A program made the translations under genes and the position numbers. DNA of 52,224 nt from Ignavibacteriota bacterium. GTDB taxonomy: Bacteria; Bacteroidota; Ignavibacteria; UBA10030. Positions 1 through 52,224 of the stretch are shown one piece after another; position 1 is the stretch's first letter; every line of letters begins with the position of its first letter. The stretch spans positions 1-52,224 of the forward strand of contig PMML01000057.1 of NCBI GenBank assembly GCA_003162695.1. The letters are read 5' to 3'. The notes beneath the pieces are model-generated. The model did not search any database. It saw nothing but the letters and a program-made list of their open reading frames with translations, and was not told the origin of the DNA.

Positions 1-410
1 ATTCAGGCTTGCCTTCTAACTATGTCATTTCAATAGCCACAGACAGCTCAGGGAAAAAATGGATTGGGACTGATGGTGGCGGCTTGGCGGTTTATAAAGA
101 AGGGGGTGTAACTTCAGTTAAGGAAATAACAAATAAAAATACTCCGGAGACATTTGCTTTATTTCAAAATTATCCGAATCCCTTTAATCCTTCCACAAAT
201 ATTTCGTTTAACCTTCCGGCAAAATCATTTGTGTCACTCAAAGTCTATGATTTGTTGGGAAGAGAGGTGGCAGCACTGGCTGCACAAACAATGAGCGCAG
301 GAACTCATGCTCTACAATGGAATGCAGGCAAAATGCCGAGCGGAGTTTATTTTTATAGATTGAAGGCCGGCACATTCACACAAACGAAGAAACTCGTTTT
401 ACTCAAATAG
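1..410 (+). CDS. T9SS cargo protein, C-terminal part (5' truncated)
   Basis: The open frame is already running at the left edge (codons in phase with base 3), so only the last ~135 residues are present. The first ~35 residues (GLPSNYVISIATD, then WIGTDGGGLAVY) match the blades of two-component-regulator-type beta-propellers (Reg_prop repeats). After a short linker comes a type IX secretion sorting domain: the QNYPNPFNPST motif, the LKVYDLLGREVA strand, SGVYFYRL, and a basic KKLVLLK end. Proteins of this kind are exported by Sec, moved across the outer membrane by T9SS and attached to the surface or released. What the missing N-terminal part does cannot be seen. It may be a sensor-like propeller or an adhesin or enzyme with a propeller. 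Confidence 0.85.
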   Translation, partial: SGLPSNYVISIATDSSGKKWIGTDGGGLAVYKEGGVTSVKEITNKNTPETFALFQNYPNPFNPSTNISFNLPAKSFVSLKVYDLLGREVAALAAQTMSAGTHALQWNAGKMPSGVYFYRLKAGTFTQTKKLVLLK

Positions 411-417
411 TATCAAT

Positions 418-450
418 AGATGGAGTCCATCTCAACGATGGGCTCCATCT
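418..450 (+). terminator. Stem-loop after the T9SS cargo gene
   Basis: Eight bases after the stop codon lies a near-perfect inverted repeat with 14-base arms (418-431 and 437-450, one G-T pair) and a 5-base loop. It is well placed to end transcription or stabilise the mRNA end. No T-run follows, so it is not a classical intrinsic terminator. Confidence 0.5.
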
Positions 451-571
451 GAAGGTTGCTTGCCGATAATCCATTCTCATAAAAAAACTTCCGGATAAAC
501 TTTTCTTGCTTGTAATTACACGGCATGTTTTAAAATAATTGTTTTTTGCCCGGTTTTATATTCGCCTGTTT

Positions 572-590
572 GTCCGACTGCGAGTCGGAC
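572..590 (-). terminator. Short stem-loop downstream of the lipoprotein gene
   Basis: GTCCGACT and AGTCGGAC form a perfect 8-bp stem with a 3-base loop, 14 bases beyond the stop codon of the minus-strand lipoprotein gene. There is no T-run, so a role as a transcript end is plausible but not certain. Confidence 0.4.
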
Positions 591-603
591 TCTACAATGG
601 GCT

Positions 604-1509
604 CTACAATGGATCCGGAGCAGCAAGCGTCTCTTTCAGCCAGACCTCTAATGTCTCGGATGTCCGTGTTCCGGCACTGCCGTTGTCGTGGCGGCCGCCG
701 TGTCCTTCCCTGCCTCCGCCCGATCCGCCCCTTCCGCCGACTCCGGGCTCCTCCATCCCGCCGCCGGGTTCTCCCATATTCATGCCGGGACTGCTGCTTG
801 AACTCTCTTTCTTAAAATCCGATTTGAATCCGATTCCCAGCACGCCATCCTTCGGCGCCAGTTCAAAAGGAACTTCGGCGGTTTTATGAAGGGGAACTTT
901 AAGTTCATAGACAAACGCATTTCTCCCGGCTGTATATTTGACTTGCATCGAGCGAAGTTCTATAAGAAGCAAATCCTGAGTCCGATCTTCATCTGTGATA
1001 ATAAACTGAACGCTTTTCTGGATATCGTCTGCTCCTGTCCGAGAAAAAATTTCCACGGGGGAAGGTTTTATGCCGTTGGCGCTGTCCGCGATTGCGGGTG
1101 AAAAATCACCAGCGGGAGAAGCACCCGATCCTGAACTGCCCGGCTCTTTCGGGCTGTTGAATCTGGCGCTCAGAGGAAACTTTATTCCATACCGTTCGCT
1201 TGATCCTCCTGAAGGATCGAACCAAACAGTCAGGCCGTTCCTCATAATTTCCCGCTGCGCGGCTTGATCGTTCGTAATAAAGCAAATATACAAATTCTCC
1301 GAATCGTTGCGGACGCCGACCATGACATTTGCTTTCTTTAAGAAATAAAGGCTTCCGTCCCAGTCACTCTGCCGGCCGTCAATGACGATATCGGTTTTTT
1401 TCCAATCGGCCGTTAATTTTATTGCACTGCTGCATCCGGTCAGAATGAAAACTGCCGCAAAAGCGATACAAATGAACATTCCCCGGATATACATATTTCG
1501 CTTCTTCAT
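604..1509 (-). CDS. Lipoprotein with CBM9/DOMON-like domain and Gly-rich tail
   Basis: The chosen start (MKKRNMYIRG) puts a signal peptide directly at the N-terminus; an ATG six codons upstream is possible. The lipobox LTGC makes Cys26 the likely lipidated residue. Residues ~35-130 (IDGRQSDWDG, ANVMVGVRNDSENLYICF, GLTVWFDPSGG) resemble the CBM9-like/DOMON sandwich found in many Bacteroidota surface lipoproteins, where it binds sugars or haem. Near the C-terminus is a low-complexity stretch rich in Gly, Arg and Glu (GGRGGSGGGREGHGGRH), then a final strand EVWLKETL. The gene lies beyond ctaB on the same strand with a ~90-base gap, so it may be read with the respiratory operon or from its own promoter. 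The precise ligand is unknown. Confidence 0.7.
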   Translation of the reverse strand: MKKRNMYIRGMFICIAFAAVFILTGCSSAIKLTADWKKTDIVIDGRQSDWDGSLYFLKKANVMVGVRNDSENLYICFITNDQAAQREIMRNGLTVWFDPSGGSSERYGIKFPLSARFNSPKEPGSSGSGASPAGDFSPAIADSANGIKPSPVEIFSRTGADDIQKSVQFIITDEDRTQDLLLIELRSMQVKYTAGRNAFVYELKVPLHKTAEVPFELAPKDGVLGIGFKSDFKKESSSSSPGMNMGEPGGGMEEPGVGGRGGSGGGREGHGGRHDNGSAGTRTSETLEVWLKETLAAPDPL

Positions 1510-1598
1510 GAATTCTCCATTTACCATTCTCTTATTGAATAAAAACGCAGTTACACATTAGACAAAAAACGGACGGAATAGATTAATAAAAGTACAAG

Positions 1599-2489
1599 TT
1601 ACTTCATTGCAAGTAAAAAGACAAATTCAGCCGGCAGATAGACGAGCGATGCAAAAAAAAGTGTGCGGGCAGCCGCACCGGTCCGGCGATTGACAAAGCG
1701 GATTGCAATGAGTAAAAATGCGCACGACAATGTAATCGCGGTATAAAAATAGACCACTCCGGCCATTCCGAGCAGCGTCGGCAGTACGGATGCCGGTACA
1801 AGCGCAATCGTATAAACAAGAATCTGCCTGCTCGTCGCACCCCCCGCGGGATCGAGAACTGTAAGAATTTTAAATCCCGCTCTTGCATAATCGTTTCTGT
1901 ACATCCAGGCGAGCGAAAGAAAATGCGGCATTTGCCAAAAAAAGAGTATGAAGAACAGCGACCATGCTTCCATATTCAGTCCGCCTCGAACAGAAGCCCA
2001 GCCGATCAGCGGGGGCAAAGCGCCCGGAATGCTTCCGACAACCGTTGCAAAAGGCGTTTTTCGTTTTAAAGGCGTATAGATAAAAACATAACTGACAAAC
2101 GTGATAAGCGCAAGCAAGGCAGCAGCTGCGTTCGCTGCAACGGCCAGATACAGAACGCCTAAGGCAGCGCACGCACTTCCGAAAACGAAAGCATCCTGAG
2201 GCCGAACGGTTCCCGCTGGAAGCGGACGATGCTCCGTTCGTTTCATTTTCCCATCGTGTGTACGTTCAAAATATTGATTCAAGGCTCCGGCGCCTCCTCC
2301 GACAAGAAATGTTCCAACGCCGGCGTGCAGGATCGGCAGAAGAGACGATTCCCTGCCTAACGCCATATATGCCGAACAAGCGGCGGTCAGTACAGATAAT
2401 AGCGTGAGTTCCGGTTTTGTCAGAGCTGCGTATTCGCGCACTGCGCTTCGCGCCGGAAGGATATATATTTTGCTTCGTTCCGTCATCAT
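1599..2489 (-). CDS. ctaB: Protoheme IX farnesyltransferase (haem O synthase)
   Basis: This UbiA-family membrane prenyltransferase adds a farnesyl group to haem B to make haem O, the precursor of haem A for the oxidase encoded upstream. The 296-residue length is normal. The family signature is visible as NQYFERTHDGKMKRTEHRPLP, followed by a second conserved stretch around ARAGFKIL. About nine hydrophobic segments can be recognised. The start codon overlaps the end of the preceding cytochrome gene (ATGA-type), so the two are translationally coupled, and ctaB is the last clear member of the cox operon. No ctaA (haem A synthase) gene is seen in the window, so it must be elsewhere or the oxidase may use haem O. 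Confidence 0.95.
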   Translation of the reverse strand: MMTERSKIYILPARSAVREYAALTKPELTLLSVLTAACSAYMALGRESSLLPILHAGVGTFLVGGGAGALNQYFERTHDGKMKRTEHRPLPAGTVRPQDAFVFGSACAALGVLYLAVAANAAAALLALITFVSYVFIYTPLKRKTPFATVVGSIPGALPPLIGWASVRGGLNMEAWSLFFILFFWQMPHFLSLAWMYRNDYARAGFKILTVLDPAGGATSRQILVYTIALVPASVLPTLLGMAGVVYFYTAITLSCAFLLIAIRFVNRRTGAAARTLFFASLVYLPAEFVFLLAMK

Positions 2490-3844
2490 CGTCCGGCCTG
2501 AGCGACTTTCAAGATAAGATATGCTGCAATCGAATCCGCTTCATCCTGCCGCAGCCCCTGATTCGGCATCGACGGATAGTCCGGATTCTTTTTTTGCGGG
2601 TTTAGTATAAAGGCGGCCAATTGCGATTTGTTTTTATTGTATTTGGGCACTGTTTCAAAATACGGAGGCCCGACCTTTTTCTGATCGAACAAATGGCATG
2701 CGGAACATCTGGCATTGTAAATATCTTCGCCTGTGAACGACACTTCTGCCGTTCCATATTTCGCTTCCAGCGTTTCCATTTCTTTTTCATACGAAACGGA
2801 AAGTGCGGCAGCCTGCGCCCGCGTCGCCGTGCCGATGCCGGTATATTCTCCGGCAACAGTTACTCCGACTGCAAAAAGGAAAAGAAAAAATGCAAGCGAT
2901 GCCGCCTGCCGTTCTCCGGTACGGTAAAATCCGTACACAAAATGCGCTGCAGCAAAGAACAGAACGAGGGCAAGTCCTGCAAGCGAATAGAGCATGCCTG
3001 AGACGGCAGCCGGCGGAACAGCCGCTATGTTCGCCAGCAGGACGATTGGAAGCACGATGAGAGAAGCGGCCGACCACCGGACCAAACGCCGGATAATTTC
3101 TGCAGTATACAAATTTTTATAAGTCTTTTCCTTCTCAAGAGAAAAGAAGAACGATAAACCGAGCGCTGTCATTCCCGGAACAATAGAACAGAAAACAAAA
3201 AATTTTATCCAGACGCCGGGATTCAAAAAGACATCGACGATCGATTCGATCGACTGCCATTGAGACGGATCCGCCGTGACGGCTTCCGCGGCGGAAAAAA
3301 GAAATGCGCCGAGCGCTAAAGCTGCAATCCCCCAACTGCCGGCCCGCTGATGCGCTGCGCTATTGGATTTTTCATAGATTCCGATCGCTTTCGTCTTCTC
3401 CTCCGACCCCTTTTGAGCACCCAGCATCGAACGGTACGAGGCAAGCACATCCTGAAGACGAAATGTATATGTATAGAAAGCCAGCAGAATCAGCCCGGCT
3501 GCAATCAGGACGAATCCTGCGGCGGACAGATCAACGGAAAGTGCGGAAGTGGATTTCAGCATCTGTGCCTGCGCCAGCACAAGAATAAGAGCTGGAAGAA
3601 GTCCGAGAAAAACCATGACATGTTTGTTCGCAAACGGGACATGGAGACTGTCGTATGCCGCTTCAAGAACCGCCGCATCATTTTCTCTTTTTCCTTTTGC
3701 TTCGTACCGCATTGCGAGGATGGCGGAACCCAGCGCGAAGGCAAGATACGGAACCAGCACGACGGCGCTCAGTGCGGCAATGCAGACGATCAGCTGATAA
3801 TGATCGATCGACGGGGAAAGAGCGATATCTTTTAGTATATCCAT
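2486..3844 (-). CDS. Eight-TM membrane protein with C-terminal cytochrome c domain
   Basis: The 452-residue protein has about eight hydrophobic segments (near residues 18-44, 75-95, 103-125, 168-187, 208-235, 255-280, 283-310 and 318-336). A periplasmic class I-like cytochrome c domain follows, with CSACH at 380-384 and a probable Met ligand in YPSMPNQG (Met426). I do not recognise the family of the membrane part. The gene sits between coxB and ctaB, eight bases after coxB-coding sequence begins upstream, and overlaps ctaB. CoxB here lacks the fused haem-c domain usual in caa3 oxidases, so this protein may supply that haem. This is inference from context. It could also be a separate electron-transfer module. 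Confidence 0.75.
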   Translation of the reverse strand: MDILKDIALSPSIDHYQLIVCIAALSAVVLVPYLAFALGSAILAMRYEAKGKRENDAAVLEAAYDSLHVPFANKHVMVFLGLLPALILVLAQAQMLKSTSALSVDLSAAGFVLIAAGLILLAFYTYTFRLQDVLASYRSMLGAQKGSEEKTKAIGIYEKSNSAAHQRAGSWGIAALALGAFLFSAAEAVTADPSQWQSIESIVDVFLNPGVWIKFFVFCSIVPGMTALGLSFFFSLEKEKTYKNLYTAEIIRRLVRWSAASLIVLPIVLLANIAAVPPAAVSGMLYSLAGLALVLFFAAAHFVYGFYRTGERQAASLAFFLFLFAVGVTVAGEYTGIGTATRAQAAALSVSYEKEMETLEAKYGTAEVSFTGEDIYNARCSACHLFDQKKVGPPYFETVPKYNKNKSQLAAFILNPQKKNPDYPSMPNQGLRQDEADSIAAYLILKVAQAGR

Positions 3845-3851
3845 AATATTT

Positions 3852-4517
3852 TTACCGGCTATCCGCTGCAGCCGTTTGCGCGGTCAGCGGGGTATACGGT
3901 TTCGACTGCTTCACGGACGCAGTCCGGTACCACGCCTCGAATCGCAGGGTGTCGAGCGAAACGACTTTCGTATACATATAGGAATGCTGCAGCCCGCAGA
4001 ATTCCGCACAGGCAATATCGTACGATGCAATGCGCGGCGTGCGGAACCACATTTTGTTTTCGCGGTTCGGAATAACGTCCTCCTTGATCCGGAACGCCGG
4101 AATAAAAAGCGAATGGTTGACATCCAGAGAATGCATAGTCAGTTTCATCGCGGCATTCACCGGAACATAGAGCGTGTCCGCTTTAACTCCGTTCGGATAT
4201 TCGAACGTCCACTTCCACATTTGAGCGGTCACGCGGACCGGCAGCGCATCTCCGGGAATTTGAATTTCCTTTAAATACCCGCGCCAGCCCATATAGAACA
4301 TTCCCATAAAAAGAATCAGCGGAATCGTCGTCCATGTTATTTCGAGCGGCAGGTTGCCTTCGATATTTGTCGGATGCGGGTTCCGCTTTCTGCTGTATCG
4401 TACGAGAAAATACACCATTGCGATGAGCAGTCCGATCAGCACGAGCAGCGAAATTCCGGCAATCGTCAGGAATGTCGCATCGACATAATCGGAAAACGGG
4501 GACTCCCCTTTGAACAT
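3852..4517 (-). CDS. coxB: Cytochrome c oxidase subunit II (CuA subunit)
   Basis: Subunit II accepts electrons from cytochrome c at the binuclear CuA centre and passes them to subunit I. Two transmembrane helices (about residues 14-38 and 58-80) precede the cupredoxin domain. All CuA ligands are visible: His135 (DVNHSLF), then the CAEFCGLQHSYM cluster giving Cys170, Glu172, Cys174, His178 and Met181. The protein ends soon afterwards (221 residues), so it has no C-terminal cytochrome c domain as in Rhodothermus-type caa3 enzymes. The N-terminus has no long cleavable signal. It lies 15 bases after coxD within the operon. The last ~20 residues are low-complexity and probably unstructured. Confidence 0.95.
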   Translation of the reverse strand: MFKGESPFSDYVDATFLTIAGISLLVLIGLLIAMVYFLVRYSRKRNPHPTNIEGNLPLEITWTTIPLILFMGMFYMGWRGYLKEIQIPGDALPVRVTAQMWKWTFEYPNGVKADTLYVPVNAAMKLTMHSLDVNHSLFIPAFRIKEDVIPNRENKMWFRTPRIASYDIACAEFCGLQHSYMYTKVVSLDTLRFEAWYRTASVKQSKPYTPLTAQTAAADSR

Positions 4518-4532
4518 GTTTTTTCCTTCTTC

Positions 4533-4820
4533 TTAAGCGAACGCGTAATCGAAAAAAGTCAGTATAAAAAATATAGCCAGCGTAACAACCGCTACGGCTG
4601 TAAAAATGCGGAAAAGCCGGTCTTCGGATTTCAAATGCATAAAAATATTAAGTACGAACATCGACTTGATACCCGCTATCACGAGAGCTGTTGCAATGAC
4701 CCAGCGTCCCAGATCGATGCCGGCGAGCGCCACCGTCAATCCCGTCAACCCGAGCAGCCCGAGCCAGACCAGTGTGTACTCTCCATAACCGGCGTCATTT
4801 GTTTTGTTTTGATGCTGCAT
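4533..4820 (-). CDS. coxD: Cytochrome c oxidase subunit IV (small caa3-type)
   Basis: This 95-residue protein has three hydrophobic helices (about residues 15-34, 37-62 and 70-93). The central stretch GIKSMFVLNIFMHLKSEDRLFRIF is the hallmark of the prokaryotic COX4 family, small subunits that stabilise haem-copper oxidases. Position supports the call: it lies between coxC (18 bases upstream) and coxB (15 bases downstream). It has no redox centre of its own. Confidence 0.9.
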   Translation of the reverse strand: MQHQNKTNDAGYGEYTLVWLGLLGLTGLTVALAGIDLGRWVIATALVIAGIKSMFVLNIFMHLKSEDRLFRIFTAVAVVTLAIFFILTFFDYAFA

Positions 4821-4838
4821 AACGATCGATCTCCGGCG

Positions 4839-5456
4839 CTAATGAATAAGATAAAATAACGGAAACAGAAATATCCAGATAATGTCCACAAGGTGCCAGT
4901 ACAGCCCCCCTGCTTCCAGCTTGACGAACGAGTCCTGATTGATAACATTGCGCGCTATGAACACCAGCATAAAACCGAGAATAATCATGCCGATGATTAC
5001 ATGGAGCGCATGCAGTCCGGTCATCATGTAATATAATCCGAAATACAAAATCTCGCCTGCCGGTTTTTTCATCAACTCGGGCGATTTCGGATAGATACCG
5101 TGCGCAATTTTATGGCTCCATTCGAAATATTTATTCACAAGAAAGAAAAAAGCAAGCACGATGGTCGCCGAGAGAAGACTCATGGAAAGAATCTTCTTCC
5201 CGCGCCGGATCGCTGCAATCGACATGACGACCGTCCAGCTGCTCGTCAACAGAATGAGTGTGTTCAAAGTACCGATAAAAACATCGAGTTCCGCACCGGC
5301 AATCCGGAATTCATCAAAATGTTTGAAACGGTACACTGCATAGACAATGAACATTCCTCCGAAGAGAATCAGTTCTGTAAAAAGAAAAAGCCACATCCCG
5401 ATGCGCGAACCCTCATCGTCCCGATGCGTATGGGAAACCGCAGCTGCCTTACTCAC
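4839..5456 (-). CDS. coxC: Cytochrome c oxidase subunit III
   Basis: The 205-residue protein has five transmembrane helices, the short form typical of bacterial subunit III. Recognisable family features are RIGMWLFLFTELILFGGMF near the N-terminus, the ATIVLAFFFLVNKYFEWSHKI region, TGLHALHVIIGM and the end helix GGLYWHLVDIIWIFLFPLFYL. Subunit III supports proton uptake and enzyme stability and carries no metal. Its start overlaps the stop codon of coxA by four bases, so the two are translationally coupled. Confidence 0.95.
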   Translation of the reverse strand: MSKAAAVSHTHRDDEGSRIGMWLFLFTELILFGGMFIVYAVYRFKHFDEFRIAGAELDVFIGTLNTLILLTSSWTVVMSIAAIRRGKKILSMSLLSATIVLAFFFLVNKYFEWSHKIAHGIYPKSPELMKKPAGEILYFGLYYMMTGLHALHVIIGMIILGFMLVFIARNVINQDSFVKLEAGGLYWHLVDIIWIFLFPLFYLIH

Positions 5457-7096
5457 TCGCCCGCCTCCGGCTTTTCATATTCGGAATAATCGTACGGTCC
5501 CGTGATGACAGAAGGAATTTCATGAAAATTTTCCACCGGCGGCGGCGACGGAACCGTCCACTCTAACGTTTTTCCGCCCCAGGGATTCATCGGCGCTTTT
5601 GCCCCGCGCCGGATTGAAATGAAAAGATTTGCAACAACCAGAAAAATCCCGGCCGCCAGAATCCACGATCCCACCGACGCGATCCGGTGGAGCGGCAGGA
5701 ACTCCGGCAGAGAATCGTAATACCTGCGCGGCATACCCAGATAACCGAGAATGAACATCGTAAAATAAAACATGTTGAATCCCACAGTCATCAGCAGCCA
5801 TCCGATCATCGCCGGTTTTCGCCGGATCATTCTTCCGAACATTTTGGGAAACCAATAATGCATCGCCGCAAAAAGCGCAAAACCGGCTCCGCCGAACATG
5901 ACGTAATGGAAATGCGCCACGACAAAATACGTATCGGTCACATGAATATTGACCGCCAATGCGCCGAGCATTAGTCCCGTAAACCCGCCGATGCAGAACT
6001 GAACGATCATGGAAAGGACAAACAGCAGCGGCACATCGATCAGAATCGATCCTTTGTAAAGCGTTGCAATCCAGTTGAAAACTTTAATGGCGCTCGGTAT
6101 CGCAACAAGAAAAGTAAGCAGGGAAAAAACAAACATGCCTGTATTGCTCATGCCGACCGTGAACATATGGTGTGCCCAGACGAGCGAACCGACGGATGCG
6201 ATGGCAATGCTCGAGTAGGCGATAAATTTATATCCGAAAATCGTCCGCCGTGCGAAGACCGGAATAATTTCCGATACGACGCCGAGTGCGGGAAGAATCA
6301 TAATATAAACCGCCGGATGCGAATACATCCAGAACAGGTGCTGGTACAGAACCGGATCCCCTCCCATCGCCGGATCGAAAATCCCGATACCGAACAGGCG
6401 TTCAATTGTCACAAGCAGCAGTGTAATGCCGATGACTGGCGTTGCGAGAATCTGCACCCATGCCGTCGAATAGATAGCCCATATAAAGAGCGGCATCTTG
6501 AACCACGACATTCCCGGTGCGCGCATGCGATGGATGGTTGTAATGAAATTCAGGCCGGTCAGTATGGAAGAAAATCCTAGAATGAACGCGCCGGCGAGCG
6601 CGGGAATAACGTTCGTCGTTGTGCGGATGCTGTAGGGGACGTAAAACGTCCAACCGGTATCGGACGGGCCTCCGGGAAGGAACAGCGAGACGACGACCGT
6701 GAGTGCGCCGGCAAGAAACAGCCACCACGAGAACAAATTCAGCCGGGGAAAGAAAACATCCTTCGCGCCAATCATAAGAGGCAGCATAAAGTTGCCGAAC
6801 ACCGCTGGCATGCCGGGAATGATAAACAAAAAGATCATAATGACGCCGTGGAGCGTGAACATCTGATTGTACGTTTGCGGATCTACAATTGTTCTTCCGC
6901 TCGAGAACAGTTCCACTCTCATCAGCACGCCGAGAATGACAGCAACGAGAAAAAACAGCATCATCGTTGCAAGATAGAGAATTGCAATCCGCTTATGGTC
7001 AGTCGAAAAAATCCATCCAAACAAACCTTTGAACTTGGTCGGAGCATGCAGATAATCAGGTTCGGCAATCTCTGCCGCCAGTGCCGATTTCGTCAT
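5453..7096 (-). CDS. coxA: Cytochrome c oxidase subunit I (A2-type haem-copper oxidase)
   Basis: This is the catalytic subunit, reducing O2 at a haem-copper centre and pumping protons. From the chosen start (MTKSALAAE) it has 547 residues and about 12 helices. Haem ligands appear in FTLHGVIMIF and HFHYVMFG; the CuB histidines are in YSHPAVYI and AHHMF. YSHP in place of GHPEVY marks the A2 subfamily, as in Rhodothermus caa3. The track-like longer frame has 28 extra N-terminal residues rich in Cys and Ser that do not resemble the family. The ATG used here overlaps the stop of the sco1 gene (ATGA), which supports it. Confidence 0.95.
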   Translation of the reverse strand: MTKSALAAEIAEPDYLHAPTKFKGLFGWIFSTDHKRIAILYLATMMLFFLVAVILGVLMRVELFSSGRTIVDPQTYNQMFTLHGVIMIFLFIIPGMPAVFGNFMLPLMIGAKDVFFPRLNLFSWWLFLAGALTVVVSLFLPGGPSDTGWTFYVPYSIRTTTNVIPALAGAFILGFSSILTGLNFITTIHRMRAPGMSWFKMPLFIWAIYSTAWVQILATPVIGITLLLVTIERLFGIGIFDPAMGGDPVLYQHLFWMYSHPAVYIMILPALGVVSEIIPVFARRTIFGYKFIAYSSIAIASVGSLVWAHHMFTVGMSNTGMFVFSLLTFLVAIPSAIKVFNWIATLYKGSILIDVPLLFVLSMIVQFCIGGFTGLMLGALAVNIHVTDTYFVVAHFHYVMFGGAGFALFAAMHYWFPKMFGRMIRRKPAMIGWLLMTVGFNMFYFTMFILGYLGMPRRYYDSLPEFLPLHRIASVGSWILAAGIFLVVANLFISIRRGAKAPMNPWGGKTLEWTVPSPPPVENFHEIPSVITGPYDYSEYEKPEAGE

Positions 7097-7863
7097 TGCG
7101 GCTCTCCCTTCTTCTTTCCCGGTTTTACAAGAAAGACTATAACAAAGACTCCCACCAGACCGAGAAAAACAACTCCGCACACGCGGACGATATCAAGGGC
7201 ATAGCGCTGCCCCGCGGGGTCGTAGGCATAACAGAACGAAAGTACCTTCGCAATCGTCGGCCCCGTTCTTCCTTCAGATGCTTCCATGAGCGCGAGCTTG
7301 ACATCGAGAGGAAGGTGCTGTATGCCGTACAGGTAGCGTGCAATTTTGCCGCTCGGAGAAATAACGGTCAGCACACCGGCATGGACCCATGTCCCATTCT
7401 CTTTTTTATAAAAGAACCCGGCCGCGTCCGTGACGCGGTGAATATTAACGCTGTCGCCGGTAAAAAAGCGCCAGCCGTTCGGATCGACTTTTCGTTTGAT
7501 CAGGCTCAGGTAATTGTCCTTCTTATCCGCGGCAAGTTCCGGCTTCTCTTCAGGATCGAAACTAATAGTAACAATCTGGTAATCCTTGCCCAATTCAAGA
7601 TCCATTTTCCCGACAATATTCGCAACCTCGGTCATCAGCGGATTGCAAATACCGGGACAGCGGTAGTAAACAAACATGAGAATGGTCGGCTTTGTGATAA
7701 CCGATTTCAGCTGAACAAGATTTCCGCTTTCATCGTAAAACTCCGCATCCAGCGGAATGGTCTGTCCGAGCTTTTCCGCGATACCGACCGGCTGGTTGTC
7801 TTGAGCGCCAAGCCGCACGACGGCGAAAATAATCAACACGAACACCGGGATAAAAATTTTCAT
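7093..7863 (-). CDS. sco1: SCO1/SenC-family copper chaperone for CuA assembly
   Basis: The thioredoxin-like fold carries the copper ligands CPGIC (Cys69 and Cys73 from the chosen start) and the distal His161 in WVHAGVL, which are diagnostic for SCO proteins that deliver copper to subunit II. A signal segment (MKIFIPVFVLIIFAVVRLGAQ) starts the protein. An extra C-terminal helix (about 222-245) with a basic KPGKKKGEP tail anchors it in the membrane. I chose the ATG at 7863 because AAAGGAAAC lies six bases upstream; an ATG at 7881 overlapping the stop of the preceding gene is the alternative and would add six residues. It ends overlapping coxA. Confidence 0.93.
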   Translation of the reverse strand: MKIFIPVFVLIIFAVVRLGAQDNQPVGIAEKLGQTIPLDAEFYDESGNLVQLKSVITKPTILMFVYYRCPGICNPLMTEVANIVGKMDLELGKDYQIVTISFDPEEKPELAADKKDNYLSLIKRKVDPNGWRFFTGDSVNIHRVTDAAGFFYKKENGTWVHAGVLTVISPSGKIARYLYGIQHLPLDVKLALMEASEGRTGPTIAKVLSFCYAYDPAGQRYALDIVRVCGVVFLGLVGVFVIVFLVKPGKKKGEPQ

Positions 7864-7880
7864 AGCTGTTTCCTTTTTCA

Positions 7881-8807
7881 TTAAATCGGCCTGGGCAGAT
7901 TATTTATTTCCTGCAGCAGCATCGTCCATTGCTGATCGTTAAATCTTAAAACTTCGGTTTTAAAGCCTGCATTCTTCGGTTCTGCTGATATCGTGTGAAC
8001 GAGTTCATCCAGTGAAAACGGTTTCCCCTGCCTTAATGTCCACACCGACACTGTTTTTTCCAAATCATTTGTTTCTGAGAGCAGAGTCGGATATTCATTT
8101 TTATGTTCTTGAACGCGCTGGATAACAATACGCACGGCATTCGTGATATCCCGATTTTCATTTTCAATTATTTTCAATGCTTTTTTGACCGGTATTTGCC
8201 CCGCAACATTCACTCCCTTTGCAAGTTCATAACGTGCATCGAGTTGTTCCAGTTCTTCGCGTGATTCCGAGGGCTGGTTCGGCGCGAGCGACCGGATAAA
8301 ATGAATAACGGCAAACCGGTCGGCAGGAGTCATATAATTGAAAGACGACATCGCGGTTCCCTGCAGGCCGCTTTCCAGCGTCGTATAGATTTGAGGCACT
8401 TTCGAACCGTTTTTCCATCCGGCAAGGGAATGAAAATTTCGGGGCTTCGATGCAAGCGACGCCGCTGTCGGTCCGTTCCCGTCCCCATTGTCCCCGTGGC
8501 AGGAGGAACAATTTTGTGTATACAGATCTTTTCCTCTTTGCACAAGTTCCGGCGAAGAAATTCCGTATTTCAGCACATCCACAGCCGGAAGCACGCGCGG
8601 ACTCTGGAGCGGAAGATCCTGACTGAGAGATGAAGAATCTTCGGGAACACCGGGAATAATGCTGTTTTTTCCGGTCGTTGTAAGGTTTCCGACATACAGC
8701 ACTCCAAGCACAGCAAGCACGACAAGAAAATACAAATATGAATAACCGAAAAGTTTTTCCGGCTTTCGTCTCAAATCGTTCCAGTTTATTTCGTCTTGTT
8801 GCTTCAT
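7881..8807 (-). CDS. Membrane-anchored mono-haem cytochrome c between act and cox genes
   Basis: A single N-terminal helix (about residues 21-41) anchors a periplasmic cytochrome c domain with CSSCHGDNGDG (Cys100, Cys103, His104) and a Met-containing GTAMSSFNYMTPADRFAVI region typical of the ActE/cytochrome c class. The last ~120 residues are a charged, mostly helical extension that I do not recognise. The gene follows actF after a repeat tract and its stop codon touches the alternative sco1 start, so it opens the cox half of the cluster. An electron shuttle from Act to the oxidase is a reasonable inference, since actD already carries the usual ActE haem domain by fusion. Confidence 0.8.
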   Translation of the reverse strand: MKQQDEINWNDLRRKPEKLFGYSYLYFLVVLAVLGVLYVGNLTTTGKNSIIPGVPEDSSSLSQDLPLQSPRVLPAVDVLKYGISSPELVQRGKDLYTQNCSSCHGDNGDGNGPTAASLASKPRNFHSLAGWKNGSKVPQIYTTLESGLQGTAMSSFNYMTPADRFAVIHFIRSLAPNQPSESREELEQLDARYELAKGVNVAGQIPVKKALKIIENENRDITNAVRIVIQRVQEHKNEYPTLLSETNDLEKTVSVWTLRQGKPFSLDELVHTISAEPKNAGFKTEVLRFNDQQWTMLLQEINNLPRPI

Positions 8808-8814
8808 TTAAGAG

Positions 8815-8941
8815 CGGCAAATAGTGAATGGTAAATGGTTAATAGTTAATTGTAAATAGTAAATTATAAACTGCAAACAGTGAACTGTGAACTGACAAAC
8901 TCATGAACCGATAAACCAATCAACAACTACGAACTAATTAA
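8815..8941. repeat. Degenerate heptamer tract within the act-cox operon
   Basis: The gap between actF and the cytochrome c gene is almost wholly made of 7-base units ending in AA, for example TAGTGAA (8822-8828), TAGTAAA (8857-8863) and CTGTGAA (8885-8891). Eleven units in perfect phase run from 8815 to 8891, followed by 8-base units such as CTCATGAA and CCGATAAA. The tract holds no ORF. Similar tracts occur at four other gaps in the window. Confidence 0.8.
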
Positions 8942-8951
8942 CCTTTAAACA

Positions 8952-10124
8952 TCATAACCTAAACTCCAGTCCCCGTTTCAATTTCGGGTCGCCGACGGGC
9001 ACAAGCGAAAGATTCTGGACCTGCCATCCGAGAACGATGAGAACCACTCCTGCGATCAAGATCGGAAAACTGATTTCCATCCACCCCAACGGAGGAGTTG
9101 CACTGAATGCGGGCATGATCAGCCAGTAGAGATCGAGCGCATGCGCAAAAAGGAGCCATACCGCCATGCGGCGAAGCGTGCGGATATTCATTTTCGCTTC
9201 CTGCGGCAGCAGCACAAAATACGGAACGGCAAACTGCACGAGAATGAGCACGATGGAAATATATTCCCAACCGCCATGCCAGCGTGCAATAAACCAGGAC
9301 GTTTCTTCGGGAAGATTCGCGTACCAGACCAGCATAAACTGGCTGAAAGCAATATATGCCCAGAAATTGACAAACGTAAAGAGCAGCGCACCGAGATTAT
9401 AGAAATGATCGCGGCGGAGCTTTGGAAAAAAACCCCGTTCGTAAAGTACGGCCGTAACCAGAGTCAGGGCGGCAAGGGACGCCGTTGCAGTTCCCGAGAA
9501 AAAATAAATCCCGTAGATTGTCGAGTACCAATGCGGGTCGAGACTCATTCCCCAGTCCACTGCAAAAATCGTGAGAGTAAGGGCAAAGACCGGCATAAAA
9601 ATTGCCGAGAGTATCGTATTGATTTTCGTCAGGCGCTGATCACCCGTTGCATCCTGCCGCGTCGAATTCCGTGTCAGCAGCCTGATAAACATTATCCAGA
9701 CAATGAAAATTCCGAAAAACCGCAAGATAAAAAATGATCGATTCAAGTACGGTTCTTTCATGCGGAGCAGCGCATCCGAAGCTGCTATATCTTTCTGTGC
9801 CCAGGCGAATACAGTATCAAGATTGAACAGAATAGGAATCGCCAGAAGTGCTGCGAACGGAACAAGCCAGGCTAAAAATTCATTCACGCGCCGTATCGGT
9901 ACGCTCCAAACCGCTCCCGTAACATACTCCAGTGCCAGAAAAAAGAGCGCGCCGATTCCGATGCCTGCCAAAAATAGAAAGTTGAGAACGTTATTGAACG
10001 CAGCTTCCCGCGCATCGACAATGTAACCCAGCGAACACAGCGCTACACCAAGCCAGACCAATCCCCAGCCGATCAGACGGTTTTTCGGTGAAACCTTTAT
10101 CTGTGTCCGTTCAATATGTTCCAT
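8952..10124 (-). CDS. actF: Alternative complex III subunit ActF
   Basis: ActF is an integral membrane subunit related to ActC (NrfD-like) in the quinol:cytochrome c/HiPIP oxidoreductase known as alternative complex III. The 390-residue protein has about ten helices. Features seen include GWGLVWLGVALCSLGYIVD, the VDWGMSLDPHWYSTIYG loop and WYANLPEETSWFIARW, all typical of ActF. It follows the actD-E fusion after three bases. After it comes a repeat tract, the only sizeable gap in the operon. Confidence 0.92.
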   Translation of the reverse strand: MEHIERTQIKVSPKNRLIGWGLVWLGVALCSLGYIVDAREAAFNNVLNFLFLAGIGIGALFFLALEYVTGAVWSVPIRRVNEFLAWLVPFAALLAIPILFNLDTVFAWAQKDIAASDALLRMKEPYLNRSFFILRFFGIFIVWIMFIRLLTRNSTRQDATGDQRLTKINTILSAIFMPVFALTLTIFAVDWGMSLDPHWYSTIYGIYFFSGTATASLAALTLVTAVLYERGFFPKLRRDHFYNLGALLFTFVNFWAYIAFSQFMLVWYANLPEETSWFIARWHGGWEYISIVLILVQFAVPYFVLLPQEAKMNIRTLRRMAVWLLFAHALDLYWLIMPAFSATPPLGWMEISFPILIAGVVLIVLGWQVQNLSLVPVGDPKLKRGLEFRL

Positions 10125-10127
10125 CGT

Positions 10128-11276
10128 TCACTTAAAATCCGATTCATGCGCATGCTGCGCCCGCTGCAGCGCGCGGATATATTGTATGATTGCCCACCGA
10201 TCTTCGCGCGAAACCTGAGACGCATAACTCGGCATCGCATTCTGCCCTTCGGTAATCACATGATAAATAGAACCGTCCGGCCAGCTTCGGACTTTGTCCG
10301 ACAGCAATGTCGGCGGGTTCGGGAATTGCCCCTGCAGGCGGCTGTCTCCCCGCCCGAAATTTCCGTGGCAGGGACTGCAATACGTCAAAAACTTCTGCTG
10401 GCCGCGATCGAGGACTTCCTTTGTCGGAAACAGCGGATTTATCAGATATTTTCCTGCTTCTTCCGGTTTTCCTTTATACGGATACGGCATATACCCGCGT
10501 GCAACGGTTCCCTCTACTGGCGGACGCATACCGATGCCGTCATGGAAGAACGAACTCGGCTGCTGCGCCTTCAGCTTGGGCTGTACCATCATCCAGTCGA
10601 ACGGAGGAAGATACAATATCTTATTCAGAGTAAAGTACGTCGCCGCCGAAGCCGTCAGGCCGATCACAAGCAGCAGACCGAGAAATTTCGGATCGAACAG
10701 CGCCGGGCGCATATCCTGGTCGGCAGGAACAAAATAGACCGGAGCGATTTCTTTGCTGCCGAGAGACTTGAAGAACCCGGTCACTTCTTTTTCGTCGAAC
10801 TTCGGATCGTCCGCCTGCACCGCGATGCCGAATCGATTCGACGATATACTTTTCATATACGGCGTATCGTGCAGCGGATGAGCATTGTTCGGAAATTTGA
10901 AATAAAGTACAATCATGGCAAGCGTCGAGAGCACAGAAGTTGCCAGAACCGTGACCTCGAACGACACCGGAACGAATGCGGGCCACGACCAGAACGGCTT
11001 GCCCCCGATGACGAGCGGGTAATCTTTGATGGTCACCCAGGAAATAAAAAGCACCGCGCAAACCGCGCCGAGCAGCCCGAAGGCAAAAGCGAACAATCCG
11101 ATCTTCGACGTCTTCAGCTTCATAGCCCTATCCATACCGTGAACCGGATAGGGCGTGTGAACGTCGAATTTCGTGTAGCCGGCTTTTTCCGTTTCTTCAG
11201 CCGCATGAAGGACGGCATCCGGAGAATCGAACAGACCTGTTATTGCATAAAGATTTTCTTTCTGTGCCATATTCAT
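10128..11276 (-). CDS. actD: ActD-ActE fusion: DUF3341 membrane subunit with cytochrome c domain
   Basis: Residues ~8-190 are a DUF3341/ActD domain ([19 protein letters not shown], then [11 protein letters not shown]) with two helices near 57-80 and 101-125. A third helix at about 197-217 leads to a periplasmic mono-haem cytochrome c ([15 protein letters not shown], CxxCH at 300-304; [19 protein letters not shown] with the Met ligand) that corresponds to ActE. In well-studied Act operons ActD and ActE are separate; here they form one 382-residue chain. Known topology fits: the third helix would carry the former ActE across to the periplasm. The start overlaps the actC stop (ATGA). Confidence 0.9.
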
Positions 11277-12640
11277 TCATGATAATGCGGCTGCGCATTC
11301 TCCATCACACCTTTTAATTCCGCAATCGCTACAGACGGCAGGAACCGGACAAACAACAGCACGAGCGTAAAAAATAAACCGAATCCGAGCGCCAAGACGC
11401 CGAAATCGAAAATCGTCGGAGAAAAATGCCCCCAGCTCGACGGCAAAAAATCGCGGGAGAGCGAAGTGACGATAATGACATACCGCTCGAACCACATCCC
11501 CACATTGACAAGAACGCCGATTGCGAACATCGCGGGAATCGACGTGCGGATTTTTTTGAACCAGAATAACTGCACGAACAACACGTTGCAGGAAACCATA
11601 ATCCAGTATGCCCAAGCATACGGCCCCAGCGCGCGGTTGAGAAAGACGAACCGCTCAAACTGGCTGCCGCTGTACCATGCCATGAAAAATTCCACCGCAT
11701 ATGCATAGCCGACCATCATGCCGGTGGCCAGCATGACTTTGTTCATATTCTCAAGATGTTTCAGCGTGATGATCTTTTCGAGTTTGAAAAATTTTCGCAC
11801 GCCGATGAGCACGTTTTGCACCATGGCAAAACCGGAAAATACCGCGCCGGCAACGAAGTACGGCGGGAAGATGGTCGAATGCCATCCGGGAAGAACCGAA
11901 ACAGCAAAATCGAAACTTACAATCGTATGCACGGAAAGCACGAGCGGCGTTGCGAATCCGGCAAGAATCAAATACATCCGTTCATAGTGGCTCCAATGCC
12001 GGTTGGAAAATCTCCAGCCGAGACTCAAAATCGAATATGCGAGCTTTTTATGTTTGTTTCTTGTCCGGTCGCGCAGCGTCGCAAAATCCGGCACAAGACC
12101 CAGATACCAGAACACAAGCGAGACCGTAAAATAGGTCGACACGGCAAAAACATCCCAGACAAGGGGCGAGATGAAATTGATCCACAAACCGTGCTGATTC
12201 GGATACGGAAGCAAATACCCTGCAAGCCACACACGCCCGAGATGAGCGACGGACACGAACATACCGGCGCATATCACGGCAAAGATCGTCATGGCTTCGG
12301 CAAACCGAGCAATAGCATTCCTCCAGCGCTGCCTCATCAGAAAGAGAATCGCGGATATCAGCGTCCCTGCGTGTCCAATGCCGACCCAAAAGACAAAGTT
12401 CGTAATATCGAACGCCCACGCAACCGGCTGGTTGAAACCCATGAGTCCGAGTCCCTTGAACAAAATAGCCGTCACCGACGCAAGTCCCATGGAAAGTATC
12501 ATAAGCGCAATGCCGAATGCTATCCACCAGCGGCGGGAAGGAAAGCGGTCCAGAGGCGCCGAGATGGCCGCGTCGATCTCCGCAGACGTCACAACGCCTA
12601 TGGTAATTGCAGGTTCTTGAGTATAATCGATTGTCGTCAT
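11273..12640 (-). CDS. actC: Alternative complex III subunit ActC (NrfD-like)
   Basis: ActC is the large polysulfide-reductase/NrfD-like membrane subunit that sits under ActB and takes part in quinol binding and probably proton translocation. From the chosen start ([10 protein letters not shown]) it has 455 residues and about ten helices. Recognisable parts are [37 protein letters not shown] and [21 protein letters not shown] frame 44 residues longer exists, but its first part is not hydrophobic or family-like and overlaps the end of actB, so I rejected it. An A-rich AAAAGAAA precedes the chosen ATG. Confidence 0.94.
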
Positions 12641-12650
12641 TTTCTTTTTA

Positions 12651-15600
12651 TCATGCCGAAATATTGCGCAGCTTTGCGATGTATGTAATATTCGGACGCA
12701 CATTTGTTTCTTCCAAAACATGATAGCCAAGTCCATGCGTGCGCATTTTGGATACTTCTGAATTCGGGTCATGCATATCGCCGAATATAATTGCCGTTGC
12801 AGGGCACGCTTCCTGGCAAGCCGTTTTCACGTCGCTCCCGTGCAGTTCCCGTCCCTGTTCCGCAGCATACTGCCGCGCTTCCATAATACGCTGAACACAG
12901 AATGTGCACTTCTCCATCACCCCACGCGACCGGACAGTCACTTCCGGATTCTCTGCGAGCACAGCGGATTCCTGTTCGTAAAACCCGTTTGCAAAATTAT
13001 CACGCCAGTTGAAAAAATTGAACCTCCGGACTTTGTAGGGACAGTTATTGGAACAATATTTTGTTCCAACACATCTATTATAGACCATCTGGTTCAGACC
13101 GTCGGGACTGTGGTTGGTGGCAGACACTGGGCACACATTTTCACACGGCGCGTTGTCGCAATGCTGGCACAGCATCGGCTGGTGGCTGAGCAGCGGCGCT
13201 TCGTCCGTTCCGGAGTAATAACGATCGATGCGGATCCATTGCATCTCGCGTCCCTTTGCTGCTTGTTCCTTGCCGACTACCGGAATATTATTTTCCACAT
13301 TGCAGCCCGCAACACATGCATTGCAGCCGACACACTTATTAAGATCGATCGACATCGCCCATTTAACGCCGCTGTATTCAAACTCTTTCGCAATATTCGT
13401 CAATTCCTTTTCCCCTTCACGCAGGAAATTCGGATTCCGGCTGTATTCTTCGAGCGTTCCTTCGCGTATAATGTTTCGCTTGAATTGAATGTCGCGGAGA
13501 AATTCATCGTCGAGTGCATGGTGTTCCTGCGTTGAAGCAAGTTCATATGAGCCTGAAATTTTGGAAATTTTTGCGCCTGAAAAAACTCTTGTCCCGGAAA
13601 GCAGCGCCTGCGGGTAAAGTTTTGCATCGAATCCGGCATTTGAGCCGACGGGTCCGGCATTTGTCCGCCCATACCCGAGTGCGATTGAAATTGTCCCGTC
13701 CGCCTGTCCGGGTTGTACAAACACAGGCATCATCGCCGATGCACCTGCCAGGCCGATCGTAATCAGATCGTTATTCTGAAGGCCGAGTTCACGCGCCGTT
13801 CGGGTCGAAACTGCCGCGTAGTTATCCCATACGATCTTGGAAATTGGATGGGGCAGTTCCTGCAGCCATCCGTTGCCGGCAAAACGGCCGTCTCCGATAT
13901 AATAACTCTCCGTCAGCACGATGGTGTAAGCATCGATTTCAGACGGAACCGGCTTAACGGCCTGACGCCCGAACGCCGGCAGCATTTGCACCGGTTCTGC
14001 GAACTCTATCGCACCGTCATGGAGTGAAGAATACCAAAACGTTTGAAAATCGATTTTTGTTTTTGCAGCAGGATAGACTTCCGTTTTCCACCGGTTCTTA
14101 AGATATTCGTGATATATATGTTCCGAATACCTCCCGCCCGCCCAGACAAGAAGGATGGATTCCTTCTGCCGCGAATCGTACAGCGGCTCGATGACAGGCT
14201 GCTGAAGCGACAAAATCCCCGTGCGGATTTTGAAATCGCCCCACGATTCAAAATCATGATTGACCGGCAAGGATATTGTGCAATGTGCGGATGTTTCATT
14301 TTCCGCCTCGGTCAATCCGATACTGAACGGCACAGCATGCAGCGCTTTTTCATATTCGAGCGATTTCGGAAAATGATATGCCGGATTGGAATCGAAATGG
14401 ATCACAACGCCGACTTTGCCCGCTTTCATTCGCGCGGTTAAATTTTCAATTTCCGAAGCCGGTGTAAGCCGGACGATTTCTTCGGCCGGCTGGTTTTTAT
14501 AGAGAACTCGTGCGCCGAGCAGTTCGTTCACCTCATTGACCGCTGCGTGCACTTCTTCCGGCAGCAGGTCTCCCGCGTAGACAAGAGAAGCTCCCTTGTG
14601 TATTTTCAAGTCATGGACGAGCCGCTCCAAGACATCTGCCGAAAGCGAATATTTCACAGCAAATTCAGCAATATGACCGACGGCGCCGTCCGTCATGCCC
14701 GGTTCGAGTTCATTTTTTAATGCGAGTGCAAATTCTAGATATGCATCCGCGCGCAGACGGAGACGATAATCCGCATTTGCACCGGTTAAAGACATTGTCG
14801 ATTCGATGCAATAAAGCCGACTGAATTCCGCGGTTTTCAATATATCGCGGTTATCGGCATACTCCCGAATTTGTTCAAGTACCATTCCCTCGGTACCGAG
14901 AATATCCGCTTCTATCGCAAGGATGTACTTTGCTTTTTTCCAATCGATCGCGGGAAACTCTCTTGTGCCATAACAGGCTTCCCAGGCACGCCTGCGGTTT
15001 TCGTCATTGAACAATTCGTACGAATAGAGTTTCGCCGTGTGGTAAGTTTTCTTAAAATCTTCCAGAGTATTTTTTGTCGTCGGAGAATGAATACCGTGCG
15101 TGATCAGTGCGATTTCTTTTCCGTTCGCTGCCGCATCGCTGAGTTGTTTTACTATTTCCGCATCGGCCTTGTCCCATGACAATTCGACTTGAATTTGCGA
15201 GCCGCCGTACTGCGGCCGGCGCAAGCGAGAGGGGTCGTACAGGTTCAGAATGCTTGCCTGCCCTTTTGCGCAGATTTTTCCCCGGTTGATCGGATGATCC
15301 GGGTTGCCGTCGACTTTGACGGGGCGTCCTTCCCGTGTTTTAATCAGAATGCCGCACGATTGCGAACAGCCGGTGCATGTCGATGCATAATAATTCGGAA
15401 CGCCCGGCGTAACTTCTTCCGGCTTTTTTGTGTACGGAACGATCTCTCCTTTATCGCGATAGCTCCTGCAGCCTGCAGTTGTGAACGCCGCGGATGCCGC
15501 CAGGAGCGCCAGGAATTGTTTGCGCGACATTCCGGAGAGGCTGTCGGATTTGAATTCATCCGGCACACCGGGAAGAAACTCATCGGCTTTTGCATCGCCG

Positions 15601-15659
15601 CCAGCTCCCTGGGAATAAAGCCTGTGTAAACTTTTCCAGTATTTTGATTCTTCTGCCAT
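12651..15659 (-). CDS. actB: Alternative complex III subunit ActB (molybdopterin-oxidoreductase-like plus iron-sulfur domain)
   Basis: The 1002-residue protein joins a molybdopterin-oxidoreductase-like domain to a C-terminal ferredoxin-type domain of about 240 residues. Near the N-terminus a twin-basic signal ([12 protein letters not shown]) ends in TAGC (Cys64), which could be lipidated. CTGCSQSC (Cys95, 98, 102) and a later KICAKG form a potential cluster site. The C-terminal part shows [41 protein letters not shown] and CQEACP, the ligands for four Fe-S clusters. In characterised Act complexes ActB binds no molybdenum cofactor. It probably relays electrons from quinol to ActA. Four bases separate it from the small upstream gene. 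Confidence 0.95.
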
Positions 15660-15663
15660 GCTT

Positions 15664-15870
15664 CTATTTCGCTCGCTTCACGGAAAGAGGATGAGGATGC
15701 GGGGGATTTGCAATTGTCGATGGCCGATTATGGATCGGCGCTTGATATCTGCTCTTTGAAGAAAATATTTTTTCTGCTAGAGTACCGGTAAATGTTCCGG
15801 CAACAATCAGTGCGAGCGTTTTTCCAAAAAACGAGCGCCTGCTTTTATTTTTCGGCTCTCTCTCATTCAT
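15664..15870 (-). CDS. Small protein with twin-arginine-like signal between actA and actB
   Basis: From the chosen start (MNEREPKNKS) the protein has 68 residues. It carries SRRSFFGKTLALIVAGTF, a good match to a twin-arginine signal or N-terminal anchor, and then a Pro-, His- and Ser-rich tail (NPPHPHPLSVKRAK). GGGAGA five bases upstream of the ATG supports this start over one ten codons earlier. I know no function. Its place between actA (ten bases away) and actB (four bases away) suggests a small accessory or assembly factor of Act. No cofactor-binding motif is visible apart from the two histidines. Confidence 0.65.
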   Translation of the reverse strand: MNEREPKNKSRRSFFGKTLALIVAGTFTGTLAEKIFSSKSRYQAPIHNRPSTIANPPHPHPLSVKRAK

Positions 15871-15880
15871 AACGTTCTCC

Positions 15881-16450
15881 CTATCGATGGCATGTCGCAC
15901 AATTTTCCGGACCGTTTTTAATTCCCGGAATATTTTTCAAGTTTTCATGCGCGCTGCGGTGACAACTCAGGCACGCGCCCATTGTAAACTCCGACACCTG
16001 CGTCATCACATCCATATGTTCGACATCGCCGTGGCAATTCGAACACTGAATCCCGCGGTTTACATGGACGCTGTGATTGAAATACGCATAATCGGGAATA
16101 CGATGCACACGCTTCCACGGAAGCGCTATGCCTTGTTCATAATATTGCGTCAGTTTGATAATTTCCGGTTTGTTTTTTCGGGCAACGGTATGGCAATTCA
16201 TGCAGATTGAAACAGCCGGCAGCGATGCCGTCGGAGACGATGCAGCTCCGGTGTGACAATATTTGCAGTCGATTTTCATCGTGCCGGCATGGAGCTTGTG
16301 GGAAAACGCAATCGGCTGAATCGGAGCATAACCGATCCCATCGCGTTCCGGCCGGGAGAGAAAATATGTCGCTGCACAGAAAGCCGCTGCCGTGAAGAGA
16401 ACAAGCGGGATGCGTATGCGAAGCGTATAATCAAGGATCGATTTTTTCAT
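15881..16450 (-). CDS. actA: Alternative complex III subunit ActA (pentahaem cytochrome c)
   Basis: From the chosen start (MKKSILDYTL) the 189-residue protein has one N-terminal helix (about 12-31) and five CxxCH motifs, at residues 62, 83, 136, 160 and 184 (CKYCH, CMNCH, CSNCH, CLSCH, CATCH), the exact number known for ActA. It is the periplasmic cytochrome that takes electrons from ActB and hands them to acceptor cytochromes. A frame 33 residues longer exists but its extra part (RSPACIRKLLDPK) is not family-like. This is the first gene of the respiratory cluster, so the operon promoter should lie in the gap upstream. Confidence 0.93.
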   Translation of the reverse strand: MKKSILDYTLRIRIPLVLFTAAAFCAATYFLSRPERDGIGYAPIQPIAFSHKLHAGTMKIDCKYCHTGAASSPTASLPAVSICMNCHTVARKNKPEIIKLTQYYEQGIALPWKRVHRIPDYAYFNHSVHVNRGIQCSNCHGDVEHMDVMTQVSEFTMGACLSCHRSAHENLKNIPGIKNGPENCATCHR

Positions 16451-16887
16451 GCCCAGCAGCGCCTGTTGTCGGTCGATACATGATGGATAATTCCTTTTTG
16501 GGTCCAGCAATTTTCGGATGCAGGCGGGCGACCTCTTCGCATACCGCACCGGAATGCTACAAAATTTTATCTTTCAAAGCAATCATTCTCTTGCGAGAAG
16601 CGGGCGGTCCATAGGTACTCTGCTGCTTTCACCGCTTCAATGCGGAAAAACGCCCAATCTGTTTTTCCTGAAGAATATTCATGCCAAACAACGCCTCTCT
16701 GCGTGCGATAGTTTAAAACATCACCGGAACGTCATGCAGTTCCCGAATATTGAATTTTTCGCCTCCTGTCTTATCCTTGAATTCCTTCAAAAAGGGGAAA
16801 TCATAAAAAATTTGCATGCATAACTATCAAGAAACTCTTATCTTAAAAAAAGGAAATCAGTGTCATGGATTTTTTATAAAGGCGGCT
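16451..16887. other. Divergent intergenic region upstream of actA
   Basis: About 437 bases lie between the start of actA (minus) and the start of the M14 peptidase (plus). Both genes must be transcribed from here. I see no convincing ORF, RNA gene or strong sigma-70 box. The part near 16,770-16,880 is A-rich and suits a promoter and leader for the peptidase. Confidence 0.5.
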
Positions 16888-18072
16888 ATGCTCGATAATG
16901 CTCTGTTGCTCTTTGCACATGAACTTTTTACATCATACGGAACCTATTGCCATCCAGGCTTTTCATCGAGCCGCTTTACACAAGAGGAATTCTTTTCCTG
17001 TTTAAAATCGTTCGATGAATCGGGATTATATCAAAAAAGCGTGATCGGGACATCGGGAGAAGGAAGGCCTCTGGCAATGTATACCGTAGGAAGCGGACCG
17101 GTGAAGGTACTGCTCTGGTCTCAGATGCACGGCGATGAACCGACAGCAACGATGGCGATTTGCGATATCTTCGGTTTCCTCCGGAACAATCCTTCGCACG
17201 AAGCTGTACAATCGATCCGTGAGAAACTGACTTTATATATTCTGCCGATGTTGAATCCGGACGGTGCGGAACGCTTCACGCGCCGCACGGCGCAATTGAT
17301 CGACATGAACAGGGATGCGCTCGCCCTGGTAACTCCCGAAGCGCAAATACTGAAATCCGTCCGCGATTCGATGCAGCCGGAATTCGGGTTTAACCTGCAC
17401 GATCAGGATCCGCGTTTGACGGCCGGCGCCGCAAAAAAGATCACCGCTATCGCCCTCCTCGCCCCGGCCGCCGATGAACTTCGTTCCGACACACCGGTAC
17501 GGCTCCGTGCCAAGCATGTTGCATCGGTGTTTGCCGAAGTGCTCATGCAGTTTATCGACGGTCATATCGCAAAATGGGACGATATGTTCGAGCCGCGCGC
17601 ATTCGGAGACAATATCCAAAGATGGGGGACGAGCACCGTGCTTGTCGAATCCGGCGGATGGCCGGACGATCCAAATAAATTTTTTATCCGAAAATTAAAT
17701 GCCGTTGGATTACTCTGCTCTCTCTTTGCAATCGCGACGGGGGAATACGCATCCTCGGATCTCGAAATCTACGAGCGAATTCCGTTCAATACAAAATACG
17801 CATTCGACTACCTTATCCGCAACGCAACGTATATCGCTCATGAAGACACGAATCCGATTCATGTCGATGTCGGCATCAATTATGAAACTTCCGTTCAGGA
17901 ATTGACCGGAAAAACCGTCCGGCTTGCGCGCGTTGTCGATGTGGGCGATCTGAGAAACTTCACTGCTTTTCAGGAATGCAGCGCAGACGGCCTCCTCCTC
18001 GATGCACGGCATATCGTCATCGATAAAACTTTCCCGGCCGAAGAAGTAAATCAAATCCTCAAGCAGCGATGA
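16888..18072 (+). CDS. M14-family zinc carboxypeptidase-like protein
   Basis: Zinc-binding residues of the M14 family are visible: QMHGDEPTATMA (His and Glu), FNLHDQDPR (third His), and the catalytic Glu in VLVESGGWPDD. LNPDGAERFTRRT and DMNRDA also match the succinylglutamate-desuccinylase/M14 group. There is no signal peptide, so a cytoplasmic peptidase or amidase is likely. The C-terminal ~110 residues (from about YASSDLEIY) are a separate beta-rich part. I chose MLDNALLLF as start because AAAGGCGG lies just before it and the family begins there; a frame 24 residues longer is open. The substrate is unknown. Confidence 0.8.
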   Translation: MLDNALLLFAHELFTSYGTYCHPGFSSSRFTQEEFFSCLKSFDESGLYQKSVIGTSGEGRPLAMYTVGSGPVKVLLWSQMHGDEPTATMAICDIFGFLRNNPSHEAVQSIREKLTLYILPMLNPDGAERFTRRTAQLIDMNRDALALVTPEAQILKSVRDSMQPEFGFNLHDQDPRLTAGAAKKITAIALLAPAADELRSDTPVRLRAKHVASVFAEVLMQFIDGHIAKWDDMFEPRAFGDNIQRWGTSTVLVESGGWPDDPNKFFIRKLNAVGLLCSLFAIATGEYASSDLEIYERIPFNTKYAFDYLIRNATYIAHEDTNPIHVDVGINYETSVQELTGKTVRLARVVDVGDLRNFTAFQECSADGLLLDARHIVIDKTFPAEEVNQILKQR

Positions 18073-18191
18073 CTGCCAGAACGGCCAACTTGCACCACCG
18101 GTTCATTTTCCCTACTTTAAACTCGCACGTACATTTTCTGCGAAAAGAGGCCGCCGGTGCGGAATTTTAAGACATAAAAACAAATCGGGTA

Positions 18192-18818
18192 ATGAAACAA
18201 GAATCCATCGTTCCGGGAAACCGGAAAAACATACAGCTTGAAAAAGGAGCATCAAAAGCTCTTCAAAAGAGGCAAACCGATTTCGAGGCGGAAGCGGTTC
18301 CGCATATGGATGTTTTGTTCAATTTCGCTCTTCGTACAACTGGCAACGGTGACGACGCCCACGACCTTCTTCAGGAAACATATATGAAGGCGTTCCGATT
18401 CTGGGATAAATACGAAAAAGGAACCAACGTGCGGGCATGGCTGTTCCGAATCATGAAGAACTCCTATATCAACCGGTACCGGAAGGAAACACGGGAACCG
18501 GGAATGGTCGATTACGGAGATGTGGAAAATTTTTACGATTCCATTCGGGACGAGAGTACCGATACGAATGATTTACAGCAGAAGATGTACAATAACATGC
18601 TGAGCGATGAGGTTACACAAGCACTCCAATCACTTCCCGAAGATTTCCGCACGGTCGTCATCTTGTGCGATATCGAGGGGCTGACCTACGAAGAAATTTC
18701 TGATTTTCTTAATTGTCCCATCGGCACAGTGCGTTCCCGTCTTCATCGCGGGCGGAAAATGCTCGAAGATATGCTCCGGGATTATGCAAAAGACCGGGGA
18801 CTGATCAATAATATTTAG
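18192..18818 (+). CDS. ECF-type RNA polymerase sigma factor
   Basis: The 208-residue protein has sigma region 2 (PHMDVLFNFALRTTG, DAHDLLQETYMKAFRFW, GTNVRAWLFRIMKNSYINRYRK) and region 4 (LPEDFRTVVILCDIEGLTYEEIS, then GTVRSRLHRGRKML). The first ~35 residues are an extra basic segment. It would direct RNA polymerase to a dedicated promoter set. No anti-sigma factor gene adjoins it; the next gene, 38 bases on, is a CDF transporter. Regulation may therefore be by expression or by a distant anti-sigma. The target regulon cannot be told from this sequence. Confidence 0.92.
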   Translation: MKQESIVPGNRKNIQLEKGASKALQKRQTDFEAEAVPHMDVLFNFALRTTGNGDDAHDLLQETYMKAFRFWDKYEKGTNVRAWLFRIMKNSYINRYRKETREPGMVDYGDVENFYDSIRDESTDTNDLQQKMYNNMLSDEVTQALQSLPEDFRTVVILCDIEGLTYEEISDFLNCPIGTVRSRLHRGRKMLEDMLRDYAKDRGLINNI

Positions 18819-18856
18819 AAAAACGTGCTGTACTTTGAACTTTTTTATAAGATACC

Positions 18857-20227
18857 ATGCATCTTTCAAGAGAAAAAAGACTTGTTGCCTTAACGTCGGT
18901 GCTTGCGGCGGTATTCCTGACCGGATTCAAGCTCACTGTCGGCCTGATGACCAACAGCCTCGGTATTCTTTCCGAAGCTGCACATTCCGGACTCGACCTT
19001 CTTGCAGCCATTATAACGCTGTTCGCTGTCATCTTTGCCGACCGGCCGGCCGACGACGATCACCGGTACGGCCACGGTAAGATCGAAAATATTTCAGCAT
19101 TCACGGAGACTTTGCTCCTTATTGTTACCTGTGTCTGGATCATGATCGAGGCAATTCAACGGCTCCTGACGCATACACATCACGTCGAAACGACCGTGTG
19201 GAGTTTTGTCGTTATGGGGACCTCGGTTCTTATCGATATAACACGCTCGCGTGCATTATACCGTGTCGCAAAAAGACATAAGAGCCAGGCGCTTGAAGCC
19301 GATGCGCTGCATTTCTCCAGCGATGTGTGGTCGTCGCTGACCGTTATAGCCGGATTGGTTTTTGTTAAAATCGGGTATCCGGAATTCGACGCATTTGCCG
19401 CACTCATCGTCGCCCTTCTTGTCCTGTTCGTCAGTTACCGACTTGGACGAAGAACAATAGACGCTTTGATGGACCGTGTACCGAAAGAAACAACGAAAAA
19501 AATTGAAACGGCGATTCATTCGGTCGATGGCATTGAAGAAGTGCGCAGCGTCCGAACGCGTTCTTCAGGATCTAAGATTTTTGTCGACACAGTCGTCGCC
19601 ATCCGGCGCACCATACCATTCGCACAGGCACATGCCATTATGGATCAACTCGAACAGGCAGTGCATCTGGTCGAATCCAATGCTGATGTCGTTGTCCATG
19701 CCGAGCCGTTTGCAAGTCCGCGCGAATCCATCATCGACAAGATTCGTATGATCGTTATGGACAGGCAGCTTCGCCCGCCCCATAATTTGGAAGTACACGT
19801 CACGGAAGGAAAATATTACATCGATTTCGATGTGGAATATGAAAAGGGATCGAGTTTTTCAGAAGCCCATAGAACCGCATCGGAAATCGAACTGCAGATC
19901 ATGAAAGAGCTTCCGCTGATCGGAAAAGTGACCGTGCACATGGAAGAGTACGAAGCTTCCGAGCATGAATTGGAAAACGTCACAGGTACAGAAGTCCGGC
20001 TGGCACATCGCATCACGGAAGAAGTCGAAAAGAACGCCGATATCTTCGGCTGCAAAGATCTGACCTTGCTGCGGGAAGGATCTCGCTACCACGTCACTTT
20101 CACCTGCCGGATCGCCCGGTCAAAAACACTCGATGAAGTGCATCGGATCATTTCGGAAACGGAAGCGGACCTGTACCGGCAGTTCAAATCTATTCGCCGC
20201 ATCATTATTCATGCGGAACCGGTGTAG
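18857..20227 (+). CDS. Cation diffusion facilitator metal transporter with long C-terminus
   Basis: Six helices fill the first ~200 residues. Metal-site residues are His43 and Asp47 in helix 2 (EAAHSGLD) and His152 and Asp156 in helix 5 (DALHFSSD), the HxxxD/HxxxD pattern usual for zinc-type exporters. DHRYGHGKIE between helices 2 and 3 is the family signature. Members are normally ~300 residues; this one has 456. The cytoplasmic tail appears to hold more than one ferredoxin-like dimerisation domain (about 210-285, 290-370 and 380-456; the strings HAEP, HMEE and HAEP recur). It probably exports Zn, Co or Fe in exchange for protons. It directly follows the ECF sigma gene. Confidence 0.9.
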   Translation: MHLSREKRLVALTSVLAAVFLTGFKLTVGLMTNSLGILSEAAHSGLDLLAAIITLFAVIFADRPADDDHRYGHGKIENISAFTETLLLIVTCVWIMIEAIQRLLTHTHHVETTVWSFVVMGTSVLIDITRSRALYRVAKRHKSQALEADALHFSSDVWSSLTVIAGLVFVKIGYPEFDAFAALIVALLVLFVSYRLGRRTIDALMDRVPKETTKKIETAIHSVDGIEEVRSVRTRSSGSKIFVDTVVAIRRTIPFAQAHAIMDQLEQAVHLVESNADVVVHAEPFASPRESIIDKIRMIVMDRQLRPPHNLEVHVTEGKYYIDFDVEYEKGSSFSEAHRTASEIELQIMKELPLIGKVTVHMEEYEASEHELENVTGTEVRLAHRITEEVEKNADIFGCKDLTLLREGSRYHVTFTCRIARSKTLDEVHRIISETEADLYRQFKSIRRIIIHAEPV

Positions 20228-20383
20228 AGCAGAATTAAGAATACAGAATTTAGAATTCAGTTCGTGGTGCTTGGTTCTTAGTGCTGAAGTTCAAGAAATA
20301 GTGGATGGTCGAACGAAGAACTACGAACCACGCACCGATGAACTAAAACGTTCTCCATTTCCAATTCACCATTTACCATTTTA
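20228..20383. repeat. Degenerate heptamer tract filling a convergent gene gap
   Basis: The tract begins on the base after the CDF stop codon and reaches into the stop codon of the convergent barrel gene. It divides into 7-base units, such as TTAAGAA (20235-20241), CTTGGTT (20270-20276) and AACTACG (20319-20325). Arms 20260-20285 and 20317-20343 are imperfectly complementary and can form a long hairpin, so it may end transcription from both sides. No T-run and no ORF are present. Confidence 0.75.
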
Positions 20384-22057
20384 AAACGGTCTATTAAACC
20401 GCAGAATGAACTGCGCTTTACTTTTAATATCTGTCCGCCACGCAACACCGGCCCGGAACGACCCATTCCGGTCTCCCACAGCAACGCCGAAATCCTGTTG
20501 AAACTCTTTCCATGTAATATTGCCGAAACCATCTGCGGCGGATGCGCTCGAAGGAGACGTTCTTGTAAATCCGGCATCGGAGAAAAGAATAAAATTGAAC
20601 ATGCGGAAAAACCAGCTCCCGAGAAAACCGATGTCGTCCAGCATTCTTCCGTCAAAAATGTATTCCGCATTCATCAGGATCATCCTATTGCCGGTATCGG
20701 ATTTGAATGGAAATGCATTCATTGTACCAAAGCCGCCAAGTTCAAAATCTTTCTGAACCGGCAGGGTTCCCGCAGATGATCCTGCGCGGAAACGGACATT
20801 GAAGCAGTCGTATCCGCCGAGAGGCTGGAAACGCCTGACATCGATTAAATAACGGTCGAAATCGAAATCTCCGCCGAAATCTTTCTTTGCATATTCTGCG
20901 GAACCGAAAACATCCCAGCCCTCGGAATTGCGTTTTTCTTTAACAACCGTACTGAGTCCTGCCGTAAGAAGCACACTGTGCATGCTGCCCGGATCGATGG
21001 CCGGATTTTCACGGAACCATTGTCCACCGCCGAATAGCGCCCAATCGACATTCTTCCGAAGCGATTCATAGTTATCGATGCGGTACGCAATCGAAACTTC
21101 TTCTTTCATCGTTTCGGATTTCGCATAATATGCTGCATGCAGCGCGTATCCCTCGCGCTGAAAATAATTGCGGAAGTCCTCATGAATCAGCAATGCTGCA
21201 GCCGTATTTTCATTCGTAGAGATGATCCATCCATCCTTCGTATCGGTCAGGTTGTATCCCTCCATACCGAGTTCAAAAATCTTCTCCGATGTTTCGTCCG
21301 AAAAAGAAAATTGCCGCGCAAGACCGAGTTCGCCGCGCCAGGTATGGGATTTTACACCCCAGCCGCCGAAACCGTACGCATTCCAGTCCTTGAAGCCGTC
21401 CCAATAGTATTTTTTCTCGGCGCCCAGACCTAAGAATAATCCTTCCACACGATTGTACCGAAACATAAAACGATCTATGCTCGTTTGTTCTTCTGCCCAG
21501 GGAACGTCAAACGTTCTTTTTCCCTTTTCCATTTGTTCTTTGGAAGGGCGCCATCGATTCAGCCTGAGGCCTTTTCTCTCCTCGTATCCCTCGATGATCC
21601 CTCCCTCCTCTTTTACGATCGTTCCGTTCACGACCAGAACATTTCCCCGCACGCGCCCATTCTTTTTAACCAGAAGCGATCCTCTGCGGACCGTCGCATT
21701 TCCTTCGACACAGCCGCCGATTGACAGGTTCCCGTTGAGCACAACAATGCTTGTATGAACGGTATCGCCGGCGTGAATGACAGTGTCCCCTCTGAATACG
21801 ACTGCGTTGCTGTCCGATAAATTTTCGCCGGCTTGTATGTCCTCTGTGCTTGTGTCTGAATGTTTCGGTTCGGTCCACCCGTGTTCCCATTGATCGGTTA
21901 TGTGCCGTATAAAATCCTCGATATCCGATCCGAGTTTTTTATCGAAACTGCTTTCTTCTTCGTCGCCGCCGCGAACCGTATCGCGCAGCTGTGCGTATGC
22001 CCCGGCCACAGTCATGCCGTACAGCATGGCTGCAACGATCATCCATCGATATCTCAT
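20381..22057 (-). CDS. Outer-membrane beta-barrel protein with bactofilin-like N-terminal domain
   Basis: A signal peptide (MRYRWMIVAAMLYGMTVAGAYAQ) and an acidic linker are followed by residues ~93-157, a short repeating beta-helix (VVLNGNLSIGGCVEGNATV, LLVKKNGRVRGNVLVVNG) like polymer-forming bactofilin domains. Residues ~195-558 form a likely outer-membrane barrel: FMFRYNRVEGLFLGLGAE at its entry is typical of the DUF5686/surface-antigen group, and the chain ends in FILRFNRPF with a terminal Phe. GGGAGT seven bases before the chosen ATG supports the start; the frame opens 16 residues earlier. I know no characterised member with this domain pair. A role in envelope organisation or transport is only a guess. 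Confidence 0.75.
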   Translation of the reverse strand: MRYRWMIVAAMLYGMTVAGAYAQLRDTVRGGDEEESSFDKKLGSDIEDFIRHITDQWEHGWTEPKHSDTSTEDIQAGENLSDSNAVVFRGDTVIHAGDTVHTSIVVLNGNLSIGGCVEGNATVRRGSLLVKKNGRVRGNVLVVNGTIVKEEGGIIEGYEERKGLRLNRWRPSKEQMEKGKRTFDVPWAEEQTSIDRFMFRYNRVEGLFLGLGAEKKYYWDGFKDWNAYGFGGWGVKSHTWRGELGLARQFSFSDETSEKIFELGMEGYNLTDTKDGWIISTNENTAAALLIHEDFRNYFQREGYALHAAYYAKSETMKEEVSIAYRIDNYESLRKNVDWALFGGGQWFRENPAIDPGSMHSVLLTAGLSTVVKEKRNSEGWDVFGSAEYAKKDFGGDFDFDRYLIDVRRFQPLGGYDCFNVRFRAGSSAGTLPVQKDFELGGFGTMNAFPFKSDTGNRMILMNAEYIFDGRMLDDIGFLGSWFFRMFNFILFSDAGFTRTSPSSASAADGFGNITWKEFQQDFGVAVGDRNGSFRAGVAWRTDIKSKAQFILRFNRPF

Positions 22058-22204
22058 TCTGACTACTCCCGGTTTTTTGATTTTTGTTCTCTCTGGTTTA
22101 CGCAATACAGGGCAAAAAGTTGCAAGAATTCCAGAGGATCTCCCGTAAAATGCCTGACCATTTTAAACCGATATTCATTATATTAAAGAAAAAAAGGAAA
22201 TGCC

Positions 22205-22918
22205 ATGCGTTTAGCCGTCAACATCGATCATATCGCAACCATTCGCAACGCACGGGGAGGGAAGGTTCCCGATCCGGTTGAAGCCGCGCGTATTTGTGAA
22301 GGGGCCGGAGCCGCCGGCATTGTCTGCCACCTGCGTGAAGACCGCAGGCATATGAAAGACAGCGACCTTCTGGCATTGCGGTCGAGTATTACGACAAAGA
22401 TGGATCTGGAAATGGCGGCAACGGAAGAAATCATCGAAATTGCTCTCCGGATCAAACCAGAACTTATCACTCTCGTTCCTGAACGACGCCAGGAATTAAC
22501 TACAGAGGGCGGGCTTGATGTAATTGCAAAGAAAAAACATTTATCCTCCGTTCTCGAACGGTTTCGCAGGGAAAATATTCATGTCAGTTTGTTCATTGCA
22601 CCCGACGAACGTCAGATACATGCCGCGGCTGATATCGGCACAGATATGATAGAACTACATACCGGTGAATACGCAAATTCCGATGAAGAAAATGAAATTC
22701 AGGAATATTTGCAGCGGATTCATGAATCAGCTAAACTCGGAAAATCGCTGGGACTCGGCGTCAACAGCGGTCACGGACTCGGCTACGACAACATCAAGCT
22801 TATCACGGCAATCCCGGAAATCGATGAAGTGAGCATCGGATACGCTATTATAGTCCGTGCGCTTTTTGTGGGATTGGAGCAAGCGGTAAAAGAGATGATG
22901 ACGCTGGTAAACGGTTAA
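22205..22918 (+). CDS. pdxJ: Pyridoxine 5'-phosphate synthase
   Basis: PdxJ condenses 3-amino-1-hydroxyacetone phosphate with 1-deoxyxylulose 5-phosphate to form pyridoxine 5'-phosphate, the last ring-closing step of the DXP-dependent vitamin B6 route. The 237-residue TIM barrel begins with MRLAVNIDHIATIRNARGG and contains CHLREDRRHMKDSDL, LVPERRQELTTEGGLDV, ELHTGEYA and GLGVNSGHGLGYDN, all family signatures with the catalytic His and Glu. AAAGGAAATGCC precedes the ATG. It is a single gene between a divergent barrel gene and the convergent cdaA-like gene. Confidence 0.97.
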   Translation: MRLAVNIDHIATIRNARGGKVPDPVEAARICEGAGAAGIVCHLREDRRHMKDSDLLALRSSITTKMDLEMAATEEIIEIALRIKPELITLVPERRQELTTEGGLDVIAKKKHLSSVLERFRRENIHVSLFIAPDERQIHAAADIGTDMIELHTGEYANSDEENEIQEYLQRIHESAKLGKSLGLGVNSGHGLGYDNIKLITAIPEIDEVSIGYAIIVRALFVGLEQAVKEMMTLVNG

Positions 22919-23074
22919 AGAAGTTCGTGGTTCTTCGTTCTTAGTGCTGAAGTTCCAGAAACTATGAACAGTAAATAGTGAAGAGTCGAATTAAGAACCA
23001 AATAATTTCTTAACTGCAGCCTGACCGACTGCTGACGCAGTAATTTGAACCAACTACGAACTAATGAACTAATA
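22919..23074. repeat. Degenerate heptamer/octamer tract filling a convergent gene gap
   Basis: The whole gap between the pdxJ and cdaA-like stop codons is made of units such as TAGTGAA, CAGTAAA and CTATGAA. The left part (around 22,921-22,945) is complementary in patches to the right part (around 23,048-23,072), so a hairpin is possible. A short stretch in the middle, near 23,017-23,042, breaks the pattern. No ORF is present. Confidence 0.7.
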
Positions 23075-24244
23075 TTATTTCTTTTCTTCCAATTGAATTG
23101 CCACCTGCGACGGTTGAATATTTTCCACATAGAGGCCTTCCGGGAAAATAATACTCGAGCGTGCCAGTGTTTTATGGACTATGCCTTCATGCGCATTGAA
23201 GAAAATAACGTGTGCTTCAAGTTTCTTTTCGTTGAGGAAAATAAACGACCGGCGGGGGCCGGAAAATGTCACTTCTACCTCTTCCGGTTCCATTTTTTTT
23301 ACGGAAAGTTCCTGAGGAAGATTGTCGCAGCGCAGAGGAATGACATACGTTTTATAATCGGTTCCCGATTCATGAACAAAAAAGAACCACAAGACGACTG
23401 TCGAGAGGAATGCGATAACAATTTCTTTGTAATTCCTCCTGAAAATTTCTTTCCATGGTTTCGAATCCGCAGCCGGAGTAATTTCCTGATAAAACGCCTC
23501 CAGACGATGCTGCAGTTCTTCGATATCGCGCATGATCTGTATGTCTCCGTTGCGCGCCACTGAAATGGTTCCCCGTTCTTCGGACACCACAATGCAAAAA
23601 GCATCCGTTCGTTCCGCCAGGCCCAGAGCCGCTGCATGCCGAGTTCCCGCCTTTTGCAGTTTTCGTAAATTTTTCGATAACGGCAGATAGCTGGAGAATT
23701 TTGTCAGTTCATTTCCATCGACAATTACCGCACCGTCATGCGTTGGTACACCCGGAGTAAATATAGTCTCCAGCAGCGCTTCGCTGATCTCTCCGTTCAT
23801 ATCCGTTCCGCCGTTCAGGTGGCGAACAATCGGGTTCTTCCCCCGGATAACGATCAACGCACCGGTATGTTCCTTTGCCAGCGTATTGGCTGTGTTGACA
23901 AAAATCCCGACACGGCGATGCCACATGCTCAGCAAACGCCGGGACCGTTTGTCGCGGAAAAAACTCCAGCTCGCAAGTTGTTCGAGAAATTGTTTGATCT
24001 CTTCCTGAAAAATAATAACAACGGCGATCAGGATGATGGCAAAGAAACCCTGAAAGACCGTCGTGGTCAGCAGGAGATCCAATTGCCTTGCAATACCATA
24101 GGAAATGCCGAACATAAACAAGCCGATGACGGCAAACCCTGCGCGCGTCCGTTTGAACCAGATCAAAAGCGAGTAGATGATCAGGGTCATGAAAATAATA
24201 TCCAGAATACCGGAAATTCCTATTGAGGTTATGAATTCAATCAT
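23075..24244 (-). CDS. cdaA: CdaA-type diadenylate cyclase fused to a YbbR-like domain
   Basis: This membrane enzyme would make c-di-AMP from two ATP. Three N-terminal helices (about 8-29, 33-52 and 58-79) lead to the DAC domain (about 95-245) with HDGAVIV (Asp170-Gly171-Ala172) and GTRHAAALG (200-208). The second catalytic motif is normally GTRHRAA; here the third residue of RHR is Ala (RHA). After a linker, a further helix (274-291) leads to a periplasmic ~95-residue domain (VIPLRCDNLPQEL, PEEVEVTFSGPRRSF) like YbbR/CdaR, the usual separate regulator of CdaA. The start overlaps the DHH gene by eight bases. Activity with RHA is untested. Confidence 0.88.
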   Translation of the reverse strand: MIEFITSIGISGILDIIFMTLIIYSLLIWFKRTRAGFAVIGLFMFGISYGIARQLDLLLTTTVFQGFFAIILIAVVIIFQEEIKQFLEQLASWSFFRDKRSRRLLSMWHRRVGIFVNTANTLAKEHTGALIVIRGKNPIVRHLNGGTDMNGEISEALLETIFTPGVPTHDGAVIVDGNELTKFSSYLPLSKNLRKLQKAGTRHAAALGLAERTDAFCIVVSEERGTISVARNGDIQIMRDIEELQHRLEAFYQEITPAADSKPWKEIFRRNYKEIVIAFLSTVVLWFFFVHESGTDYKTYVIPLRCDNLPQELSVKKMEPEEVEVTFSGPRRSFIFLNEKKLEAHVIFFNAHEGIVHKTLARSSIIFPEGLYVENIQPSQVAIQLEEKK

Positions 24245-25301
24245 GCTCCGATTCCTTTTCCGCCGGTGGTTCGATAAGCGACTGCCGCAGAAGCGGCGTA
24301 AATTGTGTATTGCGTTTAAGCTTCAACCGCTTGACAAGTTTCTCAGTAAGAACTTTTTCAATTTCCTCCCATTCTTCTTTATCCTTCTGAGATTGAATCT
24401 TTATCTTCCCGCCTGCAACCTGTCCATAACCTCCGGCAAAGCGGGGATTTTCAACGATACTGCGCAGGAGCTCCGATGCACCGATATCCGTCTGCACCGT
24501 GCGCAATGAAATATGCAGATTATCTCTGTGCCTTCCCGTACACATTGCCCAGAGATTGCCTTCGCACGTAAGCAAAAAATCCGCCATCTGTGAAACAAGA
24601 TCGGGATTTTCCACCGATCCCAGATGAGAGACGATCACGCGCTGGCGAATTTGCGCGTTGCGGATACCCACCACCATTTCCCGGAAAAACCTGCGCGGAC
24701 GGGAAGGATTTTGAATCCGCGCCAAAACCCGCACATCGCACAGCGGCAGCAGTTCAAAATAGGTATCGATCGTATCCCGGTTCGTAACGCGATAGAAATC
24801 GAGCGTATCGGAAAGGATTCCATAAACGAGTGCTGTTGCAAGTTTTATCGGGATCTCGATTCCCTTTGCAAGCAGTTCGCGCGCCATTAAAGCCGAAGTA
24901 GCTCCCGCATCGGGAGCAATGGAAATAAAGTCCGCAGCCGGTTCCGCTGTACCGGTATGCTGATCGACGACAATGGCTGCTCTCCGTTTTTTGGGAAAAG
25001 AATTGTTTTCGAATCCGGGCTGCGTATCAACAAGCGCAATGTTCGGATAAAATTTAAAATCGGACGAACGCAGTTTCCGCGCCGGAATTTTGAGCAGCCG
25101 CGCCATTTCACGATTTTCCGTCCGGCCGATATCGCCGCCGTAGACTATCTTGGCGCGTATGCCGATCGTTTCCGCCAGATACTGAAGCGCGTAAGCAGAC
25201 GAGAGTGCATCGGGATCCGGATAGTCGTGCGTCAGCACCAGCAGCGGATCGAGCTGTTCCTTATGCTCCTCAAGATAATACGATAGTTCCAGCGGTTTCA
25301 T
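24237..25301 (-). CDS. DHH-family phosphoesterase (NrnA-like), partner of the diadenylate cyclase
   Basis: The 354-residue protein has a DHH domain with LTHDYPDPDALSSA (metal ligands His25, Asp29, Asp31), ALVDTQP (Asp92) and VVDQHTG, where the usual DHH triplet reads DQH (113-115). A DHHA1-type C-terminal substrate domain includes RFAGGYGQVAGGKIKI. Family members cut pApA, nano-RNA or c-di-AMP. It lies directly upstream of the cyclase gene with an eight-base overlap, so synthesis and breakdown of c-di-AMP (or of its product pApA) may be co-expressed. A more general oligoribonuclease role remains possible. No membrane or PAS domain is present, unlike in GdpP. Confidence 0.85.
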   Translation of the reverse strand: MKPLELSYYLEEHKEQLDPLLVLTHDYPDPDALSSAYALQYLAETIGIRAKIVYGGDIGRTENREMARLLKIPARKLRSSDFKFYPNIALVDTQPGFENNSFPKKRRAAIVVDQHTGTAEPAADFISIAPDAGATSALMARELLAKGIEIPIKLATALVYGILSDTLDFYRVTNRDTIDTYFELLPLCDVRVLARIQNPSRPRRFFREMVVGIRNAQIRQRVIVSHLGSVENPDLVSQMADFLLTCEGNLWAMCTGRHRDNLHISLRTVQTDIGASELLRSIVENPRFAGGYGQVAGGKIKIQSQKDKEEWEEIEKVLTEKLVKRLKLKRNTQFTPLLRQSLIEPPAEKESEHD

Positions 25302-25390
25302 GTTTTGTCTGAATTGAAATTAATGTGCTCACGACAGTATAACGATTTCCCGCGTAAGGTGAAAGAGGAGGGCGGTAAAAGACGACAGCA

Positions 25391-26872
25391 TTATTGCTTA
25401 TGAGTGGTCTCTGGAAGTGCAAAAATCCGAAATGTGCCGTACGTCGAAACAAATGAAAGGTGTTTTTTAATCTCAGCAGTTGATTCCAGAGAACGCGACG
25501 AGGAAATAAGATATGCCGCTCCCTTTTGAAGCATTTCCAATAATTGATCTTCTGAAATTTTATCACCGACTGCCCAGCCTTTGCGGTGCATAAAATACAG
25601 GTAAATGCTCGGTGAATCATCACCTGCAGCAATAATGAGGATTTGTTTATTGGGCAGCACCATATTAAGATGATTTTCTATGGTGAACAGGTCCCACGGC
25701 TTTTCTGCACCCTCAAAACGGGATAAAGCACGAACGGATCCGAGAACAGGCACAAGCATCAGAAGGAGTATCGTCAACCGTCCCGCCCAAAGTCGAGTCT
25801 CCGATTGTTCAAGCATCCATTGAAATCCCGAAGTGACGAGTACTATAAGTAAAGGAATTGCAGGGATTGCATAGTAATCGTGTATTTGAAACATCGGAAG
25901 AAAGACGGCCATATACGCCAGATATCCCAAAGTATAGAAGAGAAGAAAATATTGGACGGTTTTGTTATTGATCCGCCTCAGATAATAGATTCCAACACAG
26001 AAAAGGATAAACTGAGCATAGTTAATATAGAGTTCCGGCAGCCATTGGATAAATACTTTTTTCAGCACAGAAAAGGCAACATAAGGATCGTATGGAAAAT
26101 TTGAATTGAGTCTGAAATCAAAATTATGGTAGGTATTGCTTAAATAGCGTGCATAAAAATACCACACTCCAACTATGACCACAACCAATGCAATGCCTTC
26201 AAGGTGAAGAGTTATTTGAGAACGCGAATATCTATTTCTCGTCAACTTTAAGAGAAGAAACGGCAGGAGCACAAAGGCCGATATTTTTATCAGTGCTGCA
26301 ATTATCAAAGCAATGCATAGAAGGCAAAAATATTGTAATTGATTTGAATCTTCATATTTTAATATTGCATATAATGTCAAAAAAATAAATGCGAGCGATG
26401 GAATATCCGGCAGCACATTGATCGAGTAGTAACAAAACAGCGGGCTGAATATCAAAAAGAATGTACCGAAAAAAGCTAGAACCTGAGATCTAAACATTGT
26501 CCTTATAAAGAAAAAACATGCCATAAGTGCCAGACAACTATAAAGCATAATGACAAGTCTCCCCAATAGATGGCTAAATCCAAACAGTCTATATCCAAGA
26601 GCAATCGTATAATTCACGATCGGAAATTCTAATCCGGTAATCCCCGTCTCTGCTCCCCTGTTATCGACACGCGGTAAAAAAAAATTCATGCTTTCTTCTG
26701 AAAAGTTCCGCGCTACAGAAAGTGTTTGAGTTTGGCGCCACTGATGGAAACCGATTGGAGGCAGATTGAGGTATCTCACATGAACCGCAATCTGGAGGAA
26801 CAGGATAAAAGCAATCAATGCAAGACTGGAGGTCGATTCGATGAAGGAAATCAATAATTTGAATATTTTCAT
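25391..26872 (-). CDS. GT-C fold membrane glycosyltransferase (ArnT/PMT-like)
   Basis: The 493-residue protein has about ten to eleven hydrophobic helices and a soluble C-terminal part. The first periplasmic loop holds PPIGFHQWRQTQTLSVARNF and later NVLPDIPSLAF, patterns of the PMT_2/GT39 family, which move a sugar from a polyprenyl-phosphate carrier to lipid, glycan or protein. The gene is more AT-rich than its neighbours. It is flanked by a gap of about 90 bases on one side and 350 on the other, and no glycan gene cluster surrounds it. The substrate is unknown. Confidence 0.75.
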   Translation of the reverse strand: MKIFKLLISFIESTSSLALIAFILFLQIAVHVRYLNLPPIGFHQWRQTQTLSVARNFSEESMNFFLPRVDNRGAETGITGLEFPIVNYTIALGYRLFGFSHLLGRLVIMLYSCLALMACFFFIRTMFRSQVLAFFGTFFLIFSPLFCYYSINVLPDIPSLAFIFLTLYAILKYEDSNQLQYFCLLCIALIIAALIKISAFVLLPFLLLKLTRNRYSRSQITLHLEGIALVVVIVGVWYFYARYLSNTYHNFDFRLNSNFPYDPYVAFSVLKKVFIQWLPELYINYAQFILFCVGIYYLRRINNKTVQYFLLFYTLGYLAYMAVFLPMFQIHDYYAIPAIPLLIVLVTSGFQWMLEQSETRLWAGRLTILLLMLVPVLGSVRALSRFEGAEKPWDLFTIENHLNMVLPNKQILIIAAGDDSPSIYLYFMHRKGWAVGDKISEDQLLEMLQKGAAYLISSSRSLESTAEIKKHLSFVSTYGTFRIFALPETTHKQ

Positions 26873-27226
26873 TGGTCAAGCGCTCAATTTACTTGGAAAT
26901 ATTTTCTAACTTCTTTTGAATATTCAGGTTAAAATAAAAATATTTTCCCATTATTCATAGCTTACAAAATTATCGACGAGTAATCGTTTGTTTCGACTTA
27001 AACATCCTTCCGTCCTCTTCACGATATAATTGAATACAATACGGAAGGTTCGGACGATATTCCTGCATATGTAAAGTCCTCGCTTCTGGAAATTAGTCTC
27101 TCTATACCGGTGACCGCGGGAAAAATCAATCTCTGTACATAGCAGGAAATTTACTTTTGTGAATATCGGGATTTGGGCGGACCGAGAGATCTGATAATCA
27201 CGCTTATCTGAGAATGAGCAGTAATT
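26873..27226. other. Gene-free AT-rich stretch
   Basis: Between the glycosyltransferase start and the NUDIX stop (both minus strand) I see no supported gene. An 8-bp inverted repeat (CCTTCCGT at 27,006-27,013 and ACGGAAGG at 27,041-27,048) with a 27-base loop is the only structure noted. The glycosyltransferase promoter should lie in the AT-rich part near 26,880-26,960. Confidence 0.4.
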
Positions 27227-27772
27227 TTATCTCCGTTTCAAGTACAACAGTCCGACCGCGACCATAGCCACCCAGCCCATGACCTTGATCTCTCCGTAAA
27301 GAAGTTTCCGCTCTGCTTCATCGAACGTCAGCTCGACCAATTCCATTTCTTCCAGATCGTCAATGATCGGCTCGCAAACTTTCCGGGCATTGAGTGCAAG
27401 ATATAGATGTCCCATTCCGCCGCCGTTGTTTCCGTTTGCCCGATAGCTGCCGAACGGGATCCATTCCTCCGCTTCGCATCCCATCTCTTCCCGCAATTCA
27501 CGTTTCGCCGCTGCCAGCGGGTCCTCACCAGGCTCCAGATGCCCTCCGACCGGAGCGAATGAGGTTCCCTCCACCGCATATTTCGTTTGATGAAACATGA
27601 GCAGCGTCCTTCGCTCCGTGACCGGCAGCACAAGTGCATAGTTGGGAGTAATAATCCAGGGCCAGTTGTCGATGATCCTTCCGTCCGGCAATTCAATAGT
27701 ATGCTTTTCAACTTTTAAAAATTTGTTATGGTCGAGAATCGTTTCTTTTTTGAGAGTCTTCCACAATCGCAT
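27227..27772 (-). CDS. NUDIX hydrolase
   Basis: The NUDIX box is complete: GGHLEPGEDPLAAAKRELREEMG gives Gx5Ex7REUxEExG with hydrophobic residues in place. The N-terminal part (ILDHNKFLKVEKHTIELPDG) resembles ADP-ribose pyrophosphatases, which cleave ADP-ribose or related nucleoside diphosphates and protect against toxic metabolites. From the chosen start (MRLWKTLKKE) it has 181 residues. AAGGAGA five bases before this ATG supports it over a frame 17 residues longer. The gene diverges from marR with a ~275-base gap. The exact substrate is uncertain. Confidence 0.9.
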   Translation of the reverse strand: MRLWKTLKKETILDHNKFLKVEKHTIELPDGRIIDNWPWIITPNYALVLPVTERRTLLMFHQTKYAVEGTSFAPVGGHLEPGEDPLAAAKRELREEMGCEAEEWIPFGSYRANGNNGGGMGHLYLALNARKVCEPIIDDLEEMELVELTFDEAERKLLYGEIKVMGWVAMVAVGLLYLKRR

Positions 27773-28047
27773 TTTGTCTCCTTCATGTGAGTGAAAGAAA
27801 ATATAGGACAAAAAAGGAGACAATAAAACTGCAATCCAATCAATTGGTTTGTCTCATGGAAAATCACAAAAGCAGGTTCGAATCGTTACAAGAAACGATC
27901 CGCCGTATCAGACACCTCTCATTCTTCCCGAATTCCGGCCTTTCTTCCCATTTTTAAGACAGGTTTGACTCTTTAATATTTCTTGTTTTAATTAGGGAAC
28001 CGAATTGGTGTTTCTTTCGTTTAGTAATTTAAATTCAAAGGGATACT

Positions 28048-28506
28048 ATGAAGACAACAAAACATTACGGAAAGAAGACGGACATAGCGCTTTCTCTCTG
28101 GGTCAAGCTCGCCAGGGCGCATGATACGTTCAGCCATCTTGCGGCGCAGCATATACGCACTTTCGGCCTGACGCAGGCGCAATTCGGCGCTGTGGAATGT
28201 CTCGGTCATCTCGGACCTATGCTGATCGGTGATTTAACAAAAAAACATCTTGTCAGCGGCGGCAATATGACCGTGGTCGTGAATAATCTTGAAAAAGAGG
28301 GAATCGTCGAACGCACGGTATGTGAAGACGACCGGCGGGCATGCACCGTACATCTTACGGATAAAGGCAAGCGATTGTTCAAAAAAATCTTCGTCCCGCA
28401 TGCGGAATACGTCGTCCAGCTTGCGTCCGTGCTTACGGAAAACGAACAAGAAGAACTCGGCCGATTGCTGAAAAAACTCGGAACAGGCATTGCAAAAACG
28501 GCATAA
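28048..28506 (+). CDS. MarR-family transcriptional regulator
   Basis: The 152-residue winged-helix protein shows the family layout: N-terminal dimer helix (LWVKLARAHDTFSHLAAQHI), recognition region (LTKKHLVSGGNMTVVVNNLEKEGIVERTV) and wing (DDRRACTVHLTDKGKRLF). Such proteins repress nearby genes until a small ligand or oxidant binds. Likely targets are the following genes for a YCII-like protein and a YceI protein, ~100 and ~430 bases downstream. The 5-bp inverted repeat CCAAT-CA-ATTGG near 27,836 is a weak operator candidate, not proven. Confidence 0.93.
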   Translation: MKTTKHYGKKTDIALSLWVKLARAHDTFSHLAAQHIRTFGLTQAQFGAVECLGHLGPMLIGDLTKKHLVSGGNMTVVVNNLEKEGIVERTVCEDDRRACTVHLTDKGKRLFKKIFVPHAEYVVQLASVLTENEQEELGRLLKKLGTGIAKTA

Positions 28507-28602
28507 TTCTCCGAATATTCCTTTATTGATGATGAATTTTTAATTTAAGTTCGAAACTAATATCATTCGGCCGTTGTTCTATTCTATGGATGGAGAATCC
28601 TC

Positions 28603-28899
28603 ATGAATGAATATATGGTCACAATTCAATTACCTGAACAGCCCAACGCAGAGTTTATTTCTCTCATTCCGACCCAGCGCGAGCATGTGAATGAACTTAT
28701 ACAGCGGGGGCTGCTTTTGAGCTACAGCCTTTCGCAAAATCGTGAAATCCTCTGGGTGGTCATCCTCGCTTCATCCCCGGAATCTGCCCTGCGTATTCTC
28801 AAGACAATGCCGCTGTTTCCGCATATGCAATATGCCATTACGGAGCTGATGTTTCACACAACACCGGCGTTAGCCGCGCCCCAGTATTCTCTTAATTAA
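28603..28899 (+). CDS. YCII/muconolactone-isomerase-like small protein
   Basis: The 98-residue protein begins MNEYMVTIQLPEQ, then PTQREHVNELIQRGLLLSYSLSQ and LWVVILASSPESALRILKTMPLFPHM, a ferredoxin-like dimeric alpha/beta barrel pattern seen in muconolactone isomerases and YCII-related proteins. Enzymatic function cannot be inferred, because many members are of unknown role. It lies between marR and yceI on the same strand; a GGATGGAGAA stretch precedes the ATG. A three-gene oxidative or solvent-response operon is a possible reading. Confidence 0.7.
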   Translation: MNEYMVTIQLPEQPNAEFISLIPTQREHVNELIQRGLLLSYSLSQNREILWVVILASSPESALRILKTMPLFPHMQYAITELMFHTTPALAAPQYSLN

Positions 28900-28937
28900 T
28901 TTTGTTGATGCTCTTTTCTCATTACAGGAGGTCTCAA

Positions 28938-29519
28938 ATGAAACGATTTTTTCAGCTTGCCGCCGCTCTCTTAGCGGTATCGTCCTTGGCGTTGAGTCAA
29001 TCAGGATGGAAATTAGATAAAAATCATTCCTCGATCGGCTTCAGCGTTAAGCATCTTGTGATTTCTACCGTATCGGGAAATTTTAAGGATTTTGACATCA
29101 CACTGACAACTGCAAAGGACGATTTTTCTGATGCGGCAGTTCAGGCAGTCATAAAAATGGCAAGCATCAATACCGACAACACAGCGCGGGATAACCACCT
29201 GAAGTCGGATGACTTTTTTAACGCGGAAAAATTTCCAGAAATTAAATTTACAAGTACTTCGTTTGAGAAAGTTGGCGAAGGAAAATATAAAATAACCGGC
29301 GACCTGACAATACGCGATGTAACAAAAAAGGTCGTCTTTGACGCGGTCTACAACGGCTCCATTAAGACTCCATGGGGAAACACGGCAATGTCCTGGACGG
29401 CAGCAACGGTTATCAACCGGTTCGATTATAACCTGAAATGGAACAAAGCGCTGGAATCCGGCGGGCTGATAGCCGGACAGGATGTAACAATTACAATAAA
29501 TCTGGAAATGGACAAATAG
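28938..29519 (+). CDS. YceI-family periplasmic protein
   Basis: AGGAGGT lies seven bases before the chosen ATG. The 193-residue product has a signal peptide (MKRFFQLAAALLAVSSLALSQ) and a lipocalin-like YceI domain starting GWKLDKNHSSIGFSVKHLVISTVSG and including NTDNTARDNHLKSDDFFNAEKFPEIKF. YceI proteins bind isoprenoid-type lipids such as polyprenyl molecules in the periplasm. The upstream MarR gene suggests stress or ligand control. A clear terminator follows six bases after the stop. Confidence 0.95.
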   Translation: MKRFFQLAAALLAVSSLALSQSGWKLDKNHSSIGFSVKHLVISTVSGNFKDFDITLTTAKDDFSDAAVQAVIKMASINTDNTARDNHLKSDDFFNAEKFPEIKFTSTSFEKVGEGKYKITGDLTIRDVTKKVVFDAVYNGSIKTPWGNTAMSWTAATVINRFDYNLKWNKALESGGLIAGQDVTITINLEMDK

Positions 29520-29525
29520 TTTTTT

Positions 29526-29561
29526 CCGCAGGTTTATTGGAAAAACCTGCGGAGATTTTTT
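29526..29561 (+). terminator. Intrinsic terminator after the yceI gene
   Basis: CCGCAGGTTT and AAACCTGCGG form a perfect 10-bp stem with a 7-base loop, followed after AGA by six T bases. This is the most convincing intrinsic terminator in the window and closes the marR-YCII-yceI unit. Confidence 0.9.
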
Positions 29562-29965
29562 CCCCATAAATTTTCATCCCGGGGACCGAAATTGACGGTT
29601 TGGTTTTCGGATTCCAGCTGCCCCTTTTGCTCTTCCTTATCATACTCGCTTAACCGCATTTTTTCACAATTCTATAGAACTTTTTTACAAACACAACATG
29701 TTTTTGTATTATATCCATCCTGCAGGAAAGGTTTTTTCTTTCTCAGATCGTGTTTACTTGTTGATTATGTTGTATCTATTCTATAAATTTTTCTAATAAT
29801 TTTACTATTTAAAATGGATGAGGCGCAGGAATTCATGCGTCAGATCATATATGTTCGCTGCCATTCGATCATAATAAATGTTTTTGGCTAGAGATTCCGG
29901 TTTTAGCTGTCTGATTGGCAGAAGTGAATACTTGATCTATCACATTTTTTTTAAGGATCTACACA
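29562..29965. other. Gene-free stretch before the LamG lipoprotein
   Basis: About 400 AT-rich bases without a supported gene. A 64-codon frame at 29,592-29,786 (plus) is rich in Ser, Cys and Phe, has no ribosome site and no recognisable feature, so I do not call it. The promoter of the LamG gene should lie here. Confidence 0.4.
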
Positions 29966-30733
29966 ATGAACAAAACATTCATCATGACATTGGCGATCCT
30001 ATTTACATGCCTTTGTTTGAATTGCCGAAATGGAATTACCGATGAAAGCAATGTCATCACAACCTCATCGAACCTTGACACTGGGTTGCCTGCACAAGGA
30101 CTTTTGGCGTATTATCCATTTAACGGCACTGCTGACGATGCCAGTGGAAACGGGAACAATGGAACGAACAGCGGTGCGATACTGACCTCTGACCGATTTG
30201 AGCATAGTACGAATGCTTATCATTTTACCAATGGTGCTTACATTCGTATTCCCGAATTATTTCCCTCTACGGTCTCGGGGTTCACATTTGCGGTATGGGT
30301 AATGAAAGACACACTCGACGGCCAAAATCATGAGGTCATTTTTAAAGGCGCATCTCAAGGAGAGACAAGTATAGGCATTACAGGTCCTTTATTAGGTTTT
30401 GGCGTCGTCCTCGGAAATGATCCATCCAATTGGATTTCGGCTAACATAACCGACACATTAAAGGCCAGGACATGGTACTTTCTCGTCGGTCGATATACAA
30501 AAGGTCAAAAGGCTGAATTAATGGTCAATGGATATTTGGCCTGTTCACTTGCAATTCAGGATCTCAATCTGTATCAAGATGCAAGTTCCATTTTTAATCC
30601 TTCTGTAATTGGGACGGTGCCCAGTCAAGCAAATGATGGGTGGAATGGCATTATTGACGACATCAGAGTTTATAATCGAGCATTATCTGATGCCGAAGTT
30701 CAAGCGCTTTTTCATGAAGGCGGCTGGCAGTAA
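29966..30733 (+). CDS. Lipoprotein with LamG/concanavalin-A-like domain
   Basis: The 255-residue protein starts with a signal peptide ending in LCLNC, so Cys20 is probably lipidated. After a Ser/Thr-rich linker comes a LamG-like jelly roll: GLLAYYPFNGTADDASGNGNNGT, FTFAVWVMKD, and the closing WNGIIDDIRVYNRALSDAEVQALF, which is diagnostic for LamG_3 domains. Such domains bind sugars or proteins on the cell surface. It has no sorting domain for T9SS. The next gene is 186 bases away on the same strand, without clear operon signs. Confidence 0.88.
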   Translation: MNKTFIMTLAILFTCLCLNCRNGITDESNVITTSSNLDTGLPAQGLLAYYPFNGTADDASGNGNNGTNSGAILTSDRFEHSTNAYHFTNGAYIRIPELFPSTVSGFTFAVWVMKDTLDGQNHEVIFKGASQGETSIGITGPLLGFGVVLGNDPSNWISANITDTLKARTWYFLVGRYTKGQKAELMVNGYLACSLAIQDLNLYQDASSIFNPSVIGTVPSQANDGWNGIIDDIRVYNRALSDAEVQALFHEGGWQ

Positions 30734-30919
30734 AAATTATTTACGGATAATAATGCCGGCAATTCATACACACAAATGAAACAAAGAGACTAAAATAAAT
30801 CGTAGAGAACGATTCAAGATAAACTAAGGAATAAATTCTAAACGGGATTGAATTATTTTTCATAACTTCAGCCGGACATTCGTTATGAAGCTGCAATATT
30901 TTCATAAAGGAAAATTACA

Positions 30920-32734
30920 ATGATCAAATTAAGCCTGTCAGCAATGCTGCTTCTTCTCTTTTCTGTTTCATTCGCCGATGAGCTTGGTCTCACGAAAGGC
31001 TATGTTATCGAGAATGTTCAGCTTGTCGATACGGCAAACGGCTTAATACGGTTCAAGGGAATGGATGTCGTTATTTCTCTTACTCCGGATCAAATACAAT
31101 ACCGTCAAGTCATCGCATACGATCCTTCGAAACCATCAAGTGTTGTTCTCAATAAAAAGCTCTCCGATAAATTTATGGAAGCGCATAATATTGAATTGGA
31201 TACTTCCTCACGGATAAACGTTTTAACGGAACATGGTGAGTCCATCAGGTGTAACTTTTATCAGGAGATGGACTCCACTGTTGTATTCCACACTGATTAC
31301 GGATTGATTACAATTGCCAAGAATTTGATTGTTGAGCCTAATTATTTAAATAATAAATTTCGACCGCACAATTATACATATAAAGTTACAACAGCTAATG
31401 GAGAATCGTTTGACGGCAGGCTTATCTCTTCTACCGATTCAACGGAAACGTATCAAACAAATATCGGCAACCTTACTCTCCTCAAGAAAGACATTAAGGA
31501 TGTTTCCAGCAATTCGCTGGACAATAGGTCATTGCTGTTCGGTGATACATTCCAAGTCACGATGTTTAGCGGAGAATCGTTTGAAGGTGTTTTGCTGTCT
31601 TCAACAGATTCATCCGAAACGTATCGGACAAAAGTCGGCAGTCTTACCATATTAAAAAAGAAAATAAAAAATAATATCATGACTGTTTGCAGTGTTCCAT
31701 TAGATGCCAAATATCTTCTCTTCGGAGATATATTTACCGTCATAACGTTGAACGGTGAATCGTTTGACGGTAAGCTCCTTTTTGCAACCGATTCAAGTGT
31801 AACGTATGTATCGAAGAGTGATACTGTTTCCGTATTTAAAAAAAGTATTATGACTGTACTGAATACTTCGCTGGAAAACAAGTTGTTTCAATCCAGATAT
31901 ACTCTCACCGTCGCAATAATCAACAAAGAATCGTTTCATGGGAATCTATTATTGTCAACTGATTCGACGGTAACATATCAAACAAACACCGGTATTGTTA
32001 CTCTCTTAAAAAGAAACATTACGACTGTTGCCAATACTCTCAACGATCTTGTCTCTCAAATCAGCGAAATGAATATTCACCTGCCGTCTTTGTGGAGTGT
32101 ATACATCGGAGCCGCAATCCCGTCTGGAAATTTTTCTGGAACATCAATCTCCGGAGGCGGCGCCCGAACCAGCTATACGGCAGGTATTCAATTTTTTACA
32201 GGCGGTCCGTTTGGTTTGTTGGCGGATATAAGCTTCTCGTCGAACTCAGTCAATGGAAATGCAACGAGTGATATACTTAAAAACAACCTGCAATATCAAT
32301 ATGCAAACGCTGATATATCTATAAATAATTCATCAGCCGGTAATTGGACGAACATCGTTCTTCTCACAGGATTAAAAATGGGGACAGAAAATACAAAAGG
32401 ATCAAATTTTTATATCGCACCGATGATCGGATTGGATCTTTCGATGCCGCCCAAACTGTCCGGTGATTATTCCGGCATTTATTATTCTGGCAATCCTGGA
32501 GGAATTGTGTTCAACACTTTTGCAGGTCATCTGACTCAGACTTCTGCGAGTAACATAGCGTTTGTAGGCGGTGCAACAGCAGAAGCAATAATTTCAGATT
32601 GTATTACAGTTCAAGCACGATATATTTCTGGTAAACTGAATTATAACCTGACATGCTCCGATAATATCAGCAGGTCTTTTGAGCAGAACATTTCACTTTT
32701 TCAGCTTTGCATAGGTGCAGTTATCTTAAAATAA
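30920..32734 (+). CDS. Secreted protein with five Sm-like repeats and a C-terminal barrel
   Basis: A signal peptide (residues 1-19) is followed by five tandem repeats of about 45-58 residues (about 98-137, 153-196, 211-257, 271-313 and 327-371). Their core reads T-x-x-GESF-x-G-x-L, then STDS-x-x-TY-x-T, then a hydrophobic strand and K-x-x-I. The five-strand pattern with a Gly after strand 1 resembles the Sm/LSM fold, here outside the cytoplasm. Residues ~391-604 look like a small outer-membrane barrel (SLWSVYIGAAIPSG, YTAGIQFFTGGPFGLLADISF, terminal FQLCIGAVILK). AAGGAAAA precedes the start. I do not recognise a named family; the repeat count suggests recent internal duplication. Confidence 0.75.
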   Translation: MIKLSLSAMLLLLFSVSFADELGLTKGYVIENVQLVDTANGLIRFKGMDVVISLTPDQIQYRQVIAYDPSKPSSVVLNKKLSDKFMEAHNIELDTSSRINVLTEHGESIRCNFYQEMDSTVVFHTDYGLITIAKNLIVEPNYLNNKFRPHNYTYKVTTANGESFDGRLISSTDSTETYQTNIGNLTLLKKDIKDVSSNSLDNRSLLFGDTFQVTMFSGESFEGVLLSSTDSSETYRTKVGSLTILKKKIKNNIMTVCSVPLDAKYLLFGDIFTVITLNGESFDGKLLFATDSSVTYVSKSDTVSVFKKSIMTVLNTSLENKLFQSRYTLTVAIINKESFHGNLLLSTDSTVTYQTNTGIVTLLKRNITTVANTLNDLVSQISEMNIHLPSLWSVYIGAAIPSGNFSGTSISGGGARTSYTAGIQFFTGGPFGLLADISFSSNSVNGNATSDILKNNLQYQYANADISINNSSAGNWTNIVLLTGLKMGTENTKGSNFYIAPMIGLDLSMPPKLSGDYSGIYYSGNPGGIVFNTFAGHLTQTSASNIAFVGGATAEAIISDCITVQARYISGKLNYNLTCSDNISRSFEQNISLFQLCIGAVILK

Positions 32735-33060
32735 AAGAGATGGTCTGTTTGAATCCTTCTGCAATATTGTTTTACCATCTTCTCACCAATCCCCATATAT
32801 TGCAGATGATATCAAAGTTCAGCCGGAGCGAACCGAAGACTGCTGTTACCCGATTGTAGAATTATTTCCTCTTGACCAACAATAAACACATCTTGATGCA
32901 GTCTTTCTCACAAACGAAGCTTGACATTGCTTTTCACCTTCAAGCTCCGCATCCTATCTCGAAGAATTACAGATTCGCGTTGTGATTCTCTAACACATAG
33001 AGCTGACCGGTTGATACAGAGAGAATTATATCGTAATTTGTGAGAGAGCTAAAAAAATCC
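32735..33060. other. Gene-free stretch ahead of the tRNA cassette
   Basis: No ORF, RNA gene or strong hairpin is supported between the repeat protein and the first tRNA fragment. The last ~50 bases probably contain the promoter for the tRNA/GIY-YIG unit. Confidence 0.4.
33011..33039 (+). promoter_or_regulatory. Candidate promoter for the tRNA-Val/GIY-YIG unit
   Basis: TTGATA at 33,011-33,016 and TAATTT at 33,034-33,039 are 17 bases apart, and TAATTTG also approaches the TAnnTTTG box of Bacteroidota housekeeping sigma factors. Transcription would begin just before the tRNA fragment at 33,061. The match is only moderate. Confidence 0.3.
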
Positions 33061-33119
33061 GGACGCTTAGCTCAGCTGGTTCAGAGCGCTGCTCCCGACT
33101 ACGTCGGGACAGAGGTCGT
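33061..33119 (+). pseudogene. tRNA-Val 5' fragment with replaced anticodon arm
   Basis: Bases 33,061-33,092 are identical to the first 32 bases of the complete tRNA-Val downstream (acceptor 5' strand, D arm and start of the anticodon stem). The next part, TCCCGACTACGTCGGGA (33,093-33,109), forms a 7-bp stem with a TAC loop and replaces the anticodon loop and upper stem. CAGAGGTCGT (33,110-33,119) again matches the tRNA. The T arm and 3' acceptor strand are missing; the GIY-YIG start codon follows two bases later. It cannot be a working tRNA. The reading frame of the nuclease is open right through it from 33,040. Confidence 0.88.
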
Positions 33120-33120
33120 T

Positions 33121-33375
33121 ATGAAATATTTTGTATATATTCTGTACAGCAAAATATTGGATCGATTTTACATCGGGACTACAAACAACATTGAACGCCG
33201 GCTCATACAGCATAACCGGCCGCATAAAGGATATACAAATTCCGGACAACCTTGGGTTTTATTATATTCAGAACAATTCGCTTCTAAGAAAAATGCTCTT
33301 ATAAGAGAGCGCCGCATTAAAAGAAAAAAGAGCAAGGAGTTTATTGAAAATTTAATTAAATCATCGGACGCTTAG
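33121..33375 (+). CDS. GIY-YIG endonuclease embedded in the tRNA-Val locus
   Basis: The 84-residue protein has the full small GIY-YIG (UPF0213/URI-like) layout: MKYFVYILYSK (GIY position read as VYI), RFYIGTTNNIERRLIQHN (YIG plus the catalytic Arg region), KGYTNSGQPW, and the catalytic Glu in IRERRIKRKKS. Such domains nick or cut DNA. The frame is open upstream to a GTG at 33,040 through the tRNA fragment, but family proteins begin at this ATG. The ORF has no stop of its own: TAG comes from bases 8-10 of the intact tRNA, so coding and tRNA overlap by ten bases. Position and fragments suggest a homing-type mobile gene targeting tRNA-Val. Confidence 0.92.
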   Translation: MKYFVYILYSKILDRFYIGTTNNIERRLIQHNRPHKGYTNSGQPWVLLYSEQFASKKNALIRERRIKRKKSKEFIENLIKSSDA

Positions 33376-33440
33376 CTCAGCTGGTTCAGAGCGCTGCCCT
33401 TACAAGGCAGAGGTCGTAGGTTCGAACCCTACAGCGTCCA
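33366..33440 (+). tRNA. tRNA-Val (anticodon TAC)
   Basis: A complete cloverleaf can be drawn: acceptor stem GGACGCT/AGCGTCC with discriminator A, D arm with CAGCTGGTTCAG, anticodon stem CTGCC/GGCAG with loop CTTACAA (anticodon TAC at 33,401-33,403), and T arm GTAGG-TTCGAAC-CCTAC (33,416-33,432). CCA is not encoded. It is the only intact copy at this locus and overlaps the 3' end of the GIY-YIG ORF, so its 5' end must be cut out of the nuclease message by RNase P. Confidence 0.97.
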
Positions 33441-33584
33441 CTCTGTTTTCTTCAAACTTCCTGCTTTTCTTTTGGTTCAGACCGCTGCTCCCGACTCTGC
33501 CGGGACAGAGGTCGTAGGTTCGAACCCTACAGCGTCCACTCTGTTTTCTCAAACTTCCTGCTTTTCTTTTGGTTCAGCGTCCAC
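33383..33584 (+). repeat. Tandem duplication of the tRNA 3' part and its trailer
   Basis: Two units start with GGTTCAG: 33,383-33,473 (91 bases) and 33,474-33,570 (97 bases). Each contains D-loop to 3' end of tRNA-Val plus a trailer (CTCTGTTTTCT...CTTTTCTTTT). The +6 difference is explained by a 7-base longer anticodon arm and a 1-base shorter trailer in unit 2. A third remnant, GGTTCAGCGTCCAC (33,571-33,584), joins the D-loop directly to the acceptor end, as if most of a unit were deleted. Confidence 0.85.
33474..33538 (+). pseudogene. tRNA-Val 3' fragment with replaced anticodon arm
   Basis: From the D-loop GGTTCAG to the 3' acceptor strand this copy matches the intact tRNA-Val, but the acceptor 5' strand and first half of the D arm are absent. 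In place of the anticodon loop it has TCCCGACTCTGCCGGGA (33,489-33,505), a stem with one A-C mismatch and a TCT loop, sharing both arms with the hairpin of the first fragment. The T arm is unchanged. It is not expected to work in translation. Confidence 0.85.
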
Positions 33585-33603
33585 ACAGAATTTGTACATG
33601 GCA

Positions 33604-33682
33604 GATTGTAAATTCAGTTCTTAGTGCGTAGTTCTTGGTTCGTAGTTAAGAGCCAACTAAGGACTAAGAACCACGAACTAAG
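33604..33682. repeat. Degenerate heptamer tract with palindromic halves
   Basis: Eleven 7-base units run in phase, for example TTCTTAG (33,618-33,624), TTCGTAG (33,639-33,645), then CCAACTA (33,653-33,659) and CGAACTA (33,674-33,680). The left units read as the complement of the right ones, so the tract folds into an imperfect hairpin. It separates the tRNA cluster from the convergent asparaginase-like gene and extends into that gene's last codons. Confidence 0.8.
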
Positions 33683-34176
33683 TCACTCCTCACTGCCTCT
33701 TCGAACTCTCCTGCTTTTTTATTTTTTTTCACATTATCCCATGTAAAATAACGGCCGTTCATGGCTATATAGACGCCGTTCGGAAGCACTTGAGCAAAAG
33801 CCAATGCGCTGCCAAGATTAAAAAGACCGTCCGAACTGCCGAATTTATACGGAATCATTGCTCCTGTTAATATGATCGTTTTGCCTTTGACGGATGTACC
33901 GAGTACTTTTGCGGTCTCTTCCATCGTATCCGTACCGTGCGTAATGACAATGCGTTCCTCTTTTGACTTGAGACACTGTTGTACAACTGTTTGACGATCC
34001 GCATCGGTCATTTCCAGACTGTCGATGAGCATCAGCGTGCGAAGATCCACATCGACTTTGCTCCTTCCCAGCTTCAACATCTCCGGCAGGTGCGTCGCTT
34101 TAAAAAACAACGTCCCGTCGATTTCATTGTATTCTTTATCGAATGTGCCCCCCGTTATGAACATTTTAACTTTCAT
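33664..34176 (-). CDS. Short asparaginase-domain protein
   Basis: The 170-residue protein corresponds to the N-terminal domain of L-asparaginases: FITGGTFDK (nucleophile Thr), ITHGTDTMEETAK (second catalytic Thr, Asp) and KTIILTGAMIPYKFGSSDG. Full enzymes have ~330 residues and a second domain; stand-alone short forms are known as asparaginase domain proteins and their activity is unclear. The last residues (about DLVRGS) and the stop codon are encoded by the heptamer tract. Its start overlaps the aminotransferase stop (ATGA), so the two are co-translated. Confidence 0.85.
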   Translation of the reverse strand: MKVKMFITGGTFDKEYNEIDGTLFFKATHLPEMLKLGRSKVDVDLRTLMLIDSLEMTDADRQTVVQQCLKSKEERIVITHGTDTMEETAKVLGTSVKGKTIILTGAMIPYKFGSSDGLFNLGSALAFAQVLPNGVYIAMNGRYFTWDNVKKNKKAGEFEEAVRSDLVRGS

Positions 34177-35363
34177 TTTTCACCTCGCCGATGTACGGCC
34201 TCTTTTAAAATGTCTATCGCCGCTAAAATCTCCTCCTGTGTATTATAATAATGCGGTGAAAACCTGAGTTTACCCTCGCGAAGGGAAATGTCAACTTTTC
34301 GCTCCGCCATATATTGAAACACGGAATCCGGATTGATCTCCCCTTTTGGAAGAACAGTCACGATTCCGGAACGTTCCTCAGGAGAGAGCGGTGTGATCAA
34401 TTCAAATTCATTCATCGATCGCAGCTGCTCGATAAGAAGCTCGTTTAAAGCAAGAATGTGCGGCTCGATCGCGTCGATGCCGAATTCCAGAAGCGTTTCC
34501 AGCGCGGCGTTCATGCCGATAATGCCGGGAAGATTCAAGGTTCCCCCTTCATACCTTCGCGCTGATGCTGCGAGCGGCTGATCGAGCTTGAAAAACTGCC
34601 ATGGTTCCGCGACCGAAAGCCATCCGACATGTGCCGGTGCAATCGCGTCCTGCATTTCCTGTGTAACGTAGAGAAATCCTGTACCATGCGGAGCCATTTG
34701 CCATTTTTGCGAACCGCTTGCCAGGGCATCGATTTTCATTTCCTGTACATCAATTTTCAGCGCGCCCAGCGCCTGAATGCCGTCGACCACAAACCATATA
34801 TTTTTCCGCCTGCAAAGACCTCCGATCGAGGCAAGATCCGCCCGAAAGCCGCTTAGAAACTGCACAGCGCTTAACGCCACAACCCGTGTCCGCGGCGTGA
34901 TCGCCCGTTCGATCATCTCCGGCGTAATACGCTCGTCATGCGCCGGAAGCATATCTATTTCCACGCCGTTTTTTTTTAGATGGTAATACGGCTGCACATT
35001 CGCCGGAAATTCTGCATCGTTGAGCACTATGCGGTCTCCCGTTTTCCAGGGCAATCCGCTTGCTACGACATTCACCCCATCCGAAGTATTGAGCGTAAAG
35101 GCAATCCGGTCCGCGGATTCCGCGTTGATGAGTCTCTGAACAGCCGAACGACAGCTGATCACAATTCGCAGGTCAGTTCTATACGTATCGATAGCGCCGG
35201 CAGAACGTCCTGCAAGATGTTCGCCGATCGCTTTCAGGACTCGCGTAGAAAGCGGACCCGTTGCGGCATGGTTAAAATATATGCGGCCGGCCGCAGTGTG
35301 CGGATAGAGCGCACGGGCTTTAGTAATTGTTTCTTCGGGAAGAAATTTCAATTTTACCTGCAT
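34173..35363 (-). CDS. Class V aminotransferase (cysteine-desulfurase-like)
   Basis: This PLP enzyme of 396 residues shows FNHAATGPLSTRV at the N-terminus, WFVVDGIQALGALKIDV with the PLP-binding Asp, and the lysine in ALASGSQKWQMAPHGTGFLYV. RRYEGGTLNLPGIIGM is another class V feature. It lacks an evident Cys-rich loop for sulfur transfer, so it may be an isopenicillin-N-epimerase-type or other class V aminotransferase rather than a true NifS/IscS. It is coupled to the short asparaginase gene, which hints at amino-acid metabolism, but the substrate is unknown. Confidence 0.88.
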   Translation of the reverse strand: MQVKLKFLPEETITKARALYPHTAAGRIYFNHAATGPLSTRVLKAIGEHLAGRSAGAIDTYRTDLRIVISCRSAVQRLINAESADRIAFTLNTSDGVNVVASGLPWKTGDRIVLNDAEFPANVQPYYHLKKNGVEIDMLPAHDERITPEMIERAITPRTRVVALSAVQFLSGFRADLASIGGLCRRKNIWFVVDGIQALGALKIDVQEMKIDALASGSQKWQMAPHGTGFLYVTQEMQDAIAPAHVGWLSVAEPWQFFKLDQPLAASARRYEGGTLNLPGIIGMNAALETLLEFGIDAIEPHILALNELLIEQLRSMNEFELITPLSPEERSGIVTVLPKGEINPDSVFQYMAERKVDISLREGKLRFSPHYYNTQEEILAAIDILKEAVHRRGEK

Positions 35364-35399
35364 ATTGAAAATATAGCGACGCGGTTCCGCAAAGGCAAA

Positions 35400-35555
35400 T
35401 GTGAAAACCGGTCAATAGTCAATAAACAGTATCGGTTCAACGTGCTGCAGTGCTGCGGTTCAACGTTGTTTTATTATTCAGTTCTTTGGTTCTTTGGCTT
35501 TTTAGTTTATTGGCTTCTCCTTACTATTTACGATTCGCAGTTTACAGCTTAATAT
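35400..35555. repeat. Degenerate octamer/heptamer tract in a divergent gap
   Basis: This tract lies between the divergent aminotransferase and DUF5686 genes. From about 35,478 to 35,550 it reads in 8-base steps such as TTTGGTTC, TTTAGTTT and ATTGGCTT; the left part includes a repeated GGTTCAACGT. It resembles the other four tracts in composition but is less regular. Promoters for both flanking genes must lie in or beside it. Confidence 0.6.
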
Positions 35556-35631
35556 TATTGCTTATCCCGGAAAAAAGGAATATTTTCAACAAAGGATTCA
35601 TTTCTCAATTTCACACAACAATACCGGTACT

Positions 35632-37974
35632 ATGAACCGATTCACCGCTGCTCTTCTTTGTACCCTCCTGTTTCATTCGGCTCAGGCACAGCCCGTCATC
35701 ATGCTCAAAGGTCTTGTTCTGGACAGCGCGACAGGGCAGCCTTTACCGTCGGCAACATTGCGTGTTCTGAATTCATCGAAAGGAACCGCCACGAATGCCG
35801 AAGGCGCTTTTCAATTGGCGCTCGAACCGGGCCGTCAGATAGTCGCTGCAAGTTTTATCGGCTATGTATCGGACACGGTTTCCGTTGTACTGGCACCGGA
35901 AACAGCGCCGCATACATTCCTCCTTCGCCCGTCCGTCATTCCTTTGCCCGACATCGTTGCGTATGCGGAAGAACGGGATCCGGCGGAAGAAATTATTCTC
36001 AAAGCATCGCAAAAAAAACATGCAGCGCTCTCGGAACTCCGGACCTATCAATTTAAGGCATCTACCAAAACCACGGTCCGCTCTGTTTCCCGAAAAAACG
36101 CAGCCGACACTATCGTTGCATGTGTCTTTGAAACGCAAAGCGAAGGATATTGGAAATTCCCGGATCTATTTAAAGAGATCCTTACCGCCCGCCGCCAGCC
36201 GTTGTCGCTCGACCGGCGTATCAATACTTTTACAGTCGGTCATCTCCCGAATTTCAACGACGACCGCGTTTCTATTGAAAGCTATTCCGTTGTCGGACCG
36301 ACAGCTCCGGACGCTCTGGAATATTATTCCTTTACGATGCTCGACACCGTGTCCATCGATAATGCTCCGGTTTACCGCATTCGCATGAAACCGAAGAGTT
36401 CGAACACACCGTTGTTCGACGGCACTATTTCCATCGCATCGAAATCGTTTATGGTTATGTCCGTCGACCTGCAGGCAAACGAAGCAATGAATCTGGCGCC
36501 GATAGACCGTTATCACATCTCCCAGCAATTCTCACTCTACGACGGTATTTATTGGATGCCGACGAACAGTACGGAGCATGCTGCGTTTTCGGGTTTATTT
36601 ATCGAACAGGTTGCACAGATATCGGACTATATTCTTAACAAAGAAATATCCGATTCTCTTTTCGATCAATATGCGGTAACTGCAACCCCGGAGGCCGACA
36701 AACGGGACTCGGTATATTGGAAATCCGCCGCTCTTATTCCCCTGACAACCAAAGAACAGGGAGCAAATCGGCGGCTGGACAGCGTTCTGCAAAGCTCTTT
36801 TATCACGAGAACACTTCTCGCTCTTTCAATGTCATCGTTCATATGGGATGACCTGCCGTTTACATCTTTTTCGGATTTTCTTCATTTTAACCGGGTCGAA
36901 GGACTTTATGTCGGAGCGGGCATAAAACTTCCTGCCGGGAAAACATTTTTTCCCGAACTCCGTCTGGGTTACGGCACATCGAATGCAAAATGGAATTATG
37001 ATGCAGACTTCGAGTACCGGCTTCCCATCCGGTCGCCGATCTTTCTTGGCGCTGCTTTGTACGACCTTCTCAAATACCGGGAGGGAGAAGCATACCCCGT
37101 GTTTCTTATTACCGAACGGACATTGTTGGAGCATGACGATCCGGTCGATTATTTTCATGCGGCCGGATGGCGTATCTTTACGCGTGCAGAAATTTCTTAC
37201 CGCATACAGTGCAGTCTTGAATACCGTTTTGAGCGGGAAAACAGCGTACAGCAAACCACGAATTTCAGTCTTGATAAATATTACTCAGACGGCGGCCTTT
37301 ATCGCCCGAATTCAGCCATTCTTGACGGGAACCTTCGCAGTATCTTACTCGGTCTAAGCTACGATACCCGGCAATTTTTGGCAGCCGGATTTTCCGATGA
37401 AGTTGAACAAAACCGTAACAATTGGCAATTAAGATTCGAGGCAGAGCATGCGGATCGGGGATTCTTGAAAAGCGATTTCGAATTCGACCGCTGCACGGCT
37501 CTCCTGAAACGGCATCAATTGATCTCCGGTGAAATGCGCCTCGATATCGACTGCTCGGCCGGATATTCGGACGGCGCACTTCCTCCGCAAAAAATGTTCG
37601 ACGTCATCTCCCGCAGCGACGTCCTTGAAGCAGGCGCTGCCATGAGAACTGCATTGGAAAAAGAGTTTGCAGGCGACCGGATTGCAGTCGTTCAAATCGA
37701 TTATACGGTCGGGAGCGACCCCTTCCGCTGGCTCGGCATTCCGGTTATTAAAAATACCGACCTTATTTTCTTTGCCGGATCTGCCTGGTCGGATATATCG
37801 GCGCCGGGCATTGCATTGCAGACCATCCCCGTCTCAACAGCCAGGAAGATCTATACCGAGGCCGGTTTCGGACTCGGACGGGTCTTAGGATATTTTCGGA
37901 TCGATTGTGCTTGGAGGATCACACACCGGGAACATAACAGTTTCTATGTCTCGATCGAGACTCCTTCGTTTTGA
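35632..37974 (+). CDS. DUF5686 family outer-membrane protein with carboxypeptidase-like regulatory domain
   Basis: A signal peptide (to about AQA at residue 19) is followed by a CarboxypepD_reg-like fold (about 24-102: LKGLVLDSATGQPLPSATL, TNAEGAFQLAL, FIGYVSDTV), as at the N-terminus of many TonB-linked Bacteroidota receptors. The rest (about 110-780) matches DUF5686: AEEIILKASQKK, KSFMVMSVDLQ, then a barrel beginning FLHFNRVEGLYVGAGI. No TonB box is apparent. Function is unknown; such proteins are thought to act at the outer membrane. It is followed by lptD about 100 bases downstream on the same strand, fitting an envelope-assembly context. Confidence 0.88.
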   Translation: MNRFTAALLCTLLFHSAQAQPVIMLKGLVLDSATGQPLPSATLRVLNSSKGTATNAEGAFQLALEPGRQIVAASFIGYVSDTVSVVLAPETAPHTFLLRPSVIPLPDIVAYAEERDPAEEIILKASQKKHAALSELRTYQFKASTKTTVRSVSRKNAADTIVACVFETQSEGYWKFPDLFKEILTARRQPLSLDRRINTFTVGHLPNFNDDRVSIESYSVVGPTAPDALEYYSFTMLDTVSIDNAPVYRIRMKPKSSNTPLFDGTISIASKSFMVMSVDLQANEAMNLAPIDRYHISQQFSLYDGIYWMPTNSTEHAAFSGLFIEQVAQISDYILNKEISDSLFDQYAVTATPEADKRDSVYWKSAALIPLTTKEQGANRRLDSVLQSSFITRTLLALSMSSFIWDDLPFTSFSDFLHFNRVEGLYVGAGIKLPAGKTFFPELRLGYGTSNAKWNYDADFEYRLPIRSPIFLGAALYDLLKYREGEAYPVFLITERTLLEHDDPVDYFHAAGWRIFTRAEISYRIQCSLEYRFERENSVQQTTNFSLDKYYSDGGLYRPNSAILDGNLRSILLGLSYDTRQFLAAGFSDEVEQNRNNWQLRFEAEHADRGFLKSDFEFDRCTALLKRHQLISGEMRLDIDCSAGYSDGALPPQKMFDVISRSDVLEAGAAMRTALEKEFAGDRIAVVQIDYTVGSDPFRWLGIPVIKNTDLIFFAGSAWSDISAPGIALQTIPVSTARKIYTEAGFGLGRVLGYFRIDCAWRITHREHNSFYVSIETPSF

Positions 37975-38071
37975 TTTTTCAAGCCGGCAGAAGCGCTCTG
38001 CTGCTTCTTAAATCCAATGCACTTCAGGACTTTTTTCTCTATCTTGATGATATAGTATAAAACATTTTTGA

Positions 38072-40645
38072 ATGAAGCACCCCCTCATATATTCGTTTTT
38101 TCTCATACTTCTCGGAATTTCCATATCCGCAGCACAGCAGATCGTTCCGGCATCCGATACTGCGCGTCACATCTCGAGTGTGATAGACACAACGAAGATC
38201 CATGCCGATTCCACCGGCAGAGCAGATTCGACCAAACAGAAAAACGGCGTCGATACGGTCATTAATTATTCAGCTCAGGATTCGGTGGTCTACGCCATCC
38301 ATTCGCGCACGATGCATCTGTTCAAAAAAAGCGAGCTTAAATATCAATCCATCAAGATGCAGGCAGAACTGGTGGATATCGATTGGAACAGTTCCATATT
38401 AACCGCACGCGGCATTCCCGACACGGCACACGCAGACTCTATACTCGGAAAGCCTATTATGAACGACGGCGGAGAAGAGTACCGCGGAGAAGTGATACAT
38501 TATAACTTCCGGAGCAAACAAGGAAAAATCAAAGTCGGAAAAACGGATATGGAAAACGGATACTGCCTGGGCGAGCAAATCAAGAAAGTCGACACGGACG
38601 AATTGTTCATCGCCGACGGCCGGTTTACAACCTGCAGCCTTGCAGATCCGCATTACTATTTTACAAGTCCCAGAATGAAAGTCTATGCCCACGATAAAAT
38701 CGTAGCAGAGCCTGTTTATTTTTATATTTCAGATGTTCCGATCCTTGCCTTGCCGTTCGGCGTTTTTCCGAATCACAGCGGCCGCTCATCTGGCATCATT
38801 ACGCCGGGTTACGGAGATGACGCTACATATGGCTGGTATTTGAATCATCTCGGCTATTTTTTAGCGGCAAGCGATTATTGGGACCTTTCCACGGCATTCG
38901 ATATCTACTCCCGCGGAAAATGGATGAATCAAACAATCGTCAATTACGCATTGCGATATAATTTCACGGGAAGCATCGAAGCCAGCATCACAAGCCTGAA
39001 CAACGGAGATCCCGGCGATCTGAACTACAGTCAATCGCGCGATTATCACGTCAATATCATGCATTATCAGGAACTCGAACCATCCCCCAACACATCGAAA
39101 ATCGCTGTTAATTTTACATTCATGAGTTCAACCTATTTCCAAAATTTCAGCACGAACCTCAATGATCTCCAGCAGCAGAACATCATCTCATCGGCAAACT
39201 ATTCAAAAAATTGGGATGAGGCGAACCGTTCGCTGACGGTAAGTTTAGATCAGGATCAAAATCTTGCATCAGGAGATATGGGATTAAAACTGCCTACTAT
39301 TTCTTTTACTCAGGGAACGATATACCCGTTTCAAAAAAAAACAAAATCCACAGGAGCCGATGGAACGACATCTGAACCGGACAAAAATCTGCTTGAAATG
39401 ATCGGGATCAATTACAGCGCTGCATATACGAACGACCGGGTCAAGCAATCGCAGCTCTTCGACAGCGCATATACCCCCGCCGGCTGGGTCGACAGCGTCA
39501 GGGATTTTTCACAAATTAATACAAACTCTCTCACTCAGAATTTTTCACTCAGTATTTCACCCAAGCTCGGTTATTTCACCATCAGTCCTTCATTCTCATG
39601 GAGCGATACGCGAACGATGGTAAACGGCCATATGCCCGTGCTGAATTCCGACAGTTCTGTCATTACGAAGGACACTTCGAGCTGGGTAAGCACCGGAGTG
39701 ATCAGCACCGGGATCTCGACAAGCACGAGATTTTATGGCATGCTTAGTCCGGACATATTCGGCATTACGGCAATCCGCCAGACAATAACTCCATCCTTTG
39801 GAATTTCGTATTTCAAATACATCTACGGCACGAATATGCAGAACCACGCTATGATCGGAACATTTAATATCGGCAACAACTTTGAAATGAAAGTGCAGAA
39901 GAACGACAGCGCGCAGACGGAAGATAAGATACAGCTTATGAATGTCTCGGTTTCATCCAGTTATGATTTCGCTGCGGATTCAATGAATCTGAGCCCCGTA
40001 TCGATCGCCTATCACACGGATATCGGTTCAATTTTAAGCGTGGGAGGCGGAGCGACGTATGACCCCTATGCATTCGATACTACCGGAGACAGACGCAGTA
40101 AAAGTTTTGAATGGAATGAAAACGGTGAACTTGCACGTTTGACGAATTTTAACATTTCACTCTCGACGTCCCTTAAGGGAGAAAAGAAACAGGATAAGAA
40201 AAATTTGAGCCCGGCGGACAGCGCCCAGCAGGAACAGAACCGGGTCAACGGCGACGGATCGTTTCAGGCCGCCCAGCAAAGAACATATCAGACTGTTTAC
40301 GATAGAGAGGAAGCCGATTTCAGCATCCCGTGGAAATTGAGTCTCAGCTACACATTTTCACAGTCTCAGTACGATCCGCGTTCTATTACTCGAAGTTCAT
40401 CAGTCAACATCGACGCTTCGTTTAATCTTACCGAAAAGTGGCAAATATCTTCACGCGCTTCATACGATTTTCTTGCAAACAAACAATATATTCAATATGT
40501 CAATATAAGCCGCGACCTGCATTGCTGGCAAATGAATTTATACTATTACCCTTCCGGAACGCTTGCCGGCTACCGCTTTGAAATACGCGTCAAAGCCCCG
40601 CAGTTGAGCGACCTCAAACTTACCAAACAAAACAACCCGCGATAG
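38072..40645 (+). CDS. lptD: LPS-assembly outer-membrane protein LptD-like
   Basis: The 857-residue protein has a signal peptide (to about AAQ at residue 21), an OstA/LptA-like N-terminal domain (about 75-235: VYAIHSRTMHLFKKSELKYQ, KMQAELVDIDW, YRGEVIHYNFRSKQGKI, DGRFTTCSLADPHYYF), then the conserved DVPILALPFGVFPNHSGRSSGIITPGYG. A large barrel follows. This is the Bacteroidota form of LptD, which inserts lipopolysaccharide into the outer leaflet. The Cys pair of the proteobacterial disulfide system is not evident. It is followed six bases later by the methyltransferase gene, probably one operon. Confidence 0.9.
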   Translation: MKHPLIYSFFLILLGISISAAQQIVPASDTARHISSVIDTTKIHADSTGRADSTKQKNGVDTVINYSAQDSVVYAIHSRTMHLFKKSELKYQSIKMQAELVDIDWNSSILTARGIPDTAHADSILGKPIMNDGGEEYRGEVIHYNFRSKQGKIKVGKTDMENGYCLGEQIKKVDTDELFIADGRFTTCSLADPHYYFTSPRMKVYAHDKIVAEPVYFYISDVPILALPFGVFPNHSGRSSGIITPGYGDDATYGWYLNHLGYFLAASDYWDLSTAFDIYSRGKWMNQTIVNYALRYNFTGSIEASITSLNNGDPGDLNYSQSRDYHVNIMHYQELEPSPNTSKIAVNFTFMSSTYFQNFSTNLNDLQQQNIISSANYSKNWDEANRSLTVSLDQDQNLASGDMGLKLPTISFTQGTIYPFQKKTKSTGADGTTSEPDKNLLEMIGINYSAAYTNDRVKQSQLFDSAYTPAGWVDSVRDFSQINTNSLTQNFSLSISPKLGYFTISPSFSWSDTRTMVNGHMPVLNSDSSVITKDTSSWVSTGVISTGISTSTRFYGMLSPDIFGITAIRQTITPSFGISYFKYIYGTNMQNHAMIGTFNIGNNFEMKVQKNDSAQTEDKIQLMNVSVSSSYDFAADSMNLSPVSIAYHTDIGSILSVGGGATYDPYAFDTTGDRRSKSFEWNENGELARLTNFNISLSTSLKGEKKQDKKNLSPADSAQQEQNRVNGDGSFQAAQQRTYQTVYDREEADFSIPWKLSLSYTFSQSQYDPRSITRSSSVNIDASFNLTEKWQISSRASYDFLANKQYIQYVNISRDLHCWQMNLYYYPSGTLAGYRFEIRVKAPQLSDLKLTKQNNPR

Positions 40646-40650
40646 AATGA

Positions 40651-41466
40651 ATGATAAATCGAATTCTCTACAAGCTGTTTTATCGTATACACGATCTTGC
40701 GCTTCGCCCGCACATACTGTCCGCTATCGGCAAGCTGAACTCCGAGCCGCAACCGGAAGCACATAAACTTGCGGCCTGTCTTACGGAAACTTTTTCCAGC
40801 ATTCTCACGCCTGAAGAATCAGATGCAGTTCAATTGCTTGAATCAATCCGGACTCGACTCGAATGTTCGAATGAAAGGATTCTGATGACGGATTACGGCA
40901 CTCAGGCAAAAAACAGCGGGGAGCAAATTGCACGCGTTGTCGGCGACGTTGCAGTCCAATCGAGCAAACCGTACCGCTGGGCATTGTTCTTGTTCAAACT
41001 CATCCGAACATTTAAACCGGCGTCGTGTCTTGAACTCGGAACCTGCCTTGGAGTTTCCGGCATGTATCAGGCATCCGCCTTACGGCTGAACGGAAAAGGA
41101 TCGCTCGTGACTCTGGAGGGGGCGGAATCTTATGCCGCAATTGCAAAAGAAACATTTTCATCTGCAGGATTTCCGGACATCCAAATCGTCGTCGGAAGAT
41201 TCCAGGAAACCCTCTTTGTCGCCGCAGCACAGATTGCCCCGATCGACCTTGTTTTTATCGACGGTCACCATGACGGCGATGCAACGCTTCGATATTTTGA
41301 GACTCTCCTGCCTTTCTGTTCGGCAGCCGCCATCGTCGTATTTGACGATATCCACTGGTCAAGAGGCATGACGCGGGCATGGAATGTTCTGCGCACAGAT
41401 TCTCGCGTTGCTTTTTTTTCCGACCTCAGTCAAGTGGGAATCATCTTCCTTCGTCCCAAGCGATAA
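40651..41466 (+). CDS. Class I SAM-dependent methyltransferase (O-methyltransferase-like)
   Basis: The 271-residue protein has the class I motif I as CLELGTCLGVSGMYQASAL and a second acidic site in LVTLEGAESYAAIAKETF. Later come LVFIDGHHDGDATLRYFE and VVFDDIHWSRGMTRAW, where the paired Asp/His residues recall metal-dependent O-methyltransferases. The N-terminal ~100 residues are a separate helical part. It starts six bases after lptD, so it may modify a lipid or cell-surface molecule, which is inference from position only. Confidence 0.85.
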   Translation: MINRILYKLFYRIHDLALRPHILSAIGKLNSEPQPEAHKLAACLTETFSSILTPEESDAVQLLESIRTRLECSNERILMTDYGTQAKNSGEQIARVVGDVAVQSSKPYRWALFLFKLIRTFKPASCLELGTCLGVSGMYQASALRLNGKGSLVTLEGAESYAAIAKETFSSAGFPDIQIVVGRFQETLFVAAAQIAPIDLVFIDGHHDGDATLRYFETLLPFCSAAAIVVFDDIHWSRGMTRAWNVLRTDSRVAFFSDLSQVGIIFLRPKR

Positions 41467-41511
41467 AGCCAAAGCATAAACATCCAACAAAGAAGATTCG
41501 TTATAAGAAAA

Positions 41512-42309
41512 ATGATTCTCGCAACAGCCGTTGCATTGTTACTTATTGCGGGTTCTATTTCAAGCTGCAATATCGTCGGGCCGGGGCATGTCGGCATCAT
41601 CGTCAACATGACCGGAACGCAAAGAGTGCGTGTCCGAATTCCCCGCCACAACAGGCTGGATGTTCGTGAATCCAATCCCACAGCGTGTCTTCGAATATCC
41701 AACATTTGTACAAACAGCAAAATGGACAGCTACCCCGACGGAAGGAAGTATGGCCAATGAAGAAATATTGTTCAACACAGTCGAAGGACTTGTCGTTTTA
41801 TGTCAAATTCAGGACCGACCAGATGGAAAATTTCACTCACGGTTTTTTACGCAACATCGCTTGCGACGGATTTAACGAGATAGGATCGAAAATGAAAGTG
41901 GACGAAGTCTACGGATCCGGAAAAGCTGAATTGATTCAGAAGGTATGGAATTATACCAACCAGCGCGTAACCAATTTCGGCGTGAAAATAGAGCAATTCG
42001 GTTTTATCGGCGGCCTTCGTTTGCCGTCGAAAACCGTTCAGGTATTGAACAACAAGATCGTGCAATACAAAACGCTACTGGTGCAAAAAACAGTATTAAA
42101 AAACTTCCGCTGAAGCCCAGCAGAAAATCGAGATTGCCAAAGGTGAAGCTCTGGCAAACCAAATGCTTGCACGGAGCATCTCAAAAGAGTTCATTCAATG
42201 GAGACAGCTGGAAATTTTGGATAAACATTAGAACGGCGCTTATCCGCAAGTCGTGGGAAGCAATGCCCTGATCAATATTCCTCTGCCGGGCAGCAAACAC
42301 CAGGAATAA
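41512..42309 (+). pseudogene. Decayed SPFH/prohibitin-family gene
   Basis: Pieces of one SPFH protein lie in successive frames. The first frame gives a lipoprotein-like start and GPGHVGIIVNMTGTQR; the next (from about 41,625) gives TGWMFVNPIPQRVFEYPTFVQT; the third (from about 41,800) gives FYVKFRTDQMENFTHGFLRN to LPSKTVQVLNN; the last (from about 42,105) gives EAQQKIEIAKGEALANQ and WRQLEILDKH, then TAG at 42,229-42,231 where family members have Trp, then NGAYPQVVGSNALINIPLPG. So there are three frameshifts, one nonsense change and apparent internal deletions. Intact relatives form membrane-associated oligomers; this copy cannot. Confidence 0.88.
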
Positions 42310-42440
42310 GATCGGCATTTTTTTCACGGGAAAGGATTATGCGAAAGCTTTTCAATACGTTGAGTCCGGGCCGGGGGTATGATGAGTCTGCTACATCCTT
42401 CGTTCCTGTTGTACGTATCGAGCCAATCTTCGATGAAGCG

Positions 42441-43697
42441 CTAATTTGTCGTAAAATGCCAGAGGGGCCCGGCAATCGTTCCATTCTCCGTCACTTCATC
42501 GATGCGCCAATAGTACGTTGTGCCGGACTCCAGTTTGCCTGTTAGAAAGAAAGTCTCTTTTTTACTACCTGCAAATTCCGGCTTTTCATTTTTACCAAAA
42601 TAAATATTTTGCGAAAGAGCGTTTCGGGCAGGTATCCACGTAAGCTTCAATCCATCGGCGCTCACGCGGTATGCAGCATCCCGCGGCTTCGGCAGAAATA
42701 CAGTGGGCAGAACGGCGGGCATCGTTTCTTCAGGGTCCCAGCGTCCGTCAAACGTCCACCGTACATCGATATCGCTGTCCCGGGGCGATCCCGGCGCCGC
42801 TGCAAGATTATCAGAAAACCAGGCATAGTCTCCCCCGACTCGATGACAATTATAGTAATAATGACGATCACCCCACAGCCACGGCCTCTTGCTGGATTTC
42901 GGCCTGTAGAAAGGCTTGTCCGCCATGGTTCGTGAAAAGATGCAATGGAGAAGATAGAATTGCCCATCGAGATGGTTTCGACCGAGCGGAAAACCCGGTA
43001 CGCCATCGAATGTTGAATACTGAACGACAAACTTCTGACGTTCGTCGGTTTCACCATCGTGCCAAATACTAGCGCTCAAATTGTGGCCAAAGAATGAACA
43101 ATCCGTTATATAGCACCACCCGCGCGGACAGACAAAATCGACCCATCCTTCAAACGAGCAATCCGCGTGATAGTACATTCCACGCGGTTTGTTCCAGAGA
43201 CTCAATGCATCTCCTCCATCCGAAATGATGGTGCAGCGAATGATTGTGATGCGCGTTCCCAGACCCCACACGGCAAACTGGTGATCGTGAACGCCGTACA
43301 GGCTGCCGTAATTATTATGCACCGTCAGGTTCGCCAGCGTAATATCCGCTGCAGAAGAATCGATGTTGATTGTTGCCGCACCCCAATCCGAACTGTCGTG
43401 ATCCTTTATCCAGTTCCTGCGCAATTCAGGAAAGATGATTCTTGTACTGTCGCGATCCTCGCCGACCAATGCAATATTATTCCGTGTGATGAAAAGTTTT
43501 TCGTTATAAATTCCGTTCTTCACAAAAATTATGATAAGCTGTTTATGATCCGGTGGCACCGCGTCGAGCGCCTGCTGGATACTCCTGTATTTTCCGGTTC
43601 CGTCTTGTGCAACAACGACCGCTGCGTTTTCCCCTGCCCGTATTTGCGACCAGCATAAGCAAAGAATGATAAGTCCGTGAAAAATATGTGTCGTCAT
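42441..43697 (-). CDS. Pectinesterase (CE8) with fibronectin-III-like C-terminus
   Basis: A signal peptide precedes a right-handed beta-helix of family CE8, which removes methyl esters from pectin. Signatures: VVAQDGTGKYRSIQQALDAVP at the N-terminus, GVHDHQFAVWG, the catalytic Asp region FEGWVDFVCPRGWCYITDC, and KRPWLWGDRHYYYNCH, similar to the LGRPW motif. The catalytic stretch differs from the commonest GTVDFIFG form. The last ~90 residues (DAAYRVSADGLKLTWIPARNA to TTYYWRIDEVTENG) look like a fibronectin type III module. It is the last gene of the minus-strand pectin cluster. No T9SS domain is seen, so it is probably periplasmic. Confidence 0.9.
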   Translation of the reverse strand: MTTHIFHGLIILCLCWSQIRAGENAAVVVAQDGTGKYRSIQQALDAVPPDHKQLIIIFVKNGIYNEKLFITRNNIALVGEDRDSTRIIFPELRRNWIKDHDSSDWGAATINIDSSAADITLANLTVHNNYGSLYGVHDHQFAVWGLGTRITIIRCTIISDGGDALSLWNKPRGMYYHADCSFEGWVDFVCPRGWCYITDCSFFGHNLSASIWHDGETDERQKFVVQYSTFDGVPGFPLGRNHLDGQFYLLHCIFSRTMADKPFYRPKSSKRPWLWGDRHYYYNCHRVGGDYAWFSDNLAAAPGSPRDSDIDVRWTFDGRWDPEETMPAVLPTVFLPKPRDAAYRVSADGLKLTWIPARNALSQNIYFGKNEKPEFAGSKKETFFLTGKLESGTTYYWRIDEVTENGTIAGPLWHFTTN

Positions 43698-43728
43698 TTT
43701 TTATAATTTCTTCGCACTCATGAATTGC

Positions 43729-45732
43729 TTACTTTATCTCCAAATTCGATTGACCCTGATATTGTGCCTGCTCCAGAAGCCATTTGAAAAGATTCCGCGC
43801 CGCCTTGCTGTTTTCATATGCAGAGGGAAGCTTGCGAGTATCCATATACTCGTTGTAGAGCCACGGGTCGCCGACGGCAAAGACGAGTCCGAGCCCAATG
43901 CGCGCATATGCCATAAACACATGACCCTGTTCCGTCAATATCGGTTCTGCCGGTTTTTGCAGAGTAAGAGAACATATTTCTTTCAGAAATATCTGCTTCA
44001 CATCTTTGAACACGGGATGTGGTGGAAAATCATCGCTCTTCCCCATGTCGTATGCTTTTCCCTTAACGCGATGGTAGCTGTCTTCATTGAAATGTATGCC
44101 GAATTGCTCTGCCAATTTGTTGAAATGGACAAATTCTGCATTCCCCGAATCATTCGCCATCAAGACCAGCACGCCGCCGGCTTGAACCCATGGAACGATG
44201 GATTTTATTCCGGATTCCGACATATAGTTGGGATGTGCCGTCTCCTCGGGCGTATCGGGATCGACGATAATATAGATTTGATACTTGCGCAGCAGGCTGT
44301 CAGCAGGAGATTCATGCACCGCAGCGATTCCGGCTCCGAGACTTCGAATGACCGCACCGAGCTGCGAGAATCCGGAATTCATCGTGTCTTCCCACACATA
44401 ATGATATTGCACCAGAGACGTATCTATGCGTTTCCACTCGCAGTTGAAATAGTAATCCAGGGCAACTGTTTTCTTCGGTTTGAGAGTTGGAACATCGATA
44501 GTGTGACCGCCGCGCTCCAATTCTATTGCTGCCATTAAAAATGGACCGTATCCTTTGAAATCATCCGTGCGCTGCGGCTCGCCGGCATAGTACGCCAGAC
44601 TCCCATCGCGATATGGATTGCCGCCAAGTCCGGCAACACTGCACACATGTTCCAGATGAACGATGCCTGACGAATCTACCGTCACTAAATGATTCAATAG
44701 TCCGTTAAATGTTTCTTCCGCCCGCAACCGGAACTCCGCCGGCAAATATCCGAGATTTGCTCCTTTCGCAAAGATGTACGCGAACATCGCCGACGCGGAC
44801 GATTCAAGATAATTGTCCTTTTCATCCGGCTTGTCGACGATAAGGTACCACAGTTTTGTTTTTTCATCTCGCATTGACAGCAGATTCCTGCAGAGATCAT
44901 TGAGAATTTTCAGGAGCACATGCCGTTGCGGATGACGTTCGGGAATATACTCCAGCGCATCCACTAGTCCCATCCCGTACCACCCGATGGAACGTCCCCA
45001 CAGGCTTAGCGAACAGCCCGTTTCCGGATTCGCCCACTCCTGATGTCTGCTTTCATCCCACCCGTGAAAATATAGACCGCTCCTTTGATCGAAACAATGA
45101 CCGGCACAAAGGATGAATTGCTTCGCAATGTCGTCAAAGGCTGCAGAGTCGCCGGTCATCAGGGAGTAGAGACCATAAAACGGTTCCGCCATATACATTC
45201 CGTCCAGCCACATTTGATACGGATAGATCTTCTTATGCCAGAAACCGCCTTCACGTGTGCGGGGCTGCTCCGCGAGCTGCCGGCGGAGCGTTGCTGCTGC
45301 TGTGCGGTATTTCGTTCCACCCGTGAATTCGTACATCCTCAGCAGGGCTTTCCCCGGCGTTATGTTATCCAGTTGATATTCATCGAAGCGATAGGTATGG
45401 ATCACGCCATCGGCGTCCACGTAGTGGTCGAGATTTTTCTTTATGTACCGAACGTATTCGCTGTCTCCTGTCTCCTCCCACAAATGGAAGAACGCCTCCA
45501 TCATCACGCCCTGTTCGTAATTCCACTTGCGGGATTTCAACTCCGCCGGATAAGAAATAGAATCCGGATGCATCGAGAGAAAGCTTTTTGCGATTCGTTC
45601 CGACCAAGGTTCTTCATGTTTCGCGGCCATCCGTGCAGCACTCACTGCAACGCTTGCCAGCAAACAGAAGCACGTACAGCGTACCAGAAATTTCTTGAAC
45701 ATCTGTGTGTTCTTTTTTTTGCGAACCGCCAT
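43729..45732 (-). CDS. GH105 unsaturated rhamnogalacturonyl hydrolase with C-terminal DUF4350-like domain
   Basis: From the chosen start (MAVRKKKNTQ) the protein has 667 residues with a signal peptide. The first ~360 residues form a GH88/GH105 six-hairpin barrel: KWNYEQGVMMEAFFHLWEETGD, YPYQMWLDGMYMAEPFYG with the catalytic Asp, and SLWGRSIGWYGMGLVDALEY. GH105 enzymes remove the unsaturated sugar left by pectin lyases. The remaining ~240 residues (LDYYFNCEWKR to LVFAVGDPWLYNEYMD) resemble glutamine-amidotransferase-like DUF4350 domains seen in other GH105 proteins. GAGAG precedes this ATG, six bases from the GH28 stop; a frame 35 residues longer overlaps GH28. Confidence 0.9.
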   Translation of the reverse strand: MAVRKKKNTQMFKKFLVRCTCFCLLASVAVSAARMAAKHEEPWSERIAKSFLSMHPDSISYPAELKSRKWNYEQGVMMEAFFHLWEETGDSEYVRYIKKNLDHYVDADGVIHTYRFDEYQLDNITPGKALLRMYEFTGGTKYRTAAATLRRQLAEQPRTREGGFWHKKIYPYQMWLDGMYMAEPFYGLYSLMTGDSAAFDDIAKQFILCAGHCFDQRSGLYFHGWDESRHQEWANPETGCSLSLWGRSIGWYGMGLVDALEYIPERHPQRHVLLKILNDLCRNLLSMRDEKTKLWYLIVDKPDEKDNYLESSASAMFAYIFAKGANLGYLPAEFRLRAEETFNGLLNHLVTVDSSGIVHLEHVCSVAGLGGNPYRDGSLAYYAGEPQRTDDFKGYGPFLMAAIELERGGHTIDVPTLKPKKTVALDYYFNCEWKRIDTSLVQYHYVWEDTMNSGFSQLGAVIRSLGAGIAAVHESPADSLLRKYQIYIIVDPDTPEETAHPNYMSESGIKSIVPWVQAGGVLVLMANDSGNAEFVHFNKLAEQFGIHFNEDSYHRVKGKAYDMGKSDDFPPHPVFKDVKQIFLKEICSLTLQKPAEPILTEQGHVFMAYARIGLGLVFAVGDPWLYNEYMDTRKLPSAYENSKAARNLFKWLLEQAQYQGQSNLEIK

Positions 45733-45737
45733 TACTC

Positions 45738-47189
45738 TCACTTCACTTTCTCTTTCTGCTTTGTTTGCACGTTTATGAGGCTCATATTTTTCACGTTCTC
45801 GATCACGTTTGCTTCCGCGACATTTTCGAAAACGCAATTTTCGATATGTATATTTTCTGCTGGAGAACGGCTAAACGCACGAATCCAGATCCCGAACCTG
45901 CTTTTTTTGCTGTCGACATTCCGAACATCGAGATTCCGGACAGTCGGCACAAAACCGCCGGTGTCGCCTTCTTCATAATAGAAATCAATCTTGAGAACCG
46001 CATCGGTAACTCGCCCGGCTTTAATGTTCCGTAGAAACACATTTTCAATGACGCCTCCGCGCATAGCATTTGTTTTAATCCTCAGCACCCGATCGAGTTC
46101 CGGGCTGTCCATGGCATTGTTTTCCGCGAAGACGTTCCGTATTCCGCCGGAGACTTCGCTGCCGATAACAACGCCGCCGTGTCCATTTTTCATGGTACAG
46201 CCGCGGATAACGATATTCTCGCATGGAACATTGACACGCCGACCGTCGGCATTTCTTCCGGATTTTACTGCAATACAATCGTCGCCGCTTTTGAAAATGC
46301 AGTTTTCGATCAAAACATCGGTGCAGGATTCCGGATCACAGCCGTCATTGTTCGGCCCGAGCCCATCGGTTGTCACACCGACGATAGATACATTTCTGCA
46401 GAGAACGGGATTTATAAACCACATCGGAGAGTTTCTCAGCGTCACTCCCTGCAGCAGCACGTTTTTGCACCGGTACGGTTCAAAAAAATTCGGCCTCAGG
46501 TATGCCCCTTCTCCGAAAGTGCGTTCCGCAACGGGAACGTTCTTCTCCCCCATCTCAAGAAGCCGCTTGCGGGCCGCAGATTGATCCGGCATACCTGCAT
46601 GCCATCCCGCTCCTTTTTTTCCTTTCCAGTTCCACCAATGTTCGTTCGATCCTTGGCCATCAAGGATGCCTTCGCCTGTCACTGCAATGTCTTCCTGCTC
46701 AAATGCATATATGAGCGGAGAATAATTCATACATTCGGTTCCCTCCCATCGCGAAAACACAAGGGGAAGATATTTTTTTGGATTGCTGCTGAAACGGAGA
46801 ACCGCTCCCTGCGATAGGTACAGATTCACATGACTTTTCAAATGAAGAGCGCATGTTAAAAATATACCTGCGGGAACGATGACCCGGCCGCCGCCGCCGG
46901 TGCTGCATGCGGCAATTGCCTTTTCAAACGCAGCCGTGCAATCCGTCGCACCGTCTCCTTTTGCACCGAAATCTCTAATGTCGAAATTCTTGCCGGGAAA
47001 AGACGGCGGTACAATCCGCTGCAGCACGGAAGACATCGCTTGCCATTCGGCAGACGTATCCGCTTGCGCATACATATCAAAAGAGAGAGTAAAGCAGAGG
47101 AATATAAAGATGAAACAGGTTCGACCTATCCGGTTTACCATCCTCATTTTTGGCGCTTTCATTTCCGTATTCACGGAATCTCTTCTCAT
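45738..47189 (-). CDS. Polygalacturonase-like glycoside hydrolase (GH28)
   Basis: The 483-residue protein has a signal segment (CFIFIFLCFTLSFDMYAQ) after a basic start and then NFDIRDFGAKGDGATDCTAAFEKAI, the usual entry to GH28 beta-helices. All catalytic motifs are visible: NNDGCDPES (NTD equivalent), SGDDCIAVKSG, NGHGGVVIGSE and RVLRIKTN. It would cut galacturonic acid chains of pectin, often as an exo-enzyme in this subgroup. The start overlaps the stop of the PL9 tail (ATGA); internal ATGs 9, 14 and 16 codons later are alternatives. Confidence 0.93.
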   Translation of the reverse strand: MRRDSVNTEMKAPKMRMVNRIGRTCFIFIFLCFTLSFDMYAQADTSAEWQAMSSVLQRIVPPSFPGKNFDIRDFGAKGDGATDCTAAFEKAIAACSTGGGGRVIVPAGIFLTCALHLKSHVNLYLSQGAVLRFSSNPKKYLPLVFSRWEGTECMNYSPLIYAFEQEDIAVTGEGILDGQGSNEHWWNWKGKKGAGWHAGMPDQSAARKRLLEMGEKNVPVAERTFGEGAYLRPNFFEPYRCKNVLLQGVTLRNSPMWFINPVLCRNVSIVGVTTDGLGPNNDGCDPESCTDVLIENCIFKSGDDCIAVKSGRNADGRRVNVPCENIVIRGCTMKNGHGGVVIGSEVSGGIRNVFAENNAMDSPELDRVLRIKTNAMRGGVIENVFLRNIKAGRVTDAVLKIDFYYEEGDTGGFVPTVRNLDVRNVDSKKSRFGIWIRAFSRSPAENIHIENCVFENVAEANVIENVKNMSLINVQTKQKEKVK

Positions 47190-47821
47190 TTCACGAAAAG
47201 CATTTTCTTGACGAATCTCTGACCTCCGCTCTCAAAAATTACAAAATAGACGCCGGAAGGCAAATGCGATGCATCAAAGCGGACGGAGTAGATTTGTCCC
47301 GGCTCTGCGCGCCCGGAAAAAAGCCGGGCAATATCTTGTCCGAGTATATTCAGTACATGAACGGCCGCCATTCCTTGTTTCGCCACGGTGAATTGAAGGA
47401 TCGTCGACGGATTAAAAGGATTCGGATAATTCTGCGTCAGCATATACCGAATCGGAACCGGCATTGCACGATCGACGCCGGTAGGCATTTCTCCCCTGCC
47501 GCTCAGGAAAATCGTATCCCGCGCGCTCGCTGCATTATGGGTCAGCACAACTGTGTCCATTTGTATCATCGTATCCTGCGGTGAAAATGTCAGAATAAGA
47601 GAAGCACTTATCGAGGGAGCAAGTGTCATGGAGGAGCGGTTTAAAGTGAACTGTGCATTGGTCGAGGCAATCGTGCTTATCTGAAGAGTCGCCGTCCCGG
47701 AATTTTCCACAAGGACGCTGTCTTTCTTGAAAGCACCGATGGCAACACTTCCAAAATTCAACATTCGAGGTGTGATGTGAAACAACCGGCACAGGAACGA
47801 GGATTCCGAAACCGTTGACAA
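47186..47821 (-). pseudogene. Detached C-terminal part of the PL9 protein with T9SS sorting domain
   Basis: Reading in a different frame from the upstream lyase, this stretch continues its sequence: TPRMLNFGSVAIGAFKKDSVLVENSG is a repeat of the HYDIN/ASPM-like Ig module that precedes it, and the end is a T9SS sorting domain (QNYPNPFNPSTILQF, HVLNILGQDIARLF, SGVYFVIFESG, KKMLFVK). The true continuation begins near 47,780; the ORF start upstream of that is not a real start. It should be part of the lyase chain. Confidence 0.8.
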
Positions 47822-50252
47822 AAACAGTATCCTGAAGACTCGAAGCGTTGTGATGGAGGATTATTCTTCCCGCTTGAATTCCTGAATCGCTCGGTGCAAA
47901 CTTAATATGAATCCGTTCCACAGCTCCCGCACCGACAATTCCGTGAGCCGGTGCAGCAATGAAATGTGCGCTGTTTGACAGCACAGTATCGATATTCAAC
48001 GGCAGCGTTCCCGTATTTACGACAGAAACACTATCGTCTCTGACGGATCCTGCGAACACGGAATCAAAACTGAGCGAGTGCGGCGATACGGAAAATCCTG
48101 CCATATCCGTCACATGTGTTTCATAACACCCAAGATCCGGGTGCAACCCCTCAAAAGGCAAACCCACATTCGTGCCGTGATTGACAAGATCGCTTTCCGG
48201 GTTCAGATGCATGAAATTCAACACCGGTAAACTGCCGTCCGCATTGCGAGGACCTCTGACTCCGGCGGTATCCACGCCGCAGGCTGCAGCAAAGTCATCG
48301 GCCGTCACGGTAAATCCCTGCCAGCTGTTTGTCGTCTGTACCGCAGTGCTCATAACAACGCTGGAACTTCTGCCGCTGTAATCGATACAATTGACAAGCG
48401 TCATAACTTTTCCGCTGTCGGTATTTATGGGACCCGGCATTCCGAAATTCGGATTGTTCCTGAATGCCGTACAATTGTACAATGTCATCGAACCTCGATT
48501 ATTGTTTTCATCAAAACCTTTGACAAGATTATCGAAGGAAAGACAATTTTTCAGAAGGACATTATGCATGAGTGTTTTGTCGTCGCTCCCGCCGGTTTTG
48601 AATCCGTTGCCGTTTCCCGCTCCGACTGTCCCGTTTTTCAGATACCCGTTCATGAATGCCCAGCAGTTCTCGTAAGTCGTCGTGATGTTGTTTGAAGGCC
48701 GAAGATAGCCGTCATAGCCGTCGTCGGAGTTTTGCCACGACCTGCAGCCGTAGAAATAATTCCCCGTACCAACATCGAGCTTCGGCGAAAAACCATCCGC
48801 ATTGCCCTGCGATGGGTCCGCATTGTAATAGGAATCACAATTGATGATCCGGTTGTACGACGCTCCTCCTCCCATCTGCAGACCGGTATCATGGTTCTCA
48901 TACAGCACACAAAACTCAACGATATTATTGGAACCGCTGATGTTCATGCCGTTGTCACCGGCGCCGTAAATATCGAAACCTTTGATATGCCAGAAACTGC
49001 CGTTGAGCTGTATTCCTCTATTACTGCCATTTACTGCCATGCCGGAGAAATCGAGAAGAGGGCGTTCATTCTGATAGGCGAACAGGCAAAAGCGCTGACT
49101 GCTCGTGCCGCTCTTTGAGATGCAGATCGTTGTGTTTACAGCATACCTTCCGCCCCGCACAAAGATCGTGTCGCCTATCCCGGCCGCTGAAATTGCTTTG
49201 AGGATCGTAAAAAAAGGCTGCGCGTTTGTTCCTGCATTTGTATCGCTTCCGGTCGTCGAGACAAATATCCCCGAAAGGGCCGACGGAACAAAGCCGTTTC
49301 CCGACACAGACACAATACCGACAGGCGCTCCGCCGCCGGTATTCCTGACCGTATCCGAGTACGCTTGTTCCTGTCCCGGGACGAATTTCACATAGATCGT
49401 CGTATCGCTTAGGGATCCGCCCGTATACGCAATCTTGAGAGTCGAAGCATATACAGAGCCGCTCGTTGCCGTTACGGAAAATCCAGCCGGAGCCGCAATT
49501 GTGATCGAATCGTTTGCCGGAGCAAGCATTGCTCCGGCAAGCGTGTAGCTTTTCTCTGAAGATGCGCCGATCTTTACACCGCCGAATGCAAGCTGTGCCG
49601 GAAAGACACGGACGGACGGCGAATCGATTGATGCGGCAGTTCCCGATATTACCACCTGTGAAGGACAGATATACTTTGAAGCGCTCGGAGCCGCATCATA
49701 CCAGGGATAAATTCGCACATAAAATGTTTGGCTGGTGTCGACAGTCTTGCTCAATGCAAAGGAAAGCGGCGCAGGATCAGCCGTTCTTATATCGACGAGT
49801 GTCAGTACACCGGTATTGAGGATCGTCCGAGCAGCGAATGTCGAATCGAGAGAATAATATATGTTTGCAAAGAAGTGACCGACTGTGCCGTAACAGCCGA
49901 GGTTCATAGCCACCGATTGGATGGTAAGAGTTTTTCCCGGTTTGGGTGAAAGAGAATATTGCACGAAACGGCCGTCGTTTTGGACTGTTTCCGTCGGCCA
50001 GTTTTTTCCGTTAAGATTGAGCCGCTCCAGATGGGGAAAAGCCGAGCTGCCGTCGAAGTCGAGCACGGCCATGGTCAGACTTGTATCGCTCGATGCACCG
50101 AGCTTCTGAGATGGAGCCGTGATGCTGCCGTTTACAATCGCATTCGCATCGGCGGTCAGAGTCCACGCGGCAGAACACGATTGAGCAGACGCGTCAATTG
50201 TGAACAGGAGCGTTTGAGCTGTGAGGATGAGAGAAAAAAAATGTTGTTTCAT
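47535..50252 (-). CDS. PL9 pectate lyase, frameshifted near its 3' end
   Basis: A signal peptide (MKQHFFSLILTAQ to ASA) leads to an N-terminal beta domain (to about residue 320), then a right-handed beta-helix beginning GIFVSTTGSDTNAGTNAQPFFTI and containing NADGFSPKLDVGTGNYFYGCRSWQNSDDGYDGY, the hallmark of polysaccharide lyase family 9, with the Asp cluster for calcium and a conserved Lys. An Ig-like module (FSVSPHSLSFDSVFAGSV) follows. After VPVPVVS near 47,785 the frame slips; the last ~80 residues (HHTSNVEFWKCCHRC onward) are out of frame and not protein-like. A start five codons earlier is open. It would cut polygalacturonan by beta-elimination. Confidence 0.85.
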   Translation of the reverse strand: MKQHFFSLILTAQTLLFTIDASAQSCSAAWTLTADANAIVNGSITAPSQKLGASSDTSLTMAVLDFDGSSAFPHLERLNLNGKNWPTETVQNDGRFVQYSLSPKPGKTLTIQSVAMNLGCYGTVGHFFANIYYSLDSTFAARTILNTGVLTLVDIRTADPAPLSFALSKTVDTSQTFYVRIYPWYDAAPSASKYICPSQVVISGTAASIDSPSVRVFPAQLAFGGVKIGASSEKSYTLAGAMLAPANDSITIAAPAGFSVTATSGSVYASTLKIAYTGGSLSDTTIYVKFVPGQEQAYSDTVRNTGGGAPVGIVSVSGNGFVPSALSGIFVSTTGSDTNAGTNAQPFFTILKAISAAGIGDTIFVRGGRYAVNTTICISKSGTSSQRFCLFAYQNERPLLDFSGMAVNGSNRGIQLNGSFWHIKGFDIYGAGDNGMNISGSNNIVEFCVLYENHDTGLQMGGGASYNRIINCDSYYNADPSQGNADGFSPKLDVGTGNYFYGCRSWQNSDDGYDGYLRPSNNITTTYENCWAFMNGYLKNGTVGAGNGNGFKTGGSDDKTLMHNVLLKNCLSFDNLVKGFDENNNRGSMTLYNCTAFRNNPNFGMPGPINTDSGKVMTLVNCIDYSGRSSSVVMSTAVQTTNSWQGFTVTADDFAAACGVDTAGVRGPRNADGSLPVLNFMHLNPESDLVNHGTNVGLPFEGLHPDLGCYETHVTDMAGFSVSPHSLSFDSVFAGSVRDDSVSVVNTGTLPLNIDTVLSNSAHFIAAPAHGIVGAGAVERIHIKFAPSDSGIQAGRIILHHNASSLQDTVFVNGFGILVPVPVVSHHTSNVEFWKCCHRCFQERQRPCGKFRDGDSSDKHDCLDQCTVHFKPLLHDTCSLDKCFSYSDIFTAGYDDTNGHSCADP

Positions 50253-50398
50253 AACGAAGTGTTTCATTTATATTCGCACAAGCATGCGCCTCTTCCGGCA
50301 TCATCCTGCCGAACGACGCCCTTCCAATACTTCAGAACGAGCACACCGGCCGCCGCATAGCAGACGCTCTTCGTCTTTTGATTTCGACTTTCCGCCTT

Positions 50399-51853
50399 TT
50401 AGACGATATACGACGATGAAGCCGTTTCTCCGCCGTGTCCGGTCCAGTTCGTGTGGAAGAATTCGCCGCGCGGTTTGTCGACGCGCTCATATTGATGTGC
50501 ACCGAAGAAATCGCGCTGGGCCTGCAATAAATTCGCAGGCAGCCGTGCACTGCGGAACCCGTCAAAATAGTTCAGCGCCGTCGAGCATGACGGCATCCAG
50601 ACACCGTTCAAGGCGGCAGTCGATACCACACGCCGCCACGATTTCTGCGACTTTTCAATGGTGTCTTTGAAGAAAGGATCGAGCAGCAGGTTGGAAAGCT
50701 GCGGGTTCCGGTCGAATGCGTCCTTGATTCTTCCGAGAAAAACGGACCGGATGATGCAGCCGCCGCGCCAGAGAAGCGCGATGCCGCCATAGTTGAGGCT
50801 CCATTTATACTCTTCGGCAGCCGCCCGCATGAGCACGTATCCCTGCGTATAAGAAATAATCTTCGAAGCATACAGCGCCTTTTCCAGATCGCGCAGGAAT
50901 GCTTCTTTGTTCTTTATGATTTTTTTCTTCGGTCCGCTCAAAACTTTTGACGCAGCCATACGCTCGTCTTTCATTGCGGAAAGGCATCGGGCATACACAG
51001 CCTCGCTGATCAGCGTGAGCGGAACACCGAGATCGAGCGAGGAAACGCTCGTCCATTTTCCGGTCCCTTTTTGTCCTGCGGTGTCGAGAATTTTATCCAC
51101 CAGTGGTTTTCCATCCGTGTCTTTGTAAGCAAGAATGTCCCGGGTGATCTCGATCAGATAGCTGTTCAATTCGCCTTCATTCCAGCGCTTGAATACCTTG
51201 TGAATGGCGGAAGCGGACATACCGAGCGATTCTTTCATAATTTGATACGCTTCGCAGATGAGCTGCATATCGCCGTACTCGATGCCGTTATGTATCATTT
51301 TTACATAGTGGCCGGCTCCGTTTTCGCCGACCCAATCGCAGCACGGAGTTCCATCTTCTACTTTTGCGGCAATCGACTGGAAAATCGATTTTACATGCGG
51401 CCAGGCGGCAGGCGAACCGCCCGGCATAAGAGACGGACCTTTCAGCGCACCTTCTTCGCCGCCCGACACACCTGTTCCGATGTAGAGAAGCCCTCTGGAT
51501 TCGACGTACTTGGTTCTGCGTATGGTATCCGGAAAATGGGAATTTCCTCCGTCTATGATGATATCGCCGGGTGAAAGCAATGGGATCAATTGTTCGATAA
51601 AATCGTCCACCGCTTTGCCCGCTTTAACCATGAGCATGACCTTGCGCGGCCCCTTCAAAGCGCCGGCAAGTTCCTGCAGAGAATGCGTTCCGATAATTTT
51701 CTTCCCGCGGCCGCGGCCGCCGGTAAATGCATCGACCTTCTCAACCGTGCGATTGTACACTGCAACTGTAAATCCATGACTCTCCATATTAAGTACGAGG
51801 TTTTCACCCATCACCGCAAGACCGATCAAACCGATATCAGCTTTTTGTTCCAT
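50399..51853 (-). CDS. gnd: 6-phosphogluconate dehydrogenase (decarboxylating)
   Basis: Gnd oxidises 6-phosphogluconate to ribulose 5-phosphate and CO2 with NADP, the third step of the oxidative pentose phosphate pathway. From the chosen start (MEQKADIGLIG) it has 484 residues, the normal length of the long form. Seen are the Rossmann entry GLIGLAVMGENLVLNM with the cofactor loop YNRTVEKVDAF, IIDGGNSHFPDT, GVSGGEEGALKGPSLMPGG, the catalytic Lys in GAGHYVKMIHNGIEYGDMQL, and C-terminal FHTNWTGHGG. The frame is open 25 residues further but those residues overlap the upstream gene end region and lack family similarity. Confidence 0.96.
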   Translation of the reverse strand: MEQKADIGLIGLAVMGENLVLNMESHGFTVAVYNRTVEKVDAFTGGRGRGKKIIGTHSLQELAGALKGPRKVMLMVKAGKAVDDFIEQLIPLLSPGDIIIDGGNSHFPDTIRRTKYVESRGLLYIGTGVSGGEEGALKGPSLMPGGSPAAWPHVKSIFQSIAAKVEDGTPCCDWVGENGAGHYVKMIHNGIEYGDMQLICEAYQIMKESLGMSASAIHKVFKRWNEGELNSYLIEITRDILAYKDTDGKPLVDKILDTAGQKGTGKWTSVSSLDLGVPLTLISEAVYARCLSAMKDERMAASKVLSGPKKKIIKNKEAFLRDLEKALYASKIISYTQGYVLMRAAAEEYKWSLNYGGIALLWRGGCIIRSVFLGRIKDAFDRNPQLSNLLLDPFFKDTIEKSQKSWRRVVSTAALNGVWMPSCSTALNYFDGFRSARLPANLLQAQRDFFGAHQYERVDKPRGEFFHTNWTGHGGETASSSYIV

Positions 51854-51900
51854 AGATTTTCTTTCTTCCTTATTCATATTTATCATTGACATACATCGTT

Positions 51901-52224
51901 TCAAACAAATCGGTTCCTGCACGCCCACAGTCCGAGCGCCGGATTTGATATATAGAAAATTTCTTCACCGTCCGGCAGGACGTTAACCCCGTCGGACAGT
52001 TTGTCCGGATTGTATTTTTTCATCATCTGCGCAGGATCCGCATAACGAAAATTCACGCTCTCGATTTCCTGTTTCGTCAAACGGCCGGGGCAATAGGTAA
52101 TAGAGAACCGTCCTTCGGAAGAACCGTGTATCAGGTGCGCGGCCGCACCTAGATTGTTTTTCAGATCTTCCGATTTTTTTACCTGCGCAAGAGTTTCCGG
52201 CGTCCCTCGATAACCGTACTTTCG
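51901..52224 (-). CDS. Unidentified protein, C-terminal part (5' end beyond window)
   Basis: An open frame runs from the right edge to a TGA at 51,901-51,903, giving the last 107 residues of a protein whose start lies outside. The visible sequence includes GYRGTPETLAQVKKSEDL, HLIHGSSEGRFSITYCPG, LTKQEIESVNFRYADP and NVLPDGEEIFYISNPALGLWA. The composition is that of a soluble cytoplasmic protein. I do not recognise a family with confidence. It precedes gnd on the same strand by 47 bases, so a link to sugar-phosphate metabolism is possible. Confidence 0.75.
   Translation of the reverse strand, partial: RKYGYRGTPETLAQVKKSEDLKNNLGAAAHLIHGSSEGRFSITYCPGRLTKQEIESVNFRYADPAQMMKKYNPDKLSDGVNVLPDGEEIFYISNPALGLWACRNRFV

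Follow-up and report, generated by a model that had tools for sequence, protein, structure and literature searches.

SegB of the phages T4 and T6 is a free-standing GIY-YIG endonuclease found in tRNA clusters (PMC13096335; PMC2988022). It is reported to cut within tRNA genes and to yield tandem segB-tRNA arrays by recombination, and its motif RAWTSGAAC reads on the other strand as GTTCSAWTY, which corresponds to the tRNA T-loop (PMC13096335). In the part of a GIY-YIG phylogenomic study considered here, tRNA appears only via a TrmH fusion (PMC1564403). Our analysis of a 52,224-nt stretch of an Ignavibacteriota genome (contig PMML01000057.1, positions 1 to 52,224; hereafter the window) identified a GIY-YIG gene that resembles segB in adjoining tRNA genes and, in related genomes, in forming tandem arrays. 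It differs from SegB in being chromosomal, in encoding a bare domain of ∼85 aa and in having palindrome-bearing broken tRNA copies of the same isotype on either side. Moreover, the chromosomal family forms isotype-specific lineages, whereas SegB showed no isotype preference. The arrangement was not found described in the open-access literature searched, although a description elsewhere is possible. With moderate confidence we propose that the cassette is a homing element on bacterial chromosomes, SegB-like, minimal and intronless, which on insertion duplicates the target tRNA and keeps one functional copy. It is best explained as an element with a free-standing GIY-YIG nuclease as its sole gene and a tRNA gene as its home.

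In the window, an ORF for an 84-residue GIY-YIG nuclease (33121-33375, plus strand; PF01541, E=2.4e-16) lies between a 5' broken copy of tRNA-Val (33061-33119, plus strand) and the intact tRNA-Val(TAC) (33366-33441, plus strand), the one intact tRNA-Val called by ARAGORN. A 3' broken copy, beginning within the D-loop and reaching the tRNA end, follows at 33474-33539 on the same strand. This layout had been proposed in a preliminary description and was confirmed by the PF01541 match, ARAGORN and sequence identity; for the intact tRNA the start was correct, but the end given as 33,440 is 33441 according to ARAGORN. As stated before, the 5' copy is identical to the intact tRNA over two stretches of 32 and 10 bases that reach up to the ORF: it matches tRNA bases 1-32 with 100% identity (33061-33092) and then CAGAGGTCGT (33110-33119), the ATG of the ORF following one base later. 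The gap separating the two stretches is a palindrome, TCCCGACTACGTCGGGA (33093-33109), which stands in place of the anticodon loop. In the 3' copy, identical to the intact tRNA over bases 43-76, the anticodon loop is also swapped for a palindrome, of a different sequence (TCCCGACTCTGCCGGGA, 33489-33505), and the type of replacement seen in the 5' copy was found at L026 and in other genomes too. The stop codon of the ORF lies inside the intact tRNA-Val, the last 10 bases of the ORF being the first 10 of the tRNA. The 3' flank of the tRNA is locally duplicated (CTCTGTTTTC...TTTTGGTTCAG), with copy 1 read from the sequence at 33441-33480 and copy 2 at 33539-33585, the latter with a further remnant, GCGTCCAC, at its end; no strand is assigned to the palindromes or to the flank copies. 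The preliminary description had the core layout right and overlooked the palindromes, both orientations, the tandem arrays and this duplicated flank. RNA folding of the broken copies was ordinary compared to shuffles (z -1.1 and -1.4), so that an RNA function is unsupported by that measure.

Like group I introns with homing endonucleases in tRNA genes, the locus houses a putatively mobile nuclease gene in a tRNA gene. Unlike them, it has no intron, and the host tRNA is duplicated and not interrupted, with one copy intact. An intron-encoded homing endonuclease was rejected because the tRNA-Val at the window locus is complete and uninterrupted.

Genome comparison demonstrated that cassettes of this kind recur, adjoining tRNA genes on the same strand and in part as arrays. 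A second one is present at a tRNA-Ser in the window's own genome (L004:1381-1910, contig C125), in the order palindrome-bearing fragment, GIY-YIG ORF and tRNA-Ser, this tRNA being interrupted by assembly Ns. All 61 family and order genomes gave GIY-YIG matches, and 64 of the 121 contexts from these genomes have tRNA matches within 500 bp. Over the 121 contexts there are 169 tRNA matches on the same strand vs 3 weak ones on the opposite strand; for the 164 distinct domains, all strong tRNA matches, 163 in number, lie on the strand of the gene. The gap to the nearest tRNA piece has a median of 41 bp (87 labelled rows), and loci with an intact tRNA copy cover 24 isoacceptor classes. Since the arrangement recurs at dozens of loci, the layout in the window is not a product of chance. 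At 28 loci the gene precedes the intact tRNA, and the broken copy before it then usually begins at tRNA base 1; at 35 it follows the intact tRNA, and the broken copy after it then usually reaches the last base of the tRNA. Break points vary from locus to locus, and with the gene on either side of the intact copy in similar numbers, the single insertion point on the T-stem side assumed earlier is not supported.

An intact tRNA on the same strand stands beside the gene in 26 of 34 relatives from named genomes. The hosts of these 26 include the cultured Flavobacterium, Cyclobacterium, Aquiflexum, Allomuricauda/Muricauda and Rudanella, as well as MAGs labelled Acidobacteria, Dojkabacteria, delta proteobacterium and Erginobacter (phylum Auribacterota). 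Because cultured genomes carry the arrangement, an artefact of metagenome assembly is unlikely. Two outcomes that the preliminary description had named as speaking against the element, relatives at non-tRNA sites only and a lack of flanking tRNA fragments elsewhere, were not found; most relatives of the clade lie at tRNAs, with fragments.

Tandem arrays occur at L045, L054, L092, L126, L128 and L139. Together with the SegB precedent (PMC13096335), they could fit a module that benefits its host, in which tRNA dosage is amplified by the nuclease, or shielded by it from tRNA-cleaving defences or phages, in the way that SegB serves T6. We regard such a benefit as very improbable: the extra tRNA copies in the arrays read are nearly all broken, so that tRNA dosage hardly rises, and no defence genes were found among the window neighbours checked. 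These neighbours encode lectin-like, asparaginase, aminotransferase and DUF5686 proteins and one protein without family match.

The comparison of occupied and empty sites suggested earlier proved productive both at tRNA-Val and at tRNA-Arg. In six family genomes (L250, L253, L255, L258, L262, L264) tRNA-Val(TAC) adjoins the same asparaginase gene, at 71-81% identity, and the ORF is absent. At L253, L255, L262 and L264, four of the five empty loci inspected in sequence (all but L258), tRNA fragments are absent as well; L250 has a 3' remnant whose T-loop bears two palindromes. The intact tRNA-Val of the window does not differ from the tRNA of the orthologous empty locus in G007. In Flavobacterium ranwuense, the cassette is a 315-bp insert between tRNA repeats at tRNA-Arg(TCG), and the gene is absent at all 28 readable orthologous Flavobacterium tRNA-Arg loci fetched. 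Seven tRNA-Arg loci are occupied (L123, L129, L134, L149, L128, L187, L216), of which L128 and L134 belong to MAGs not assigned to Flavobacterium; synteny beyond the tRNA-Arg was checked only for the loci from the genome search. F. ranwuense has an intact tRNA of exactly the sequence seen at the empty site of G099, and between L123 (occupied) and L188 (empty) the sequence of the intact tRNA is unchanged, the palindromes disrupting the broken copies. In G121 (L216) the gene lies on the opposite side of the same tRNA-Arg, and both the broken copy and its 3' flank agree with the tRNA of that very species. The agreement of broken copies with the tRNA of their own host, seen at L216 and at L026, suggests a local duplication, or gene conversion at a later stage, and not simple import. 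Judged from these alignments, the gene appears at sites that are empty in matching alleles, as for free-standing homing endonucleases. The cassette seems to behave like a homing endonuclease gene and is a putative member of this class. The matched occupied and empty sites in cultured Flavobacterium make the homing idea directly testable.

Fragments of tRNA 3' ends are typical attachment remnants, and such fragments are present here. That the cassettes are what is left of an integrase-type island with the tRNA as attachment site is nevertheless barely credible, and we rejected an integrase-type genomic island. No integrase or other mobility gene was found among the window neighbours checked, 5' fragments occur as well as 3' fragments, and the Flavobacterium insert amounts to just 315 bp in total. 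Relatives were also absent from phage records (tblastn, 50,697 records, E≤1e-3), from plasmids and from IMG/VR viral contigs. The lack of a tblastn match in the phage records likewise led us to reject a close sequence relationship to the SegB family.

The tree of 164 GIY-YIG domains from relatives and named genomes, built on 73 columns with a midpoint root that limits proof from single branches, has two halves: in one, 85 of 97 rows are labelled with a tRNA close by, in the other 2 of 67. The small GIY-YIG proteins of the latter half, the sister clade, co-occur in the same genomes, but differ in lying away from tRNA genes, without flanking tRNA copies. Isotype labels change 33 times, compared to a mean of 54.7 and a minimum of 47 in 500 shuffles, and for 45 of 77 rows the nearest relative from another family has the same isotype, vs a mean of 8 and a maximum of 18 in shuffles. 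Both counts show lineages specific for their target, with isotype clusters that span families. Such a pattern could come from tRNA homology during repair, without the protein recognising the isotype. Recurrence, empty sites and isotype-specific lineages support the initial proposal that a small GIY-YIG element enters at tRNA genes while one complete copy is retained.

For a survey of the palindromes, intact and broken copies were aligned and inserts of at least 10 nt were collected (n=76). Of the 76 inserts, 61 hold an inverted repeat whose arms measure 4 bp or more, vs 37% of control pieces, and the mean palindrome arm is 5.7 in inserts vs 3.3 in shuffles. Many inserts consist of two different hairpins in tandem, for example TGCCGAAGGCA-TCCCTTTGGGA. 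Comparison between genomes also revealed recurrent positions that carry differing palindromes, at 31/32 and 40/41 in tRNA-Pro, 35 and 73-75 in Ser-GCT, 22 in Arg-TCG and 11-13 in Cys. Inserts in the T-arm are often located at GTTC^GA or GTT^CA (Val, Ala, Leu, Arg, Ser, Glu, Pro), others a few bases off. Since the SegB motif corresponds to the T-loop on the other strand, the GTTC^GA site falls where this motif lies.

Broken palindrome-bearing tRNA copies also occur without the gene (L251, L252, L259, L266), so that copies may arise or persist independently. In addition, TCCCTTTGGGA is dispersed in some genomes (36 matches in G015 vs 0 in the control, 18 vs 2 in G064) and not in the window's own genome. 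Both observations would suit passive hitch-hiking, in which tRNA genes are duplicated and decay by ordinary recombination, dispersed palindromes accumulate in the dead copies and the gene simply persists among them, perhaps because it was domesticated for repair and is expressed from the tRNA promoter. We consider this course improbable: it leaves unexplained the strict placement on the same strand, the isotype lineages across families and the clean presence and absence of the gene, as well as the sister clade, whose 67 GIY-YIG genes lie away from tRNAs.

For the homing element we infer a course with cutting by the nuclease, break repair as the route and the palindromes as a guard against re-cutting or excision. 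The nuclease would break a resident tRNA gene in one loop, and repair of the break would copy the nuclease gene in, the flanking tRNA sequence serving as homology and the tRNA being partly duplicated. One tRNA copy would stay intact and the host would be unharmed, the other copies surviving as fragments, 5' ones upstream or 3' ones downstream. Hairpin-forming repeats would then disrupt the broken copies at loop sites, which would block re-cutting as well as recombinational loss of the gene. The requirement for tRNA homology would hold each lineage to its own isotype, and tandem arrays would result from repeated rounds at the intact copy. Points that weigh against this course are the lack of a DNA-binding domain in the protein, the unchanged intact tRNA at occupied sites, the agreement of broken copies with the tRNA of their host and the broken copies at loci without the gene. 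If this reading is true, the cassette is a minimal mobile element that spares an essential gene by leaving one good copy, and that ranges over the chromosomes of Bacteroidota and Ignavibacteria as well as several further phyla. Homing into tRNA genes of the SegB type would then reach from phages to bacterial chromosomes, and the element is a possible source of many broken, hairpin-bearing tRNA copies near GIY-YIG genes.

The window protein is a member of the GIY-YIG superfamily by its motifs, its conserved Arg and Glu and its alpha/beta fold. Residues Y6, Y17, G19, R27 and E63 are invariant among 11 aligned relatives; these had diverged too far for their alignment to serve in a degenerate-pattern scan, and a single protein was used instead. 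The AlphaFold2 model (pLDDT 87.9) predicts a bare catalytic domain without a separate DNA-binding domain, unlike I-TevI. Its closest PDB structures are UPF0213 and Slx1, the Slx1 match including a study of branched-DNA recognition, and I-TevI scores far lower. The window protein shares size and fold with UPF0213, small GIY-YIG proteins and Slx1, and is presumably an active DNA nuclease.

These structural matches favour a structure-directed element, in which a small Slx1-like enzyme cuts hairpin or branched DNA and targets tRNA genes, as single-stranded cloverleaf, and palindromic repeats. The palindromes of the broken tRNAs would be the same hairpin repeats copied to the cut loops, and tRNA homology, not the protein, would set the isotype. 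In line with this, palindromes are found at the D-, anticodon- and T-loops of many loci, and eight rows that branch within the tRNA clade sit not at a tRNA but inside an inverted repeat of the kind CACCCCGTGAGATA...TATCTCACGGGGTG, of which some of the subclade have only one exact arm (L085/L235, L246, L071, L086, L093, L053, L075, L111, L132). Gene-less CACCCCGTGAGATA...TATCTCACGGGGTG repeats occur as well, and contig C173 of G058 holds a filled and a gene-less one with similar flanks. The subclade, for which Rfam gave no match, appears to link the GIY-YIG family to hairpin DNA. However, copies of the inverted repeat are few, CACCCCGTGAGATA having any match in 9 of 61 relatives, and many inserts map within stems and not at loop tips, although the alignment there is ambiguous. 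Overall, we hold a structure-directed element to be unlikely. In a broader form, put forward here with considerable doubt, the ∼85-aa Slx1-like nuclease would be a widespread undescribed minimal selfish element that colonises hairpin DNA, both palindromic repeats and, one isotype at a time, tRNA genes, with the tRNA-loop palindromes marking cut sites. If so, its activity would have left traces in these phyla in the form of tRNA pseudogenes and of many palindromic repeats. REP/REPIN palindromes with their RAYTs are comparable in that small paired hairpins are tied to a small nuclease gene family, but RAYTs are HuH tyrosine enzymes, whereas here the enzyme is of the GIY-YIG type and the link to hairpins is positional only.

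Three minor observations concern palindromes away from the nuclease gene. At L251, L252, L256 and L259, palindrome-separated pieces of tRNA-Val adjoin the intact tRNA, with no GIY-YIG gene, and are possibly fossils of lost cassettes. Upstream of the tRNA-Val of G040 (L266), where the nuclease gene is absent, there are five tandem copies of approximately the first 15 bases of the tRNA, spaced by ∼59 bp and each followed by a small palindrome. In the window's own genome (L011:840-930, contig C97), the palindrome TCCCGACTTTGTCGGGA stands just ahead of the CRISPR-like string GTGGATTGAAAC and looks like a substitute for the hairpin of a CRISPR repeat.
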